64,000 bases of DNA from Oscillospiraceae bacterium. Its GTDB lineage: Bacteria > Bacillota > Clostridia > UMGS1840. The stretch spans positions 129,877-193,876 of the forward strand of contig SVKD01000001.1 in NCBI GenBank assembly GCA_015068645.1, given 5' to 3'. The notes under the pieces were generated by a model. That model was not told the origin of the DNA, did not search any database, and saw only the letters and a list, made by a program, of their open reading frames with translations. Each line of letters begins with the position of its first letter. The stretch's first letter is position 1. A program made the position numbers and the translations under genes. This document shows positions 1-64,000 of this stretch, piece after piece.

Positions 1-1
1 T

Positions 2-916
2 ATCAGTGCCAAATATTCTAAGATAAAATCGTTGAAAGAAAAAAATATAAAGATAAACAAAGTAATAGTAAAATGGGGATTAACCGAAGAAGAAGCTTTT
101 ATGGTTGAATCTGCATTGATGAATATGTACTATTACATTAATAACACAAATATAAACATTGAAAACGCAAAAAGTATACACGACGAAAAAATTCTAACAA
201 ATATTGTAAATGGTCATATGAGCAAGAAAGAAAAGCATAACATTGCACATGAAACCAGGGCAAGAAGCATCGATGAATTTTTGAAAGAATGCGCTATCGA
301 AGATATTCTAATTACAGATATTAATAATTCACACATCATGTTGGTAAATATAAGCAAAACTTATCCTGACTGTAAAGATTTAAATCCTGATGAACAAGAA
401 TTAGCAATTTATGACTGTTCACGTGCCGCATGGAAAATAAGTAAAGACAGAGTTGACAAAATAGAATATGTGTTTGCATTATACAATTCTCAAGTTGTTG
501 GAATTTACCGAGTTGATGAAAATTCTTGGTGTCAACGAAAAAACCTTCCGGAAGGATATGATTTCCCTAAATATCCACTAGCCATCAGAGAACGAGAATG
601 GAAATATACGCAAGCTCTTAAATCAATTAAGTCACTGGAAGAAGCAGAAATTTTCTGCAATAGTACAGACGGATTTAATGTAGAGGATATGTATAGTGTA
701 ATTGGAAATAATTTTGATGATTGGAAAAGCAGATATTGTTTTATGATATCATCTAACTCAATACCTAAAAAAATTGCTGATTTCAAAAATAAACTTTTAT
801 ATTTTCCAACGTCAAATGGCGGGAAGCGAAAAATCGGTCAAAACGACAGATATAATTTTAAAATCAAAAGTATTAACGGAGAAGAAAAAATTGAAATCAA
901 AGAAGTATATGGTTAA
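2..916 (+). CDS. GIY-YIG nuclease-family protein (LEM-3-like/COG3680), 5' end outside window
   Basis: The frame is open to the left edge of the window, so the N-terminal part carrying the GIY-YIG signature is missing; a TTG at 32 is only an internal candidate start. The visible beginning (VKWGLTEEEAFMVESALM) matches the helix that closes the LEM-3-like GIY-YIG fold of COG3680 proteins. The later segment with AAWKISKDRVDKIEYVFALY and VVGIYRVDENSW resembles the conserved C-terminal region of those proteins. The family is a putative single-domain nuclease often carried on mobile or defence-rich DNA; substrate unknown. The C-terminal ~90 residues are not recognised. Family assignment is from memory of motif patterns, not a search. 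Confidence 0.6.
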   Translation: MSAKYSKIKSLKEKNIKINKVIVKWGLTEEEAFMVESALMNMYYYINNTNINIENAKSIHDEKILTNIVNGHMSKKEKHNIAHETRARSIDEFLKECAIEDILITDINNSHIMLVNISKTYPDCKDLNPDEQELAIYDCSRAAWKISKDRVDKIEYVFALYNSQVVGIYRVDENSWCQRKNLPEGYDFPKYPLAIREREWKYTQALKSIKSLEEAEIFCNSTDGFNVEDMYSVIGNNFDDWKSRYCFMISSNSIPKKIADFKNKLLYFPTSNGGKRKIGQNDRYNFKIKSINGEEKIEIKEVYG

Positions 917-971
917 TAGTACAAAAAAATGTACTCCCCCTATGCTAGAATAATCTCAGGAGGTGAGGCAA

Positions 972-1145
972 ATGAACACATATGAAATGAAATGGAAGCC
1001 GACAGGAATTTCTTGGAACTACGGCTTAAAAACTGATATCATCAAGGCTAATTATTTGGAAGAAGCAAAAAAGATGATTGAAGCGCAGGCAAAAATGCTT
1101 GGTGCAACTGGCGTTGAATGGTATGGACAAAGACAAATAGGTTAA
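972..1145 (+). CDS. Small hypothetical protein, 57 aa
   Basis: A 57-residue ORF starting MNTYEMKWKPTG. An in-frame GTG lies at 963, but a strong AGGAGG (958-963) sits 8 nt before the ATG at 972, which decides the start. The protein is amphipathic with one predicted helix (EEAKKMIEAQAKML) and no membrane segment. It stands alone between the GIY-YIG gene and a large inverted repeat that begins at its stop codon. Function unknown. The good ribosome binding site is the main evidence that it is real. Confidence 0.5.
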   Translation: MNTYEMKWKPTGISWNYGLKTDIIKANYLEEAKKMIEAQAKMLGATGVEWYGQRQIG

Positions 1146-1211
1146 CACAATGCTATGCATTTGCGTTGCAGGGAGGGCAGAAAATATCTTTTCTTCCTGC
1201 AGGATGTGTTA
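1143..1211. repeat. Nested inverted repeat (three coaxial stems)
   Basis: Three nested complementary pairs are visible: TAACACA/TGTGTTA (1143-1149 with 1205-1211), TGCAGG/CCTGCA (1167-1172 with 1196-1201) and AGAAAA/TTTTCT (1179-1184 with 1189-1194). There is no T-run directly after the outer stem, so it is not an obvious terminator. It lies between two small genes and could be a structured RNA, a processing site or a protein-binding cruciform. Confidence 0.45.
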
Positions 1212-1247
1212 GGCTTTTAAGCTAAATTGAAAGAATGAGGATATAAA

Positions 1248-1643
1248 ATGAATAACGAATTAAAAAACTTTGAAGGAGAACAGGTTCTTGTTTCTTATTG
1301 GTCGCCTGAATTTATTGAATTTTTCTTTGGTTCGTCATCCATTCGATTAAATAACGATACATGCATATGGAGACTTAAAACCAATAATAAAGTCATCGCA
1401 ACATCTAATGACCTCATGTTCAGTTGTGAAGAGGCAGTATCATCAGTGCTACTTGAAGAAGATGCTTTAATTACAGATGACTTCTTTGATGATGTTTTAA
1501 AAAAATGCAATTCAGCTACAGAAAACACTGTCATTAAAAGCATAGAAGGAATGAACGAAGACTATACCATAGTTTTTTCGAATGGTACATCTTTAGAAAT
1601 CCTTTCATCGCAAAATGGAGAAGCGACTTTATTTGTAAAATAG
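1248..1643 (+). CDS. Hypothetical acidic protein, 131 aa
   Basis: ATG at 1248 follows GAGGATATAAA, an acceptable ribosome binding site. The protein is acidic, has no signal peptide or membrane segment, and looks like a small alpha/beta protein (strands around ACIW-type and YTIVFSNGTSLEIL segments). I recognise no family. Size, acidity and isolated position near element cargo would fit an immunity-type or accessory protein, but no toxin is visible beside it. Confidence 0.5.
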   Translation: MNNELKNFEGEQVLVSYWSPEFIEFFFGSSSIRLNNDTCIWRLKTNNKVIATSNDLMFSCEEAVSSVLLEEDALITDDFFDDVLKKCNSATENTVIKSIEGMNEDYTIVFSNGTSLEILSSQNGEATLFVK

Positions 1644-1705
1644 AATATTTCTTAATTTTCAAGACCGTCTGCAGTTAACCTATTTTCTTGATTGGAGAAT
1701 TTGAT

Positions 1706-2037
1706 ATGATAAAAAAAATAGAATTGCTTCTTTCAAATACTGATTGTATGGAGCTTACAACCGACAATATATCCTTCTGAAAATATGTTTCAAACTCGAC
1801 TATAAGAATATGGCATACCACAAAAAGCTCGGTTGGCCACAGGAAGATTATAGATATTTATATGAATCCAAAAGATACAACCTCGCTCGCGTTTACATAC
1901 ATTATTCCGATGGTTCAACTATGGATTTTGCAAACTTTCCTTGGGAAGACGAGGATAGAATCGGCATTTCCAATGCTCTCGAAACACTAACAAGGCTTCC
2001 TGGCGGGCAAATACTCATTGAAATTCACAAAGCATAA
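1706..2037 (+). pseudogene. Hypothetical gene broken by a frameshift
   Basis: An ATG at 1706 has a good GGAG six bases upstream and encodes MIKKIELLLSNTDCMELTTD and a few more residues before TGA at 1779. A second frame, closed upstream by TGA at 1741-1743, overlaps it and continues to 2037 with ordinary coding character (LDYKNMAYHKKLGWPQEDYR, ending in LPGGQILIEIHKA). The two frames fit one protein with a single-base-scale shift between 1744 and 1778. Alternatively only the downstream part is translated from TTG 1744. Unknown family. Confidence 0.5.
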
Positions 2038-2044
2038 AAAGCAA

Positions 2045-2083
2045 GCGGCTATGGTTTTAATGGACCATAGCCGCCTGTTTTTT
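2045..2083. terminator. Intrinsic terminator (GCGGCTATGGT stem)
   Basis: A perfect 11-bp stem (2045-2055 with 2064-2074), an 8-nt loop and TGTTTTTT (2076-2083). It sits between the rightward frameshifted gene and the end of the leftward lipoprotein gene, so it probably serves the rightward transcript. Confidence 0.85.
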
Positions 2084-2091
2084 GTAATATT

Positions 2092-2580
2092 TTAGTTTTG
2101 TTTTATCAAGCCAAGTAGCTTTTCAGAATCCTCCGGCGAAACAATAATCGAAATCGATTGTCCGGTTTTATCAAATACCGTTACATTACAAAAATTCATA
2201 ACAGTTGAATGTTCAACTCTTTCTACCGCCGTATGCTCTGTAACAGTAACATCATCAATACCACCAACAGAAATAATCTCCACTATATTTTCTTTTCCAA
2301 CCAGCCAACACTTTGCAGGCAGATAAAGGTCTGTAAAGCGATATTCTGTATCATATTTTTCAGCATATGTAAGCCAACCGTCTTCTTTGTTGTTATCTGT
2401 TGTCGTTTTTCGGTCACTTTCCTTAACCGGCTCAACATCTTCTACTGTTTGAACCTCTGTTGCAACCACCGTTTCTTGCGTCGCTGACTTTTCTTCGATA
2501 TGTGATTCAGGTTTTTCTCCTGTACACCCTCCCAATAATAAAACAAGAACAATAATACTGCTGCAAATAAATATTTTCAA
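2092..2580 (-). CDS. Putative lipoprotein, 162 aa
   Basis: The N-terminus has a short positive start, a hydrophobic core and an LLGGC lipobox (Cys about residue 19), so the mature protein is expected to be lipid-anchored outside the cell. A Thr/Glu-rich linker (residues ~22-65) precedes a compact domain with strands VEIISVGGIDDVTVTEHTAVE and CNVTVFDKTGQSISIIVSP. The start is TTG at 2580, with AGGAGTGA overlapping the stop of the upstream DnaB-like gene, indicating a shared transcript. No named family recognised. Confidence 0.65.
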   Translation of the reverse strand: MKIFICSSIIVLVLLLGGCTGEKPESHIEEKSATQETVVATEVQTVEDVEPVKESDRKTTTDNNKEDGWLTYAEKYDTEYRFTDLYLPAKCWLVGKENIVEIISVGGIDDVTVTEHTAVERVEHSTVMNFCNVTVFDKTGQSISIIVSPEDSEKLLGLIKQN

Positions 2581-2586
2581 ACCATT

Positions 2587-3198
2587 TCACTCCTTTTCTG
2601 TTTTTTCAACAATTGTCCCAATCTCTCCACCGCGATTTTTCACGATAATAATTTCTTGTTTGCTTTCTTTCGCCCAATCATAATAATGGTCATTATACAA
2701 AAACATGATACAATCAACATCTTGCAACAGAGTTCTGTAACTTGTATAGCGAAAATCATCTAATCTCGGTCTTTTGTCAATTCTTTTCTCACATTCTCGC
2801 CCAATTTGAGACACAATAATGATCGGAATACCTAACTTTTTTGAAAGTTTCTTCAGTTGAATGCTCGCTACGGCATATATTTCGTCAAAGTTATTTCCTT
2901 CGCAATTCAAAAGCTGAAAACAATCTATCGCTGCAATCTCCGGCTTTGATTCCCACAGAACTTTTTCTATATCCTCTATTGTTCTTATAGTATCATATAC
3001 AGTAATATTTTTATGATTTTCAAGTCCTGCCATAAATTTTTCTCTCTTTGTCTCTAAAGAAAATACCGTAATTTTTTTGTCTTTTTCATCCTTGATAATT
3101 TCTTTTAAAAACATTGTTTTTCTCATTCCCGGTCGTCCGGCAATACAATAGATATACCCTTTTTTAAATTCTCCAATAAAATGTTTAAGTTTTTTCAT
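2587..3198 (-). CDS. DnaB-C-like RecA-fold ATPase with altered Walker A
   Basis: This 203-residue protein corresponds to the RecA-fold half of replicative DnaB helicases without the DnaB N-terminal domain. Visible parts are a P-loop region AGRPGMRKT, a Walker B-like stretch PEIAAIDCFQLL, IIIVSQIGRECEKRIDKRPR (compare the SQLNR...R.DKRP motif of DnaB) and DVDCIMFLYND. In the DnaB consensus GRPGMGKT the residue before Lys is Gly; here it is Arg, so ATP binding may be changed. An AGGAGG site supports the ATG at 3198. It lies directly downstream of the SNF2-type helicase gene. It could be a regulatory relative of DnaB in an integrative element. Confidence 0.7.
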   Translation of the reverse strand: MKKLKHFIGEFKKGYIYCIAGRPGMRKTMFLKEIIKDEKDKKITVFSLETKREKFMAGLENHKNITVYDTIRTIEDIEKVLWESKPEIAAIDCFQLLNCEGNNFDEIYAVASIQLKKLSKKLGIPIIIVSQIGRECEKRIDKRPRLDDFRYTSYRTLLQDVDCIMFLYNDHYYDWAKESKQEIIIVKNRGGEIGTIVEKTEKE

Positions 3199-3235
3199 TG
3201 TTTTCCTCCTTTAATCCTGCAAATTTAAGACTATA

Positions 3236-6200
3236 TTATTCTACCAAATTTCTTATTTTTGCTGTTTCCATTAATTCCTCATACTCTTCCTTACATTTTT
3301 TTAATTTATCATAATGCTCATTTGGGAGAGACAATGATTTTTTTGCCTCGTCACATTCATTCTGTATTTTCTCAATACGTTCCTGTTCTGCTCTGACAGT
3401 TGAACCAAACCTTTTTAAGAAATTGACAATTCTCTTTATATTCCCTTGGGCAGATGAACCCATCTCAACCGAATATTCCACACCACCTCGTTTTAATGAT
3501 ATGAATAATTTATCATTTCTCATCTCTTTGGCAACCACATCAAATCCCAAAAATGACATCAGTACCTTGCCCGAAGGTGCAGCGTTTATAAGTTCTTGCT
3601 TTAATATGTCCTTTGATGCCTTCATTTCTCTTAAATACATATTATTTGTTATACTGCTTAAATACGTTTCATTTTTTAATGTCATAGCCTTTCTTTCTTT
3701 TAACACAGGGATTTCTTGTTCCAGCTCTGATATTCTTTCAGCTAGTTTTCTTCTGTTTTCAGCGTCTTTATTACACAGAATCTGTAGTGTTTTAATTTCA
3801 TTTTCTTTCTCTGCAATCTGCTTCATAATAGGATTACCAAGAGCAAGAGCTTTTACTTCAGCATAACTCAAAACGTTATTGTCGAGGTCCTCAATACTCC
3901 TCTGATATGAACTTCCGCTTAAAAACTGTGATATAAATTTTTGTTTTGTTTCAAGAATCTGCCAGGAATATGAGTCAAAACTTCCTTCTGTTATATACCT
4001 GAATATAAAAATCTCTTCGTTTTCATTGCCTCGTCTTAATATTCTTCCCTCCCTTTGAGTCATATCTGCAGGACGCCACGGAACATCAAGATGGTGTATG
4101 GCTTTTAGCTTTGTCTGTACATTTGTGCCGATTCCAAGCTTGGAAGTTGAGCCAATCAGCACTCTGATTTTTCCGGCATTGACATCATGGAATAATTTCA
4201 GCTTTGTGCTTTCCGTTTTATAATTGTGAATAAATGCAATTTCATTTTTATCTATACCTTTTTCACACAATAATTCTTTGATTTTAGAATAAACATTAAA
4301 TTCACTTGCCTTTGGTACTGAAAAATCACAAAATACAAGTTGAGTACAACCGGGATATGCACGGTATGTATTTAAAACCTGATTACAACACTTCACAAGC
4401 TTTGAATATTGGTCATAAGGCTGAGCTTTGTGAACTAATGTTAAATCCAGTGCCGCCTTGCGTCCGTCTGTGCTTACCTTAAGCATATTATCTTCCTTGG
4501 GGTGAACCTTACGATTTCGTATTTTCTCAGCTCGTTTGCAGATTTTTTTCATATATTTGTCAAGTTCATTGCATTTTTTTACCTGTATATCCGTGTATGC
4601 GGTGTGCAAAGGTATATTATCCGCTAAATCCATAGAATAAAATGTTGCTGCAGAGGAAAACATTTTGGATAGCTCCGGCAGATTGAAAAATTTTGCAAAT
4701 CTGCATACAAAACGATAATTTGAAGCTGTAACATCAACCTCGCAGACCAACTCAGTCTGCGAAAAAGTTTTTACCCAGTTATCAAATTTTTCAAGATTGC
4801 AGGCACACAATGCATTATATTGCAAATACATCTGCATAGTATATACATCGGAAATAGAATTGCAAAGAGGCGTTCCCGTTGCCAAAACAGCGCCGCGACC
4901 GTTATTTAATTTCTGAACACAGCGGACCTTTTGTAACATAGCGTGACAATGTGCGGAACCTAAAGTATTTATACCTCGCAGATTTTTTAGTTTGGTGCGA
5001 ATTGGTATATTTTTAAAATTGTGCGCTTCATCAAGAAAAATTGTATTTATATCTAATGTATCAAATGTAACACACGAGTTTTTTGATATTACTTTTTTTA
5101 ATAAAGATGCTGTTAGTTTTTTGATATACTCTATTTCACGCTGTATGGCACTTCTTTCCCATCGATTTACATATATAGAATAATTTTTTGCACTCACATT
5201 AATTTCATCGATTTTTTCCTGCAGATTACTTGAAAGATATTCCGATGACAACGGTATCTGTTCAAAACAGCTATACGCAATAATAATACCGTCATAATCC
5301 CCGTTTTTCATTTGCATCATAACTTTCTCGCGCATTGCAGGTTTAAACGTTCCCGGTTCAACGGTTAAAATTCTCGCTTTCGGATAAAGAAGTGTAAAAA
5401 TCTTTTCCCATTGTCCTGTAATGTTATTTGGCACAACAAATAAATTTTTTCGTGATATTCCCATTTGACGCATTTTCATAGCAGCAGCAATCATAATATA
5501 TGTTTTTCCTGCACCAACATCAAATGCAAGAAGCGTGTTTGGAGAGGATATAATTCTTTGAATTGCATCTTTCTGATAATCAAACAATTCAACCTCCGGG
5601 TTCATTTCCGGAAATGAAAGTTTACTGCCGTCAAAATTGTCAGTTGTATATCCGGTAAATATTTTATTATAGTTTTCTTCGATTTCCCATATCCTATCTT
5701 CATCCTCCCACACCCATCTTTTGAATTCAGCATTTATAAGCTTTTGCTTTTCTAAAACCGCAATAGTTTCTATTTCATTTAAGGTGCCGTTATTGTTATA
5801 GAGTTTTATTTCCCTGAGATTCAAAATTGATTCAATTATATATAACGCATTTCGACAATTCGTTCCATATTTTGTATCAACATTTGAATTCCTGAAGTGA
5901 TTTTTATTATCTATATGCCATGCGCCTGTAACAGGCTCATATTTGACAAGGTTATAATATTCTCCGTTATTGTTGCCATTTATAATATAATTCACAAAAT
6001 CATTGACTATCTCTTTGCTTATCCATGGCACACCTAAAGAAGCCTCTATATCTTTGTATGTGATGTCGTGGGGAGTTCTGTTTACATCTTGTTTTGCATA
6101 AATTATTTCTTTTTCTTTTTGAATATCCTTAGCAATCTGATAAAGTTCAATCCATTTTTCGAAAGTCAATTGGTCAAAATTTTGTTCAGAAAGTGAGTCA

Positions 6201-6787
6201 ATAATCTCAATAGATGGGATTTCCTGCTTATTATATATCGTGTAGTCCTTTGCATCATACACAGAATAATCACGTTTCATGAGTTCGTTGGCTATTTGTT
6301 TACCAAGAAGTCCCAATTCTACCTTTTTATAAATTTCATCCATTATATATCCTTTATCTTTTTGTGCATACAACGGAAGACAATTCTTTATAAGCAGGTT
6401 TTTCAATTCTATTTTCCATAAAATTGTAAGCTGATTTCTTCTGGACACCTTATTATTTACAGAAGCTTTTTTCACAATTCTTATATCATTGTTGTCGACA
6501 TATATAATGCCCCAGTGTTCAGGTGCTTTAGCTTCGATACTTGCAATATGCTTTTTGCTGACTACAATATAGTTTTTATCAAAAAACTTATCATAGAACG
6601 CTATCTGTCTTTCTAATCTCTGATAATTATCACTATCACTTTTGATTTCAAAACCAATCAATTTATCCGTAACCGCCATAACATCACAAATAGCAGATCC
6701 GATATTTTTTTCCTGATAAATTCTGACTTCTTGATTATTTGCTTTTAAATAAGCAATTAAAATATTACGTATTTCTTTATCTTTCAT
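3236..6787 (-). CDS. sce7726-family N-terminus fused to SNF2-type helicase, 1183 aa
   Basis: Residues ~1-180 (MKDKEIRNILIAYLKAN..., ICDVMAVTDKLIGFEIKSDSDN) match the sce7726 family, whose D...ExK pattern suggests a PD-(D/E)xK nuclease-like fold. From about residue 400 there is a superfamily 2 helicase: FDYQKDAI, Walker A DVGAGKT (~424), DEAH (~586), ATGTPLCNS (~638), and QREGRILRRG motif VI (~915). Two coiled-coil stretches follow. The helicase half resembles the large helicase/methylase proteins of conjugative elements, but no methylase motif is visible. The start at 6787 has AGGGG upstream and agrees with the usual sce7726 N-terminus; an in-frame ATG at 6823 lacks a site. Likely DNA remodelling or restriction by a mobile element. 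Confidence 0.75.
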   Translation of the reverse strand: MKDKEIRNILIAYLKANNQEVRIYQEKNIGSAICDVMAVTDKLIGFEIKSDSDNYQRLERQIAFYDKFFDKNYIVVSKKHIASIEAKAPEHWGIIYVDNNDIRIVKKASVNNKVSRRNQLTILWKIELKNLLIKNCLPLYAQKDKGYIMDEIYKKVELGLLGKQIANELMKRDYSVYDAKDYTIYNKQEIPSIEIIDSLSEQNFDQLTFEKWIELYQIAKDIQKEKEIIYAKQDVNRTPHDITYKDIEASLGVPWISKEIVNDFVNYIINGNNNGEYYNLVKYEPVTGAWHIDNKNHFRNSNVDTKYGTNCRNALYIIESILNLREIKLYNNNGTLNEIETIAVLEKQKLINAEFKRWVWEDEDRIWEIEENYNKIFTGYTTDNFDGSKLSFPEMNPEVELFDYQKDAIQRIISSPNTLLAFDVGAGKTYIMIAAAMKMRQMGISRKNLFVVPNNITGQWEKIFTLLYPKARILTVEPGTFKPAMREKVMMQMKNGDYDGIIIAYSCFEQIPLSSEYLSSNLQEKIDEINVSAKNYSIYVNRWERSAIQREIEYIKKLTASLLKKVISKNSCVTFDTLDINTIFLDEAHNFKNIPIRTKLKNLRGINTLGSAHCHAMLQKVRCVQKLNNGRGAVLATGTPLCNSISDVYTMQMYLQYNALCACNLEKFDNWVKTFSQTELVCEVDVTASNYRFVCRFAKFFNLPELSKMFSSAATFYSMDLADNIPLHTAYTDIQVKKCNELDKYMKKICKRAEKIRNRKVHPKEDNMLKVSTDGRKAALDLTLVHKAQPYDQYSKLVKCCNQVLNTYRAYPGCTQLVFCDFSVPKASEFNVYSKIKELLCEKGIDKNEIAFIHNYKTESTKLKLFHDVNAGKIRVLIGSTSKLGIGTNVQTKLKAIHHLDVPWRPADMTQREGRILRRGNENEEIFIFRYITEGSFDSYSWQILETKQKFISQFLSGSSYQRSIEDLDNNVLSYAEVKALALGNPIMKQIAEKENEIKTLQILCNKDAENRRKLAERISELEQEIPVLKERKAMTLKNETYLSSITNNMYLREMKASKDILKQELINAAPSGKVLMSFLGFDVVAKEMRNDKLFISLKRGGVEYSVEMGSSAQGNIKRIVNFLKRFGSTVRAEQERIEKIQNECDEAKKSLSLPNEHYDKLKKCKEEYEELMETAKIRNLVE

Positions 6788-6896
6788 AACTAAAACCCCT
6801 GTTTTATGAAGTTCTTCCCACATGCGTTTTTCTGTAATCTCTGTTTTATCTTATCTATTGTACAGTTTAAACAAAATATATTTATAATCGCTATAC

Positions 6897-6925
6897 TGTA
6901 TATTTGAACAATAAACATTGTTCAA
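6897..6925 (-). promoter_or_regulatory. Candidate promoter overlapped by a 9-bp dyad (operator)
   Basis: On the minus strand TTGAAC (6925-6920), 17 nt, TATACA (6902-6897) make a plausible promoter for the helicase fusion gene about 110 bp downstream. A perfect dyad TTGAACAAT-4 nt-ATTGTTCAA (6904-6925) covers the -35 and spacer, the usual place for a repressor. No repressor gene is seen in the window's left end. Confidence 0.45.
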
Positions 6926-7014
6926 ACAATCAAATTTACTTTTTTGCTACTACTCTGATCATACCTGTTTGGGACAAAGAAAATAAAATCTCATTTAACA
7001 AATGAATATCTAGC

Positions 7015-7287
7015 CTACCGCAAGTAGCAGCAACCATAATATGAAGTTCCATATGTAAGTTTTTCGATAGTTTGTTTTATTTCAAAATCCTGCAAATCAC
7101 TATTGTCATTATAAAAACTTGTTTTCACAACCCTGTCAGCGATATTAACCTCTTGATAGTCAAAATCTTCATCATCTCTGAAATTCAAAGTTGCTTCGTA
7201 CACTTCCTCGTCCTGCGATTTTTCAAATATAGTCTGATAAATGTTATATATGCCACTCACTTCTTTTCGATATTCATCTAATTTCAT
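7015..7287 (-). CDS. Hypothetical protein, 90 aa
   Basis: Start chosen at MKLDEYRKEVSG (7287); the in-frame ATG at 7308 only adds MCWHGGP. The protein is acidic with a run of Asp/Glu (RDDEDFDYQE) and ends in an aromatic/Cys-rich tail (YGTSYYGCCYLR). No signal peptide. It is downstream of the WG-repeat-like gene on the same strand with a short gap, so probably co-transcribed. Function unknown. Confidence 0.45.
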   Translation of the reverse strand: MKLDEYRKEVSGIYNIYQTIFEKSQDEEVYEATLNFRDDEDFDYQEVNIADRVVKTSFYNDNSDLQDFEIKQTIEKLTYGTSYYGCCYLR

Positions 7288-7334
7288 AGGGCCACCATGC
7301 CAACACATATATTACACACTCCTTTTTTCGTTTT

Positions 7335-8126
7335 TTACCATTCTTCAATTGATATAACATCATCCGCTTTTATATCAGCAATGTTAAATGTCTCTCCCCG
7401 TGGTTTGTCACTGCCTTGATATGTGACCTTCAGTTCAACTTTGATTTCGTTCCAACGTGGCTTGATTATTTTTTTGTTTTTCTCATCAATAGTTCCGATT
7501 TTGCCATTTTCACAGCAAATGTTGACCACATTGACTCCGTTTACAATAATTGGTTTTTGCAGAGAAGGCAAGCTCTTGTGTCTTATATATCCATCAGATG
7601 TTTTTGTTATGTACTCTGCGTGGGTAATGTCATAAAATATTGGATTTTCATTTACCTTGCCGCAGAATACAAAGCAAGGCTTATCAATAAAGTGTTTATT
7701 ACTTTTATCCTCTTGCCATATAATACTTCCATCGCTATAATCTATAATCAGATATGTTTTTTCATCTTCAGCATATAAAAATTTCCCGTCCGAAGATGCA
7801 TCTATAAGCTTTATCCACATCTTTGATGCTTCGGCATAATATACGAGTTCATCTAGTTTGGAAAACAAAAGATTATGCCAATATTCGTCAAGTGTTATGT
7901 ATTCACAGGGCAATGACCAAACTTCATTTAGCTCTTCATCATATTGCACCACCCCAAATTTCCCACCGGATACTAAAACAAATAGATTATCGCCGTAAGA
8001 AAAGATATTTTCATATCCTTCTTTTAAGGTTTTACCATTTAATCTAAGGCTATATAAATTTTCCTTTTTTTCGATTTCAAATCTACCTGATCTGTTGTTG
8101 CTGTAAAATTCACTTATTTTAAACAT
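7335..8126 (-). CDS. WG-repeat-like beta-rich protein, 263 aa
   Basis: The sequence is built of short beta-strand units such as GKFGVVQYDEELNEVW, GKFLYAEDEKTYLIIDYSDG and GKIGTIDEKNKKIIKPRW, the pattern seen in WG-repeat proteins (a G-K-x-G-x-I/V-D...G-K-I-I-x-P cycle). A strong AGGAGGTAGAGAA site precedes ATG 8126. No signal peptide, so likely cytoplasmic. It follows the AAA ATPase gene by 45 bp on the same strand. WG-repeat proteins often act as binding scaffolds in contact-dependent or mobile-element systems; the specific role is unknown. Confidence 0.5.
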   Translation of the reverse strand: MFKISEFYSNNRSGRFEIEKKENLYSLRLNGKTLKEGYENIFSYGDNLFVLVSGGKFGVVQYDEELNEVWSLPCEYITLDEYWHNLLFSKLDELVYYAEASKMWIKLIDASSDGKFLYAEDEKTYLIIDYSDGSIIWQEDKSNKHFIDKPCFVFCGKVNENPIFYDITHAEYITKTSDGYIRHKSLPSLQKPIIVNGVNVVNICCENGKIGTIDEKNKKIIKPRWNEIKVELKVTYQGSDKPRGETFNIADIKADDVISIEEW

Positions 8127-8170
8127 TTCTCTACCTCCTAAATATTTTTTAATTATTCTTTCCGTTCATA

Positions 8171-10150
8171 TTAAAGAAAACCAATTCTTTTTTCTTCCTT
8201 TACCTGTTTTTTATCGGCTTCAAAATCTTCCGAAATGAAGGTTTCCAACATATCCTTTGTAACCTCATCAAAGTCAAGTTTTGCAAGTCGAGTAGCTCTG
8301 TTTAGCTCTGCTTTTTCAATTATGTTTCTTGCATATCTGCCGTTGCCAAAATCGCTTATCTTTACTGCATCGTTATAAATTCCCCGAATTTTCTCAAGGG
8401 CCGATTCATCAATTATATCATTCTTGTTCTTTGCCATAAGCGTTGTTATTTCAACAAGTTCTTCAGGGGAATAATCGTCAAACGGAACATGAAAAGCAAT
8501 TCTAGATTTAAGTCCCGGATTGCGACTTAAAAAAGCTTCCATCTCAGTTGGATATCCGGCAAAGATGACAATCGTCTCATTTCGTCTATTCTCCATTTCC
8601 TGAACGATGGTGTTGATGGCTTCGTCCCCATACATACCACCTTTATCATCAAGAAGCGAATATGCCTCGTCAATAAACAGTACACCACCTGCCGCTTTTT
8701 CAAAAGCTTGTCTTACAAGTGGAGCAGTATGTCCTACGTATTTACCTATTAAATCTGCTCTGCTTACCTCCACAAATCTTCCATTGGTTATAACATCATT
8801 GTCCTTTAAAATCTGCGCAAACAGTCTGGCAACTGTGGTTTTGGCAGTCCCGGGATTACCTGTAAATACCATATGCATGGAAGGTGATTCTGTTCTTTTT
8901 CCGAGCTGTTTATACATTTTTTGCACCTTATAATAATCAAGCGCATTATATACAATCTTTTTTGCATTTTTAAGACCAATCATTTCGTTTAATTCCTTTA
9001 ATGCTTTTCCAAATCGATTGTCACTTTCATCATTTATTTTCTTCTTAATCTCGGTGTATTGCGGATACATTTCAGTTCTTATGTGATGAGAATACCAACT
9101 CGCAAAATGTTCAGATAATTCTTGTCTACTTAATGCTTTTTCATCATCTATCCCTCTGTAAAGTGAATCTGTAACAGTTACCTCAGCCTTTCGCGCCATA
9201 TAATTCAAATATTCTCTAGCTCTTTCACCACATGCATTTCCAGGTACAATTTCAACAAATACAGACTCTGTATTTTTATATATGGCTTCCGTTTCCTTTT
9301 CACACACCTGTGGCAGTATAAATACCGTCAGAACATCTTGATTAAATTTATTGATTACTCTTGCTATTCTTTCTATATGGTCACAAAGTCTATCGATTTC
9401 ATATGTGCTTTCAATACCTCGATTTGGCACCACCTTCAGAACTACTGTTCCACCTCGTTGCATGGAATACAGCTTGATTAAATCGTGCCTGCCGCTATCC
9501 ATACGGTCGTAAACTTCGATTTCGCTGTATCGTTTAGAAAATATTCTGTTGTTTTCATATAAAGCCGATAGCAGACATTCTATGATTTCGTGATAATCAT
9601 CCTCATTATTAGAACGGATAATATAGTGAACAGGATGATGCAACTTTTCTGATTTGTTTTTCACTTGATATATTCTGTCAATTTCTGATTTCATGGATTT
9701 GTCATATAAAAGTTCCTGAGCCAGCTCTTCCATCTGGTTTTTAGTAATATCTTTTGCAACAATCTCTTTATATCTGCAGTCACATTCAAGTTTCAAATCT
9801 GATATAATTTTGTTCTCGTTTTCTATGTACTCTTCATATTCTGACCTGCGCAAGGAACGCTTAAACTGACTGAGTGAAGTTTCTACATAATTTTTTATGA
9901 TTAGATTTCCTTCAGTAACCTTATTAAATTCTTCGACAAGTGATGCAGCAGTGTACGTATGTGTCATTTCCGGTTTTATTGCCGTGATTAATGTACAGGT
10001 AAATTCGGATATATCAGTAACTGCAATATATGCATTTTCTTCTAAATTCTGATATAGTGTTTCTGTAGCTTCCCTATACTTTTGTTTTTCAATATTTTGT
10101 TCAGTATTCTCGTTTCTCGTTTTTCGTGTTATTATCTTATAAAAAATCAT
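8171..10150 (-). CDS. CbxX/CfxQ-type AAA ATPase with long N-terminal region, 659 aa
   Basis: The C-terminal third is a CbbX-like AAA module: LKELNEMIGLKNAKKIV, Walker A GNPGTAKTT (~433), Walker B VLFIDEAYSLL (~490), the sensor-type stretch FAGYPTEMEAFLSRNPGL and an arginine-finger region GLKSRIAF. The N-terminal ~380 residues are variable and include a second, apparently degenerate nucleotide-binding-like region (KVVPNRGIESTYEID, LTVFILPQ). GAGGTAA precedes the ATG. Such ATPases remodel protein complexes and are common cargo in clostridial conjugative elements and in some secretion or defence loci. The neighbours (WG-repeat-like protein, SNF2 helicase) lie downstream on the same strand. Confidence 0.75.
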   Translation of the reverse strand: MIFYKIITRKTRNENTEQNIEKQKYREATETLYQNLEENAYIAVTDISEFTCTLITAIKPEMTHTYTAASLVEEFNKVTEGNLIIKNYVETSLSQFKRSLRRSEYEEYIENENKIISDLKLECDCRYKEIVAKDITKNQMEELAQELLYDKSMKSEIDRIYQVKNKSEKLHHPVHYIIRSNNEDDYHEIIECLLSALYENNRIFSKRYSEIEVYDRMDSGRHDLIKLYSMQRGGTVVLKVVPNRGIESTYEIDRLCDHIERIARVINKFNQDVLTVFILPQVCEKETEAIYKNTESVFVEIVPGNACGERAREYLNYMARKAEVTVTDSLYRGIDDEKALSRQELSEHFASWYSHHIRTEMYPQYTEIKKKINDESDNRFGKALKELNEMIGLKNAKKIVYNALDYYKVQKMYKQLGKRTESPSMHMVFTGNPGTAKTTVARLFAQILKDNDVITNGRFVEVSRADLIGKYVGHTAPLVRQAFEKAAGGVLFIDEAYSLLDDKGGMYGDEAINTIVQEMENRRNETIVIFAGYPTEMEAFLSRNPGLKSRIAFHVPFDDYSPEELVEITTLMAKNKNDIIDESALEKIRGIYNDAVKISDFGNGRYARNIIEKAELNRATRLAKLDFDEVTKDMLETFISEDFEADKKQVKEEKRIGFL

Positions 10151-10224
10151 AGCGAATTACCTCTCTTTATTAATATTATATCTCTGCTTGTGTGCATTTT
10201 TTTGTACAGTAATAAAACAAAATA

Positions 10225-10260
10225 CCCATCATCTGCGATTAGTATATCGCAAATGATGGG
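10225..10260. terminator. Inverted repeat, terminator-like
   Basis: CCCATCATCTGCGAT (10225-10239) pairs with ATCGCAAATGATGGG (10246-10260) with one mismatch and a 6-nt loop, followed by TGAATTTTTT on the plus strand. It lies between the leftward AAA gene start and the decayed recombinase, and may insulate the two. Confidence 0.55.
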
Positions 10261-10295
10261 TGAATTTTTTCACATATTAAATTTTATTTCTCTAA

Positions 10296-10667
10296 TCCAG
10301 CAACATAATCTTCAAAAGACTTTATGAGGATAACTTAAGTGGCAAGATTACAGATGAACGATTTGAAAAACTATCAAAGGATTACGAGGAAAAACAAAAA
10401 TTCTTAAAAGCTGAAACAGAAACACTTGAAACAGAACTTATATAAAGCGAAGAAACCATAAACAATGTTGAGTATTTCTTAAAAATTGTTCGTCAGTACA
10501 CAGATATTCAGGAGCTTAATGCAAGAGTGGTAAATGATTTAATTGACAAAATCAAAATCCATGCTCCCATAAAAGAAAATGGCCAGCGTATTCAACAGAT
10601 TGACATTTATTACACTGCAGTTGGAGTAATCGACATACCACAGCACTTTCAAGAATTTGCTATCTAA
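10296..10667 (+). pseudogene. C-terminal remnant of TnpX/TndX-like large serine recombinase
   Basis: Reading from 10296 gives FKRLYEDNLSGKITDERFEK, an in-frame TAA at 10443-10445, then FLKIVRQYTDIQELNARVVN, DLIDKIKIHAP and RIQQIDIYYTAVG up to TAA at 10665-10667. LYEDN.SGKI.DERF and the FLxxVRxYTDIQEL block are hallmarks of the DUF4368-containing C-terminus of Tn4451/Tn5397-type recombinases. The catalytic N-terminus is absent and a stop interrupts the remnant, so it is dead. It probably marks the right end of the integrated element occupying 1-10.7 kb. Confidence 0.8.
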
Positions 10668-10690
10668 AATATTTTTAATCAAAAGTAATA

Positions 10691-10729
10691 CGGCGATACA
10701 ATAGCCGTAAAAACTATATTGTATCGCCG
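10691..10729. repeat. Perfect 13-bp inverted repeat
   Basis: CGGCGATACAATA (10691-10703) and TATTGTATCGCCG (10717-10729) form a perfect stem with a 13-nt loop directly after the recombinase remnant. No T-run follows on either side. It could be a weak terminator for galM read leftward or an element-end sequence. Confidence 0.5.
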
Positions 10730-10749
10730 CATCTTAATACTTCCTTATG

Positions 10750-10776
10750 AGCGAGCCGCTAAAGCGCTCTTTTTTA
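10750..10776 (+). terminator. Short hairpin with T-run
   Basis: GAGCG (10750-10754) pairs with CGCTC (10766-10770), followed immediately by six T (10771-10776). It would end rightward transcription leaving the mobile element before galM. Confidence 0.5.
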
Positions 10777-10784
10777 ATTTTTAT

Positions 10785-11828
10785 TTACTTTAATGCAAAA
10801 CGGTAAGAAGTTTTAGAATAAAATGTTTCGTCTTTTTTCAGCAAACAAGATGGAAAATTTTCTTGATTGGGGGTATCCGGAGAATACTGAGTTTCTAAAC
10901 AGAAGCCGGTTCGACGGGTAATAGGTTTTCCATCTTTACCATTGAAAGAGCCATCCAGGAAATTACCGATATAAAGCTGAACAGCAGGCATATCAGTAGA
11001 AACCGTCATCACAATACCGCTCTTTTCATCATAAATCTCACAAGCATTTTCTTTATAGGTTTTGGGTTCTCCTAAAATCAAGTTGTGGTCATATCCACCA
11101 CCGTTTTTCAGATCAGCATCTTCTGCTTCCACATCTTTACCAATCGCTTTTGCAGTTCTGAAATCAAAGGGAGTGTTTTCCACAGAACGAACTTCACCGG
11201 TAGGAATTAAATCTGCTCCAGTGGGAGTATAAAAATCTGCATTGATTTTCATAAGATGATCGGTAATAGGACCACCTTGATAGCCGGATAAATTAAAGTA
11301 CGCGTGATTGGTAGGATTGAAATATGTATCTTTATCAGTGGTTGCTCGATATTCAATATCAAAAGAATTATCGTCAGTTAAAGTATAGGTAACCGCTAGA
11401 CGGATCGTTCCGGGATAATTTTCAGTTCCGTCTTCATCTACCAAAGACAAAGTAATGCTGTTTTCGCTAACAGAAATAATATCCCAAACTCTTCTGGAAT
11501 ATCCGATATTACCGCCGTGCAAATGATTGATACCGTTATCATTTAATGCCAATTGATAATCTACTCCGTTGACATTGATTTTACCTTTCCCAATACGATT
11601 ACCATAACGACCGATTAATGCACCATGGCTTGCACCATCTGTACGATATTCTTCCACAGTATTATGGCCTAAAATCACATCCAGAAAATTACCGTTTTTA
11701 TCCGGTACTTTCAAAGAATGAATGACACCTCCAAAATTGATAATTTCTGCGGTACATCCATTTTTGTTTTGTAATTGTGTTGCAATAATGTCAACACCGT
11801 CATAGACGTCAAAAACTCTCTGATTCAT
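10785..11828 (-). CDS. galM: Aldose 1-epimerase (mutarotase)
   Basis: GalM interconverts alpha- and beta-anomers of galactose and other aldoses in the cytoplasm. The 347-residue length is typical. Signature parts are NFGGVIHSLKVPDKNG, GRYGNRIGKGKI, NHLHGG, the catalytic-His segment FNPTNHAYFNLSG and the catalytic-Glu segment FCLETQYSPDTPNQ. AAGGAG lies before ATG 11828. It is the last gene of a leftward group with a YesL-like membrane protein, a DUF4430 lipoprotein and a thioesterase; no other Leloir-pathway gene is nearby. Confidence 0.92.
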   Translation of the reverse strand: MNQRVFDVYDGVDIIATQLQNKNGCTAEIINFGGVIHSLKVPDKNGNFLDVILGHNTVEEYRTDGASHGALIGRYGNRIGKGKINVNGVDYQLALNDNGINHLHGGNIGYSRRVWDIISVSENSITLSLVDEDGTENYPGTIRLAVTYTLTDDNSFDIEYRATTDKDTYFNPTNHAYFNLSGYQGGPITDHLMKINADFYTPTGADLIPTGEVRSVENTPFDFRTAKAIGKDVEAEDADLKNGGGYDHNLILGEPKTYKENACEIYDEKSGIVMTVSTDMPAVQLYIGNFLDGSFNGKDGKPITRRTGFCLETQYSPDTPNQENFPSCLLKKDETFYSKTSYRFALK

Positions 11829-11842
11829 AATTATGTTCTCCT

Positions 11843-12685
11843 TTATATTTCACTATTTTCTTTGGTTTCTTCCAGTTTTTGTGCAGGAATCAGCATATGT
11901 TTTTCAATGGTTGGATAAATTGAAAAGACTACTAAAAATCCACATAACGCATACACGATCACAGCCGATAACACAACACCAACTATAATTTTCATAAATG
12001 CAAATGCGCCATAAGAGATTGTCGCCACCAAAATCAAGACAAAAATATTAAGTGGTAATTTTGCTAAAGCGAAAATAAAAGCGTTCTTAATTAAATCTGA
12101 AAATTTCAGTTCAAACGTCACCATCATCGTATAAACATAATATGCCATAAAAATCAGCAGAATATTTAAAACCAATAATATTCCTTGCATCGATCCAAGG
12201 GTAAGATGTCCGCCAAATAAAAGAATCGGTGACTGTGCACCCAGAATTGTATAGGCATAAGACAATACGAATACACCATTGATGATTGACATCAGGGTAG
12301 CTTGTTTAAAATTCTTTTTAAACTGTTCAAAAAACTCAGCATATAAAAATGCCGGTGTTTCCGTGGCATAACATTTTAAAACATGTGTCATACCCGCTGT
12401 TGCCGGTCCGATTGTCCAGGAAAACAGAATAAAGAATAAACCAATTCGGCTAAGAAGCTCTCCCACCAGTTGCAAAGAAAATTCAAATTTCAAAGCATCA
12501 CTTAAAAGAAACATCCAAAGCACTAACCAAACAGGGATAGTAAGCAACACATATAAAAGATTCAACTGACACATTTGCCAAAACTTTCTACCGAAAAGCT
12601 GAAAAAAATACAAAGGGCGAATCGGACGTAATTCGTTCTTTTCAACCCCCTTTCCTTCCTTCATATAAGAATGAAACAAACCCAT
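11843..12685 (-). CDS. YesL-like membrane protein (DUF624)
   Basis: A 280-residue protein with about five to six hydrophobic segments (LLYVLLTIPVWLVLWMFLL, IGLFFILFSWTIGPATAGMT, ILLVLNILLIFMAYYVYTMM, FVLILVATISYGAFAFM, VVLSAVIVYALCGFLVVF). The GPATAGM motif after the second segment is typical of the DUF624/YesL family, which often neighbours carbohydrate uptake or utilization genes in Firmicutes; fitting with galM 14 bp downstream. The molecular role of the family is not established. AAAGGA supports the start. Confidence 0.75.
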   Translation of the reverse strand: MGLFHSYMKEGKGVEKNELRPIRPLYFFQLFGRKFWQMCQLNLLYVLLTIPVWLVLWMFLLSDALKFEFSLQLVGELLSRIGLFFILFSWTIGPATAGMTHVLKCYATETPAFLYAEFFEQFKKNFKQATLMSIINGVFVLSYAYTILGAQSPILLFGGHLTLGSMQGILLVLNILLIFMAYYVYTMMVTFELKFSDLIKNAFIFALAKLPLNIFVLILVATISYGAFAFMKIIVGVVLSAVIVYALCGFLVVFSIYPTIEKHMLIPAQKLEETKENSEI

Positions 12686-12717
12686 TTTAAAAATCCTTTC
12701 TGCGCGTTTTTAAAAAA

Positions 12718-13101
12718 TCACTCTGCAAAAAATACTTCGTCATAATTCACATAAGAAAAAACCACCTTGAAATCATTTTCCAATTTCATTTCATAGGCAC
12801 CTTTATCAGCAATTTCATCATTTACATATAAAATCCAGCCGTCTGTTTCTGTGGAGGCATATCCGCCAAATCCATTAAACATATGGTCATTTAGTTGATA
12901 AGGGGTTTTGTTTTTTTGGCAAACTTCCAACAACACATCTTCTGCATTATCACAATGGGTGGTGACCACTTCCGAAACAATTTTCTGCTCATTGTATATT
13001 ACCTCGACAAGACCTGTAATTTCAGGGGTATCAACTTTTTTCTGACAACCTGACAACAAGCACAAAACAAAAATCAAACTAATTGCTAAAATCTTTTTCA
13101 T
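12718..13101 (-). CDS. DUF4430-domain lipoprotein, 127 aa
   Basis: The N-terminus MKKILAISLIFVLCLLSGC is a lipoprotein signal with Cys about residue 19. The rest matches the DUF4430 pattern (a fold also found at the C-terminus of transcobalamin-type proteins): a VEEVLLEVC-like helix, NGFGGYASTETDGWILYVND and DKGAYEMKLENDFKVVFSY. Its ATG overlaps the stop of the thioesterase gene by 4 bp, so translation is coupled. It may bind a small ligand at the cell surface; the ligand is unknown. Confidence 0.7.
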   Translation of the reverse strand: MKKILAISLIFVLCLLSGCQKKVDTPEITGLVEVIYNEQKIVSEVVTTHCDNAEDVLLEVCQKNKTPYQLNDHMFNGFGGYASTETDGWILYVNDEIADKGAYEMKLENDFKVVFSYVNYDEVFFAE

Positions 13102-13523
13102 TTCTCTTCTCCCTTTTCTATCGTTTGTTCCAACATATCATATACCACGGGGAAATTTTTTTTAAGATTCAGCGGTTTAAATCCACCGGCATCCACCCAA
13201 ACATGAATGGTTTCCCCATAATGGATCAATTGATTCTCTTTATAAATTTCATAGTAAAATTCAATTCGATAAGGTGTAAGTCGTTTTACTTTGGTTTGAA
13301 CAGTGAGCACATCGTCATACCGTGCCGGACTTTTGTAATGAGAATGCACCTCATAAATAGGTGTCATAATCCCTATTTGTTCCATTTGTAAATAAGAAAA
13401 TCCCATTTCTTTGCAAAAATCTGTTCTGGCAACCTCGTACCACACAGGATACACAGAATGATGCACAATTCCCATCTGATCTGTTTCCTGATAACGAACA
13501 GTGATTTTAGAGGATGTAACCAC
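13098..13523 (-). CDS. Acyl-CoA thioesterase, YbgC/FadM type
   Basis: A single hotdog-fold domain: VRYQETDQMGIVHHSVYPVWYEVARTDF contains the Asp-x(n)-His active-site pattern of 4-hydroxybenzoyl-CoA thioesterase relatives, followed by YEVHSHYKSPARYDDVLTV and the RIEFYYEIY strand. These enzymes hydrolyse acyl-CoA thioesters; the natural substrate is often unknown. GTG at 13523 is preferred over GTG at 13532 because GAGGTGAT lies at the right distance from it. First gene of the leftward galM group. Confidence 0.82.
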   Translation of the reverse strand: MVTSSKITVRYQETDQMGIVHHSVYPVWYEVARTDFCKEMGFSYLQMEQIGIMTPIYEVHSHYKSPARYDDVLTVQTKVKRLTPYRIEFYYEIYKENQLIHYGETIHVWVDAGGFKPLNLKKNFPVVYDMLEQTIEKGEEK

Positions 13524-13554
13524 AGCAATCACCTCGCAACAAATATTTCAATTT

Positions 13555-13583
13555 ATTATAACATTTTTTTCATCATTTGTCTA
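13555..13583 (-). promoter_or_regulatory. Sigma-A promoter for the thioesterase-galM group
   Basis: Minus strand TAGACA (13583-13578), a 17-nt spacer and TATAAT (13560-13555). The -10 is consensus and the -35 differs at one position. It is back-to-back with the rimP promoter. Confidence 0.75.
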
Positions 13584-13661
13584 GCTTTCCGACAAATTTT
13601 TATAAAATTTTCTTTCGTTTGAAACAAAAGAGAAAAAAATAAAAAAATTTCAAAAAAAGAC

Positions 13662-13690
13662 TTGATTTTTCATATATATAATGTTATAAT
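13662..13690 (+). promoter_or_regulatory. Sigma-A promoter for the rimP-nusA-infB block
   Basis: TTGATT (13662-13667), a 17-nt spacer and consensus TATAAT (13685-13690), about 95 bp before rimP. Confidence 0.8.
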
Positions 13691-13718
13691 ACTCATAGTA
13701 AAGTAATATTCGTAGTAG

Positions 13719-13747
13719 AAGAGTGGGTTTCCCACTCTTTTGTTTTT
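13719..13747 (+). terminator. Terminator-like hairpin in the rimP leader
   Basis: AAGAGTGGG (13719-13727), TTT loop, CCCACTCTT (13731-13739), then TTTGTTTTT. Lying between the promoter and rimP, it would stop transcription unless read through. A short AGTGGG hairpin in front of rimP-nusA is a recurrent arrangement in Firmicutes, suggesting attenuation, possibly involving the encoded NusA; that last point is inference. Confidence 0.65.
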
Positions 13748-13786
13748 AAATTCTACGATTTAAAACACCAATAAAAGGAGTATGTT

Positions 13787-14269
13787 ATGGCAAAGAATAT
13801 TCTCTCAACAGTTATTGAAACGGTAACGCCACTCTGCGAAGAAAACGGCTGTTTCCTCTATGATGCAGAATTCCAAAAAGAAGGAAAAAATCAAGTTCTG
13901 CGTATTTTTATCGACAAGGATGGCGGTATCAATATTGACGAATGCGAAACCGTGTCCCGTTTGATTTCAAAAAAACTGGATGAAGAAGACTTTATTGCCT
14001 CAGCATACCAGCTGGAAGTTTCTTCTCCCGGTGCTGAAAGAAAGCTGACCAAAGACTGGCATTATGAAAAAGTGCTGGGAAAACAAATTGAAATTTCTCT
14101 TTATGCACCATTGGATGGCAAAAAAACTTTGACAGGGATTTTAGAATCGTTCACTGCAGGTGAAGTCACTCTTTCAGAAAACGGAAGTTCCATTTCCCTT
14201 TCCAAAGATAAAATTGCATCCGCAAAATTATATTTTGATATCAACGAAGTGTTGAAATCAAAATCCTAA
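13787..14269 (+). CDS. rimP: Ribosome maturation factor RimP
   Basis: RimP assists 30S subunit assembly. The 160-residue length is usual. Visible family features are CFLYDAEFQKEGKNQVLRIFIDKDGGINIDECETVSR in the N-terminal domain and YQLEVSSPGAERKL, the conserved linker to the C-terminal SH3-like domain. AGGAG precedes ATG 13787. First gene of the collinear translation block, followed 47 bp later by nusA. Confidence 0.95.
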   Translation: MAKNILSTVIETVTPLCEENGCFLYDAEFQKEGKNQVLRIFIDKDGGINIDECETVSRLISKKLDEEDFIASAYQLEVSSPGAERKLTKDWHYEKVLGKQIEISLYAPLDGKKTLTGILESFTAGEVTLSENGSSISLSKDKIASAKLYFDINEVLKSKS

Positions 14270-14316
14270 ACCGTATTAAAATTTAACTGATATACTTGGA
14301 GGTACAAAACAAAATT

Positions 14317-15339
14317 ATGAACAAGGAATTTTTATTGGCTCTCGATCTTTTAGAAAAAGAAAAAGGTATCGAGAAAGAAATCTTAATTGAAGCCATGGAA
14401 AATGCACTGGTTACCGCATACAAAAAGGATTATAATCCGATTGCGGAAGTAATTGCAACCGTATCACGCGAAACCGGTGATGCAGCAGTTTACTTAAGAA
14501 AAACCGTTGTGGAAGAAGTAACCGATCCCGAATTGGAAATCAATTTTAAAGCAGCGAAGAAAATTTCCAAGGCAGTTGCAATCGGAGACGAAGTAAACGT
14601 AAATGTTACTCCCAAAACCTTCGGAAGAATTGCTGCGCAGAATGCAAAAGGTATTGTTGTGCAGAAAATCAGAGAAGTGGAACGTGGCATGATGGTTTCC
14701 GAATTCACTGAAAAAACCGGCAGCTTAGTGACCGGTACCGTGGAAAGAATCGAAAAAGGAAATGTTATGGTTTCCATCGGCAGAACCGAGGCTGTGCTGG
14801 CTCCTCAGGAACAGATTCCCGGAGAAAGTTATAAACACGGCGATAAAATTAAAATTTATGTTGTGCAAGTAAAAATTATCGGCAAAGCCCCTCAAATTAT
14901 CATTTCCCGTTCTCACCCCATGTTGGTAAGATGTTTATTCGAGCAGGAAGTTCCTGAAATCGCTGACGGCGTGGTTCAGATTAAATCCATTGCCAGAGAA
15001 GCAGGTGCAAGAACTAAAATTGCAGTTTATTCCAACGATGAAAATGTTGATTGTATTGGTTCTTGTATCGGCCCCAAAGGAATGCGTGTGGAAAATATTT
15101 TAGCAGAATTAAAAGGGGAAAAGATTGATATCGTAAAATACGATGAAGATCCTGAAGTTTTTGTGAAAGAAGCACTCTCCCCTGCTGAAATCGTAAGTTG
15201 CACCGTAAACCAGGAAGAAAGAATCTGCAACGTTACCGTAGTAAAAGACCAGCTTTCATTAGCCATCGGAAAAGAAGGTCAAAATGCAAGATTAGCTGCA
15301 AAACTGACCGGCTACAAAGTAGATATCAAAGCAATCTAA
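14317..15339 (+). CDS. nusA: Transcription termination/antitermination factor NusA
   Basis: NusA binds RNA polymerase and nascent RNA to modulate pausing and termination. The N-terminal domain (FLLALDLLEKEKGIEKEILI), an S1 domain (GSLVTGTVERIEKGNVMVSIG) and two KH domains (CIGPKGMRVENILAEL and LAIGKEGQNARLAAKLTG) are present. At 340 residues it is the short Firmicute type without the acidic repeats of E. coli. ATG 14317 has GGAGGT about 15 bp upstream; an in-frame TTG at 14296 precedes that site and is unlikely. Confidence 0.96.
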   Translation: MNKEFLLALDLLEKEKGIEKEILIEAMENALVTAYKKDYNPIAEVIATVSRETGDAAVYLRKTVVEEVTDPELEINFKAAKKISKAVAIGDEVNVNVTPKTFGRIAAQNAKGIVVQKIREVERGMMVSEFTEKTGSLVTGTVERIEKGNVMVSIGRTEAVLAPQEQIPGESYKHGDKIKIYVVQVKIIGKAPQIIISRSHPMLVRCLFEQEVPEIADGVVQIKSIAREAGARTKIAVYSNDENVDCIGSCIGPKGMRVENILAELKGEKIDIVKYDEDPEVFVKEALSPAEIVSCTVNQEERICNVTVVKDQLSLAIGKEGQNARLAAKLTGYKVDIKAI

Positions 15340-15351
15340 GGAGTTTTCAAA

Positions 15352-15615
15352 ATGAAATACATTCCCAAACGAAAATGTATTGCCTGCAGAAAGATTCAAC
15401 CAAAGAATGATATGATAAGAATCACGCGCTTACCGGATGGCAATTATCAGTTGGACCCAACAAATTCATTCGACGGACGCGGAGCATATCTATGTAATCA
15501 CCCGGATTGTATCAAACGTGCCATTCAAAAAAAATCGTTACATCAGTCTTTTAAGACCAAAGTTCCCGAAGATTGCTACCATGCTCTTCAAATGTTTATG
15601 GAGGAACTCTCATAA
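15352..15615 (+). CDS. ylxR: YlxR/RnpM RNA-binding protein
   Basis: A small basic protein of 87 residues with the family signature RKCIACRK near the start, then RGAYLC and CIKRAIQKKSL. The family (DUF448) is encoded between nusA and infB in Firmicutes; the B. subtilis member has been described as a modulator of RNase P (RnpM). Its TAA shares one base with the ATG of the next gene. Confidence 0.92.
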   Translation: MKYIPKRKCIACRKIQPKNDMIRITRLPDGNYQLDPTNSFDGRGAYLCNHPDCIKRAIQKKSLHQSFKTKVPEDCYHALQMFMEELS

Positions 15616-15932
15616 TGGAACAAAAAATATTACGTTTTCTGGGTCTTGCAAGACGTGCGGGTGCATTGACATACGGGCAAACCGCCGTTGGGAATGAAAT
15701 AAAAAAATCTCGCAGTAAGCTCATTATATTTGCTTCGGATTTCCAGGAAAAATCCAAGCGTAATTTGATGGAGTCCATCAAAAACATTAAGGTGTTGACT
15801 ATCCCCTGTTCTATGGAGGAAATCGGCTATGCTATCGGTACCAAACCAACAGGCGTGCTGTCAGTCAACGATGAAAATTTTAAAAAAGGAATTTTAGAGG
15901 TGAGTTCATTTGAAGAAAAAGAAAATATCTGA
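15615..15932 (+). CDS. ylxQ: L7Ae-family ribosomal-protein-like YlxQ
   Basis: A 105-residue L7Ae/L30e-type RNA-binding protein: [38 protein letters not shown] and [14 protein letters not shown] are typical. The family binds kink-turn RNA. TAATG overlap with ylxR at the start and 23-bp overlap with infB at the end indicate tight coupling in the operon. Confidence 0.9.
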
Positions 15933-18180
15933 ATTGGCAAAAGAATTTAATTTGCCAAATAAACAAGTCATGGAAATGATCAAAAATCTCGGCATTGAAG
16001 GAAAAAACAGCGCCAGCAGCTCTTTAGATGAAAAAGAATTGGATCAGGTTTTAGATGCGATTATGTTTTCTCATCAGGTAGAAGATTTTTCTATGTATGC
16101 AATTGAGAAAAAAGCAGAAGCTAAATCCAAGAAAGACGAAAAAAGCATCGAAGAAGAACAGAAAAACGAACAGGAAATTATCGAAGTGATTGAAAAACCC
16201 ATCGAGAAAAAAGTTCGTCATATCGATACCCGTCAGAATACCATTGATGAATCTCGTTTAGACGATACCAAAATTGAACAGATCATGCAAGGTACCGATA
16301 TTTATGCTACCGGAAGCACTTCCAAGCAGAAAATTAAGAAAAATGGTAAAAACCAAAGATTTGAAAGACACAACAACAAGTTCAACAAAAATAATCAGGA
16401 AAAGAAACAGCCTGTTGTAATCAAACCTGAAATTTTAAAGGTGAAAATTCCTGATGAAATTTCTGTTGGTGAATTAGCAGAACGTCTGAAGAAAACCGGT
16501 ACTGAAGTGATCAAAAAGCTGATGGGATTTGGCGTGATGGCTTCCCTTTCTCAGATTATTGATTATGATACTGCTTATTTGATTGCAGAAGAATTTGGAG
16601 CACAGGTTGAAAAAATCGTTACCGTAACTTTAGAGGAAGAATTATTCCACGAAGAAGAAGACCGTCCGGAAGATTTAAAACCCAGACCGCCTGTTGTGGT
16701 TGTTATGGGACACGTTGACCACGGTAAAACGTCCTTACTGGATACGATTCGTAACACCGATGTTACCGCAACCGAAGCCGGCGGTATTACCCAGCATATC
16801 GGTGCATATAAAGTAAAAATCGGTGACAACGATTTAACTTTCTTAGATACTCCAGGTCACGAAGCGTTCACCGCAATGCGTGCCAGAGGTGCCAAAGCTA
16901 CTGATATTGCAATTTTAGTTGTTGCAGCCGATGATGGCATTATGCCTCAGACCGTGGAAGCAATCAACCACGCAAAGGCTGCAGATATTTCTATTGTGGT
17001 TGCAATTAACAAAATGGATAAAGAAACTGCAAATCCAGACAAAATCCGTCAGGAATTAACCGAGTACGGTTTAGTTCCCGAAGAATGGGGCGGCGACACC
17101 ATTTGTGTACCTGTTTCTGCAAAAACCAAAATGAATATTGATAAACTTTTGGAAACCGTTTTATTAATTGCTGAATTGAAAGAATTAAAAGCAAATCCCG
17201 ATAAAGCAGCAAGCGGTATTGTAATTGAAGCAAAACTGGATAAAGGCAGAGGCCCCGTAGCTACTGTATTGGTTCAGAATGGTACCTTACATGCAGGCGA
17301 CATTGTTGTGGCAGGTACCAGTGTTGGTAAAGTCAGAGCAATGACTGACTATCAGGGCAAAGCAATCCGCGTAGCAGGTCCTTCTGTTCCTGTTGAAATT
17401 CTCGGTTTAAATGAAGCACCCACCGCAGGTGACGTATTTAAAGTAGTTAATGATGAGAAAAAAGCAAGACAGTTAGTTGAAGAAAGAAAATTCAATGAAA
17501 AAGAAGCAATCTTTAATGCAAGAAAAACCATTACTTTAGATAACTTGTTCTCTCAGATTGCTGAAGGTGAAATTAAAGATCTGAATCTGATTGTAAAAGC
17601 GGATGTTCAGGGTTCTGTAGAAGCAGTTACCGCTTCTTTGGAAAAACTGTCTAATGAAGAAGTAAGAGTAAAAGTAATTCACGGCGGTGTTGGTACCGTT
17701 ACGGAATCTGATATTCTGTTGGCATCTGCATCCAACGCTTTAATTATCGGCTTTAATGTTCGTCCTGATAATAAAACGATGGAATCTGCAAAAACCAATG
17801 ATGTAGATATTCGTTTATACCGTGTTATTTATCAGGCAATTGAAGAAGTAGAAGCAGCTATGAAAGGTATGCTTGCCCCCAAATTCAGAGAAAATATTTT
17901 AGGTCACGCAGAAATCCGTAACACCTTTAAAGTTAGTGGCGTTGGTACCATTGCAGGATGTTATGTATTAGACGGTAAAATTGTCAGAAATTCTGAAGTT
18001 CGTATTGTTCGTGACGGTGTAGTTATTTACGAAGGCGCATTAAACTCTTTAAAACGTTTTAAAGACGATGCCAAAGAAGTTGCCAGCGGTTATGAATGTG
18101 GTATGGGCTTTGACAGATACAACGACTTAAAAGAAGGCGACGTGATCGAATGCTTCGTGATGGAAGAAATTAAGCAGTAA
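15910..18180 (+). CDS. infB: Translation initiation factor IF-2
   Basis: IF-2 positions fMet-tRNA on the 30S subunit using GTP. Residues 1-50 form the IF2 N-terminal helical domain; a Lys/Glu-rich linker follows to ~170. The G domain has GHVDHGKT (G1), [10 protein letters not shown] (G2), DTPGHEAF (G3), NKMD (G4) and PVSAKT (G5), followed by the beta-barrel and C-terminal fMet-tRNA-binding domains. The start is TTG at 15910 with GAGGTGAG at a good distance inside ylxQ; no ATG fits. 756 residues is within the usual range. Confidence 0.97.
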
Positions 18181-18195
18181 TTTCGGAGGTGTATC

Positions 18196-18546
18196 ATGGC
18201 AGGTCATAGAGAACAACGTGTGAACGAAGAAGTGAAACGGGAACTCACTGCAGTTCTGCGTCAATTAAAAGATCCCAGAATCAGCGGTATGGTAAGCGTT
18301 TTAAAAACCAATGTCACCAAAGATTTAAAATTCTGTAAAGTTTACATCAGCGTATTTGGAGATGAATCTTCCAAAAAAGATGTATTAAAAGGATTAAACA
18401 GCGCCAAAGGCTTTATTAGAAAAGAAATTGCCGCTGCTCTTTCCTTACGGGTAACTCCTGAATTCATCTTTGAAATTGACAATTCTTTAGAAGAAGGTAA
18501 CAGAATTTTAAAAATGATGGAAAGTTTGGAATATCATGAAGAATAA
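18196..18546 (+). CDS. rbfA: 30S ribosome-binding factor RbfA
   Basis: RbfA is a KH-like 16S rRNA maturation factor. At 116 residues it shows RVNEEVKRELTAVLRQLKDPRI, VTKDLKFCKVYISVFGDE, KGFIRKEIAAALSLRVTPEFIFEID and DNSLEEGNRI, all typical. GGAGGTG precedes the ATG. It overlaps the next gene by 11 bp. Confidence 0.96.
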   Translation: MAGHREQRVNEEVKRELTAVLRQLKDPRISGMVSVLKTNVTKDLKFCKVYISVFGDESSKKDVLKGLNSAKGFIRKEIAAALSLRVTPEFIFEIDNSLEEGNRILKMMESLEYHEE

Positions 18547-19483
18547 TATTGCTTTATTAAAGAATGCTATTGAAAACAGCAATCGAATTATGATTTTAAC
18601 CCACTCGTCTCCGGACGGAGATGCATTAGGGTCGGTTGCCGCATTAAAACAAATCATTCATAAGATGGGAAAAAAGGCAGACTGCTTCTTAGAAGAAATC
18701 TGCCCTTCCCGCTTTCCACATCTGAAAGAATACTTCACAATAAAAGAATCTACCGATGAACTTTATGATTTAATCATTTTAGCAGACTGTGCCGACAGAA
18801 GCCGTACAGGAGTTTCTTATCCGACTCCCAAAAAACTCTGTTTTGTGGACCATCATATTTCCAATCCTCTGGATGGAGATATCAATATTGTAGTTCCTCA
18901 GGCTGCAGCTACAGCAGAAATTATGTATGATTTAATGAAAGCATGGAATATCTCTTGTGATGAATATATTGCAGCTGCAATCTATACGGGAATTTTAACT
19001 GACACCGGCGGATTTTTATTTCAGAATACCACAAAAAAAACTCACCAGATTGCTGCAGATTTATTAGAATACAATTTTGACAAAACTGCAATCGCCAGAA
19101 TTAGCTTTCAGGAAAAATCCTTGACATACAGCAAGCTGTATGCCCACTTATTTGAAACTTTATATCACAACAAAGAATATTGTGCCGTGATAGGTTTTAC
19201 TGATTATGATACCTATTGTTCTCTTGGTGCAACCGTAGAAGATACAGAAGGTCTTTCCGCTGCGCTCAGAAACATTTCCGGCGTAGAATGCGCAGTACTC
19301 TTAACTGAGCGGGAAAAAGGTATGATCAAAGGAAGTGTCCGTTCCAATGACAAATACAACGCCAATGAACTGGCAGGAATATTTGGCGGAGGAGGACATA
19401 TGAGGGCTGCAGGCTTTAAAACAAATCTTTCCTACGAACAAATTAAGGAACAAATACATGAATGGTTATCTACTCATCAATAA
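18536..19483 (+). CDS. nrnA: NrnA-type DHH phosphoesterase (nano-RNase/pAp phosphatase)
   Basis: A DHH-DHHA1 protein: metal-binding motifs THSSPDGDALGS, LADCADRS and DHHISN, and the C-terminal GGGGHMRAAGF motif. NrnA degrades short RNA oligonucleotides and dephosphorylates pAp; some relatives cleave c-di-AMP intermediates. Its place between rbfA and truB is the standard Firmicute order. Overlaps both neighbours, so translational coupling is likely. Confidence 0.9.
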   Translation: MKNNIALLKNAIENSNRIMILTHSSPDGDALGSVAALKQIIHKMGKKADCFLEEICPSRFPHLKEYFTIKESTDELYDLIILADCADRSRTGVSYPTPKKLCFVDHHISNPLDGDINIVVPQAAATAEIMYDLMKAWNISCDEYIAAAIYTGILTDTGGFLFQNTTKKTHQIAADLLEYNFDKTAIARISFQEKSLTYSKLYAHLFETLYHNKEYCAVIGFTDYDTYCSLGATVEDTEGLSAALRNISGVECAVLLTEREKGMIKGSVRSNDKYNANELAGIFGGGGHMRAAGFKTNLSYEQIKEQIHEWLSTHQ

Positions 19484-20363
19484 ACCAAAGGGTCCCACAT
19501 CCCACGATATCATTTATCGTGTAAGAAGAATTGCAAAAACCAAAAAAGTTGGTCACACAGGAACCCTGGATCCTATGGCTACCGGATTAATGGTTGTGTG
19601 CATCGGAAGTGCAACCAAGGCAGCAGATTATATTACAAACGGGAACAAAGCCTATCTCGCAACAATGAAATTAGGCTTTGTTTCTGATACATTAGACAGC
19701 ACCGGTAACGTGACGCCACTTCCCAAACAAGATATTACAAAAGAGCAAATTCAAGAAACATTCGCTTCCTTTCTCGGAGAATACGAACAAACTCCTCCGA
19801 TGTATTCTGCTAAAAAAATTGACGGAAAAAAATTGTATGAGCTCGCAAGAAAAGGCGAAACCATAGCAAGAAAAGCTGTTCGGGTTTCTATTTTAAAATT
19901 AGACATACAATCAATCGAAAATGACACCATTACTTTTTACGTAGAATGTTCTAAAGGTACTTATATCCGTTCTTTGATTGACGATATCGGCAAACAATTA
20001 AACTATGGCGCTATTATGACAGAATTAAAACGAGTAAAATCAGGACAATTTTCCTTAGAATCCTCTAAAGCATACACATTGGAAGAATTAGAAGAAATGG
20101 ATGACATTTCTCCCCTACTCCATCCTGTTGACAGCGCATTTTTAGACTATCCAAAATATACCGCAACCCCTCATTTTGAACGACTCATTAAAAACGGCAT
20201 TATGGTGGATTTGAAACGTCTAGGATTATCGCACGAAACCGAAGACAAAAAGCGTTTCCGGGTTTATGGTGAAGACGGCAATTTCTTTGCCATCATGGAA
20301 ATTTTTGAAACTAAATTTTTAAAACTGAAAACCACATTTTTTTCCAATGGAGAACCCAATTAA
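19458..20363 (+). CDS. truB: tRNA pseudouridine-55 synthase TruB
   Basis: TruB makes pseudouridine 55 in the T-loop of tRNAs. The catalytic Asp is in GHTGTLDPMATGL; INKPKGPTSHDII, QTPPMYSAKKIDGKKLYELAR and CSKGTYIRSLIDDIG are the other conserved motifs. 301 residues is typical. It overlaps nrnA by 26 bp and its TAA shares a base with the ATG of ribF. Confidence 0.96.
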   Translation: MNGYLLINKPKGPTSHDIIYRVRRIAKTKKVGHTGTLDPMATGLMVVCIGSATKAADYITNGNKAYLATMKLGFVSDTLDSTGNVTPLPKQDITKEQIQETFASFLGEYEQTPPMYSAKKIDGKKLYELARKGETIARKAVRVSILKLDIQSIENDTITFYVECSKGTYIRSLIDDIGKQLNYGAIMTELKRVKSGQFSLESSKAYTLEELEEMDDISPLLHPVDSAFLDYPKYTATPHFERLIKNGIMVDLKRLGLSHETEDKKRFRVYGEDGNFFAIMEIFETKFLKLKTTFFSNGEPN

Positions 20364-21262
20364 TGAAAACAATCAAGCAAACCACAAAAGAAACTGTGGT
20401 AACAATCGGCAATTTCGACGGTCTTCACAAGGGCCATTTAAAACTTATTGAAAAAACCAAAAAAATTGCCGAAAAACACAATTTAAAAAGTCTTGTTTGC
20501 AGTTTCAACTGTAACACCAAAGGTGCTCAGACTATTTTTTCAGGAACTCAACTGAAGGACTGCCTTTCCACTTTAAAAATTGATTATTTTGCCAATCTGG
20601 ATTTTTCAGGCGAAATCAAACAATTAGGTTGCGATGACTTTGCAAAATTGTTTTTAAAGCAACGGTTTTATGCACGATATGTGGTGGTTGGTGAAAATTT
20701 TCGTTTTGGCAAAATGCAAAGTGGTGATGTAAATACATTAAAAGAACTGGGACATATTTATGGTTTTTCTGTTATCACTGTAACAATGAGCAAAGTAAAC
20801 AATCATCCGCTCTCTTCCACTTTAATCAGAGAACAGTTAGCCATGGGAAAAATCGCCTTAGCAAACCGATGGATGTTCCAGCCTTTTTCGCTTACAGGAA
20901 CAGTCAAAAAAGGTTATGCTGCAGGAACTTCCATCCTGAATGTACCCACAGCAAATTTATCAATGCCCAAAAACGGTGTTGCACTTCCCTTCGGAGTTTA
21001 TATCACTACCACTGAAATTGACGGTGTCATATACCCATCTGTCACAAACATAGGATATGCTCCCACATTACCGAAGAAAAAACCTACGGCAGAAACTTTT
21101 ATTTTAGGGTTTTCCAAAGACATTTACGGTAAACGAATGAAAATTTCTTTTTATCAATACATTAGAAAAGAACGCAAGTTCTCTTCTATGGATACTCTGA
21201 AGAAACAAATAGAAAAAGATGTTGCGAAATGCAAATCTTATTTCGATCAAAAAGGATTTTAA
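20363..21262 (+). CDS. ribF: Bifunctional riboflavin kinase/FAD synthetase
   Basis: Converts riboflavin to FMN and FAD. The N-terminal adenylyltransferase domain has TIGNFDGLHKGH (HxGH-like), VVVGENFRFGKMQSGDV and SSTLIREQL. The C-terminal kinase domain begins near FSLTGTVKKGYAAGT and contains ILNVPTANL and GVYITTTEIDG. 299 residues, usual for the family. FMN/FAD made here would also serve the flavin-dependent ThyX found at the other end of the window (indirect link). Confidence 0.95.
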   Translation: MKTIKQTTKETVVTIGNFDGLHKGHLKLIEKTKKIAEKHNLKSLVCSFNCNTKGAQTIFSGTQLKDCLSTLKIDYFANLDFSGEIKQLGCDDFAKLFLKQRFYARYVVVGENFRFGKMQSGDVNTLKELGHIYGFSVITVTMSKVNNHPLSSTLIREQLAMGKIALANRWMFQPFSLTGTVKKGYAAGTSILNVPTANLSMPKNGVALPFGVYITTTEIDGVIYPSVTNIGYAPTLPKKKPTAETFILGFSKDIYGKRMKISFYQYIRKERKFSSMDTLKKQIEKDVAKCKSYFDQKGF

Positions 21263-21265
21263 GAT

Positions 21266-22090
21266 ATGAAATTTTTAAAAGAAACCAAAAACAATATTGA
21301 ATATTATACCGTGCCCGAATTAACGGATGCAGGTTTTCATAATATGTTCACCACAAAATTACACGGTCATAGTTTTCCAAAACGAACCGAAGGTGGTGAA
21401 CTGAATTTCGGTACCAACTGTAATGATACCGAAGAAGCAATTTTAAAGAATTATACCGATGTTTTAAACCTCTGGAACCTTTCTCCCGATCAAGGAGTCA
21501 AATCTAAACAGACGCATAGTGATATTACATTAACCGTGGATAAAAGCTATGGTGGAGAAGGAATTTTAAGAGAACAACGCTACCCCGAAGCAGATGGGTT
21601 AATTACAAAAGAAAAAGACTTAGCCATTCTGATTTTTTTTGCAGATTGTGTCCCCATTTTAATCGGCGATAAAAAACAAAAAATTTGTGCTGCTATCCAT
21701 TCCGGTTGGAAAGGCACTTACAAAAATATTGTGGGAAAAGCTGTAGAGCAACTTATAAACAATCACAATTCCAAGCCGGAAGATTTACTGTGTGCTATCG
21801 GTCCTTCCATTGGTCCTTGCCATTTCGAAGTTAGCCAAGACTTATATGAAGAAATGACATCTTTATACGGAGATGACACAGGTCTGATTACCGACAATAA
21901 ATATTATTTAGATCTAAAGAAAACAGTAAAAAAACAATTAATTTCTCATAAAGTTTTAGAAGAAAATATTGCTGTGTCTACTCTTTGCACCGTTTGTGAA
22001 GAATCTTTATATTCCTTCCGTCGTGAAGGCGAAGCTTCCGGCCGTATGGCTGCTTTCATCGCTTTAAAAAATGACGGAAATGAAAACTAA
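21266..22090 (+). CDS. pgeF: PgeF/YfiH-family purine nucleoside phosphorylase-like (laccase-domain) protein
   Basis: The metal-binding motifs are present: a His in KSKQTHSDI, the Cys in FFADCVPILI, and HSGWKGTYKNIVGKAVEQL, plus IGPSIGPCHFEVS. The family (LACC1/YfiH) was called polyphenol oxidase and is now linked to purine nucleoside phosphorolysis and peptidoglycan editing. 274 residues. It starts 4 bp after ribF in the same operon. Confidence 0.9.
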   Translation: MKFLKETKNNIEYYTVPELTDAGFHNMFTTKLHGHSFPKRTEGGELNFGTNCNDTEEAILKNYTDVLNLWNLSPDQGVKSKQTHSDITLTVDKSYGGEGILREQRYPEADGLITKEKDLAILIFFADCVPILIGDKKQKICAAIHSGWKGTYKNIVGKAVEQLINNHNSKPEDLLCAIGPSIGPCHFEVSQDLYEEMTSLYGDDTGLITDNKYYLDLKKTVKKQLISHKVLEENIAVSTLCTVCEESLYSFRREGEASGRMAAFIALKNDGNEN

Positions 22091-22105
22091 AAAGAAAGTG
22101 AAATC

Positions 22106-23665
22106 ATGAAAGTAAACATTCCAAAAGTAAAAAAACTTTTCATCTACATTTTGGTAATTATTCTGTTAATCACTCTGCTTTTCCGATGTTCCGTTTTGAA
22201 AAAAAATAACGATGATTCAGAAGATGCTTCCGTCGATCCCGGAAAAATTACCATTTGTGCTTATGCAACAAAAAATAAAAATCCGCTTTTGGTAAAATCC
22301 GAATATAACGAACAAATGAACTTCTTAATGTATGATAGTTTATATACCGTCAATACCAATTATGAAGCAGAGGAAAATTTAGCCAGCGGATATAAAATTC
22401 AGGATAACGGACGTTCGGTAATCATTCATCTGAAACCAAATGTCTCATTTCATGACGGTTCTCAATTTTCTGCCCACGACGTGAAAGCAACAATTGATTA
22501 CTTATTGAATAATCCCGGTTATTACAGCTATCAAACGCGAAATATTCAATCGGCTTCGGTTGTAGATGATCACACTGTTCGCTTGGATTTATCCAAACTG
22601 ACTCCAAATTTAAAATTACAGTTAACCTTCCCCATCGTATGTAAAAAAGAATTATTAAACACCACACAGTTCAAGCATAATGGAACCGGTCCTTACCGTA
22701 TGGCGTCTGAAACTAAGGGAAAAGAACTCGTCCTAGAACAAAACAAAAAATATCATAGGGATTTTCAATCAGACATTCAAGAAATTGAGGTTTCCTTTAT
22801 TCCTGATATAGAAACTGCAAAAGCACTCTCCGGAAGTGGAATTATGGATATCTTCTATTTTTCATTTTCCGATGAGGGCGTGAAGTCAATTTCTAAAAAT
22901 GAAACTCATAAAATTGATTATCTGACGGACGAATATACTTTTTTATCCCTCAACTATGAAAATTCTTTGATGAAGGAAAAAGCATTCCGAAAAGCACTCT
23001 CTTATACTGTTGCAAGAGATACTATCCGAGACGAAGTATTTATGTCACACGCGGAAAGCACTTATTTGCCATTACCACCGAACAGCTGGGCATATAATGA
23101 CAACAAAGAGAATATTCGCAACATTGACGAAGCGAAATCTCTGCTAACGGAACTGGGATTTTCCGATGTGGATAATAACGGAATTATAGAACGATACGAA
23201 GGCAATGAAAAAAAAGAATTGATTCTGAATTTATTAACCACAGAAGATCCCATCAAAGAAGGAATCTGTGAAACATTAACTGCAAATTTCAAAGAAGTTG
23301 GAATTTCTTTAAATGTGCAACATGTTGTTGCGGAAGAATTCCAAAGCGCAATAGAAGAAAAAACATACGATTTATATCTGATTACTACCAATGTTGGATA
23401 TGATTTGGATATTTCGCCATTCTTCGATGGTGTTTTTAAAACTCCCCTTTCCATTGATTACGATGGTTATCTAAAAAAATTCGGTGTATCAGATGAAATG
23501 TCGGTCAAACAACCGGAATATATGCGTCTATGTGATGATTTTTATGAATATATGCCACATATTCCATTGGTATTTTCCAAAAATACTATGTTAACCAGTA
23601 CTAAATTAAAAACTGTAACGCAAATTAAGCCGTGCTATTATTATTACGAAATTTTAAATCAATAA
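22106..23665 (+). CDS. Family 5 extracellular solute-binding protein (oligopeptide type)
   Basis: An N-terminal hydrophobic segment (FIYILVIILLITLLF) anchors the protein; a Cys follows (FRCS) but the lipobox is poor, so it may be membrane-anchored rather than lipidated. The SBP_bac_5 domain shows MYDSLYTVNTNYEAEENLA, HLKPNVSFHDGSQFSAHDVK, GTGPYRM and YTVARDTIRDE. It would capture peptides or related solutes outside the cell. No permease or ATPase subunit is adjacent, so it is an orphan binding protein inside an otherwise housekeeping block. Confidence 0.85.
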   Translation: MKVNIPKVKKLFIYILVIILLITLLFRCSVLKKNNDDSEDASVDPGKITICAYATKNKNPLLVKSEYNEQMNFLMYDSLYTVNTNYEAEENLASGYKIQDNGRSVIIHLKPNVSFHDGSQFSAHDVKATIDYLLNNPGYYSYQTRNIQSASVVDDHTVRLDLSKLTPNLKLQLTFPIVCKKELLNTTQFKHNGTGPYRMASETKGKELVLEQNKKYHRDFQSDIQEIEVSFIPDIETAKALSGSGIMDIFYFSFSDEGVKSISKNETHKIDYLTDEYTFLSLNYENSLMKEKAFRKALSYTVARDTIRDEVFMSHAESTYLPLPPNSWAYNDNKENIRNIDEAKSLLTELGFSDVDNNGIIERYEGNEKKELILNLLTTEDPIKEGICETLTANFKEVGISLNVQHVVAEEFQSAIEEKTYDLYLITTNVGYDLDISPFFDGVFKTPLSIDYDGYLKKFGVSDEMSVKQPEYMRLCDDFYEYMPHIPLVFSKNTMLTSTKLKTVTQIKPCYYYYEILNQ

Positions 23666-23683
23666 CTCAGGAGGTCCATTCTT

Positions 23684-24721
23684 ATGCTTCGATTATTAGT
23701 TTTGTTCGGCGGTGAATCCCCGGAACATGATGTATCCAATATTTCTGCATCTAATATCTTAAACGAATTGGATGAAAACAAATATCAAATCACCAAAGTT
23801 GGCATTACGAAAGACGGAAAATGGTTTTTAGTGGACGATAGCTGTTCCTTGGAAGATATTAAAACAGGTGCCTGGACTCAAAAAACAAGTTATCCTGCAC
23901 TGATTTCCCCTTCCAAAGAACACCAAGGTCTTGTTATTTTAAAAGGTGATTCCTACGAGTTAATTCCCATCGACGTTTGTTTCCCTGTTCTGCATGGCAG
24001 CAACGGTGAAGACGGAATCATCCAGGCTCTGTTACAGCTGGCGGGTATTAAAAGAGTTGGTGCAAACTGTTTATCCTCAGCAATGGCAATGGACAAAGCT
24101 GTTTCTAAAACCATATTTGAAAAAGCAGGTGTACCGGTTGTACCTGCGGTGTATTTGAATGACACAGATAACCGCGATGATATTCTCGCCAAGATTTCTC
24201 TACCGGTCTTTGTAAAGCCTGCAAATGCGGGTTCTTCCGTCGGTTGCTCCAAAGTTTTTACAAAAGAAGAGTTGGCGCCTGCTTTAGAAAATGCATTTCA
24301 CATTGATTCTAAGGTCTTAGTGGAAGAATACATAGACTGCCGTGAAATTGAATGTGCTGTTTTAGGCAATGAAGATATTTTTATTTCTACCCCCGGTGAA
24401 ATTTCAACCGAAAGCGAATTTTACGATTTTGATACCAAATATATCAATACCGGTGCAAATCGTCTGGATATTCCCGCAAATCTTCCGGAAGATACCATTC
24501 AAACCATTAAAAAATACGCAAAAAAAGCCTTTCTTGCATTAGGATTAAACGGATTTTCCAGAGTTGATTTCTTTGTATGCAAAAAAACCGGCAAGATTTA
24601 CTTAAATGAGATTAATACTATCCCCGGTTTTACTGCACAGAGTATGTATCCTCTTCTGATGAAAAACGAAGGCGTTTCATACAAGGATCTCTTGGATCGT
24701 CTGATTAAACTTGCAAAATAA
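23684..24721 (+). CDS. ddl: D-alanine--D-alanine ligase
   Basis: Makes the D-Ala-D-Ala dipeptide for peptidoglycan. ATP-grasp signatures: LFGGESPEHDVS, FPVLHGSNGEDGIIQALLQ, FVKPANAGSSVGCSKV, and the metal-binding C-terminus YLNEINTIPGFT. 345 residues. AGGAGG precedes the ATG. Lies directly before the glutamate racemase gene, so two cell-wall precursor enzymes are co-transcribed. Confidence 0.95.
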   Translation: MLRLLVLFGGESPEHDVSNISASNILNELDENKYQITKVGITKDGKWFLVDDSCSLEDIKTGAWTQKTSYPALISPSKEHQGLVILKGDSYELIPIDVCFPVLHGSNGEDGIIQALLQLAGIKRVGANCLSSAMAMDKAVSKTIFEKAGVPVVPAVYLNDTDNRDDILAKISLPVFVKPANAGSSVGCSKVFTKEELAPALENAFHIDSKVLVEEYIDCREIECAVLGNEDIFISTPGEISTESEFYDFDTKYINTGANRLDIPANLPEDTIQTIKKYAKKAFLALGLNGFSRVDFFVCKKTGKIYLNEINTIPGFTAQSMYPLLMKNEGVSYKDLLDRLIKLAK

Positions 24722-24741
24722 AAAGGATGTGAATCACCATA

Positions 24742-25584
24742 ATGCTCACCAATATGGAAAATAATACAAAAAAAACAGACAATCGTGCCATTGGTGTATT
24801 TGATTCAGGGCTCGGCGGTTTAACAGCCGTGAAAGAATTCATGCACATTTTGCCTTCGGAATCTATTATCTACTTTGGAGATACCGGCAGAGTTCCTTAT
24901 GGAACCCGTTCCAACGAAACCATTGTAAAATATGTTCGACAAGACATCAAATTTTTGATGAACCACCAAGTAAAAGCAATTGTTGCTGCTTGCGGAACTG
25001 CAAGTTCGGTTGCTTTGGAACAATTAAAAAGTGAATTTAATATTCCGTTAATCGGTGTGTTAGAACCTGTCTGTCTGGCAGCTGTTAACAAAACAAAGAA
25101 TAAAAAAATTGGTGTTCTGGGAACCCCCGGCACAATTAACAGCAACGCTTATAAAAAAGGAATCCAAGCTATAATGCCGGATACACAGGTATTTCAAAAA
25201 GCTTGTCCAATGTTTGTTCCCTTAGTAGAAAACGGATATTTAGAAAGCGAAGCTACTTATATCATTGCCAGAGAATATCTTGCGGAGCTGATTCAAAACA
25301 AAGTCGATACTATTATTTTAGGATGTACCCACTACCCTCTTTTGGAAAAAGTGATTAAAGACATCGTAGGTGAGAATGTTTCCATTATCAATGCAGGATA
25401 CGAAACTGCACTATATACCAAAAATATTCTCATAAAAAATAATTTATTATCTGATAACACCGATGTTGGAAGCAATCAATATTTTGTCAGTGATGATGTG
25501 GAAAAATTTGCTCATCTTGGTGGTGTATTCTTGGGTCACCCCATCGAAACAGATGTGAAAAAGATTGATATTGAGACATATTGA
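24742..25584 (+). CDS. murI: Glutamate racemase
   Basis: Supplies D-glutamate for peptidoglycan. Catalytic cysteines are in VAACGTASS (usually ACNTAS, here Gly for Asn) and LGCTHYPLL; VFDSGLGGLTAVKE and IIYFGDTGRVPYG are diagnostic. 280 residues. The first ATG (24742) follows AAAAGGATGTGA; a second in-frame ATG at 24754 is possible. Confidence 0.94.
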   Translation: MLTNMENNTKKTDNRAIGVFDSGLGGLTAVKEFMHILPSESIIYFGDTGRVPYGTRSNETIVKYVRQDIKFLMNHQVKAIVAACGTASSVALEQLKSEFNIPLIGVLEPVCLAAVNKTKNKKIGVLGTPGTINSNAYKKGIQAIMPDTQVFQKACPMFVPLVENGYLESEATYIIAREYLAELIQNKVDTIILGCTHYPLLEKVIKDIVGENVSIINAGYETALYTKNILIKNNLLSDNTDVGSNQYFVSDDVEKFAHLGGVFLGHPIETDVKKIDIETY

Positions 25585-25616
25585 TTTCTTAAAAAATAAA
25601 AAGGAGGAATCAAATA

Positions 25617-26054
25617 ATGAATCCCATTAAAAAAAATATGCTTTTAACCTTTAAAAGCAATATGAAAAATTTAGAAGAAGAAAAAGATCAGATTGAATTT
25701 GTAACCCGGGCTGAGTTGGTAAAACAAAATGATAAATATTATGTTACCTTTTGCGATACAGAAGCGCTTGGGAACGAAACGCCGTCTAAAACCACATTAA
25801 AAATAGAAAATGAGAAAGTAACATTACTCCGTTACGGAACCAGTAATACTCAATTTATTTTTGAACAAGGAAAAAAACATACCGGCCAATACGAAACCCC
25901 TTACGGTGCATTTTCAGTGGGTGTATTTGCCGACAATCTGACAGTGGATATTTCAGAAAACGGCGGTAGCTTAGATGTATCCTACGGTGTTTACTTAAAC
26001 GATTTGATTTCACAATATAATGAACTGAGCATCCACCTGAAAGAACAAATGTAG
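25617..26054 (+). CDS. DUF1934 family (YwiB-like) beta-barrel protein
   Basis: 145 residues with the DUF1934 pattern: EEEKDQIEFVTRAELVKQNDKYYVTF, TTLKIENEKVTLLRYG and TPYGAFSVGVFADNLTVD. The family forms a calycin-like barrel of unknown function and commonly sits next to argS, as here (21 bp gap). AAAGGAGG site before the ATG. Confidence 0.85.
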   Translation: MNPIKKNMLLTFKSNMKNLEEEKDQIEFVTRAELVKQNDKYYVTFCDTEALGNETPSKTTLKIENEKVTLLRYGTSNTQFIFEQGKKHTGQYETPYGAFSVGVFADNLTVDISENGGSLDVSYGVYLNDLISQYNELSIHLKEQM

Positions 26055-26074
26055 AAGCAAGGAGGAACAAGAAA

Positions 26075-27763
26075 ATGAGAAATTTTATCAAAGAAATGAA
26101 AGAATCCATCAACACGATGGTATTCGATGCCTACAAACAAGCATTTATGGATGGAGATCTGCCCAAATTAAACGAATATGTATCAGATATAGAAATCCCT
26201 AAAGATAAAAATCACGGTGATTTTTCCGTGAATTTTGCAATGAGAAATGCAAAAGCTTTGCAAAATAATCCCAGAAAAATTGCCGAAATCATTATTTCCA
26301 AACTGGATTATCTGGAAACCGATGTAGAAAAATGCGAAGTTGCAGGTCCCGGTTTTATCAACTTCTATCTGAAAGACACCTTTTATGCAAACAGTGCAAA
26401 AAAAGCATTGGAATTAGGTGACGATTTCGGGAAAACCAATGTAGGCAACGGCACAAAAGCAAACGTGGAATATATTTCTGCAAATCCCACAGGTCCCATG
26501 CACGTTGGTAATGCCAGAGGTGGTGCCATCGGTGACTGTATGGCAAATATTTTGTCTTGGGCAAATTATGATGTTACCAAAGAATTTTATGTAAACGATG
26601 CCGGAAATCAGATTGAAAAATTCGGTATTTCCTTAGAAGCGCGTTTTATTCAATTAGTAAAAGGCGAAGATGCCATTGAATTTCCTGAAGATGCTTACCA
26701 CGGCGAAGACATTATTGAATCCATGAAAGCATTTATCAAAGAGTTCGGCTCTGAAGATTACATTGATATGGACTCTACCGAACGCAAGAAGAAATTTGTA
26801 GCTTTTGCGTTGGAAAGAAACTTAAATGCACTTGTAACTGACACCGGTAAATACGGCATCAACTACGATGTATGGTTCCGCGAAAGTAAATTACACGCTG
26901 AAAATAAAGTCATTGAAGTGATCAATAAATTAAAAGAAAAAGGCTTGGCATACGATAAAGATAACGCAACATGGTTTGAATCCACTAAATTTGGCTCTGA
27001 AAAAGATGATGTATTAATCAGAACCAATGGTATTCCCACCTATTTTGCTGCAGATATTGCATATCATGCCGATAAATTTGAACGTGGTAACGAACTGTTA
27101 ATCAATGTTTGGGGTGCAGACCATCATGGCCATATTGAACGTTTGAAAGGCGCACTTTCTGCACTTGGTTATAACGGGGACAAGCTTCATATTATCTTAA
27201 TGCAGCTGGTTCGTTTAATCAAAGATAATGAGCCTTACCGTGTATCCAAACGAAGCGGTAAAGCAATTTCCTTAAATGACTTGATTGATGAAATCGGAAA
27301 AGATGCCGCAAGATTTTTCTTTAATCTGCGTCAGCCTTCCAGCCATTTTGATTTTGATTTAGACTTGGCGGTTTCTCAGAGCAACGAAAATCCGGTATTC
27401 TACTGTCAGTATGCGCATGCAAGAATTTCCAGTATTTTAAGAGTGTTAAACGAAGAAAACATTTCCTATAACAATCAGGGTGACTTTACATTATTAAAAG
27501 AAAAAGAAGAAAAAACTCTGATGGAAAAACTGATTCAGCTGCCCGAAGAAATCGAAGCAGCAGTTGCAAGTTACGATCCTTCCAGAATTACTAAATTTGT
27601 GTTGGATGTGTCTGCAGATTTTCATTCCTTCTACAATGCTTGTCGCGTAAAAATCGAAGACGAAGCTTTGATGCAGGCTAGAATCGGCTTGATCATCTTA
27701 ACCAAAAATGTGATTAAAAACACCCTCACCATTTTAGGCGTAGAAGCACCTGATTCTATGTAA
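26075..27763 (+). CDS. argS: Arginyl-tRNA synthetase
   Basis: Class I aminoacyl-tRNA synthetase of 562 residues. The N-terminal Add-1 domain is followed by the HIGH-equivalent motif in SANPTGPMHVGNARG and a C-terminal KMSKS-like region near RVSKRSGKAISL. The C-terminal anticodon-binding domain ends with ...ILGVEAPDSM. GGAGG before the ATG. Same transcript as DUF1934 and the downstream protease. Confidence 0.96.
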   Translation: MRNFIKEMKESINTMVFDAYKQAFMDGDLPKLNEYVSDIEIPKDKNHGDFSVNFAMRNAKALQNNPRKIAEIIISKLDYLETDVEKCEVAGPGFINFYLKDTFYANSAKKALELGDDFGKTNVGNGTKANVEYISANPTGPMHVGNARGGAIGDCMANILSWANYDVTKEFYVNDAGNQIEKFGISLEARFIQLVKGEDAIEFPEDAYHGEDIIESMKAFIKEFGSEDYIDMDSTERKKKFVAFALERNLNALVTDTGKYGINYDVWFRESKLHAENKVIEVINKLKEKGLAYDKDNATWFESTKFGSEKDDVLIRTNGIPTYFAADIAYHADKFERGNELLINVWGADHHGHIERLKGALSALGYNGDKLHIILMQLVRLIKDNEPYRVSKRSGKAISLNDLIDEIGKDAARFFFNLRQPSSHFDFDLDLAVSQSNENPVFYCQYAHARISSILRVLNEENISYNNQGDFTLLKEKEEKTLMEKLIQLPEEIEAAVASYDPSRITKFVLDVSADFHSFYNACRVKIEDEALMQARIGLIILTKNVIKNTLTILGVEAPDSM

Positions 27764-27773
27764 GGAGTTTTTT

Positions 27774-29192
27774 ATGAAACAAAAAATTATTGCGCTGATC
27801 CTGTTATTGGTATTTTGCTTCACGCTTCCCTCTTTTGCAGGAAGTGTCAGCCAGAATAATAAACGGGAACTGATTCGCTATATTTACTTAAACGCTTTAG
27901 CCACCTCAAAAGATAATGTGGATGCAGTTGAGTTGTTCTTAGATACTCTGATGAAAATTGCTGAAGACGATGATGAAACCTACGAACAAATTTTAAAATA
28001 TTTTACCCAGTCCATTGATGAATACGGAGATTATATCTCTCCGGAAGAAACATCTTACATGGATACAGAGTTAACAGGAAAGACCGGTGGAATCGGCTCT
28101 TCTGTTGAAATGCGAAATGGAAAAATTTATGTGGTAAATGTGTTGGCAGGTTCCCCCTCGGATAAAGCAGGTGTACAAGTTGGGCATGCTATCATAAAGG
28201 CAAACGGAATCGATTTGTACGGATTATCTTTAGATGAAGCACTCACCTATATTCGCGGAGATGCAGGCACAGAAGTAGTCATTACTTTTGAAGACCCTAG
28301 GGGAAAACAATATGATATGATTTTAGTACGGGATATTATTGAAATTACATCTGTCAATTTCGCTACCTTGATTGACTATCCCGAAATCGGTTATATCGAA
28401 ATTACTAATTTCTCCTTAACCACCGGAGAGGAACTTAAAAAAGCCATTGAGGATTTAAAAGGACAAGGTGTTACTAAATTGATTTTAGACCTTCGTTACA
28501 ATGGCGGCGGCGTGTTGGAAGGCGCTATTCAGGTTGCAGGTACGTTTTTGGATGAAGGGCTGGAAATCTTAACGGTTGAGCCACGGGATGAAGCACAAAA
28601 TGAAACCTTTTACGCATCCGGAAAAGTATTTGACGGAGAAGTAGTTGTTTTAGTCAATGAATATTCTGCCAGCGCATCTGAAGTGGTAACCGGTGCTCTA
28701 AAAGAGCATAAACGTGCCACCGTTGTTGGGGAAAGAACCTTCGGGAAAGGAACAGTTCAACATTTATTCTCCCTTCCCATTTATGGTGGATATTTCAAAT
28801 ATACTATTGCAGAATATCTTGCTCCTGGCGGTGTTGAAATCAACAAACACGGAGTTGCGCCGAATCTTACTGTATATAACGAAACCTACACGCTCACAGA
28901 AGATGAGATTCCTCATTTTCCGTTTATGAGAGTAATGCAAATGGGAGATTCCGGTGAAGATGTTAAGAATATGAAGCAGGCTTTAAAAGCTTTAAACTAT
29001 TCTTTGGATGACACCGATATTTTTGACCTGAACACATTCAATGCCGTAAAATCGTTCCAAAAAACTGCAGAATTATATCCTTACGGTGTTTGTGATTTTA
29101 CCACACAGCAACATATCAAACAAAAATTATTGGATACCGTATTTTACTATGATACCCAATTTGATAAAGCAATTGAATTGTTAATAGAATAA
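27774..29192 (+). CDS. CtpA-type S41 carboxy-terminal processing protease
   Basis: Signal peptide (IIALILLLVFCFTLPSFAG), then a PDZ domain (GIGSSVEMRNGKIYVVNVLAGSPSDKAGV), and an S41 protease domain with the catalytic Ser in NEYSASASEVVTGAL and Lys in GERTFGKGTVQ. A C-terminal peptidoglycan-binding module (MGDSGEDVKNMKQALKALNY, FDLNTFNAVKSFQK) should tether it to the wall. It acts outside the membrane on protein C-termini. Last gene of the block, directly before a strong terminator. Confidence 0.92.
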   Translation: MKQKIIALILLLVFCFTLPSFAGSVSQNNKRELIRYIYLNALATSKDNVDAVELFLDTLMKIAEDDDETYEQILKYFTQSIDEYGDYISPEETSYMDTELTGKTGGIGSSVEMRNGKIYVVNVLAGSPSDKAGVQVGHAIIKANGIDLYGLSLDEALTYIRGDAGTEVVITFEDPRGKQYDMILVRDIIEITSVNFATLIDYPEIGYIEITNFSLTTGEELKKAIEDLKGQGVTKLILDLRYNGGGVLEGAIQVAGTFLDEGLEILTVEPRDEAQNETFYASGKVFDGEVVVLVNEYSASASEVVTGALKEHKRATVVGERTFGKGTVQHLFSLPIYGGYFKYTIAEYLAPGGVEINKHGVAPNLTVYNETYTLTEDEIPHFPFMRVMQMGDSGEDVKNMKQALKALNYSLDDTDIFDLNTFNAVKSFQKTAELYPYGVCDFTTQQHIKQKLLDTVFYYDTQFDKAIELLIE

Positions 29193-29231
29193 AAAATACC
29201 GTCTGTCTCTTTTGGACAGACGGTATTTTTT
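29191..29231. terminator. Strong bidirectional terminator
   Basis: A 17-bp perfect stem (29191-29207 with 29215-29231) around TACCGTCTGTC with a 7-nt loop; A-run on one side and T-run on the other. It separates the convergent protease and kinase genes. Confidence 0.92.
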
Positions 29232-29802
29232 ATTCATTTTTCAGCACAAAATCGCAATGATTTCGCACATCATATTTTTTAAAATATGCTTCCTCCAACG
29301 GAATCCACAACTGCTGAAATTTAGTATATCCATCTTCCTTGTTTCTGATATGCAACCGTTTTTTCTGCTCATCAGATGTAATATCCATAAATATCCGAAC
29401 ATCATAATGGTCATATAAGTCCGGATGGCAGGAATAAGAGCCTTCAATAATGGTAATCGGGTTCGGTGAAAACGTCAATACTTCTCCATATGCACCTTTT
29501 TGACAACTGTAAGGAGAAAACTGATATTCTGATTGCGCCTTGATGTTACCAAACACATCCAGAAGGCTTTGAAAATCAATATTTTTGGCGGGAATATGTT
29601 TCCAGTCGGCATGTCTTTTATCAAGCGGTAAATAAAAATCATCCATATGAATCACATTGCAACAAAGTTCTTGTTGTAGCTGTTTTGCCAGAGTGGTCTT
29701 CCCGGATGCACAGCGTCCGTCAATAGCAATCACCGCAAAATCTTTTTGACAAAGTAATTCTCTGATTTTTGTAATAATATTACGATAATCATTTGGTTTC
29801 AT
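29230..29802 (-). CDS. Uridine kinase-like P-loop kinase
   Basis: 190 residues with Walker A AIDGRCASGKTTLAKQL, the substrate-binding stretch VIHMDDFYLPLDKR, and IIEGSYSCHPDL / YDVRIFMDIT, the layout of the uridine kinase/phosphoribulokinase family. The true substrate is open. Its ATG lies 14 bp inside the end of the ECF S-component gene, so the pair is translationally coupled, suggesting the kinase phosphorylates what the transporter brings in. Confidence 0.8.
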   Translation of the reverse strand: MKPNDYRNIITKIRELLCQKDFAVIAIDGRCASGKTTLAKQLQQELCCNVIHMDDFYLPLDKRHADWKHIPAKNIDFQSLLDVFGNIKAQSEYQFSPYSCQKGAYGEVLTFSPNPITIIEGSYSCHPDLYDHYDVRIFMDITSDEQKKRLHIRNKEDGYTKFQQLWIPLEEAYFKKYDVRNHCDFVLKNE

Positions 29803-30349
29803 TTACGCCATTTCCCTTCTTATGGATGGTAACAAATTTGGTTTTTCCAAGCGATAACATCAATACAGGAATGAAAATCAACTGCAAAACAATACCGGGA
29901 ACTGCATTGGTTACGGCTCCTGCTAAAAACAATTTCCAAGTGAAATTCTGACCGCCCAAACCTAAAAGAATCCACTGTGCAATTCCCCAAATCACTCTTC
30001 CCAAAATCATTGCAGAAATTAAGGAAATGTAAAGGGATTTCAAACATTTCCACGAACGTTTTTCATAAAGAAACCCTGCTACAAATCCGTATGTAGCAAG
30101 TTCCACAGCCATTCCGATTGCCACAGGATACATCGCAGGCATAGAAAATAGTACAGACCGAAAAATCGGAAGAACCAATCCAACGAAAAGGCCGTATTTC
30201 CAACCGCAAATAAAGCTGCAAATCAGAACAGGTAAATGCATCGGCAAAAGCATATTCCCAAACTGCTGCAACTGTCCTGTAAAAAACGGAAGAATCAATC
30301 CTAACGCCATAAATAAAGCTGAATATGTAATTTTTTGGATTGTTTTCAA
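29789..30349 (-). CDS. ECF transporter S component
   Basis: A 186-residue protein with about six membrane helices (ALFMALGLILPFFTG, LPVLICSFICGWKYGLFVGLVLPIF, YPVAIGMAVELATYGFVAGFLY, ISLISAMILGRVIWGIAQWILL, LFLAGAVTNAVPGIVLQLIFIPVLML). The MLLPMHLPVLICSFICG stretch is characteristic of the substrate-binding subunit of ECF vitamin/nucleoside importers. No ECF ATPases or T subunit are adjacent, so it would use a shared energizing module. Substrate unknown; the coupled kinase suggests a hydroxyl-bearing molecule such as a nucleoside or vitamin precursor. Confidence 0.85.
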   Translation of the reverse strand: MKTIQKITYSALFMALGLILPFFTGQLQQFGNMLLPMHLPVLICSFICGWKYGLFVGLVLPIFRSVLFSMPAMYPVAIGMAVELATYGFVAGFLYEKRSWKCLKSLYISLISAMILGRVIWGIAQWILLGLGGQNFTWKLFLAGAVTNAVPGIVLQLIFIPVLMLSLGKTKFVTIHKKGNGVNETK

Positions 30350-30401
30350 TATTTCTCCTCCTTTTTCTGCTAGATAAAAACTTCATTCATCTTTATTTAT
30401 T

Positions 30402-30430
30402 ATCATATCACACTATTTTTTTCTTGACAA
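30402..30430 (-). promoter_or_regulatory. Promoter for the ECF S-component/kinase pair
   Basis: Minus strand TTGTCA (30430-30425), 17-nt spacer, TATGAT (30407-30402). Its -35 hexamer occupies the same bases as a plus-strand TTGACA (30424-30429), so divergent transcription starts from overlapping sites. Confidence 0.7.
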
Positions 30431-30462
30431 GTTTTTTAACATAAATTTTAAATATTTTACTG

Positions 30463-30491
30463 TTGCAATTTGATCAAAAAAATGTTATAAT
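30463..30491 (+). promoter_or_regulatory. Promoter for addB-addA
   Basis: TTGCAA (30463-30468), 17-nt spacer, TATAAT (30486-30491), about 60 bp before addB. A second weaker candidate upstream is TTGACA (30424-30429)/17/TTTAAA (30447-30452). Confidence 0.75.
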
Positions 30492-30549
30492 AAGAATGAG
30501 AAATTTCGAATAAATTCGTCATAAAAAAATAAAAAAAAGGAGAATTTCC

Positions 30550-33500
30550 ATGGCTTTAGAAATTCTTTACGGAAAAGAGATTGCTCCCAATGAGAAACTC
30601 CTTTTCGAAAAAATGAAAACTTCCATAGATAACGGAGAAAACGTGCTCTACATTGTACCGGAGCAGTTTTCTTTTAATGCAGAAAAATCTCTTCTGGATT
30701 CTTTAGGGGAAACTTATTCCCATCTCACAGAAACTGTGAACTTTAAGCGTCTTGCTACGATCGTGAATAAAAAATATCAACCGAATCAATTAGATTATAT
30801 TGATGAAGAAATTAAAAATTTAATTTTATACCAAATTTTAAGAAATCATCCCGAAGAATTAACCACCATTAAAAACAGAAAACAAAGTCCTGATTCTGTT
30901 GCTGTGTTTAAAAATATTTTATCAGAATGTAAAGGATATTTAATCGACCACACTGTTTTTGATGAAATGAAAAACAAATTGGAAAAAGGCTCCTCATTAT
31001 ATCAAAAAATCTGTGATCTTGATTTTATATTTTGTGAATATCAAAAAGCAATTTCTGAAAAATTCCGTGATTTTGAAGATAGCTTTCAAACCCTGGCAAA
31101 TTATATCGAAACAGAAAAATTATACCAAAACTATACCGTATATATTGATCACTTCAATCAATTTTCTCCTGCCGAGTATCTGGTCATTTCAGCTCTATTA
31201 AAAAACGCTGAAGCAATGACAATTTCCCTGCTCTTGGATGATACAAATCCAAAATCTCCGGGAGAATTGTTTTTCCCTACCTACAAAACGTATTCACACC
31301 TTTTAGGGATTGCCAAAAAACAGAATCAAACAGTAACACAAATAAAAACAGCGGAGCAATCTGACCGTTTTTTTGTGGACCTTTTTGACTCTTATCCCAA
31401 GGAAAAACCAAAAGTTTCCTATTCGCTGATTCGTGCGAAAAACACTCATGATGAGGTTCGCTTTGCGGCAGATACGATTTTAAAACTGGTGGCAAGTGGT
31501 ACATCTTTTTCCGAAATTACTGTTTTAACAGGTGATTTAACTCTTTATAAGGATGACATCGATGCCGTGTTTTCGCAAGCGAATATCCCCTGCTTTTTAG
31601 ATCAGAAAACTCCGTTGACTCAAAATCCGGTTTCCAAAATTTTTCTGACACTTTTTCAGATGGTGTTATCTGACTATAAAAAAGAACATGTGTTGGCATA
31701 TTTAAAGAGTCTTTGCGCTCTTTATGAGATGCATGATGAGGTTTGCATTTTTGAAGAATTGATGCATCGCTTCCATATCCAGAAAAAAGAACTGTATGAC
31801 ACCGATAAATGGAAACAAAAATGTGAATTTTTGAAAGAACAAAAAAACTATTTTGTATATTCTCTACCGAAAATAAACGATATTTACAATCGTTTTTTAG
31901 CTCCTGTTTTTACCTATTTTACAAAAAAAGCCAACTATCGACAGGCGTTTGTTTCCTACGCACGTGCTATTCATTTGGAAACAGCCATAAAACGTTATTT
32001 AGACCAATCGGAAGCATCCTTACGCCAGGAAACCGTAACGGCATATAACACCATTTTAAAAGCCATCAAAAATATTGATGTATTACTCGGTGACGAAAAG
32101 ATAACACTTACCGACTATCATTTGGTGCTAAAACAATCTCTGGAACTTTACGAATCCGGCGATATTCCCAACACCCTGGATACCGTTACCGTATCAGATA
32201 CCGAACGTGGAAGAAGTTTATCCTCCTCTTATGTATTGATTCTGGGAATGAACGAAAATGTTACCCCAAAAGCAAATATCAATCTTTCCTATTTATCCGA
32301 TGTGGAAAGGGAAACTATTTTTGAGGTAACCGGAATTGAACTTCCCACTTCCCTGTTTCAAAACTGTGATTCCAATCTGGCCCTGTACCGTTCTTTCATC
32401 ACCGCTGAAAAACAGTTATATTTAAGTTATAATAATGCTGAAACTGAGCAGGTCAAACGGATGCCCTGCTATTTGTGGAGTCACTTGGAAAAATTTCAGA
32501 AAACAGTAGAATTTACATCCCCCTTTGTGAATATTTCTGAATATTCACAAAAATCCCTGATGACTTATCAGAACCCCTATAAACAAAAATTAGCTCCTAA
32601 AAGTATGCCTGACGATTTTTGGAATAATCCCGAAAAAGAGCAACTGATGCAAGCTTGGAAACAAATAGAAATGATGAAAGAGGCAGCTTATTACCGAACC
32701 GATAAACAACTGTCCAAAAAACTTATGGATTCCAAATATCAAAAGCAACTTGGCGCATCCGTCTCTCGTTTTGAAACTTATCAAAAATGCAAATATATGT
32801 ATTTTATCAACTATATGTTGCAAGCAAAGGAACGAGAAGATGTCAGCTACGACCCCAGAAAAACCGGGACCATTGTGCATAATCTGTTTGATGCGTTCTC
32901 AAAACAAATCAAAAAAGACAATCTTACCTGGGAAGAACTGACGGAAACTTATATTGAAGAAAAAACAGAACAAATGGTTCCACGCGAAATTATGCATTCA
33001 TTCCCGGAATTATCTCTATATAACCCCCAAACAAAATATTTGATTCAAAAAATCAAACGTCTGCTAAAACGGGCAATTTCTTATATCAAAGAACATTTTC
33101 AGGAAGGCGATTTTTACCCGGTTGGATATGAAGTTCCCATTGGAGAAGACGGAATACCGCCTCTTATAATTTCCTTAGAAGATGGTACTCTAATGCAGTT
33201 ATACGGAAAAATTGACCGTTTTGATGCAGCAAATCTAGGTGATAGATTGTATGTTCGTATCATCGACTATAAATCCAGTGCGAAAGAATTTAATTTCTCA
33301 CTCATTAAAGAAGGGATTCAGCTGCAACTGCTCACCTATTTGCGCACCGTCATAAAAAATGGCGGAAAATATCTGGATTTTGAAGGCGAAATTTTGCCCG
33401 GAGCCGCATTTTATACCAACTTTAATGACGATCTGATTCCATTTAAAGAACGTCCCGGAACAGATGAATCAGAAGATGCCTTACGTCGGAAATTTACGAT

Positions 33501-33894
33501 GAAGGGCTTCGTATTAAACGATGACTCTCTGATTCAAGCGATCGATCGTCACTTAGGGGAAGAGATTTCGTATCAATCTCAGGTGACTGATATAAAAGTA
33601 GATAAAAACGGAAAGATAAGTTTGAGTAATTTCCTGTTTTTAGAGGAATTTAATCGCTTACTAAACGATTGCGAAAATACTTTAAAATCTATTGGAGATA
33701 CCATGATGAGCGGTGATTTTGCTATCCAACCGTACCGTCATGGTGCGATGACAGCTTGCGACTGGTGCCCTTATGGCGCTATTTGCATGTTTGATCAAAA
33801 AATGCATTCATACCGCAATATCAAAACACTCTCAAAGGATGACTATTTCCATCCTGAATCTCAAGAAAAGGCAGGTGCAATAGATGGCAATTAA
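30550..33894 (+). CDS. addB: ATP-dependent helicase/nuclease subunit AddB
   Basis: AddB pairs with AddA to process double-strand breaks for RecA. 1114 residues. The N-terminus (EILYGKEIAPNEKLLFEKM, ENVLYIVPEQFSFNAE) is the family's inactive helicase-like fold. The C-terminus has a RecB-type nuclease domain (GKIDRFDA, VRIIDYKSSAKEF). Cys residues for the Fe-S cluster are in YQKCKYMYFINYM and CDWCPYGAICMF. AAAGGAG precedes the ATG; its end overlaps addA by 11 bp. Confidence 0.95.
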   Translation: MALEILYGKEIAPNEKLLFEKMKTSIDNGENVLYIVPEQFSFNAEKSLLDSLGETYSHLTETVNFKRLATIVNKKYQPNQLDYIDEEIKNLILYQILRNHPEELTTIKNRKQSPDSVAVFKNILSECKGYLIDHTVFDEMKNKLEKGSSLYQKICDLDFIFCEYQKAISEKFRDFEDSFQTLANYIETEKLYQNYTVYIDHFNQFSPAEYLVISALLKNAEAMTISLLLDDTNPKSPGELFFPTYKTYSHLLGIAKKQNQTVTQIKTAEQSDRFFVDLFDSYPKEKPKVSYSLIRAKNTHDEVRFAADTILKLVASGTSFSEITVLTGDLTLYKDDIDAVFSQANIPCFLDQKTPLTQNPVSKIFLTLFQMVLSDYKKEHVLAYLKSLCALYEMHDEVCIFEELMHRFHIQKKELYDTDKWKQKCEFLKEQKNYFVYSLPKINDIYNRFLAPVFTYFTKKANYRQAFVSYARAIHLETAIKRYLDQSEASLRQETVTAYNTILKAIKNIDVLLGDEKITLTDYHLVLKQSLELYESGDIPNTLDTVTVSDTERGRSLSSSYVLILGMNENVTPKANINLSYLSDVERETIFEVTGIELPTSLFQNCDSNLALYRSFITAEKQLYLSYNNAETEQVKRMPCYLWSHLEKFQKTVEFTSPFVNISEYSQKSLMTYQNPYKQKLAPKSMPDDFWNNPEKEQLMQAWKQIEMMKEAAYYRTDKQLSKKLMDSKYQKQLGASVSRFETYQKCKYMYFINYMLQAKEREDVSYDPRKTGTIVHNLFDAFSKQIKKDNLTWEELTETYIEEKTEQMVPREIMHSFPELSLYNPQTKYLIQKIKRLLKRAISYIKEHFQEGDFYPVGYEVPIGEDGIPPLIISLEDGTLMQLYGKIDRFDAANLGDRLYVRIIDYKSSAKEFNFSLIKEGIQLQLLTYLRTVIKNGGKYLDFEGEILPGAAFYTNFNDDLIPFKERPGTDESEDALRRKFTMKGFVLNDDSLIQAIDRHLGEEISYQSQVTDIKVDKNGKISLSNFLFLEEFNRLLNDCENTLKSIGDTMMSGDFAIQPYRHGAMTACDWCPYGAICMFDQKMHSYRNIKTLSKDDYFHPESQEKAGAIDGN

Positions 33895-36800
33895 ATATAC
33901 TCCGGCACAACAGAAAGCCATTGATACCACTGATAAATCAATTTTGGTATCTGCAGCTGCAGGAAGCGGAAAAACAGCAGTTTTGGTTCAACGTATTATT
34001 GAGATGGTTTGTAAAGAAAACGGTCCGGATATTGATAAGCTGTTGGTTGTTACCTTTACCAATGCGGCAGCTGCAGAAATGAAAGATAAAATTTATCAGG
34101 CGATTATGAAAAAAATTGCAGAAAATCCGTCTGATAAAAGATTAAAACGTCAGCTTCTTTTGTTGCCAAATTCCAATATTCAAACAATGCATGGTTTTTG
34201 TTTGAATGTGATCAAACAAAATATCAATATGCTCAATATCCCAATGAATTTTCGCATCACCAACGAAGCAGAAACCATGATTTTAAAACAGCGTTGTATT
34301 GCAGAACTCATCGAGGACAAATACTTAGAAGAAGATACTGATTTTCTGGAACTGGCCGACACTTACGGCTATGGACGGAACGATAAAAAAATTGTGGATA
34401 TGATTCTTGCTTATGATCATTTCACTTCTTCCCTTTCCAATCCGGATGCTTATTTTGATAAATGTATGTCCAGCGCAACTGCGGTAACAAAAGATTTTTC
34501 CAAATCTATCTACGGTGAATTTATCATTCATCAATTACAAGAAATTCTTGCAGACAATGAAATCGGATATCACAAAGCGATTAAAGAAATTGAATTGAAG
34601 CCGGATCTTGCCCCTTATTATGAAATTTTTGCTCAGGAGCTTTTGTTTATTAAAAAGCTACAAACCCTTTGCAAATCAAATAATTTCAGAGAAATTCAAG
34701 CAGAAATTCTGTCATTTTCCTTCGTTGCGTTCAGAGTAAAAGGTGTAAAAGCAGGAACAGATAACACCTTTATCAAAAATCTCCGTGAAAATTTCAAAAC
34801 AGATATCGGTAAATTTATTCCCTTAATCTCAAATTCTCTGGAACATGAACAAAATGATTATAAAGAAGTTCTAAAATTCATCAAGGTCTTATCCCAATTA
34901 ACCAAAGAATTTTCTGAGCGTTACCAAGCGGAAAAACAAAAACGAGCTTTGTTGGATTTTTCAGACTTTGAACATCTGGCGCTGAAAGTTTTGTCTGATG
35001 AAAACGGGAATCCTTCCGAAATCGCAAAAAGCTATCAACAACGGTTTCACGAAATTTTAATTGACGAATATCAGGATACCAATGACATTCAGGATCACTT
35101 GTTCCGATTGATTTCTAAAAACGGAGAAAACCTGTTTTTAGTGGGTGATGTGAAACAAAGTATTTATGGATTTCGTCATGCCAAACCTCAAATTTTTATC
35201 GAAAAACAAGAAACCTACCAAGATGAAAAACACGAAGTCATTTACTTATCCAACAATTTCAGAAGCCGCAAAGAAGTGGTGGAAGGAGTCAATGTAATTT
35301 TCAAAAAATTAATGACACCCAAAACCGGAAAAACAGATTATGAAAAAGAATCCCTTGTTCAAACCGCTTCTTATCCTGAAATGACGGACGTTAATTATCA
35401 AGCAGAAGTTCTGTTTGCAGATTGTTCTCTTGCCAAAGAGTTTACGGATGAAGAAACTGAAGACTTTAATCAAGAAACTTTAGTAATCGCAAAACGAATT
35501 CACCAGTTGATTGCAGAAGAAAAAATGCCTGTATACGATTTAAAAACACAAACTTCCCGTCCGGCTAATTACGGTGATATTGTCATTTTGGTCCGTGGTA
35601 TCAAAGAATTTGCAACCAATTTGTATAAAACCTTATCGGAACACGGAATTCCCGTTGCAATGGATGCAACCGAGCGACTTTTTGATACAATGGAAATTAA
35701 AGTAATCCTGGGTATTTTAAAAGCAATTGACAATCCCTATGATGATTTAGCACTTTTAGGGTTATTAAAATCGCCTCTCTTTTACTGGAGCGAAGACGCT
35801 ATTCTTAGTTTAAGAGATTCGGCTCCAAGGGAACCTTTCTTTTGTGCATTAAAAAAATCTGAAACTGCTGATGCAACCAAAGTAAAAGAATTTTTGAACA
35901 TTTGCAAAAAAACAGCATATGGTAAAAAAATTTCAGATTTAATTAACATGTTATATAACGATTACCATTTAAAAGAATTGTTTTGTGTATATCAAAATCC
36001 TGAACAGCGAATGGAAAATCTGGATTTATTCTATCAAGCTGCAAAATCTTTTGATCAAACAGAAATCAGCGGATTAAAAGGTTTCCTTTGCCATTTGGAT
36101 GATGCATCCAAATCCAAAAAAACGCTCAATGCTTTTCAACAAAAGCCTCCGGAAAATGCAGTACGTATTGTCACCATGCATAAAAGTAAAGGACTGGAAT
36201 ACCCAATTGTATTTGTATCAGGTCTTGGCACCCGATTTAATCAGGAGGAAGCAAAAAAACAAGCCGTATTTCATCCGGAATACGGAATTGGTGCAAACTA
36301 TATAGATGCTCACAAGCGTTATTATTATCCCACGCTGACCAAACGAGTAGTCCTTGCTGCTTTAAAAGAAGATCAACTGCAAGAAGAACTGCGTATCTTG
36401 TACGTTGCACTAACAAGAGCCAAAGAAAAATTGATTCTCACCGGAACTATCTCGAATTTTGAAAAAAAATCAAACGAATGGCTGGCAACCTTAGATGCCT
36501 GTGGTATCACCAAAAGTAAACTTCGTCGAACATTAACCTTTATCGAATGGATTTTACCTTGTGTTTTGAAACGACCTGAATTCAATTTGAAGGTATTTGG
36601 TGCACAAACCTATGATACCGCGATTGACACCAATGAAATTGCAACAGTCCAAACAGAAGAAGTCTCTATGCAAACAAATCATCTGTTTGTCCCTTACCAT
36701 CATTTATATCGCACTTCCCTTCCAACCAAAGTTGCAGTTACAGAAGCAAATCGTCTGGCAAAAGCTGAAACTCCGATTGTGAATTTGCGATTATCTGATC

Positions 36801-37318
36801 TGGATTCTATGGAGCTTGGTTATTCCCAATGTGAATACGGAACCTATTTTCACAAAGTGTTTGAACTGATGGATTTAGATGCCATAAACCAAGGAGAATC
36901 AATACCTGACGCCATCAAAAATGCAATTCTTTTGGCAGGGGAACGGGAATATTCTCAGGAAATTTCAGAAAAAATGAAGCTTTTCTTTCAAACAGATCTT
37001 GCAAAAGAAATATTAGCAGCAGATACGATTTACCGCGAAAAATCCTTTCTGGTACGCGTCCCTGCTAAAATGGTTTATCCAGTGGACACAGAAGATGTGA
37101 TACTACTGCAAGGGGTATGTGACTGTTATTACATAAAAAATAATGAAATTACATTACTGGATTTTAAAACAGACAGCAATCCCAATGAAGAAAAAATTCG
37201 TCAGAATTACCAAAAGCAATTGGAGCTTTACGGATATGCTCTGGAAAAAATCGAGCAAAAAAAGGTAGTAAAAAAAGTGATTTACACCACTCAAAACCAA
37301 AATATCATTCAATTTTAA
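33884..37318 (+). CDS. addA: ATP-dependent helicase/nuclease subunit AddA
   Basis: UvrD-like superfamily 1 helicase plus RecB-type nuclease, 1144 residues. Walker A SAAAGSGKTAVLVQRI, motif II LIDEYQDTND, VGDVKQSIYGFRHA, VTMHKSKGLEYPIVF and LYVALTRAKEKL are the helicase motifs; LLDFKTDSNPNEE is the nuclease motif. Works with AddB as a break-resection complex. Followed by a small TSCPD-domain gene. Confidence 0.96.
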   Translation: MAIKYTPAQQKAIDTTDKSILVSAAAGSGKTAVLVQRIIEMVCKENGPDIDKLLVVTFTNAAAAEMKDKIYQAIMKKIAENPSDKRLKRQLLLLPNSNIQTMHGFCLNVIKQNINMLNIPMNFRITNEAETMILKQRCIAELIEDKYLEEDTDFLELADTYGYGRNDKKIVDMILAYDHFTSSLSNPDAYFDKCMSSATAVTKDFSKSIYGEFIIHQLQEILADNEIGYHKAIKEIELKPDLAPYYEIFAQELLFIKKLQTLCKSNNFREIQAEILSFSFVAFRVKGVKAGTDNTFIKNLRENFKTDIGKFIPLISNSLEHEQNDYKEVLKFIKVLSQLTKEFSERYQAEKQKRALLDFSDFEHLALKVLSDENGNPSEIAKSYQQRFHEILIDEYQDTNDIQDHLFRLISKNGENLFLVGDVKQSIYGFRHAKPQIFIEKQETYQDEKHEVIYLSNNFRSRKEVVEGVNVIFKKLMTPKTGKTDYEKESLVQTASYPEMTDVNYQAEVLFADCSLAKEFTDEETEDFNQETLVIAKRIHQLIAEEKMPVYDLKTQTSRPANYGDIVILVRGIKEFATNLYKTLSEHGIPVAMDATERLFDTMEIKVILGILKAIDNPYDDLALLGLLKSPLFYWSEDAILSLRDSAPREPFFCALKKSETADATKVKEFLNICKKTAYGKKISDLINMLYNDYHLKELFCVYQNPEQRMENLDLFYQAAKSFDQTEISGLKGFLCHLDDASKSKKTLNAFQQKPPENAVRIVTMHKSKGLEYPIVFVSGLGTRFNQEEAKKQAVFHPEYGIGANYIDAHKRYYYPTLTKRVVLAALKEDQLQEELRILYVALTRAKEKLILTGTISNFEKKSNEWLATLDACGITKSKLRRTLTFIEWILPCVLKRPEFNLKVFGAQTYDTAIDTNEIATVQTEEVSMQTNHLFVPYHHLYRTSLPTKVAVTEANRLAKAETPIVNLRLSDLDSMELGYSQCEYGTYFHKVFELMDLDAINQGESIPDAIKNAILLAGEREYSQEISEKMKLFFQTDLAKEILAADTIYREKSFLVRVPAKMVYPVDTEDVILLQGVCDCYYIKNNEITLLDFKTDSNPNEEKIRQNYQKQLELYGYALEKIEQKKVVKKVIYTTQNQNIIQF

Positions 37319-37344
37319 CAATATTCTGAAAGGACAAGCCAATT

Positions 37345-37593
37345 ATGCAATATACTTATTATCCCAAGGGTGTATGTTCCCGAAAAATTGATCTTGAAAT
37401 CACCGACGGAATTATCACATCAGTTCGCTTTTTAGGAGGTTGCCACGGCAACACTCAGGGAGTTTCCCGATTAATGGAAGGGTTTTCCGTAGAAGAAGCG
37501 ATTCGTCGGTTAGAAGGGATTGACTGTATGGGAAAAGGAACCTCATGCCCTGATCAATTGGCAAAAGCTTTAAAAGAAGCTATCAAATCATAA
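37345..37593 (+). CDS. TSCPD-domain protein (TIGR03905 type)
   Basis: 82 residues with the pattern YYPKGVCSRKIDLEI, FLGGCHGNTQGVSRLMEG and GTSCPDQLAKAL, matching stand-alone TSCPD proteins. The same domain is found near the C-terminus of adenosylcobalamin-dependent ribonucleotide reductases such as the one at the right end of this window. Function of the free-standing form is not established. AAAGGA before the ATG; probably the last gene of the addBA transcript. Confidence 0.85.
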   Translation: MQYTYYPKGVCSRKIDLEITDGIITSVRFLGGCHGNTQGVSRLMEGFSVEEAIRRLEGIDCMGKGTSCPDQLAKALKEAIKS

Positions 37594-37597
37594 AACT

Positions 37598-37631
37598 AAA
37601 AAAAAGAAGCACTGCGAGGTGCTTCTTTTTT
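37598..37631. terminator. Intrinsic terminator (GAAGCAC stem)
   Basis: GAAGCAC (37606-37612) pairs with GTGCTTC (37619-37625), extended by A-run and T-run on the two sides. Lies between convergent addA/TSCPD and the lipoprotein gene and can work both ways. Confidence 0.9.
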
Positions 37632-37837
37632 TAGTCTATATCAGGATTAGGAGTAAAAGTAGGGGCTATCATCATTCCCACAACATTTTCCGTTTCATCA
37701 TGTACATTAAGCGGATCCACACTGATAAACCAATCCTGAATACTTTCAATCGGCTTTAAAAGTGCTTCCGATTCACATCCGGTCAGTAATACAGTAGATA
37801 ACGTTGCTGCAGCAATCATTTTTGTTGTCTTATTCAT
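37631..37837 (-). CDS. Tiny lipoprotein, 68 aa, coupled to a radical SAM gene
   Basis: Start MNKTTKMIAAATLSTVLLTGC at 37837 has AAAGGAAATGG upstream; the in-frame start at 37876 would lie deep within the upstream gene and hide the signal. The LLTGC lipobox (Cys 21) leaves a mature peptide of 48 residues, acidic, ending MMIAPTFTPNPDID. The ATG lies inside the last codons of the radical SAM gene (8-bp overlap), so the two are translated together. No family recognised; a modification substrate is possible but unproven. Confidence 0.6.
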   Translation of the reverse strand: MNKTTKMIAAATLSTVLLTGCESEALLKPIESIQDWFISVDPLNVHDETENVVGMMIAPTFTPNPDID

Positions 37838-38777
37838 CGATACCATTTCCTTTCCAATTATTTTTGAACCATTCATTAATCACTTGCAGTTCATATTCAC
37901 ATTGAGGACACGTGCCCACACAACGTCCCTCAAATGAGCAATTTTTAATATCTAAAGGTATCTGATATTTTCGGCAAAGTTCCTTTCGGATATCTTTTAA
38001 ATATTTACATTTCTCTTTTTCACGATAGGGTTGTAACTTTTGTATTTGAAAACCGTTTTGTAAAAACCGATTCTGAATATCATTGTACAACTCTGGGTCC
38101 AATTCTTCTATCACTGTAGCTTCTAATCCGATATCCAGGTGTTTTTCTTCCTGTTCTTTCCGATAGGGATGTAACTCAATATGAAAAATATTCAATTCTT
38201 TTAATAACACTATCATCTGCGTAAGATTTTCATCCGTCGTATTATATCCCGGAATCATTGGATAAGTAACTGTAATTTTATCCTGATTGATATGTTCACA
38301 TAAATACCGCAAATTTTCCTTAATGATTTCATTGGAAACACCTGTATATTTCAGGTGCTTTTTTTCCTCAAACACTTTAAAATCGATATACCATCTATCG
38401 ATCAAGGGAATCAACTTTTTTAGGGTATCTCTGTCGGTATACAAGGAAGTTTCAATCGCTACAGAAAAATCTTTACAGTATTTTTGAATGAAATTCTTAA
38501 TAAAATCTGTATGCAGCAGAGGCTCTCCTCCTGAAAAAGTCACGCCTCCCACGCTGTTTTTAAAATATATCACATCTTTTGCAATATAAGAATACAACTC
38601 ATCAACAGTCAATGATTTGAATCGTTCTGATGCACAAAGTTCAGGATTACAACACCAAAGACAGTTTAACGGACATGCACACATAAAAACAACGCTGCGA
38701 ACCCCCGGTCCGTCTTCATTGATACGCAATCGGGTAATATGACCAATATTTGCCCGACTATGTTGTGCTGATAGCAT
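37830..38777 (-). CDS. Radical SAM protein, glycyl-radical-activase-like, with C-terminal Cys cluster
   Basis: The cluster motif is CPLNCLWC (CX3CX2C, about residues 35-42) followed by CNPELC; GGVTFSGGEPLLHTDF and IDFKVFEEKKHLKYTG are as in pyruvate-formate-lyase-activating-type enzymes. RINEDGPGVRSVVF is the usual activase N-terminus. The C-terminus carries CX5CX3CX2C (CSFEGRCVGTCPQC), probably a second metal or Fe-S site. No glycyl radical enzyme is adjacent; the only coupled gene is a tiny lipoprotein. It may activate a distant enzyme or modify a peptide. GAAGGTG precedes ATG 38777. Confidence 0.8.
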   Translation of the reverse strand: MLSAQHSRANIGHITRLRINEDGPGVRSVVFMCACPLNCLWCCNPELCASERFKSLTVDELYSYIAKDVIYFKNSVGGVTFSGGEPLLHTDFIKNFIQKYCKDFSVAIETSLYTDRDTLKKLIPLIDRWYIDFKVFEEKKHLKYTGVSNEIIKENLRYLCEHINQDKITVTYPMIPGYNTTDENLTQMIVLLKELNIFHIELHPYRKEQEEKHLDIGLEATVIEELDPELYNDIQNRFLQNGFQIQKLQPYREKEKCKYLKDIRKELCRKYQIPLDIKNCSFEGRCVGTCPQCEYELQVINEWFKNNWKGNGIDE

Positions 38778-38909
38778 TGTTCACACCTTCTTTTCTTATT
38801 ACATAATTAGACAACATTGTTCCTAAAATTGTTCCTTTATTTGGTATAAAAAAAATAGCAAAAGCACTTTTTCATTTTTTTACTATCCATAATTTCAATA
38901 TATGAAAGA

Positions 38910-38937
38910 AATATCCCCCCGAAAACGGAGGGATATT
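38910..38937 (-). terminator. Terminator of the aro operon
   Basis: AATATCCCCCCG (38910-38921) and CGGAGGGATATT (38926-38937) pair with one mismatch around a 4-nt loop, directly after the aroF stop codon; read leftward it is followed by TTTCTTTC. Confidence 0.75.
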
Positions 38938-38939
38938 GA

Positions 38940-39968
38940 TTATAATACATCTGCCAGATCGTAGATGAGTTTTTCGGTTTTTTCCCAACCTAAGCAAGGG
39001 TCGGTAATAGATTTTCCGTAAACGCCCTCTTCAGGTTTTTGTGAACCGTCTTCCAGATAACTTTCAATCATCAGACCTTTCACCAGCTTTTTAATATCCT
39101 CGCTATGACGACAGCTATGCAGCACTTCTTTCGCAATTCTAGGTTGTTCTGCCCATTTTTTGCCGGAGTTTGCATGGTTGGTATCAATAATCACACCGGG
39201 ATTTGTAAGACCTGATTTTGCGTAAGTTTCTGCTAAGTGAATCAAATCCTCATAGTGGTAGTTTGGCATAGACTGCCCATGTTTGTTCACATAACCTCTT
39301 AAAATTGCGTGAGCTAACGGGTTACCATGACTTTCCACTTCCCATCCTCTGTAAATAAAGGTGTGAGAATGTTGTGCCGCGGTGATAGAATTCATCATAA
39401 CGGAAATATCTCCTGCGGTGGGATTTTTCATTCCAACGGGAATATCCAATCCGCTTGCGGTGAGTCTGTGCTTCTGATTTTCCACAGAACGTGCACCGAT
39501 AGCAACATAGGAAAGCAAATCAGATAAATATCTGTGATTTTCAGGGTACAGCATTTCGTCTGCACAGGTGAAACCGGTTTCCGCAATCGCTCTGATGTGT
39601 AGACTTCTGATTGCCACTACCCCTTTTAACATATCCGATTCTTTGTTTGGATCAGGCTGATGAAGCATTCCCTTGTAACCGTCGCCTGTGGTTCTGGGTT
39701 TATTGGTGTAAATTCTGGGGATGATAAGAATTTTATCTGCCACTTTGTCCTGCACGGTGCGAAGACGGGAAATGTAATCAATCACACTGTCATCGTGGTC
39801 GGCAGAACAGGGACCGATAATTAAAATAAACCTATCATCTTTGCCTTCAAAGATTGACTTAATTTCCATATCTCTTTTTACTTTTAACTGTTCTAACTGA
39901 TAAGATAAGGGATACTGCTCCTTAATTTCCATAGGGATTGGCAGTTTCCGTTTGAAATTCATGTTCAT
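38940..39968 (-). CDS. aroF: 3-deoxy-7-phosphoheptulonate (DAHP) synthase
   Basis: First enzyme of the shikimate pathway, condensing PEP and erythrose 4-phosphate. 342 residues, type I-alpha (E. coli AroF/G/H-like): IIGPCSADHDDSVIDY, PRTTGDGYKG, VGMKNPTAGDISVMMNS, DTNHANSGKK and MIESYLEDGSQ. ATG 39968 follows TTGGAGGAGA; the in-frame start at 40001 would overlap tyrA. Symbol chosen for the family; which feedback type it is cannot be read with certainty. Last gene of the operon. Confidence 0.93.
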   Translation of the reverse strand: MNMNFKRKLPIPMEIKEQYPLSYQLEQLKVKRDMEIKSIFEGKDDRFILIIGPCSADHDDSVIDYISRLRTVQDKVADKILIIPRIYTNKPRTTGDGYKGMLHQPDPNKESDMLKGVVAIRSLHIRAIAETGFTCADEMLYPENHRYLSDLLSYVAIGARSVENQKHRLTASGLDIPVGMKNPTAGDISVMMNSITAAQHSHTFIYRGWEVESHGNPLAHAILRGYVNKHGQSMPNYHYEDLIHLAETYAKSGLTNPGVIIDTNHANSGKKWAEQPRIAKEVLHSCRHSEDIKKLVKGLMIESYLEDGSQKPEEGVYGKSITDPCLGWEKTEKLIYDLADVL

Positions 39969-39987
39969 TTTAATCTCCTCCAAGATA

Positions 39988-40845
39988 CTATTTTTTATCA
40001 AATAACGCTCTGCGCTCAGTGGAATGGCGCATCATTTGTCGCATACCGTCGATATCCTCAGTTTCGAGCATTGTTTTCAATTCCTTGAATTTATTCATAA
40101 ATAAGTCCATCTGACTAAGGAGCACTTCTTTGTTTGCTACAAACAGTTCACTCCACATCAAATCGTTAATACGGGCAATTCTGGTTAAATCACGGAAGGA
40201 ATCCCCCGTAAATTTTTCCATATGTTCCTTGTCATTGCAAGTCATTAACGTAATGGCAATACAGTGCGTCAACTGGGAAAGAAACCCAATCATCTCGTCG
40301 TGTTCTTCAGGCGATAAGGTTGTCACGTTGGAAAAACCAAGTAATCTGCCTAATTCCAGACAAGTGTTAATTGCTTTAGGTGTGTTTTTATCGGTGGGAG
40401 TTACAATATAGTTGGCACCTGCAAACATCTTATCGGTACTGTTTTCCACACCGGAAACCTCTCGTCCTGCCATAGGATGGGCGGCAATAAATTCCACGTC
40501 ATCCCGTAACATATTCTGAATTTTATAGACGATACTTCCTTTGACGCCTGTTACGTCAGAAAGAATCGCACCGCTTTTTAAAAGATGCTGATTTGCTTCA
40601 ATCCATTCCACAAAAATATGAGGATAGAGCGCAAAAATCACCAGGTCTGCTTCTTCGATCAATTTTTTGTCAAGTTCTGTGGAACCCTCATCAATAATAC
40701 CTTCTTGCAAGGCATAATCAATGGAGCTTTGCTCTTTGGTGATTGCGGAAATATGAAAGCCGAAGCGTTTTAACACTCTGGCATAACTTCCACCCAAAAG
40801 ACCAAGTCCCACAATTAAAATATTTTTACTAACATCTACGATCAT
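39988..40845 (-). CDS. tyrA: Prephenate dehydrogenase
   Basis: Converts prephenate to 4-hydroxyphenylpyruvate for tyrosine. Rossmann motif VGLGLLGGSYARVL, SDVTGVKGSIV, FIAAHPMAGREVSGVENS and GFLSQLTHCIAI are typical. 285 residues, without a C-terminal ACT domain, so direct Tyr feedback is not obvious. Its start overlaps aroA by 4 bp. Confidence 0.93.
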   Translation of the reverse strand: MIVDVSKNILIVGLGLLGGSYARVLKRFGFHISAITKEQSSIDYALQEGIIDEGSTELDKKLIEEADLVIFALYPHIFVEWIEANQHLLKSGAILSDVTGVKGSIVYKIQNMLRDDVEFIAAHPMAGREVSGVENSTDKMFAGANYIVTPTDKNTPKAINTCLELGRLLGFSNVTTLSPEEHDEMIGFLSQLTHCIAITLMTCNDKEHMEKFTGDSFRDLTRIARINDLMWSELFVANKEVLLSQMDLFMNKFKELKTMLETEDIDGMRQMMRHSTERRALFDKK

Positions 40846-42044
40846 GTTATATTCACCTCTGCTCCGAGAGTTCTGATATCATTAAAAAAGTTGGGATAAC
40901 TTTTTTTCACTGCCTCAACCCCCGAAATTTCTCCGCCGATTTGAGAGAGTATCACAGACATAGCCATCACAATCCGATGGTCATTGTGTCCGGATAAAAC
41001 TGTGCCGCGATACGTTAATTTCTGTTTTGGTACGATAATCATATTGTCACCAAACACCAGTCCGCCTCCCAGTTTTGAGAGTTCTTCGTGCATCGCCATA
41101 CCACGATCACTTTCTTTGGCTTTTAGTCTGTCGGTACCTATGAAAGTAGCACCGTTTTTCAAAGCCGCCAGTGCAATCAGGATGGGCCCAAGATCAGGAC
41201 AATCAGAAATATCAAGGATGGGTGTTCCCGTATCCAGCTTAGAAAAATATTCTTTGTAAACCCTATCTCCCTGCAAACTGTCTTCCCTCAGATTGTTGAC
41301 GGTAACATCTGAACCAAGCAAGTTAAAAGCATCCAAAAATGCGGCGTTGGAATAATCGCCTTCACTTCTGCCGGAAAACCCATGCAATTCGGACGATTTA
41401 ACTACTAAGGTATATTCATCACTAAAAGAAACATCCGCACCAAAAGACTGCAATGCCGAAAGGGTTAGCTTCACGTAGGAACGGCTTTCAAAAGGTGGGA
41501 TAATTTCGATTTTTGCATCTTCATTCCGATACACCAATGCAAACAGAAGTCCTGTGATAAACTGACTGCTGATATCCCCTTTTACCTGATAAGTTCCGCT
41601 TTTGAAGTTACCGTAAACAGTAACGGAATCTTCGTTTTTTTGGAACAGAAAACCGTTTTCTTTGCAAAGTTCTTCATAAACAGACAAAGGTCTCTCTAAC
41701 AGACGGGTGCTTCCTTTGAAAACAACTTCTCTCCCCAGGCACAACGCAAGGGGAATCAGAAATCGCAGGGTGCTTCCGCTTTCTCTGCATTCTAAAACAG
41801 GGCTATGGGCTTTCATAAAGTTTTTGGGATGAATTGTTACAGTATCGTCATTTACAGTAACCTCTGCACCCAACGCTTGTAAACAATCAAGGGTTGCCAA
41901 AATATCTTCACTGTAATCAACACCGGATAATGTACAATCTTCTCCCGATAAGGCAGCACCAATGAGATAACGGTGTGCCATACTTTTAGACGGCGGTGCC
42001 TCTATATTCCCTTTTAAGTGACAAGATTTGAATTTCGCGTTCAT
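40842..42044 (-). CDS. aroA: 3-phosphoshikimate 1-carboxyvinyltransferase (EPSP synthase)
   Basis: Forms EPSP from shikimate 3-phosphate and PEP. Motifs: APPSKSMAHRYLIGAAL, ECRESGSTLRFLIPLAL, DISSQFITGLLFAL and GHNDHRIVMAMSV. 400 residues from MNAKFKS at 42044 with AGAAGG upstream; the longer frame to 42071 overlaps aroQ and lacks a site. Confidence 0.95.
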   Translation of the reverse strand: MNAKFKSCHLKGNIEAPPSKSMAHRYLIGAALSGEDCTLSGVDYSEDILATLDCLQALGAEVTVNDDTVTIHPKNFMKAHSPVLECRESGSTLRFLIPLALCLGREVVFKGSTRLLERPLSVYEELCKENGFLFQKNEDSVTVYGNFKSGTYQVKGDISSQFITGLLFALVYRNEDAKIEIIPPFESRSYVKLTLSALQSFGADVSFSDEYTLVVKSSELHGFSGRSEGDYSNAAFLDAFNLLGSDVTVNNLREDSLQGDRVYKEYFSKLDTGTPILDISDCPDLGPILIALAALKNGATFIGTDRLKAKESDRGMAMHEELSKLGGGLVFGDNMIIVPKQKLTYRGTVLSGHNDHRIVMAMSVILSQIGGEISGVEAVKKSYPNFFNDIRTLGAEVNIT

Positions 42045-42045
42045 A

Positions 42046-42474
42046 TTAGTTACCTTCTGATAAAAAGTCAATGGCTTCTAAATATCCGTTTGTGCCGTGA
42101 CCGGTGATGGTCTTTTTGCAGGCAAGCCGAATATAACTGATTTGTCTGAAATCTTCTCGTTCTTCCACTTTGGAAATATGCACTTCCACCGTGGGAATTG
42201 CCACTGCCTTTAAGGCATCCAAAATGGCAATACTGGTGTGAGTATAGGCACCGGGATTGATGACAATGCCGTCAAATTTGCCGTATGCTTTTTGAATTTC
42301 GTCCACTAAATCTCCCTCGTGATTGGATTGATAGAACGACACCTCAATATTTCTTTCATCACAGTATCGTTTGATTTTGTTGCATAAATCCGCATAGGTT
42401 TCTCTGCCGTAATGGTTCGGCTCCCGAATACCCAACATATTTAAATTCGGTCCGTTTATCACAAGAATGTTCAT
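42046..42474 (-). CDS. aroQ: 3-dehydroquinate dehydratase, type II
   Basis: 142 residues, the usual type II size: ILVINGPNLNMLGIREPNHYG with the active-site Tyr loop, YQSNHEGDLVDEIQ, INPGAYTHTSIAI and VEVHISKVEEREDFR. Overlaps the aroE-aroK gene by 4 bp. Confidence 0.95.
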   Translation of the reverse strand: MNILVINGPNLNMLGIREPNHYGRETYADLCNKIKRYCDERNIEVSFYQSNHEGDLVDEIQKAYGKFDGIVINPGAYTHTSIAILDALKAVAIPTVEVHISKVEEREDFRQISYIRLACKKTITGHGTNGYLEAIDFLSEGN

Positions 42475-43718
42475 ATAATCAGCTCCGTTCTTTTTGTTGT
42501 AATAAATTGAGCTTCTGCTTCGGGTGTTTTTAAATCGGGAACGATGATATCTGCCGTGTCCCGATAAATGTCGATTCGTTCATCATATAATTTTTGCAGT
42601 TTTTCCACGGTATCGGATAGGGGTCTGTCATCCGTAGCTTGTAACCGTTTGAGAGTGGCTTCCAGGAAGAATAGTTTGCCGTTTTGCTTTAGGTAAAGCA
42701 CATTTTCTTCCCGTAAGATGGCACCGCCACCGGTGGAAATAATCTGGCGGTTTTCTTTGGAAATATCATAAATCACTTGGGTTTCCAAATCTCTGAAATA
42801 AGGTTCCCCTTTTTCTTTTATGAGTTCTTTAATACTGCATCCGCACCGTTTTTCAATTTCAGTATCAGTATCCACAAAGGTGTAACCATCTAAGGATATA
42901 CACTTCCCTACCGTACTTTTTCCGCTGCCGGGCATTCCTGTTAACACAATATTTTCTTTGTCACAAAGAATCCGGGCAAAAATGCTGTCTGCCCTTTCTT
43001 TTGCAATTTCGATATTTAAAAATTTCTCCACGGCAACCACTGCCTGCATCACCAACATATACAGACCGCCTTCGGCTTTTAATCCCCGTTTTTTTGCATC
43101 CAGCACTAGATTGGTGCAAAGCGGATTATATACCGCATCTAAAACCCCTTCCAAATTGGGAAAATAGGAAATATCAATTGGTTTTTCGTCACAGTCTGGA
43201 TACATTCCGGAAGGAGTGGTATTGATGATGATATTGGCATCAAAATGATTTTGGATAGCTTCCTCGTAGGTAATGCAATTTTCCTTTTTGCTTCTTGAAA
43301 CGGTCAAAATTTTGGTTGCACCCAAATCTTCGGCAACTACTCGGGCAGTTTTAGAGGTTCCGCCGGTACCTAAAATCAGTATTTTTCGATTTTTAAATTC
43401 AAGCTGCAATCTTTTGATTAACGATGTCATACCATAATAATCGGTATTGTAACCATAAAGTTTACCATCCCGATTAACCACGGTATTCACTGCACCGATT
43501 TTTTTTGCAATCTCACTGACCTCATCCAGATATGAAATCACTGTTTCTTTATAAGGAATGGTCACATTCACTGCCGCGAACTCTTTTTTTAGAAAGAAAT
43601 CTTTCACTTCCTCTTCGGAAAGCTCTATCAGTTCATAGGAATAATCGGCAAGTTTTTGGTGAATCTCTTTGGAAAAACTATGAGTCAGTTTTTTCCCGAT
43701 CAAACCGTATCGTTTCAT
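42471..43718 (-). CDS. Fused shikimate dehydrogenase (AroE) - shikimate kinase (AroK)
   Basis: Residues 1-~250 are AroE: YGLIGKKLTHSFSKEIHQ, AAVNVTIPYKE, GAVNTVVNRDGKLYGYNTDY, ILGTGGTSKTARV. Residues ~255-415 are AroK: VLTGMPGSGKSTVGK (Walker A), FVDTDTEIEKRCG, GEPYFRDLE, ISTGGGAIL and ATDDRPL. The frame is continuous, so one protein probably does NADPH-dependent reduction of 3-dehydroshikimate and phosphorylation of the product, two consecutive steps. Overlaps aroQ by 4 bp and starts 7 bp after aroC. Confidence 0.95.
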   Translation of the reverse strand: MKRYGLIGKKLTHSFSKEIHQKLADYSYELIELSEEEVKDFFLKKEFAAVNVTIPYKETVISYLDEVSEIAKKIGAVNTVVNRDGKLYGYNTDYYGMTSLIKRLQLEFKNRKILILGTGGTSKTARVVAEDLGATKILTVSRSKKENCITYEEAIQNHFDANIIINTTPSGMYPDCDEKPIDISYFPNLEGVLDAVYNPLCTNLVLDAKKRGLKAEGGLYMLVMQAVVAVEKFLNIEIAKERADSIFARILCDKENIVLTGMPGSGKSTVGKCISLDGYTFVDTDTEIEKRCGCSIKELIKEKGEPYFRDLETQVIYDISKENRQIISTGGGAILREENVLYLKQNGKLFFLEATLKRLQATDDRPLSDTVEKLQKLYDERIDIYRDTADIIVPDLKTPEAEAQFITTKRTELII

Positions 43719-43725
43719 TTGTTTC

Positions 43726-44817
43726 TCATCCTTTTAACCAGTCTGTTCCAAACCGCAATGCCAGGGCATCGCACAACACGATTGCCGCCGCCGCATCCTG
43801 CACAATTCTTGCCCGATGGACAATGGCAGGGTCATGTCTGCCTTTGGGTTCTAACACAGTTTCCTGCATTTCTTTAAAATCTACGGTATTCTGCGGTTTA
43901 AAAATGGTGGGTGTTGGTTTGATGGCAGTTCTGAACACAATGGGCATACCGTTGGTGATACCGCCGTTTAATCCACCGTTATTGTTGGTTTTGGTAACAA
44001 TTTCGCCGTTTTGGATTGTGAAAGCATCGTTGGCTTCGCTGCCTTTCATATCAGAAATGGCAAATCCTTTTCCAAATTCAATGCCTTTTACGGCAGGAAT
44101 GGAAAACATCATATGAGAAAGCTGACTTTCTAAAGAATCAAACCAGGGTTCTCCAACCCCGGCAGGCATACCAACAACAGCAGTTTCCAGCACACCGCCA
44201 ACGCTGTCACCGTCTTTTGCCGCTTCCAAAATGGCATTAGTCATTTTTTCGATACAAACATCATCCAGCACGGCAAAAGTTTTCTGATTGAGCATTTTAA
44301 TATCGGTCAACAAATCTCCGAATTCTCTATCAGAAATTCCTGCACATTTTTTAACGTGGGTGCCGATAACAATTCCTTTTTGCTCTAAAGCCAATTTACA
44401 GATAGCACCTGCCGCAACCAATGCAGCAGTGATTCTGCCGCTGAAATGTCCGCCACCTCTGGCATCCTGAAAGCCGTGATACTTACAATGGGCGGTATAA
44501 TCGGCGTGAGAGGGACGCGCAACCGTCTTAATTTCCGCGTAGTCACCGCTTTTCACATTTTCATTGGGAATGAGAATGGTAACGGGAGTTCCGGTGGTTT
44601 TTCCACAAAGCACACCACTCACAATCTTGAATTCGTCTTTTTCTTTTCTTGGTGTGGAAATTTTTCCGTCGGGACGGCGCAAGGTAAGCATCTTGCTGAT
44701 ATAAGCTTCATCCACTGTGATACCGGGTGCCAGACCGTCAATCACCGCTCCGATATATTCCCCGTGACTTTCGCCGAATAAGGTTACAGCCACACTTGTT
44801 CCAAATGTATTTTTCAT
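43726..44817 (-). CDS. aroC: Chorismate synthase
   Basis: Flavin-dependent final step of chorismate synthesis. FGESHGEYIGAVIDGLAPGI, RRPDGKISTPRKEKDEF, RPSHADYTAHCKYHGFQDARGGGHFSGR and GRHDPAIVHRA are the conserved signatures. 363 residues from ATG 44817, placed by AGGTGA; the GTG at 44826 is part of that site. Confidence 0.95.
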   Translation of the reverse strand: MKNTFGTSVAVTLFGESHGEYIGAVIDGLAPGITVDEAYISKMLTLRRPDGKISTPRKEKDEFKIVSGVLCGKTTGTPVTILIPNENVKSGDYAEIKTVARPSHADYTAHCKYHGFQDARGGGHFSGRITAALVAAGAICKLALEQKGIVIGTHVKKCAGISDREFGDLLTDIKMLNQKTFAVLDDVCIEKMTNAILEAAKDGDSVGGVLETAVVGMPAGVGEPWFDSLESQLSHMMFSIPAVKGIEFGKGFAISDMKGSEANDAFTIQNGEIVTKTNNNGGLNGGITNGMPIVFRTAIKPTPTIFKPQNTVDFKEMQETVLEPKGRHDPAIVHRARIVQDAAAAIVLCDALALRFGTDWLKG

Positions 44818-44826
44818 ATCTTTCAC

Positions 44827-45837
44827 CTACTCTATAAAACACTTTCTTGCCAGTTCAATCACTTCATCGCATTTCATTGTGACAAATTTGAAAAAACCAA
44901 TTTCATCCACCATAGAAACGGTGACGGAATCTCCGTCTGCCTTTTTATCGTGAAATGCTGCTGTTTTTATCATATTCCAATCAAAGTCAATCAGATTGTA
45001 TAGATTACATTTTTTTAATACTTCAATCACTCTCGGTCGAATAGATTTATCGCACATCGGAAGAAGTCCCAATGCAACACATTCTCCATGATATAAATTG
45101 GAAAAATTAGCGCTTTCAATGCCATGACCGATGGTATGGCCAAAATTCAAGATTTTCCGAAGTCCTAATTCTTTTTCGTCCTGCTCTACCACATTCTTTT
45201 TGATATTTAGTGAACGAATAATAATCTCGTCAAGGTGTTCATTAATATCTTTGTTTTCAATGATATCAAAAAGCTCTTTATCGGAGGTCAATGCCATTTT
45301 TACCGCTTCTGCAAGTCCGTTGGAAATCTGCCGCGTTGGAAGGGTGCTTAAAAGATCTGGGTCAACCAGCACCTTTTTCGGCTGATAAAAGGCTCCCACG
45401 ATGTTTTTCACACCGCCAAAATTGATACCTGTCTTTCCGCCAATGGATGAATCAATCTGAGATAACAAGGTGGTTGGGATATTGTAAAAATCAATCCCTC
45501 TCATATACGATGCTGCCGCAAATCCCGAAAGGTCTCCCACAACGCCACCGCCTACTGCAACCACGCAATCTCGTCTTGAGAAATTGTGGATAAGCATTGT
45601 TTCAAGCAGTTTAGAAAAGCCACTAATGCTTTTGGAATCTTCTCCCGCTGCCACTGTGCAGATCACTGCTTCTTTACATTGTGCCGCAACTATTTTTGCA
45701 TACTCTTCCGGCACACCGCAATCGGTAACAACAAGCACCCGTCTTACCAAATTCAGATGTTTGCCTGCTTCTCTAAGAAGTCCCCGTTCTACCAGGATAT
45801 CATAACTGTTTTCGCCTAAATTCATATGAATATTCAT
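44827..45837 (-). CDS. aroB: 3-dehydroquinate synthase
   Basis: NAD- and metal-dependent cyclization of DAHP. Motifs: RDCVVAVGGGVVGDLSGFAAASYMRGIDFYNIPTTLLSQIDSSIGGKTGINF, then LNFGHTIGHGIE and YHGECVALG. 336 residues, typical. 11 bp behind pheA. Confidence 0.95.
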   Translation of the reverse strand: MNIHMNLGENSYDILVERGLLREAGKHLNLVRRVLVVTDCGVPEEYAKIVAAQCKEAVICTVAAGEDSKSISGFSKLLETMLIHNFSRRDCVVAVGGGVVGDLSGFAAASYMRGIDFYNIPTTLLSQIDSSIGGKTGINFGGVKNIVGAFYQPKKVLVDPDLLSTLPTRQISNGLAEAVKMALTSDKELFDIIENKDINEHLDEIIIRSLNIKKNVVEQDEKELGLRKILNFGHTIGHGIESANFSNLYHGECVALGLLPMCDKSIRPRVIEVLKKCNLYNLIDFDWNMIKTAAFHDKKADGDSVTVSMVDEIGFFKFVTMKCDEVIELARKCFIE

Positions 45838-45848
45838 ACTAAAACACC

Positions 45849-46937
45849 TCAGATTTCACTGTGGGGAGCATAGGTGCCCACAATTTTTAATTGATCACAG
45901 ACTTCTCCTAATTCTGCTAACATCTTCTGACCGTCTTCGTGATCAGTTGTGCCGTCAATTTCAGTATAGAAATAATACTGCCAGGAATGTTTCTTTAAAG
46001 GACGGCTCCGAAGTGCCGTCATGTTATAACCATACGTTCCGATGATACTGATGGCTTTCGCCAAAGAGCCCGCTTCATTTTTTACGGTAAACATCAGAAC
46101 AGAACTTGTCATTGAAGAAGAATTCGCACGAACCTTGGATAACACGGCAAATCGTGTGGTGTTTTCACCGCTTTTATTAATGTTTGCATCCAACACGGAA
46201 AGCCCATATATTTCTGCTGTTTCCACGCTGGCAATGACTCCCAAGGAACGATCCTGTAAACCTGCAACACTCTTTGCTGCAACTGCAGTATTGTTAGCTT
46301 CTTCCGTATCAAACCCTTTTAATTTAATATACTCGTGACACTGAGCCAGTGCCTGTGGATGACTGATGACCTTTTTGATATCTTTGGGGGTAGCACCCGG
46401 AATTCCTAAAAGGTTTTGATGAATTGCCAACTCATAAATACCGTTTAAAAACAGAGTTCCTGAGAAAATCAAGTCCATAGTCTGCCCCACTTCTCCAGCG
46501 TAACTGTTTTCGATAGGAAGGACAGCCACATCCGCTTCTCCTATTACCACTGCATCATATGCGGACTTAAAATCACGGCAAGACACCCGATTACTTTTGG
46601 GAAAAATTCTGCCTGCAGCAATATGTGCAAATGCACCTTCAACACCGCTGTATGCTACTTTTAACCCACCTTGCATACGATACTGATAAGATTTTGAAAC
46701 ACTCATCATATTCTTAATAAAATCGATATAATAACTTTTTAAACCTTCATCGTCAATCAACCTCACATTTTTTTCGATGAGCTCCTCTTCCCGTTTTTCA
46801 TCAAAAATCGGAAGACCAAATTCTTTTTTATGCTCATAAACCAGTTCGGCAGCTTTCATACGTTCCACAAAAAGCTCCGCCATCTTTTTATCAACATCAT
46901 TGATAATGTTTCTAGCTTGTTCCAATTTATCTGCCAT
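45849..46937 (-). CDS. pheA: Bifunctional chorismate mutase / prephenate dehydratase (P-protein)
   Basis: Residues 1-90 are an AroQ-type chorismate mutase (LEQARNIINDVDKKMAELFVERMKAAELV). About 95-275 is prephenate dehydratase (KVAYSGVEGAFAHIAA, LPIENSYAGEVGQTMDLIF, NTTRFAVLSK). The C-terminal ACT domain (VKNEAGSLAKAISIIGTYGYNMTALRSRP) should bind Phe; the common ESRP reads RSRP. First structural gene of the aro operon, GAAAGGAAG before the ATG, and placed right behind the attenuator at 46964-46998, so Phe synthesis is controlled both by transcription attenuation and by feedback. Confidence 0.95.
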   Translation of the reverse strand: MADKLEQARNIINDVDKKMAELFVERMKAAELVYEHKKEFGLPIFDEKREEELIEKNVRLIDDEGLKSYYIDFIKNMMSVSKSYQYRMQGGLKVAYSGVEGAFAHIAAGRIFPKSNRVSCRDFKSAYDAVVIGEADVAVLPIENSYAGEVGQTMDLIFSGTLFLNGIYELAIHQNLLGIPGATPKDIKKVISHPQALAQCHEYIKLKGFDTEEANNTAVAAKSVAGLQDRSLGVIASVETAEIYGLSVLDANINKSGENTTRFAVLSKVRANSSSMTSSVLMFTVKNEAGSLAKAISIIGTYGYNMTALRSRPLKKHSWQYYFYTEIDGTTDHEDGQKMLAELGEVCDQLKIVGTYAPHSEI

Positions 46938-46963
46938 ATTGCCGTCTTCCTTTCAAAAATATA

Positions 46964-46998
46964 AAAACCTCACTTGACTATGTTACAAGTGAGGTTTT
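46964..46998 (-). terminator. Leader terminator (attenuator) of the aro operon
   Basis: On the minus strand AAAACCTCACTTG (46998-46986) pairs perfectly with CAAGTGAGGTTTT (46976-46964) around a 9-nt loop, followed by TATATTTTTG. It lies between the leader peptide ORF and pheA, so it must be suppressed for the operon to be transcribed. Confidence 0.92.
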
Positions 46999-47022
46999 AA
47001 ACGTCGTTTCATACAAAAATTG

Positions 47023-47142
47023 TTAAAAACTGCCCTGACATCTCACAAGTAACTTTTTCATCGCAAAATAAGCATAGCCAAAATAAAAGACTACACTAAA
47101 GCTGAATAAATATTCATTTGCATTCATCAAAAGCATGTTCAT
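47023..47142 (-). CDS. Phe/Tyr-rich leader peptide of the aro operon, 39 aa
   Basis: A short ORF with ATG at 47142 and GAAGG upstream. Residues 11-26 read YLFSFSVVFYFGYAYF: five Phe and four Tyr in sixteen residues. The ORF ends ...KKLLVRCQGSF before TAA at 47023, 25 bp before the attenuator hairpin. Its last third (codons for KLLVR; bases 47053-47042, GTTACTTGTGAG) can pair with CTCACTTGTAAC (46993-46982), which covers most of the terminator's 5' arm, giving 5+5 bp around a TT/TT internal loop. A ribosome stalled on Phe/Tyr codons would leave this segment free and favour antitermination; one that finishes would mask it. It could alternatively be a small membrane peptide, but its position argues for a leader. 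Confidence 0.85.
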   Translation of the reverse strand: MNMLLMNANEYLFSFSVVFYFGYAYFAMKKLLVRCQGSF

Positions 47143-47174
47143 ATCAAGTTACCTTCAACATTTTAATTTATTCT

Positions 47175-47203
47175 ATTTTAACATTTTTCAAATAATTTGT
47201 CAA
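47175..47203 (-). promoter_or_regulatory. Promoter of the aro operon leader
   Basis: Minus strand consensus TTGACA (47203-47198), 17-nt spacer, TAAAAT (47180-47175), about 33 bp before the leader peptide ATG. Confidence 0.88.
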
Positions 47204-47248
47204 GATAAAAAACAGTTTTTTCCTGAACTTTTCATCTGAATAATTCTT

Positions 47249-47680
47249 TTATAATTTGCATATATCGCTTTCAACGATTAGATGGAATCCCGCCTGTTCC
47301 AACGCAGTTTCCGCCGAAGGAATATCCTCTACACGCAAAACAACATAAGCATGTTTTTCAGTACGAGCCATAAAAGCATAAAGATATTCCACGTTGATAT
47401 CTGTTTGATCCAAAACATCCAATGCCGCGGTCAACTTTCCTGGTGCATCGCCGATTTTCACACCTACAACATCTACCACTTTAATCAGGTATTCCTGTTC
47501 CTGCAAAACTTTTTTTGCAGCGTTTTCATCATTAACAATCAGACGGAGAATACCAAAATCTTCTGTTTCTGCAATAGAAAGTGCACGAATATTGATATTA
47601 TTTTTTGCCAGAATATCCGTAACAGAAACAATGCTTCCTTTTCTGTTGGGAACAAATACAGTTAATTGTTTAATAGCCAT
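47249..47680 (-). CDS. Tandem ACT-domain protein
   Basis: 143 residues formed by two ACT domains: QLTVFVPNRKGSIVSVTDILAKNNINIRALSIAETEDFGILRLIV and VVGVKIGDAPGKLTAALDVLDQTDINVEYLYAFMARTEKHAYVVLRV. ACT domains bind amino acids. This gene type is regularly paired with paaK-like ligase genes in anaerobes; here it is 15 bp downstream of one and shares its T-box. It probably senses an aromatic amino acid or related ligand. Confidence 0.85.
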   Translation of the reverse strand: MAIKQLTVFVPNRKGSIVSVTDILAKNNINIRALSIAETEDFGILRLIVNDENAAKKVLQEQEYLIKVVDVVGVKIGDAPGKLTAALDVLDQTDINVEYLYAFMARTEKHAYVVLRVEDIPSAETALEQAGFHLIVESDICKL

Positions 47681-47695
47681 TTTTATTCTCCTTTC

Positions 47696-49003
47696 TTAAA
47701 TTAACTTACGTTTATCAACGACGCGAACAGCTTTGCCTTCGCTTCTTGCGATGGTTTTGGGAGCAACCAAATGCACTTTGGGATTGATACCAAGCATAAT
47801 TTTCATGGCATTGGCAAGAGATTTTTCTCTGGCTAGAACGTCCCCTACCTTGTCGGTGAACTGTTCGGGAGACATTTCCACATTCACTTCAAAGGTGTCG
47901 GTGTTGTTGGCTCTATCAACAATAATCTGATAGTTGGGCTGATATCCTTCGTTTAATAAAACGGTTTCAATCTGGCTGGGGAATACGTTAATCCCGCGAA
48001 TAATTAACATATCGTCAGTTCTGCCCATGGGTTTTGCCATTTTTACCAAGGTTCTTCCGCAGGAACATTCTTTTCTGGTAAGCACACAAATATCACGGGT
48101 TCTGTAACGAAGAAGCGGAAATGCTTCTTTATCCAAAGAAGTGAATACCAATTCCCCTTTTTCTCCTTCAGGAAGCACTTCGCCGGTATCGGGATTAATA
48201 ATTTCTGCATAGAAATGGTCTTCGTTAATATGCATACCGTTCTGTTCGCTACATTCAAATGCAACGCCGGGGCCGGTGGATTCGGTGAGACCGTAAATAT
48301 CATAAGCTTTGATACCTAAAGTTTCTTCAATACCTTTTCTCATTTCTTCAGTCCAGGGTTCTGCACCGAAAATACCTGCCTTCAGTGGAATATCTTCAGG
48401 TTTATAGCCCTGCTCTTTTAAGCTTTCGCCGATGTATGCCGCATAGGAGGGAGTACAACAAAGAATGGTTGCTCCCAAATCCTGCATAAACTGAATTTGG
48501 CGTTCTGTGTTACCGGAGGACATCGGCAAAGTTAAGCAACCAACTTTACTTGAACCACCGTGCAACCCCATACCACCGGTAAATAAGCCGTAGCCATATG
48601 CTATCTGACAAACATCCTTTTTGCTGCCTCCTGCCGCCATAATAGCACGAGCACAGCAATCATCCCACAGGTCAACGTCATTTTGGGTATAAAATGCAAC
48701 CACACGTTTCCCTGTTGTTCCTGAAGTGGAATGGATACGCACACAATCTTCCAAAGGTTTTGCCAATAAACCATAGGGATAAGCTTCTCTTAAATCTGCT
48801 TTTGTAAGGAACGGGAGTTTATACAAATCATCAATTCCTTGGATGTCATCGGGAGTTACTCCTTTTTCGTCCATCAATTTTTTGTAGTATGGCACATTTT
48901 CATAAACGTGCTTTACCTGTTTTACCAATTTTTCGGACTGGAGTTGTTTCATATCTTCACGAGACATGGTTTCAATTTCTTTCTGGTAGTAATTCTGAGC
49001 CAT
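47696..49003 (-). CDS. paaK: Phenylacetate-CoA ligase-like enzyme (PaaK family)
   Basis: AMP-forming ligase of 435 residues: HSTSGTTGKRVVAFYT (P-loop-like A3 motif), DIYGLTESTGPGVAFECSEQNGMHI, LLRYRTRDICVL, and a C-terminal GRTDDMLIIRGINVFPSQIE. The family activates phenylacetate or similar arylacetates to CoA thioesters; in anaerobes it commonly accompanies aromatic amino acid or indolepyruvate metabolism. GAAAGGATGAACG precedes the ATG. Expression should depend on the T-box upstream. Confidence 0.9.
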   Translation of the reverse strand: MAQNYYQKEIETMSREDMKQLQSEKLVKQVKHVYENVPYYKKLMDEKGVTPDDIQGIDDLYKLPFLTKADLREAYPYGLLAKPLEDCVRIHSTSGTTGKRVVAFYTQNDVDLWDDCCARAIMAAGGSKKDVCQIAYGYGLFTGGMGLHGGSSKVGCLTLPMSSGNTERQIQFMQDLGATILCCTPSYAAYIGESLKEQGYKPEDIPLKAGIFGAEPWTEEMRKGIEETLGIKAYDIYGLTESTGPGVAFECSEQNGMHINEDHFYAEIINPDTGEVLPEGEKGELVFTSLDKEAFPLLRYRTRDICVLTRKECSCGRTLVKMAKPMGRTDDMLIIRGINVFPSQIETVLLNEGYQPNYQIIVDRANNTDTFEVNVEMSPEQFTDKVGDVLAREKSLANAMKIMLGINPKVHLVAPKTIARSEGKAVRVVDKRKLI

Positions 49004-49065
49004 TTTCTTCGTTCATCCTTTCTGATAACTTTGCTTTGTGAGTACAGGATGCAGAGTGCAAAGAA

Positions 49066-49346
49066 ATAAAAAAACCTCTGCAAACCTTATAGGATGCAGA
49101 GGACGAAAATTTCATTTCCGTGGTACCACCTCAGTTCGCCGCTATCTCACGGTAGCGACCTTATCAGGTACTGACATACCTTAGTTCTGTAACGGGAACA
49201 CCCGTTGCCTCCTACTGAAGATTTCTCTTGTTCAGTGCACTGCTAACAGAAGGAATTCGAGAAGGACCTCCCCATTGCCTCGCACCAACCGGCAACTCTC
49301 TCCAGGTTCTTTCCAACCTACTGGTTTCTGATCTTCGCATTTGATA
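49066..49346 (-). promoter_or_regulatory. T-box riboswitch, specifier best read as UUC (Phe)
   Basis: Leftward leader of paaK-ACT. The T-box core GAGGTGGTACCACGG is at 49132-49118. Stem I is recognisable: CAGAA-ACC-AGTA (49332-49321 region; AGUA of the loop E motif) faces GAA-TTC-C-TTCTG (49257-49246 region), placing TTC, a Phe codon, as specifier. The distal region AGAGAGTTGCCGGTTGGTGCGAGG is also typical. The UGGU bulge would pair with a tRNA ending ACCA, as tRNA-Phe does. A terminator CCTCTGCA/TGCAGAGG (49102-49095 with 49082-49075) with a T-run (49074-49066) follows. The base after the specifier is C instead of the usual purine, so the codon assignment is probable, not certain. Confidence 0.88.
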
Positions 49347-49351
49347 GGTAT

Positions 49352-49380
49352 ATTCTAGCACTTTGAATTTCAATTGTCAA
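49352..49380 (-). promoter_or_regulatory. Promoter of the T-box/paaK transcript
   Basis: Minus strand TTGACA (49380-49375), 17-nt spacer, TAGAAT (49357-49352), immediately before the T-box. Confidence 0.85.
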
Positions 49381-49442
49381 TAGTTTTTTTAAAATTTTTT
49401 CAGTTTCCCAAAAGAACCAAAATCCGATAGAATTCATATTAC

Positions 49443-49480
49443 AACAGGCACCAATTCAAAAAATGAAATGAGTGCCTGTT
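49443..49480 (-). terminator. Inverted repeat after the surface-protein gene
   Basis: AACAGGCAC (49443-49451) pairs with GTGCCTGTT (49472-49480) with a 20-nt loop. No T-run follows on the minus strand, so it may be a weak terminator or an RNA-stabilizing 3' hairpin. Confidence 0.45.
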
Positions 49481-49511
49481 ATAAATACTTTATTTTGATT
49501 CCAAAAACACT

Positions 49512-52500
49512 TTACTGTTTCTGATATCTTTCCGGCATTAGCTGAGCTGTGAAATTACACAAATGATGTTCCGCAAAAGTGTCGTGATTATCTTTGGCAC
49601 ATTGTACAGGCGCCAGCAACTTTTTCGTATCAACAGGATGTTTTCCTAATCCTGATACAGTATCTCCTTTTACCGAATAAAATAAAATTTTATCTTTTAA
49701 AGAAACTAAAGTGGTATACATTTCTTCTGCTTCGTTGCTGGCAGTTGTCCACACGACACCCATGCCATTATAATACACCAGTTTTTCCAGCTTGGATGAT
49801 AAATTATTTTTAACAATTCCGATTCCGGCACGTTGTGCTAACATACCACCGCGAGAATGCCCTGTGATATAAAACACTTTATTTCCAACTAAGGCGCTTT
49901 TTGCAATATCATCTGCAATATCTTCCGCACGTTGTCCGTCAGGATCATTTTTGAAAGGATATACAAGATAATTTCGGTACCAATCCCCTTTCTGATCCTG
50001 AATGGAAGTCCACATATCTCCAACGGAACCACGGAAAACCAATACGGCATTGGTATCATTTGCAAACACACCATAGCAATAGCCGCCATAGGTTTTATCG
50101 GTTTCAACATCCTGTGTATCCCGGTAATAATGCACCATTTTCCAACCGGTCATTTCTTTGATCGATGCTGTTCCGTGAAATTTTGCATCAATTTCAGATA
50201 CTACGCTTGCATCCAAATCTTCAAAGTTCACATGTAACGGAATGTTTCTGGAATAGATTGCCTGAGACAAAATTGCCAGATCTCGAGAGCTAACATTCCA
50301 AGCAAAGGGAGCGGTATCCTCTTTATCATTCACGCCATCACCGTCAGAATCTTTTTTGGTAGGATCACCCAATACCACCTTACCGGTTACCTTCACTTTT
50401 TTGCGGTCAGCACTGTATTCTTTCGCAATTACTACTTCTTCACCATCAGATAAACCATCACCGTCTGTATCGGAATTATTTTTGTCCAACGCTAATTTTA
50501 CGCCGCTGAAAATAATCATATTATCTTCATAATAATCCGGAATACCGTCTTTATCGGAATCAGTTTCAATATCAATTTTTTCACTGATATCCTGATAAAT
50601 GTCTGCCAACTGCGCTGCATCAGAAGCCAGATAGAAAGATCCGCCGGTGTTGGTTGCCAAAGGTTTTAGATAATTATTAAAATAAGTTGTAGTTTCACCA
50701 AGACCAACAGTATAAATTTTAATACCTTTGTTATTGGCGGCAGCAACGGTTGTCTGATGCTGACCCAAATCACGGGCATCTCCATCGGTAAATACAATCA
50801 TAACGCGTAACACATCATCATGAACTGTCGGTTGTGAAAACAGAGAAAATGCTGAATTGATACCGGTATACATATAGGTATACCCTCTGGAATCAAACAC
50901 ACCTGGAAAGTCATAAGCTGCCCAGTTATTTTTGTAAGTAAATTGCAGAATATTTTTTAACTTTGTTTTTCCTGCTTCATCACATTTTACCAGAGTCGGT
51001 GTCATGCAATCAACAATACCGTCAAATTTCACGATACCGATTTTGGCATTTACATTAGCGCCGTCAACGAAATCTCTTGCAACAAAAAGACGTTTATGTT
51101 GCGGATCCTGTCCACCGCGGAAACTGTTTGTAGCAGCATCATAATCAAAATCGCCACCCAGACTTCCGGAATCATCAATTACAAAAACAATTTCAGCAGA
51201 CGTATATTGTTTCGTGCTTTCCCAAACATCCTGCCAAGTAAAGGATTCCTGATAAACTTTTCTGTCTACTAAAATATACTTGGAAAAATGTGTGACTCTG
51301 GCACTTGCTACATTTCCGTTTATTGTAGTTTGAAGTTCTTCCAGTGTTTGTGTTTCTTCATTAAAATAATAAATGACAGGATCAACATTTGCACTGAGCC
51401 TAGATGGATCAAATTCAAAAGAAATGGTTGCTTCATCAAAAGTTCCGTCCACACTAAAATCATATGCCTGTCCCAGATATCCGGGCATATTTTTCGGGAA
51501 GAAGGTATCATTTTCCACAGGTTCAATGCTTAAGGTTTCCACCTGTTCTCCCGAAAGATTCATCTGCACTGAAGGCGTTGCCCCATCTCCCTCATTTTCA
51601 ACGGTTACGTTTATTTGGAAGGTTGTTTGTGCAACGAGAGGATCAGTCCCCAGTTCAACTTCTCTTCCGTCAGAAACGCCGTCGTGGTCGGTATCTTCCA
51701 ACAGAGGGTTCGTTTGATGAACAACTTCTTCATTATCGGCTAAGCCATCCGTGTCAGTATCTCTTAAATCAGGGGCAGTTGCGTTGATTACTTCTGTTTT
51801 ATTCGATATGGTGTCTCCGTCAAAATCTTCATCGCCATCGGAGATACCGTTGCCGTCTGAATCAACTGCCAAAGGATTTAAGCCAAGCAGAATTACTTCA
51901 ATATAGTCAGATAAACCGTCATTATCGGTATCTGCCAAGGTTTTATCAGTTGCATAAATCGCTTCTAGGCCATCCACAAGACCATCATTGTCCGTATCGT
52001 TCATATCAATCCAGATTGCAAATAAATGAACATCACTTTCAACGGGAGTTGCAAAATTGTAAGCTTTGCTGAAATCTGTTTCATTTTGATCAGCAAACCA
52101 TCCTACAAATCGGTAAGAATTACGAACAGGAGTAGCCGGTTCTACAGCCAGCTCGCCCGGCATAACAGACTGATCCAGCGGTGCACCGGTTGCACCTTCA
52201 TAATTTAAATCAAAAGAAACTGTATATGTAACAGCTGACGGCGTAGGAGTAGGAGTAGGAGTAGGAGTTGGTGTGGGTGTAGGAATTACAGTAGAACCAT
52301 CACCACCGGATCGTTTAATTTTATATTCAGCAATCAGTTCATCACTGATTAACACTTTATCTCTTATGGTAACTGCTCTTAACGTACAATTTTTGGTAAG
52401 GGAAATGCTTTTGGAATACTTTAAGCTATCAGCAGTCGGTTGAGATCCGTCCAGTGTATAATAAATTTCAGCTTTCGAAGTTTCGGTTTGCAGATACAAT

Positions 52501-53144
52501 TCCCTTGCAGAAACATATCTGCCGGCAGGCAACGATGCGGTGGGTGCTTTTAAATCAGCCACCAGTCCGTTATAGGTCATCACAGCAACATCTCCACGAG
52601 AAGATGGATATCCTTTTTGCCCCTTTAAGCGTTTGGAAACACCGATTTCATCGGCTGCTTGCAAATATCCTTTAGACCAATCATACGGATCAACTTCCAC
52701 GTCATAACCTAACGTACAAATTACCATTTTAATGGCTTCCTCGTGCTTCACATCGTCTTCAGGACGGAATTTCCCATTTCCGTCTCCGTTGATAATTCCT
52801 TCACGGGATGCAATATTAATATATCCACTTGCCCAGTGATTATAGGAAACGTCATCAAACACAGTTTCACCTTTAGCATCCTCGGCAGATGATTCCATCT
52901 TCATCATTCTGCAAACAACGGCTGCCATTTCTGCTCTTGTAATAGATTTTTTTGCTCCGAAGGTTCCATCCGGATATCCGGATAAAATTCCCATCTGAGA
53001 CAGTGCTATTGCCGCATCCGCATAATAATCCAAATCCATCATATCCGAAAAAACAGGTTCCTGCGTATTTTTCGCGAAACTTCCCAGAGGATTCAATGCC
53101 AAAATCATCAGAAATACTAAGAAAATACTTATGAATTTTTTCAT
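49512..53144 (-). CDS. Large multidomain surface protein: SLH, TSP3 repeats, VWA, lipase-like
   Basis: From ATG 53144 (GGAAG upstream; the frame extends to 53219 without a site) the protein has 1210 residues. Order: signal peptide (~1-24), SLH repeats binding the cell wall (~30-190: YPDGTFGAKKSITRAEMAAVV, GDGNGKFRPEDDVKHEEAIK), a chitobiase-like module (YYTLDGSQPT), a Pro-Thr linker (~285-300), an InlB B-repeat-like module (YRFVGWFADQ), TSP3-type Ca-binding repeats (DTDNDGLVDG, DTDGDGLSDGEE), a VWA domain with MIDAS DDSGS (~650), more TSP3 repeats, and a C-terminal alpha/beta-hydrolase with GHSRGG (~1095). It is wall-attached; adhesion plus esterase activity is inferred. Confidence 0.9.
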   Translation of the reverse strand: MKKFISIFLVFLMILALNPLGSFAKNTQEPVFSDMMDLDYYADAAIALSQMGILSGYPDGTFGAKKSITRAEMAAVVCRMMKMESSAEDAKGETVFDDVSYNHWASGYINIASREGIINGDGNGKFRPEDDVKHEEAIKMVICTLGYDVEVDPYDWSKGYLQAADEIGVSKRLKGQKGYPSSRGDVAVMTYNGLVADLKAPTASLPAGRYVSARELYLQTETSKAEIYYTLDGSQPTADSLKYSKSISLTKNCTLRAVTIRDKVLISDELIAEYKIKRSGGDGSTVIPTPTPTPTPTPTPTPSAVTYTVSFDLNYEGATGAPLDQSVMPGELAVEPATPVRNSYRFVGWFADQNETDFSKAYNFATPVESDVHLFAIWIDMNDTDNDGLVDGLEAIYATDKTLADTDNDGLSDYIEVILLGLNPLAVDSDGNGISDGDEDFDGDTISNKTEVINATAPDLRDTDTDGLADNEEVVHQTNPLLEDTDHDGVSDGREVELGTDPLVAQTTFQINVTVENEGDGATPSVQMNLSGEQVETLSIEPVENDTFFPKNMPGYLGQAYDFSVDGTFDEATISFEFDPSRLSANVDPVIYYFNEETQTLEELQTTINGNVASARVTHFSKYILVDRKVYQESFTWQDVWESTKQYTSAEIVFVIDDSGSLGGDFDYDAATNSFRGGQDPQHKRLFVARDFVDGANVNAKIGIVKFDGIVDCMTPTLVKCDEAGKTKLKNILQFTYKNNWAAYDFPGVFDSRGYTYMYTGINSAFSLFSQPTVHDDVLRVMIVFTDGDARDLGQHQTTVAAANNKGIKIYTVGLGETTTYFNNYLKPLATNTGGSFYLASDAAQLADIYQDISEKIDIETDSDKDGIPDYYEDNMIIFSGVKLALDKNNSDTDGDGLSDGEEVVIAKEYSADRKKVKVTGKVVLGDPTKKDSDGDGVNDKEDTAPFAWNVSSRDLAILSQAIYSRNIPLHVNFEDLDASVVSEIDAKFHGTASIKEMTGWKMVHYYRDTQDVETDKTYGGYCYGVFANDTNAVLVFRGSVGDMWTSIQDQKGDWYRNYLVYPFKNDPDGQRAEDIADDIAKSALVGNKVFYITGHSRGGMLAQRAGIGIVKNNLSSKLEKLVYYNGMGVVWTTASNEAEEMYTTLVSLKDKILFYSVKGDTVSGLGKHPVDTKKLLAPVQCAKDNHDTFAEHHLCNFTAQLMPERYQKQ

Positions 53145-53314
53145 ACCAAAACTGCTTCCTTTCTTTTGTTTGTCCTTCGTTTTTGTCACATTTACACAAA
53201 AAAATAATGAACCATTCATTTTTCTTAGACGATTCCGCTTAAAATATGTTCCAAAATTTGGATTATTTTGAAAATCTCTATATTTTAGTCTTATTACTCA
53301 TCCAATCCATAAAA

Positions 53315-53340
53315 AAGAAGCATCTGATCAGATGCTTCTT
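53315..53340. terminator. Palindromic terminator (GAAGCATCTGATC)
   Basis: A perfect 26-bp palindrome AAGAAGCATCTGA/TCAGATGCTTCTT, flanked leftward by T-run. It ends the leftward VanY gene transcript. Confidence 0.88.
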
Positions 53341-53412
53341 TTGCCATATACACACAATTGTCAGAACAATATCATATGAATATTTTTCAAAATTTCGTAA
53401 GAATGTGATAAA

Positions 53413-54612
53413 TTATCTAAATTCATTCACGTCTACGTATTTTACATAATATTCCTCATAAGTGATACCTTCATCATGGATAATCTGCGCTGCTTCTCTT
53501 CCAACATAACGATAATGCCATGGCTCATATGCATAACCCGTAATCCACTCTTTCCCCTTGGGATATCGCATAATAAATCCGTATTCGTGAGCGTGTTGCT
53601 GCAACCATTTGAATTCGCCGGAATATTCAAATGCAACCTTGGTGGAATTTATATCAACTGCCAATCCTGTCTGATGTTCAGAATGACCGGGTCTTGCTGA
53701 ATAATTGTCCGCATAGGTCTTGCCGGAACTTCTCACCTTATTATTATACAATCCTCTTTGATAACTTTCTGTTCTATAAGCGGAAACAACCTTCATAGAA
53801 AGCCCTGCTCTGGCCGCTGCATCTGCCATCAGTGCATAATTTTCATTAGTCACTCCGGCAAGTAAATATTCTTTACCATCTCTTATGGTGTATCCGGGAT
53901 TCATATGTACCAGATTATACTGCGTAAAATTGGATGGTAACTGATTATATTTATTTACCAAAACCAAAAGCGCATAGGGATCTTTTACGGTAACAACATT
54001 TTCGTAAAACGGATAATCCAATCCCAAATTTACTCGATAAAGAATCTGGTCCATACTGTAGGACGGCACTCTTTCGTGATAAGTGACATATCTTTGGAAT
54101 TTTTCAGGATAAAAATTACTCCAATGGGAAACATCCAACACATCCTTAATAATTTTATGATAATTATTATGAAACATATATTTCTGAATGCTTACCAATT
54201 CATTATCGTAGGAAAGTGCATCGGTACCAAAACCAATTACTACCATATCAATGGGTAAATAAGTTTCATTATTCCAAAGAACAGAAGGAACGTCAAATAT
54301 CCTTTTGACTCCATTTATGGTAATAACGTAATCACCAACAACATGACGAATCATATCTCCGTCACGTGTCAGAGCCAGAATTTGCCGATCGCTGCTTCTG
54401 TAAAACACCTTAGCTCCCAAATTTTCAAAAACTTTTCTTAAAGGAACGTAATGGATATCATAAAAAATAGCAGACGAACAATCCAAGCTTTCACCATTTA
54501 ACACAATAGGAAAACCAAGTAGCGTAGGCTCAAGCTGATAGGAAGCTCCCACAGCGGTTGCAGATGTCATAAAAAGAATACATACAAAAATGATTGCTAA
54601 CAGTTTTTTCAT
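53413..54612 (-). CDS. VanY-type D-Ala-D-Ala carboxypeptidase with copper-amine-oxidase-like N-domain
   Basis: Signal peptide (LLAIIFVCILFMTSATAVGA), then a domain like the copper-amine-oxidase N-terminal fold common in clostridial wall proteins (VPLRKVFENLGAKVFYRSSDRQILALTRDG, YVITINGVKRIFDVPSVLWNNETYLPIDMV). The C-terminal M15B peptidase has zinc motifs in SARPGHSEHQTGLAVDI (~307) and EPWHYRYVG (~365). It trims the terminal D-Ala from peptidoglycan stems. No VanR/S/H/A genes are near, so this is ordinary wall maturation and not a resistance cluster. Confidence 0.92.
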   Translation of the reverse strand: MKKLLAIIFVCILFMTSATAVGASYQLEPTLLGFPIVLNGESLDCSSAIFYDIHYVPLRKVFENLGAKVFYRSSDRQILALTRDGDMIRHVVGDYVITINGVKRIFDVPSVLWNNETYLPIDMVVIGFGTDALSYDNELVSIQKYMFHNNYHKIIKDVLDVSHWSNFYPEKFQRYVTYHERVPSYSMDQILYRVNLGLDYPFYENVVTVKDPYALLVLVNKYNQLPSNFTQYNLVHMNPGYTIRDGKEYLLAGVTNENYALMADAAARAGLSMKVVSAYRTESYQRGLYNNKVRSSGKTYADNYSARPGHSEHQTGLAVDINSTKVAFEYSGEFKWLQQHAHEYGFIMRYPKGKEWITGYAYEPWHYRYVGREAAQIIHDEGITYEEYYVKYVDVNEFR

Positions 54613-54665
54613 AACCGTTACCCCGTTTCCTTCTAAATTTTAAAAACCATTGATTCTATATTTAT

Positions 54666-54694
54666 TATATATCATACCCTAAGGTACGATGCAA
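54666..54694 (-). promoter_or_regulatory. Candidate promoter for the VanY gene
   Basis: Minus strand TTGCAT (54694-54689), 17-nt spacer, TATATA (54671-54666), about 55 bp before the start codon. Confidence 0.55.
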
Positions 54695-54741
54695 GTGTTT
54701 TCGACATTTTTATATATATTTTTAAAAATATTTCCGTAACT

Positions 54742-55236
54742 TGTCACAATCCTCAAGGTTGTTATGGTTTGCGCAAATTTGCCACCCAATCCTACTATAA
54801 AGATTTAGTTGATTCTTGTGGTTATTATGTTAAAAATGCAAAAGAAAAACTGTGACTGATTTTTGAGTCGTGATAGTACAGCCAAAATCATTGAAAAAGG
54901 TTGGAATGTGCTTTATAAATCAATTTTACCACAGTACAGTTCTTCATTTCAAGAATTGATAAAAAACAACCTACAGATAAAGTCTTTGATTTGCCTAAAA
55001 ATGAGAAAATGGCAAGATTTACAATGAGTAATGAGATAAGAAGAATTACAAAAGCATTAGAACTCCCACAGACTGGCAAAAATCACGAGTTTAGAAAGTA
55101 CCATTGTCAATTAGCAGTTGAACACTATGTCTCCAAAGGTTGGAAAAGAGAAAAAGCAGAAAAATATGTTATTCAAAGACATCTTTCTCATTCTTCTGAA
55201 AGACAAGACTTGAAAAAGATTTATTTATATAGTTAA
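54742..55236 (+). pseudogene. Decayed integrase/recombinase-like gene with two frameshifts
   Basis: Three frames in succession look like pieces of one protein: CHNPQGCYGLRKFATQSYYK up to TGA at 54853; then STAKIIEKGWNVLYKSILPQ and FQELIKNN; then DKVFDLPKNEKMARF to the stop at 55236, with EFRKYHCQLAVEHYV and VIQRHLSHSSERQDLKKIYL. The R-x-x-H and HLSHSS...IYL pattern recalls the C-terminal catalytic part of tyrosine recombinases, but this is a weak match. The last 81 codons are open from TTG 54991, though without a ribosome binding site. It stands alone in a zone with other integration debris. Confidence 0.45.
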
Positions 55237-55266
55237 AAAGACTACTCACAAAAGAGCAGTCTTTTT
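55235..55266 (+). terminator. Intrinsic terminator
   Basis: AAAAAGACTACTC (55235-55247) pairs with GAGCAGTCTTTTT (55254-55266) with one mismatch and a 6-nt loop. It follows the decayed recombinase on the plus strand and the short membrane-protein gene on the minus strand. Confidence 0.8.
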
Positions 55267-55276
55267 AGACAAATGT

Positions 55277-55639
55277 TTAAATATTATCGGTCTTTGATAA
55301 GAGTTCCTTTATTTTCTTTGCAGAGTTTACAAGTTCACCAAAAGCATACATTGGTATAACCCCCAATGAAGAAAGTGCTAACCAAAAACCAATTTTAGTT
55401 GTTACTTTGCCATAATAACAAGTTGCATACAAGTTTTCGTATTTAATAGCATCTGCAAAAGTACAGGCAAGACCTTCTGAAAATGATGTAAATTCATCAA
55501 GACCACTTAAAAACATTATAACACCAATAACAACTACAACAATTCCAACAACCAAACAGAAGTTAAATAAAAACTTTGCTATTTTCTTTAAGGTTTCTCC
55601 AATGTCATCAAAAATGAGCTCATTTAGATTTTCAAACAT
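55277..55639 (-). CDS. Hypothetical membrane protein, 120 aa
   Basis: Two hydrophobic segments (FCLVVGIVVVVIGVIMFLSG, residues ~28-47, and IGFWLALSSLGVIPMYAFG, ~83-101) separated by a Tyr/Cys-containing extracytoplasmic or cytoplasmic loop. The ATG at 55639 follows GGGAGGACT, a good site. No family recognised. It lies in the integration-debris zone and could be leftover cargo of an earlier element. Confidence 0.55.
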   Translation of the reverse strand: MFENLNELIFDDIGETLKKIAKFLFNFCLVVGIVVVVIGVIMFLSGLDEFTSFSEGLACTFADAIKYENLYATCYYGKVTTKIGFWLALSSLGVIPMYAFGELVNSAKKIKELLSKTDNI

Positions 55640-55802
55640 AATAGTCCTCCCAATATTTTTTCTTTATTATACCATATTTAGGCAGAAAGTTCAATAGTTT
55701 TCACAGAAAAAAAGAGTAATACTTTATAATTTGACAGAATACAAAAACCATCTTATTATGCTTTTAAATGATTAAAAGTGAATGATATAGTTTCTGTGTT
55801 CT

Positions 55803-56098
55803 ATCAATAATCAAATTGATAAAGAAGAAAAGGCAATTAGAAAGCAATTTAATTTATCTCATGAAGATATAACTTATAGAGATTTTCAAGATTTATCAAG
55901 AGAACAGTTAAAAGTATTGTTTAATTATTTAATTGATCATATAACTATAAAGGAAATTGAAATATTTGATAATAGAAAAGTTATTTTAGCAGTTACTATT
56001 CATTTAAAATTAAATGGTTATGCTCCTAAACAGACTCTTGAGTATTTAAAGAATATAAGATATAAAGATTCAGAAAATACAAATGACTTGCCATTTGG
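55803..56098 (+). pseudogene. Possible C-terminal remnant of a serine recombinase
   Basis: An open frame without a plausible start reads DKEEKAIRKQFNLSHEDITY, DLSREQLKVLFNYLIDHITI and VILAVTIHLKLNG, then runs into an att-like repeat at 56099. A helical region followed by FxxYLIDxITI... and a final strand resembles the extreme C-terminus of large serine recombinases. The N-terminal catalytic domain is absent. It has an AT-rich codon use unlike the flanking GC-rich island. Confidence 0.4.
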
Positions 56099-56118
56099 TG
56101 GCGGAGAAGGAGGGATTT
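56099..56118 (-). repeat. att-like copy 1: 20-bp tRNA-Ser 3' end
   Basis: TGGCGGAGAAGGAGGGATTT on the plus strand is, read leftward, AAATCCCTCCTTCTCCGCCA: the T-stem 3' strand, acceptor strand, discriminator G and CCA of a tRNA. Discriminator G points to tRNA-Ser. An identical copy lies at 56314-56333. The rest of the tRNA is missing here. Confidence 0.75.
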
Positions 56119-56280
56119 CTCTACGAGCCGGTTTGCGGTGCCCGATATCTGCCTTCGGATATTTTTCCTTGGCATCTATCGACCGCGGCACCACCTCACT
56201 CTCCCTGTTTCGTCCACCGGACGCGGTCGAGTTCGGTGCCCTCTTGACGGTTCCCGTCGCTCGGGTTCAATCTTGCATAT
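56119..56280. other. GC-rich structured island between the two att-like copies
   Basis: 94 of 162 bases (58%) are G or C, against a clearly AT-rich background. A long hairpin is visible: GGTGCC (56137-56142)/GGCACC (56187-56192), CGATA (56143-56147)/TATCG (56177-56181) and TGCC (56150-56153)/GGCA (56171-56174), with a TC/TC internal loop; GCGGT/ACCGC (56135-56139/56182-56186) is an alternative outer helix. The frame crossing it is not a credible protein. Origin and function unknown. Confidence 0.55.
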
Positions 56281-56314
56281 AAAAAAAGAAGCATCTTAAT
56301 GATGCTTCTTTTTT
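56281..56314. terminator. Terminator directly behind the tRNA 3' end
   Basis: GAAGCATC (56288-56295) pairs with GATGCTTC (56301-56308), with A-run and T-run flanks. Read leftward it follows the tRNA-Ser 3' fragment at 56333-56314, as expected for a tRNA gene's native terminator. Confidence 0.9.
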
Positions 56315-56333
56315 GGCGGAGAAGGAGGGATTT
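56314..56333 (-). repeat. att-like copy 2 (probable attachment site of the adjacent element)
   Basis: Same 20 bp as copy 1, ending the tRNA-Ser 3' part just before its terminator and 143 bp from the integrase stop codon. Beyond 56333 the sequence stops matching a tRNA. This is the arrangement left when an element integrates into a tRNA 3' end; the reconstituted full tRNA should lie at the other end, outside the window. Confidence 0.75.
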
Positions 56334-56475
56334 GAAAAACATTTCAAGTCTTAAATCCCTTGCAATTAGCGTGTTTTGGACTGTGTTTTTATAATTTTGA
56401 CCACAATTTGACCACAATTACGCTTATTTGACCACAAAAATCGACTGCACATTTCTTCGTTTTTACAACTCATTT

Positions 56476-57642
56476 TTAGCTAAAAATATTTTTCGATATA
56501 TAGTTATCCATACGGGTCGCACTTTCATATTGCATTCGTTTTGTCATATGTGTGTATGTGTCTAAAGTGAATGCAGAACTGTAATGACCTAAATTTTCTT
56601 GTACTGTTTTAATGTCGTCTCCGTTCTGTAACGATAAGACGGCGTATGAGTGTCTTAAGTCATGGAATCTTGACTGTGGCATACCGATTCTTGATAAAAT
56701 AGATTTACAGTGCTTATATACCGTACAGTGCGATAGGTGTCTTCCATCATCATTGGTAAATACTAGATTCCGAAACTCTCCGGTAGCTTGCCACATATTT
56801 CCTTTGTTTTTTTTAGCTTGTAACTGCTTTTGGAACACATCTTGTAGAATATGAAAAACAAATTGAGCAGGAGCTATCATTCGTTCTTTATCGCTCTTAG
56901 TTGGCGCCATACAGTAATATGTCCCGTTACCATCATCTATTTTTAGTAGCTGTTTTGATATTAATATTACTCCGCGTTTAAAATCGACTCTATCCCAGGT
57001 TAGACCAAGAACCTCACTTTGCCGCATTCCTGTAAATAGTGTGATTAGAAAAACTGCTGAAAATTTATCCTTCTTGGCCTCTGTAACAAACGCAGTAATT
57101 AAATCATCTTCGAGATATGATATAGATGGTTTTTCAACTCTCGGGAGAACTACATCGTCTGCAATGTTTGCTTTGATATAACCTATAATCTTAGCCCTGT
57201 TTAACAACTTATGAAATACCCCGTGTATATTCTTTATAGTTTTAGGCGACAAATGCTTAACCTCTGAGAGATTAGAGTAAAAATCTTGTAGGTCGTCTGT
57301 TCTTAACTCTATTAATTTTTTGCCTTTAAATTCTGGTAAAATATGATTCTTGAGTATCCGCCTGTATGATGCTAATGTTAAAGGTTTAATATTTCCGTTA
57401 TACCTTTCTAACCAAATCTGTACCCATTGCTCCAGTGTGGGTTGTTGCCCTGATGATATCTTACCGATATTATACTCTTTTGTTTTTTCTTCTAATAATT
57501 TTAATACTTCTTTTTGAGTTTTTCTGTATACACTCTTAAGTTTTCCTGTTAAAGCGTCCTGGTATCTTCCCTCCCATCTTCCATCAGTTCTTTTACGAAC
57601 TGTACATTCTCCGTTACCTCGTTTTGCCCTTGGTTTACTCAT
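56476..57642 (-). CDS. int: Tyrosine recombinase (phage/ICE integrase)
   Basis: 388 residues: an N-terminal arm-binding domain (GNGECTVRKRTDGRWEGRYQD), a SAM-like core-binding domain (PTLEQWVQIWLERY...LASYRRILKNHI), and a catalytic domain with Arg in LFTGMRQSEVLGL (~207), HDLRHSYA (~327), LGHYSSAFTLDTYTHM with the nucleophilic Tyr (~362). It should integrate the element at the neighbouring tRNA-Ser end. The gene is intact. A small excisionase-like gene lies upstream. Confidence 0.95.
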   Translation of the reverse strand: MSKPRAKRGNGECTVRKRTDGRWEGRYQDALTGKLKSVYRKTQKEVLKLLEEKTKEYNIGKISSGQQPTLEQWVQIWLERYNGNIKPLTLASYRRILKNHILPEFKGKKLIELRTDDLQDFYSNLSEVKHLSPKTIKNIHGVFHKLLNRAKIIGYIKANIADDVVLPRVEKPSISYLEDDLITAFVTEAKKDKFSAVFLITLFTGMRQSEVLGLTWDRVDFKRGVILISKQLLKIDDGNGTYYCMAPTKSDKERMIAPAQFVFHILQDVFQKQLQAKKNKGNMWQATGEFRNLVFTNDDGRHLSHCTVYKHCKSILSRIGMPQSRFHDLRHSYAVLSLQNGDDIKTVQENLGHYSSAFTLDTYTHMTKRMQYESATRMDNYISKNIFS

Positions 57643-57736
57643 ATTGTATCAACTCCTGAAATAAATAAGGGCTATTGTAATGATGCAAATTTATTTTACC
57701 ATAATTTACATAACATGTCAATAACCCTTATAATCA

Positions 57737-57919
57737 TTACATTCTATATTCCAGCCTTTGTTGGATGTATTCTAATAACCGATTTTTCGAAATTCTGACG
57801 GATCTTCCTAGATATAATAATCCATCGAAGTCCTTGTTATGTATGAATTCGTCTGCAGTTTTTAGACTAACCTTTAAATAATCTGCAACCTCTTGCCTTG
57901 TTAATAATACATCTTCCAT
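57737..57919 (-). CDS. xis: Excisionase-like helix-turn-helix protein, 60 aa
   Basis: LLTRQEVADYLKVSLKTADEFIHNKDFDGLLYLGRSVRISKNRLLEYIQQ is a MerR/excisionase-type winged HTH (HTH_17). Such small proteins bind next to att sites and switch the integrase to excision. It is the gene directly upstream of int on the same strand. Start ATG 57919 with GGAGGCGACATG spacing. Symbol by function class. Confidence 0.75.
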   Translation of the reverse strand: MEDVLLTRQEVADYLKVSLKTADEFIHNKDFDGLLYLGRSVRISKNRLLEYIQQRLEYRM

Positions 57920-57934
57920 GTCGCCTCCGTTATT

Positions 57935-58372
57935 CTACCTGCGTCCCGTAGACCCGAATCCACCTCTATCTGTGTCATCAAGTGTGTCAGATTCCTCGAA
58001 CAAGACATTATTCATAGTAGCTTTCTTCAATTCAAACTGGCAAATCTTGTCTCCCTCGTGGATTACTGTATCTCTCATTGCTAAAGCGGGAAATCTCCAA
58101 ATATCATTTGTTCCGGAATAGGAGTTATCTATCTGACCAACAGAATTCCATTGTAAGATACCCCATGTTTTATAAGTTGAGCTTCTTGGGGTTAATTCTG
58201 CCTTATATCCTTCAGGAAGTTTCATAGAAACTCCCAGGGAAATAAGCTTGTGCTCTCCGGCTTTTAGCTCAACAGTTTCCGCAGCGTATAAGTCAATCAA
58301 ATCGCCTTTGGGGTTCTTTTGTAACTTAGGTATGTTATTATTATGGTATTTAACTTTAATTTTCATAAGCAA
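57935..58372 (-). CDS. dut: dUTPase
   Basis: Hydrolyses dUTP to dUMP and pyrophosphate, keeping uracil out of DNA and feeding dUMP to thymidylate synthase. 145 residues with the five motifs: [41 protein letters not shown] and RGGFGSTGR. Start [11 protein letters not shown]. Overlaps the Cys-rich protein gene by 17 bp. Confidence 0.93.
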
Positions 58373-58589
58373 ACTCCTTTAATTTAGAGATAATATAGTC
58401 ATAATTTTTATGTGGAATCACACATCCACTACAATCCTTAATTCCGTTTTGAATAATTTTATAATTACCGCCGCATTCTAAAATGTGGTGTAATGGACAA
58501 AAACAAAATAGACAGTTAAAATTTTCTGTATGAGTGGAGTGGCATGGAAACCACTCACACTCCTTATTTTGAAAGAATTTATAACTCAT
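58356..58589 (-). CDS. Cysteine-rich small domain protein, 77 aa
   Basis: Nine Cys in 77 residues in the order [45 protein letters not shown]. This is the Cys-rich small domain (PF04071 as I recall it), a probable metal or Fe-S site known from genes around cobalamin metabolism. It sits exactly between dut and an adenosylcobalamin-dependent ribonucleotide reductase; its stop and start overlap both neighbours. A role in serving the B12 enzyme is an inference from position. Confidence 0.75.
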
Positions 58590-60829
58590 TAGTCACATTT
58601 GCTCCATCCGCATGATTTACAGATATTGCATCCGCCTTCAAAATGTAATTCTTCCCCACAGCTCGGACACGGATGTTTGACGCTAACATCTTCCACGTTG
58701 TTATTGGACAATCCGAGTTCGTCTTGTACTTCTTGATACATCTCCAACAATGCGTTTCCGATAGCAATAGGACAACAAGAACCCTTGGAGGTATCTCTCT
58801 TTGTTGCTTTTCTTACGGCATATGATGGGCAAACACCGCTCGAATTCAACTGGTCAATAATACTATGAATATCGCATCCAGCTCTGGCAGATAGCGAGAT
58901 AAGCCTAGATAAACCAATCATGAAATTTTGGCATCCACCCTGACTCCCTTTGCTCAAATAAGTTTCTAATAATTCACCGGTAATTGGGTCAAAGAATGCA
59001 CTACAGTGTAGGCTACCACATCCTGTTGTAAGTTTGCGTTTTTTACCAATTACATCGTCATTTACTTGAATAATATCCCCTCTTTTGAGTTCTGCTTGAG
59101 GTGTATTGGTTTGAGACGGGGTATCTTTGGTTGTGAGAATTGCTCCTCTGCTACATCCGTCTCTAAAGATAGTAATCCCTTTTAACCGTTTCTTCCATGC
59201 ATACATATATAAATCAACAACTTCTTCTACTGTGGTTGCCTCCGGTAAATTAACGGTAGAACTGATAGATGCATCTATATGTTTCTGCCAAACAGACTGC
59301 ATATCGATTCGTTCTCTGTACGGGATGCTTTGGCTAACTACAAAATAATCAGGTAGCTCAGAATCATCTTTTAAAGAGTGCGATTCCATATATTCTTTTA
59401 CAATCGGAGTGTATACTTTGTAATATGTATCTTCGCCATGAAGAGATTGTGTTTTTCTCGTATAATAGTTAGCGAAGATTGGCTCAATTCCACCACTAAT
59501 TTGAAGCATTGTTGAGATACTTCCTGTTGGAGCGATTGTGAGTAATTGACTATTCCTTAATCCATATTCTAAGACTAAATCTCTTGTCTTTTCATCTGTG
59601 TTGTTAAGGAAAAATTCTGTTGTAATAATTTCTCCGATATTACATTTTGGAAAAGCACCATAATGCTTCGCTAATTTTGCTGATGTTTTAATGGCTGTAT
59701 TTGCCATCGTAAACGCAATGTTGTCACATAATTCAATACTTTCATTTGAACCATATTTTAATCCGAGATTGATTAACATATCAGAAATTCCCATAACTCC
59801 TAAACCAATCTGTCTCCAATCACGGACACTATCTCTTTGTTCCTGTAATGGATGTAAAGATAGCCCTTCGTCCAGTACATCATTTAATGCTTTAACAGCA
59901 ACCTTGACTGTGTTTTTGAATTCGGAAAAATCAAACGATTTGCTCTGTTTGTCAACGAATGCATTTAAGTTAATACTTCCAAGTAGGCAACTGCCTCCAG
60001 CAGGTAAAGGCTCTTCTGCGCAAGGGTTGACACCTGCATAACTAAATTCTTTGGTATTACTTAATAGATTATATCCTGTGATTTCATCCCAAAATAAAAT
60101 CCCCGGTTCAGCCATATCCCAATTCATTTTGCAAAGCTTGCTGAATACTTCCTTAGCATTAACATTCTTAGTAATTTCTTCGCCAGTTTCTTCCCTTATG
60201 AAACTCAACTCATACTGTTCATCATTTAATGCAGCGTTAAGAAATTCTGCGGTCATTTTTACAGAAATATTAGCTTTGGTAACTCTTTCTAAATCAGACT
60301 TAATTTCGATAAATTCTTCGAGGTCTGGGTGATTACAATCAATTGAAATCATTAAAGCCCCGCGTCTCCCATTCTGCCCTATCAATTGTGTAACCATAGA
60401 ATATAAATCCATAAATGAAACGCTTCCGCTTGTTTGTTTTGCTGTATTTCTTACAGTAGCGCCTCTTGGAGCCAGTTTACTAATATCAATACCGCAACCT
60501 CCGCCGTAACTAAATGTACGCGCAAGTTTTCCGGCACATTCGAATATACTTTCGATGTTGTCTTTTGGCGGTTCAATTACATAACAATTTGAAAGTGTCG
60601 ATTTGATTCCTTTAGAAGATAACCCTCTATTTGATAAAATTCTACCACCGAAAAGGAACTTTTTATCTTTGATTTGTTGCTTTACTTCTTTATCTCCGCC
60701 CGACACCCTATCGAGCCAATCTTCAAAAGATTCATTTTCATGTTGATATTTTTTTTGCCAAATATCGATACCTAGTGTATTGTTTTCACCTAACCATTGC
60801 TCAGCTGTTAAATTTGTAAATTGTTTCAT
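58589..60829 (-). CDS. nrdJ: Adenosylcobalamin-dependent (class II) ribonucleotide reductase
   Basis: Reduces ribonucleotides to deoxyribonucleotides with a B12-derived radical. 746 residues: [18 protein letters not shown] and [19 protein letters not shown] at the start, catalytic [14 protein letters not shown] (~268-281), TIAPTGSIS, then a TSCPD domain ([13 protein letters not shown]...[10 protein letters not shown], ~603-650) and a C-terminal zinc ribbon (CPSCGEEL...CKSCGWSKC) carrying the Cys pair that re-reduces the active site. No small radical-generating subunit is present, as expected for class II. Confidence 0.95.
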
Positions 60830-60843
60830 ACCATTACCCTCCG

Positions 60844-61308
60844 TTATACGGACTGAGAATCAAAACGCTCAATCCCAAGATAAAATTTCAAAATGTAATA
60901 AATCATATCATCAATATTGTTAAAAATTCGCTCGCACATACAGGTTTGCCACGGATGTAACTCCTGATTATTTGTGTCGAGTCCAATAACAGGTATCCCT
61001 CTATCGTAAGCGATTGCAATCTCTGCCATACTACCTAATGAGTACATATCATTAAAATTAGCTATAACTAAATTGCAATTACGAAGTTTATGTAAATCCA
61101 ATCTCATAACCTCGTACTGTGTTTTATATTGAGGTACTTCATCAAGGAAATTGAAAAAGTCATTAGGGTTAATAACTTCTATTTTAAAATTGCAGTCACA
61201 ATGCTCAATAATTGTTTTACAATATTTTCTCCAATAATTTCCCTCTTCAAAATTATCTTTGCCGAATTTGCTCATCCCGCCACATAAGTAAATTTTGTAT
61301 TCTCTCAT
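60844..61308 (-). CDS. Nucleoside 2-deoxyribosyltransferase-like protein
   Basis: 154 residues: IYLCGGMSKFGKDNFEEGNYWRKYC at the N-terminus and RNCNLVIANFNDMYSLGSMAEIAIAYDRGIPVIGLD, the D/N-x-V-x-A...S-x-G-x-x-x-E-I-x-x-A pattern of the nucleoside 2-deoxyribosyltransferase superfamily. Members transfer deoxyribose between bases or hydrolyse nucleotides; the specific activity cannot be read. Its context inside a deoxynucleotide cluster supports the call. Overlaps the kinase gene by 4 bp. Confidence 0.65.
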   Translation of the reverse strand: MREYKIYLCGGMSKFGKDNFEEGNYWRKYCKTIIEHCDCNFKIEVINPNDFFNFLDEVPQYKTQYEVMRLDLHKLRNCNLVIANFNDMYSLGSMAEIAIAYDRGIPVIGLDTNNQELHPWQTCMCERIFNNIDDMIYYILKFYLGIERFDSQSV

Positions 61309-61862
61309 ATTTCACCTTTTAATTCACTACACATAAATCTTGTGGGTTTTTCGAAACAATTATTCTTAATTACCTGCTCGCTAAACAGGTATGCCATTTT
61401 ATCAAGCTGTTCTAATGTTCCGTCGTTCTCAATAATATAATCGTAGTTGTAGTTATCTACATTTGCATCTGCATGATTACTCTTGATTTTTTTAACATTA
61501 GGGTTTTTAATCAGTATTGTATCTGCATCAAAAACTTCTGCCGCTCGTGCGATTTCGTCAGGCTCCCTGATATCTATAAGAAGTACATCAGCTGTAATCT
61601 GGTTATCTTTAAAGTTATTGACAACCTCACTGATATCCTTAAATGGAATATTGTCGTATTTTGTAAGCCTGTCCTTCATATCACTCAATAATAGTCTAAG
61701 CTCTTCTGTTTTCTGTTCTGTATCTACTCCTACAAACTGGAGCATAGCTTTGACTAGGTTAATGGATGAGTATTTGTGTACCGTTATGTATTTTGATAGC
61801 ATTTTCGCAAATGTATCTTTGCCGCTTGTTCCAGAACCATTTGTGATGTAAATCTTCTTCAT
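61305..61862 (-). CDS. Phage-type deoxynucleoside monophosphate kinase-like protein
   Basis: From MKKIYITNGSGTSGKDTFAKML (P-loop GSGTSGKDT) at 61862, placed by AAAGGATAATAATATG; the longer frame to 61889 overlaps thyX. Later DVLLIDIREPDEIARAAEVF and TILIKNPNVKKIKSNHADANVDNYNYDYIIENDG follow the dNMP kinase/AAA kinase layout. It would phosphorylate dTMP or other dNMPs made by the neighbouring enzymes. The exact substrate is inferred. Confidence 0.7.
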   Translation of the reverse strand: MKKIYITNGSGTSGKDTFAKMLSKYITVHKYSSINLVKAMLQFVGVDTEQKTEELRLLLSDMKDRLTKYDNIPFKDISEVVNNFKDNQITADVLLIDIREPDEIARAAEVFDADTILIKNPNVKKIKSNHADANVDNYNYDYIIENDGTLEQLDKMAYLFSEQVIKNNCFEKPTRFMCSELKGEI

Positions 61863-61866
61863 ATTA

Positions 61867-62532
61867 TTATCCTTTCTTTGGTTTCCCACAAGTCATTTTA
61901 CCTTCCTTACACTTGCCTCTTACGCAACTTGCTCCCGCTTTTGCAAAAAGATTAGGTGCGACATCTTTGCATATTCTTAACATTGCATATGCCATATGTC
62001 TGATTTCCCATTGTGCTCTATTACAACAGCGTTCCTCAAAGAAATGCAAAAGAGTTCTTATATTCATGGTTACTATAATTTTTGTCTCACAAGCATTAGG
62101 AAGTACAAATCTCGCATCTTCTGCCGGAATACCGTTATTAATAAGAAAATCATAAGTCCACTGTGAATTTTTTACAAAGTCTTCAAATGCATCTTTGCAT
62201 ATTGGATTTTCTATTATTGACGGAGGTACTATATATTCAAATTGTCCTTCCTTTACATATCTCTGGGACTTCTGAGAATATGATGCGATTCTATGACGCA
62301 CCAACTGGTGACTTAACGCTCTGCTTACTCCCTCTATGCCAAATGTAAAACTACAATGCTCTAACGGACTTTGATGTCCTAAATCTGTAAGTTTTTTAAT
62401 AAAAGCTTCGATTTTTTCTGTAGTAAGTCCACTCATAAGAGACTTAATATCACTTGAACTGTAACAAAGCTTAGCTGCACTCGCTATAACCTTTTCAGGT
62501 TCAGGTGTATGTGTAATTAATGTTACTTTCAT
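61867..62532 (-). CDS. thyX: Flavin-dependent thymidylate synthase ThyX
   Basis: Methylates dUMP to dTMP with FAD and methylene-THF. The ThyX signature [14 protein letters not shown] is at about residues 79-92; [18 protein letters not shown] and [22 protein letters not shown] are the substrate/FAD regions. 221 residues. A Cys/Lys-rich tail ([19 protein letters not shown]) extends beyond the usual end, possibly a metal site. Works directly after dut in dTTP supply. Confidence 0.95.
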
Positions 62533-62538
62533 ATATAA

Positions 62539-62766
62539 TTAAATATTGCCCTCCTTTGAAAATTCAATTAAGTAGTTATACAAATCCTCATCTGTACAAT
62601 AAAAAATATCTACCAATTTATTGCTATGTAGCCAGTCGGCAAAATTAGATAAAAATTGACCAACACGCCAATGGTCATATTTATCCCCGCAGATATCTTG
62701 TATGATTTGTGGAATATTATATCTATATTGGTTGTGCAAACTTATCAAACCCCTTTGATCACACAA
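62539..62766 (-). CDS. Hypothetical protein, 75 aa
   Basis: MCDQRGLISLHNQYRYNIPQ..., a small soluble protein with several aromatic residues (WRVGQFLSNFADWLHSNKLVDIFYC). Its start overlaps the end of the HPr-like gene by 8 bp and its stop is 6 bp before thyX, so it belongs to the same transcript. No family recognised; phage accessory protein likely. Confidence 0.55.
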   Translation of the reverse strand: MCDQRGLISLHNQYRYNIPQIIQDICGDKYDHWRVGQFLSNFADWLHSNKLVDIFYCTDEDLYNYLIEFSKEGNI

Positions 62767-63028
62767 TGAATTTTTTTATATCCCCTTCAATTTCTTGAGG
62801 AATATCACCATGAAATTCTACAAATACAGGCTTTGATAAATCCAAACAAAACAAAGCTAACAACGATTTTGCATTAATTGAAAAATTACCAGACTTAACT
62901 ACTACATCATCTCTACATTTTGACACAAGTCTTACAAATTTTACAACATGTGTAATTTTATTTAAAAGCACCATAATTTTTGTTGTTTCGAGACTTGGTT
63001 CATTGTTAATATGTTTATATTCGTTCAT
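62759..63028 (-). CDS. HPr-fold protein lacking the phosphorylation motif
   Basis: From ATG 63028 (GGGAGG upstream; the ATG at 63046 overlaps that site). ITHVVKFVRLVSKCRDDVVVKSGNFSINAKSLLALFCLDLSKPVFVEFHGD follows the HPr pattern in length and strand order, including NAKSLLAL, where HPr has the regulatory Ser. The active-site GIHARPA segment is not conserved (KITHVVK here), so it is unlikely to carry phosphate in the PTS. A regulatory or decoy role is possible. Confidence 0.65.
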   Translation of the reverse strand: MNEYKHINNEPSLETTKIMVLLNKITHVVKFVRLVSKCRDDVVVKSGNFSINAKSLLALFCLDLSKPVFVEFHGDIPQEIEGDIKKFIV

Positions 63029-63081
63029 ACATAAATATCCTCCCATTCATTTGATTTTATCCCATCAGTATCCTCGTTTCA

Positions 63082-63708
63082 TTAATAACAAAAATAATGA
63101 CCTTGTATATACTTCCATACACCGTTTCCTTGTTTGAATTGAGCTTGGAACACTACGTTAGATGGAATGGTTATGCCATTTTCTAATACATATTTAGCAT
63201 TATTTATAGCTCGCTGGGAAGGGGTCTTATTGATAGCTCCATTCCAAGTGCACGCGTATTGACCTTTCTGGTACACCACTCCTTTAATCGTGTTTGGGAA
63301 TCGACTATCTGCAACCCTATTTAAGACAACGCTTGCAACAGCACGCTGATGTTCATCAGATAACCAACTGCTTCCCGCTTCTGCGTTTACAACACGTGAT
63401 AAAATATCTAAATCACTCGAAGAATAACTCGTTGTAGTAGATTGCGATGAACTATATAATTTTAAGTATTTCGAAAAAACATAACACAGTCTGTTGTTGT
63501 ATGTAATAGAAGTCCATCCATTAGGAGCTTCCGATCCAGTAATTACAGAACCTCTATATAAACCACCGACTACTTTACTATTAGTATTCGGCTCTGTTCT
63601 TACATTTAAGCAGCTCGCAGTTACAACATATTTATTTGAATTTGAAGCGTTACAATAGCATGTTGACATTAAGCATAAAACAATCAATAATAATAAAATC
63701 TTCTTCAT
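63082..63708 (-). CDS. Secreted cell wall hydrolase (SleB type) with SH3 domain
   Basis: Signal peptide (ILLLLIVLCLMSTCYCNA), an SH3b domain (~25-85: VVTASCLNVRTEPNTNSKVVGGLYRGSVI) and a SleB-like hydrolase domain (~97-208: DLDILSRVVNAEAGSSWLSDEHQRAVASVVLNRV, FPNTIKGVVYQKGQYACTWNG) ending with GHYFCY. The Glu in NAEAG is the likely catalytic residue. It cleaves cortex-like or wall peptidoglycan. In this element it may help host wall passage or be a lysogenic conversion gene. Confidence 0.88.
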   Translation of the reverse strand: MKKILLLLIVLCLMSTCYCNASNSNKYVVTASCLNVRTEPNTNSKVVGGLYRGSVITGSEAPNGWTSITYNNRLCYVFSKYLKLYSSSQSTTTSYSSSDLDILSRVVNAEAGSSWLSDEHQRAVASVVLNRVADSRFPNTIKGVVYQKGQYACTWNGAINKTPSQRAINNAKYVLENGITIPSNVVFQAQFKQGNGVWKYIQGHYFCY

Positions 63709-63759
63709 ATATATATCTCCTTTTTTATAACACTGTTTATTCCGATTTAAAGCGTGGTT

Positions 63760-64000
63760 TTATTCTTGTAGTGGATACATTATAATGGGAGCCTTTTCAC
63801 CGAAGTAAGGCAACGTCCGAACTGTATTGTATTCAATCCACTCAACAGCTTCTTCAGATGTAGACCCTTCGGCTTCAACAAGCCATTCAACCATTTTTTC
63901 AAAATCGTATACAGCTCTGTTATCTTCTGTGACTCCTATTAATGCGGTATCATAACTATAATTAGTTAAATACTTTACATCTTCATATCCGTTGTACAAC
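63760..64000 (-). CDS. Hypothetical protein, 5' end outside window
   Basis: Open to the right edge; the TTG at 63999 is not a convincing start, so the gene probably begins outside. The visible 79 residues (YDTALIGVTEDNRAVYDFEKMVEWLVEAEGSTSEEAVEWIEYNTVRTLPY and a C-terminal PIIMYPL) resemble a small acidic protein family common in clostridial phages, of unknown function. Confidence 0.55.
   Translation of the reverse strand, partial: LYNGYEDVKYLTNYSYDTALIGVTEDNRAVYDFEKMVEWLVEAEGSTSEEAVEWIEYNTVRTLPYFGEKAPIIMYPLQE

Follow-up and report, generated by a model that had tools for sequence, protein, structure and literature searches.

Leader-peptide attenuation is a switch best known from E. coli, and in its classical form it requires a ribosome that keeps pace with RNA polymerase. 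The anatomy used for comparison here is that of pheL as generally known from the E. coli system, with enterobacterial pheA and pheST as its settings. The first leader-peptide report for Firmicutes concerned His, at hisS paralogs of Bacilli, and noted exchange with T-boxes (PMC2965389); leader-peptide attenuators of his operons have also been described in the B. cereus group, Peptostreptococcaceae and Erysipelotrichales (PMC9413887). The uORFC-13-1 motif, which carries at least one Phe codon, lies before aroF and is reported only from Acholeplasma and environmental sequences (PMC8632094). In general, Bacillota are assigned to the species with runaway transcription, in which RNA polymerase outruns the ribosome (PMC13323073, PMC7858274), an assignment made at the level of the phylum (PMC13323073).

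Here we describe a leader before an aromatic amino acid operon of an Oscillospiraceae bacterium that is very probably a ribosome-mediated transcription attenuator sensing charged tRNA-Phe and tRNA-Tyr. The original prediction of this leader had presented such control as out of the ordinary in Firmicutes, and the precedents above make it less unusual than was implied. The mechanism itself is classical, and the Phe/Tyr case in Clostridia is without an earlier report in the open literature that we searched.

Leader ORF and operon in the window

The window, that is, the whole stretch of 64,000 nucleotides that was analysed, carries the following features around the leader.

49096..49344, minus strand: T-box leader with a putative UUC (Phe) specifier, 107.9 bits, before paaK-ACT
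47175..47203, minus strand: sigma-A type promoter TTGACA-17-TAAAAT, 11/12 matches, extended -10
47140..47156, minus strand: RBS GAAGGT (47156-47151) and start of the leader ORF, from sequence
47142..47023, minus strand: leader peptide ORF, 39 codons, predicted product MNMLLMNANEYLFSFSVVFYFGYAYFAMKKLLVRCQGSF
47114..47121, minus strand: predicted arm 1 GCAAATGA (alifold), family consensus GCAAGTAA, Ala-Ser-Lys codons right before the Phe/Tyr run
47071..47097, minus strand: predicted codon-run hairpin AGTGTAGTC / GGCTATGCT, 9 bp, loop TTTTATTTT formed by Phe-Tyr-Phe codons
47042..47053, minus strand: predicted arm 2 GTTACTTGTGAG, end of the ORF, Lys-Leu-Leu-Val-Arg codons
46982..46993, minus strand: predicted arm 3 CTCACTTGTAAC, partner of arm 2 (antiterminator) or arm 4 (terminator)
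46964..46998, minus strand: intrinsic terminator formed by arms 3:4, a 13-bp hairpin with a U-rich tail
45849..46937, minus strand: pheA (chorismate mutase-prephenate dehydratase, NCBIfam), first gene of the putatively controlled operon
38940..45837, minus strand: aroB, aroC, aroEK, aroQ, aroA, tyrA and aroF (NCBIfam)

The leader ORF had been predicted with nine Phe/Tyr residues between positions 11 and 26, and both its coordinates and these counts are correct to the base (five Phe, F13, F15, F19, F21 and F26; four Tyr, Y11, Y20, Y23 and Y25). It has no Trp codons. The promoter, RBS and intrinsic terminator are likewise present in the window sequence as described. A short ORF with clustered codons for the operon's product amino acids, predicted to be translated from its own RBS, is separated from the first gene by a terminator stem of 13 bp (AAAACCTCACTTG / CAAGTGAGGTTTT; 9-nt loop, -17 kcal/mol, U-rich tail), which the terminator scan overlooked only because its loop limit was 8. 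NCBIfam identifies the genes that follow as chorismate mutase-prephenate dehydratase, AroB, AroC, an AroE-AroK fusion, AroQ, AroA, prephenate dehydrogenase and DAHP synthase, verifying the predicted order pheA-aroB-aroC-aroEK-aroQ-aroA-tyrA-aroF after the leader. Three genomes of the same genus (G001-G003, 77–95% complete) contain neither pheA nor the leader, which suggests that they are Phe/Tyr auxotrophs or have lost the pathway.

This ORF is unlikely to have arisen by chance. When the 266-nt upstream region was shuffled preserving dinucleotides, a sense-strand ORF of 20–60 aa with at least 9 Phe/Tyr within 16 codons, as rich as the leader, appeared in 0/3000 shuffles (at least 8 Phe/Tyr in 8/3000), and only one further ORF across the 64-kb window passes the same criterion, at 16221(-). 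The leader peptide was absent from phage records.

Conserved alternative helices and a predicted switch

A search for PheA relatives across 84,980 species genomes yielded 80 loci, and further loci came from whole-genome searches; outside the window, genomic reading covered the stretches around matches. The comparison set comprises 52 loci whose PheA is 71–80% identical to that of the window, nearly all from metagenome assemblies. Two (L038, L052) end before the leader, leaving 50 that could be classified. In 18/50 a leader homologous to that of the window (type A) stands directly before pheA, including one (L040) in which an early stop shortens the leader and the promoter is lost. The promoter, with 10–12 of 12 matches and a 17-nt spacer, lies 28–35 nt before the start codon in 17/19 members (exceptions L040 and L053). 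Indels within the ORF are multiples of 3, except in the divergent L053. Changes at the aromatic positions are mostly synonymous or between Phe and Tyr, with few exceptions, and no type A leader contains a Trp codon. The co-conservation proposed as a check on the original prediction is borne out, with ORF, Phe/Tyr density and terminator kept together before pheA in these 18 loci of related Clostridia.

RNAalifold, run on the 19-sequence type A alignment with and without the 3′ arm of the terminator, returned three alternative helices: an anti-antiterminator (1:2), an antiterminator (2:3) and a terminator (3:4). Arm 1 (GCAAGTAA) pairs with the part of arm 2 that reads TTACTTGT (Leu-Leu-Val codons), forming a helix of 8 pairs that is 90.7% paired across the alignment, with both-side changes in 2 pairs and one mismatch in the window itself. 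The codon-run hairpin (family form AGCGTAGYC / GGCTATGCT) is 96.5% paired, with both-side changes in 3 pairs. In the antiterminator, GTTACTTGTGAG and CTCACTTGTAAC form 5+5 bp flanking a UU/UU internal loop. Considered together, helix 1:2, the hairpin and helix 3:4 have 94% standard pairs, compared with 30–48% after sliding by 1–3 columns, and 7 pairs with both-side changes, a number as high as this occurring in 0/500 shuffles. Helix 2:3 is 94.2% paired (24–59% when slid), with both-side changes in 2 pairs; 27/500 shuffles reach 2 such pairs and 0/500 reach its covariation score, covariation support being weaker here because the helix is less variable. In L081 the outermost antiterminator pair changes from G-C to A-U, and arm 2 reads AA at the UU/UU loop. 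In the most divergent sequence, L053, arms 1, 2 and 3 have all changed, yet 7/8 pairs of helix 1:2 and 8/10 of helix 2:3 form. A candidate arm 1 in the RBS region, pairing as GTAACTT:AAGTTAC within arm 2, has full complementarity in the window but in no more than one or two relatives, and we therefore prefer the Ala-Ser-Lys arm. Judged from these comparisons, the promoter, RBS, Phe/Tyr ORF, three exclusive helices and codon-run hairpin are kept by selection. The pheL-type attenuation originally proposed is supported both by the 18 co-conserved loci and by the compensatory changes in mutually exclusive helices. That proposal had not included the antiterminator and anti-antiterminator arms, the codon-run hairpin or the T-box 2 kb upstream.

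From this arrangement we infer translation, stalling, helix switching and termination at the leader. Under shortage of Phe-tRNA or Tyr-tRNA, the ribosome would stall within codons 11–26 and either cover arm 1 or disrupt the codon-run hairpin, while arm 2, which begins at codon 30, would stay free to pair with arm 3; no terminator would then form and the whole pathway would be transcribed. With ample supplies of both, the ribosome would reach arm 2 and the stop codon and mask arm 2, so that arms 3:4 would form the terminator and transcription would end near 46964. Without translation, 1:2 and 3:4 would form together and transcription would terminate as well. The antiterminator and anti-antiterminator exclude each other, with an arm 2 that a stall at the control codons would free: there are no Phe/Tyr codons from 27 to the end of arm 2, and about 12 nt separate the last control codon (26) from arm 2. 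With general figures for the ribosome footprint, a ribosome whose A site halted at codons 11–15 would cover arm 1, and a stall at any codon up to 26 would leave arm 2 free. The stop codon lies 1–4 nt past arm 2 in seven loci (L032, L045, L048, L068, L077, L080, L081), so that a ribosome completing the peptide there would mask arm 2. In eight leaders, including that of the window, the distance is 16 nt, and for the window this extension makes it less evident that a terminating ribosome would mask arm 2. Since Bacillota are classed as having an RNA polymerase that outruns the ribosome, the case for ribosome-coupled attenuation would be weakened unless the polymerase pauses; the codon-run hairpin is a candidate pause, which would hold the polymerase for the ribosome.

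Terminator/antiterminator pairs are also common to attenuation by a trans-acting, TRAP-like protein or by a small-molecule riboswitch, with no part for the ribosome. The leader sequence, however, has no array of GAG/UAG triplets, Rfam returns no riboswitch in it even at E<=10 (unrelated chance matches only), and conservation extends to the ORF, its reading frame and its Phe/Tyr codons, all of which makes control of that kind extremely unlikely.

Leader types, T-boxes and their exchange

A second leader, type C (MxxSKFFYYFYYFAKGCPSF...), precedes aroF-pheA in 21/50 loci and is unrelated in sequence to type A. After its Phe/Tyr run, Gly-Cys-Pro codons (GGGCTGCCCG or close variants) pair with ACGGACAGTCC, which forms the 5′ side of the terminator; this antiterminator is 95% paired compared with 20–40% when slid, with both-side changes in 3 pairs, and terminator hairpins fold in nearly all of the 21 loci. 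A class-wide search with the type C model found it in 5/391 genomes, in 5/5 at the gene that opens a pheA or aroF operon. The corresponding type A search gave six genomes with a leader ahead of pheA or aroF (G000, G004, G015, G025, G086, G308), together with a degenerate leader in G176 and an orphan remnant in G054. Where the order of the operon differs, the leader stands before the new first gene, as with type C at aroF-pheA and with type A at aroF in G086. One locus of the 50 (L067, 1753-1957) has a third, Phe-rich leader type, MNNKLNFNNNFAFSFSFFGFTAEGVNLLCKNV, with a terminator, before aroF. Distant Ruminococcus-like and Lachnospiraceae loci carry further leader types (NNYFTFTFARFYAGFYCFAKNE; NNGFYYFIQAYFYVSLFAFYFF), in which a promoter and terminator-like hairpins were seen by eye. 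The NNYFTFTFARFYAGFYCFAKNE leader is strongly conserved in the Ruminococcus-like loci L083-L097, L106 and L107, about 100–320 nt before pheA. A weak model match (E=0.002) marks another Phe/Tyr-rich leader, SYFFFYFSQSFYFSFGYFCCGKLNKARLRLT, in L146 (G256:C16:24066-24129), followed by a gene resembling Bacillus-type DAHP synthases.

These unrelated leaders bear on the possibility that the short ORF is there to make a functional small peptide, acting in the membrane or by nascent-chain arrest, and that FYFGYAYFA is selected as a peptide. TnaC, for example, arrests ribosomes in response to Trp, and the type A product is hydrophobic and well conserved. But its conserved residues other than Phe and Tyr fall largely within the pairing arms of the RNA (Ala-Ser-Lys in arm 1, Ser-Val and Gly-Tyr-Ala in the hairpin arms, Lys-Leu-Leu-Val-Arg in arm 2), its C-terminus and length vary, and leaders at orthologous operons have Phe/Tyr richness in common, not sequence. 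Lack of conservation together with a match to a membrane-peptide family had been named as evidence against attenuation; Pfam searches with the leader peptides gave no family match, and the ORF is kept in the 18 related loci. A functional peptide is accordingly a very unlikely explanation.

An Ile-rich leader (MTVIFNTLALIIYIISIIIIGYAYLCMYMLPVS...) occurs in two further genomes (L128, G112:C8:61442-61648; L130, G179:C162:3947-4149), where it precedes a KdpE-like response-regulator gene near ilvC-ilvD. Both copies match the model of the Phe/Tyr leader (E 2e-5 and 7e-4). They retain the hairpin, arms 2 and 3 and the terminator, and look like the same RNA frame with its amino-acid specificity changed.

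T-boxes occur around the same genes. No T-box was found in the pheA leader itself; the sole T-box of the window, at 49096-49344, stands before paaK-ACT (49003-47249; a phenylacetate-CoA ligase-like paaK and an ACT-domain protein), directly upstream of the leader. The original prediction set the leader against T-box control, a contrast that needs refining: a UUC T-box precedes the adjacent paaK-ACT, and others with that specifier replace the leader in some relatives. The genome has six T-box matches, at paaK-ACT, pheST, trpB, ileS and two genes for proteins of ~765 residues, those outside the window having been assigned to genes by reading the sequence. The two ~765-residue proteins (L117, L119) have an N-terminal helix-turn-helix/cupin-like part. 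The leader lacks Trp codons, and trpB and pheST have T-boxes in this genome; both observations fit sensing of Phe/Tyr, not Trp. In 4/50 loci (L051, L054, L058, L076) a T-box stands directly before the operon (aroF or pheA). UUC is found at the expected specifier position in these four as in the paaK and pheST T-boxes, and from that position all would be specific for Phe.

Because paaK-ACT adjoins the leader and no terminator was found between the ACT gene and the leader in the window, T-box transcripts may pass through the attenuator too, placing two controls in series. A stronger version holds that the operon is mainly under the T-box, 2 kb upstream, by readthrough from paaK-ACT, and that the leader and terminator are a relic. 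In 4/50 loci a pheA operon with paaK-ACT running in does have a degenerate or missing leader (L036, L041, L069, L071), the first three with a T-box before paaK-ACT. In the window and most type A members, however, the promoter and all helices are intact, and the degenerate leaders of L040 and L069 have no promoter, so an intact one signals selection; a relic is very improbable.

Two loci (L047, L059) are leaderless, with nothing recognisable before the operon. Exchange of T-box and leader on the same operon is seen directly among close relatives. The best tree of PheA proteins implies at least 7 leader/T-box changes, of which well-supported branches force only one; with support this weak, the tree does not prove repeated exchange.

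Comparison with known systems

Whether Clostridia hold independently evolved, translation-dependent Phe/Tyr attenuators that trade places with Phe T-boxes, with one RNA frame recoded to Ile (G112, G179), is in our judgement an evenly balanced proposition. If true, transcription and translation would have to be coupled, at least locally, within a phylum assigned to the runaway class. Despite that class, Clostridia appear to place a central pathway under a switch that depends on translation and whose parts are strongly conserved, which opens the coupling question to direct testing outside Bacillus. For the evolution of such switches, a natural series is provided by the exchange of T-box and leader on a single operon and by the apparent Ile recoding.

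The Phe T-box (RF00230) resembles the leader in controlling termination before the same genes (L051, L054, L058, L076) and senses uncharged tRNA-Phe; it differs in binding tRNA directly, with no need for translation or a leader ORF. The uORFC-13-1 motif, compared by description and with no documented homology to the window leader, likewise has a short ORF with Phe codon(s), a promoter, a terminator and a DAHP synthase gene downstream, but belongs to Mollicutes and to aroF only. The Firmicutes His leaders represent the same classical leader-peptide attenuation in Bacillota, including exchange from T-box to leader, and differ in amino acid, operon and lineage. The RF01859 covariance model (Phe_leader) does not match the window leader, either at the gathering threshold or at E up to 10. 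In anatomy pheL is nonetheless similar, with a short Phe-rich ORF, 1:2, 2:3 and 3:4 helices, an intrinsic terminator and pheA downstream, whereas the window leader carries Tyr codons too and would also control the common pathway and the Tyr branch.
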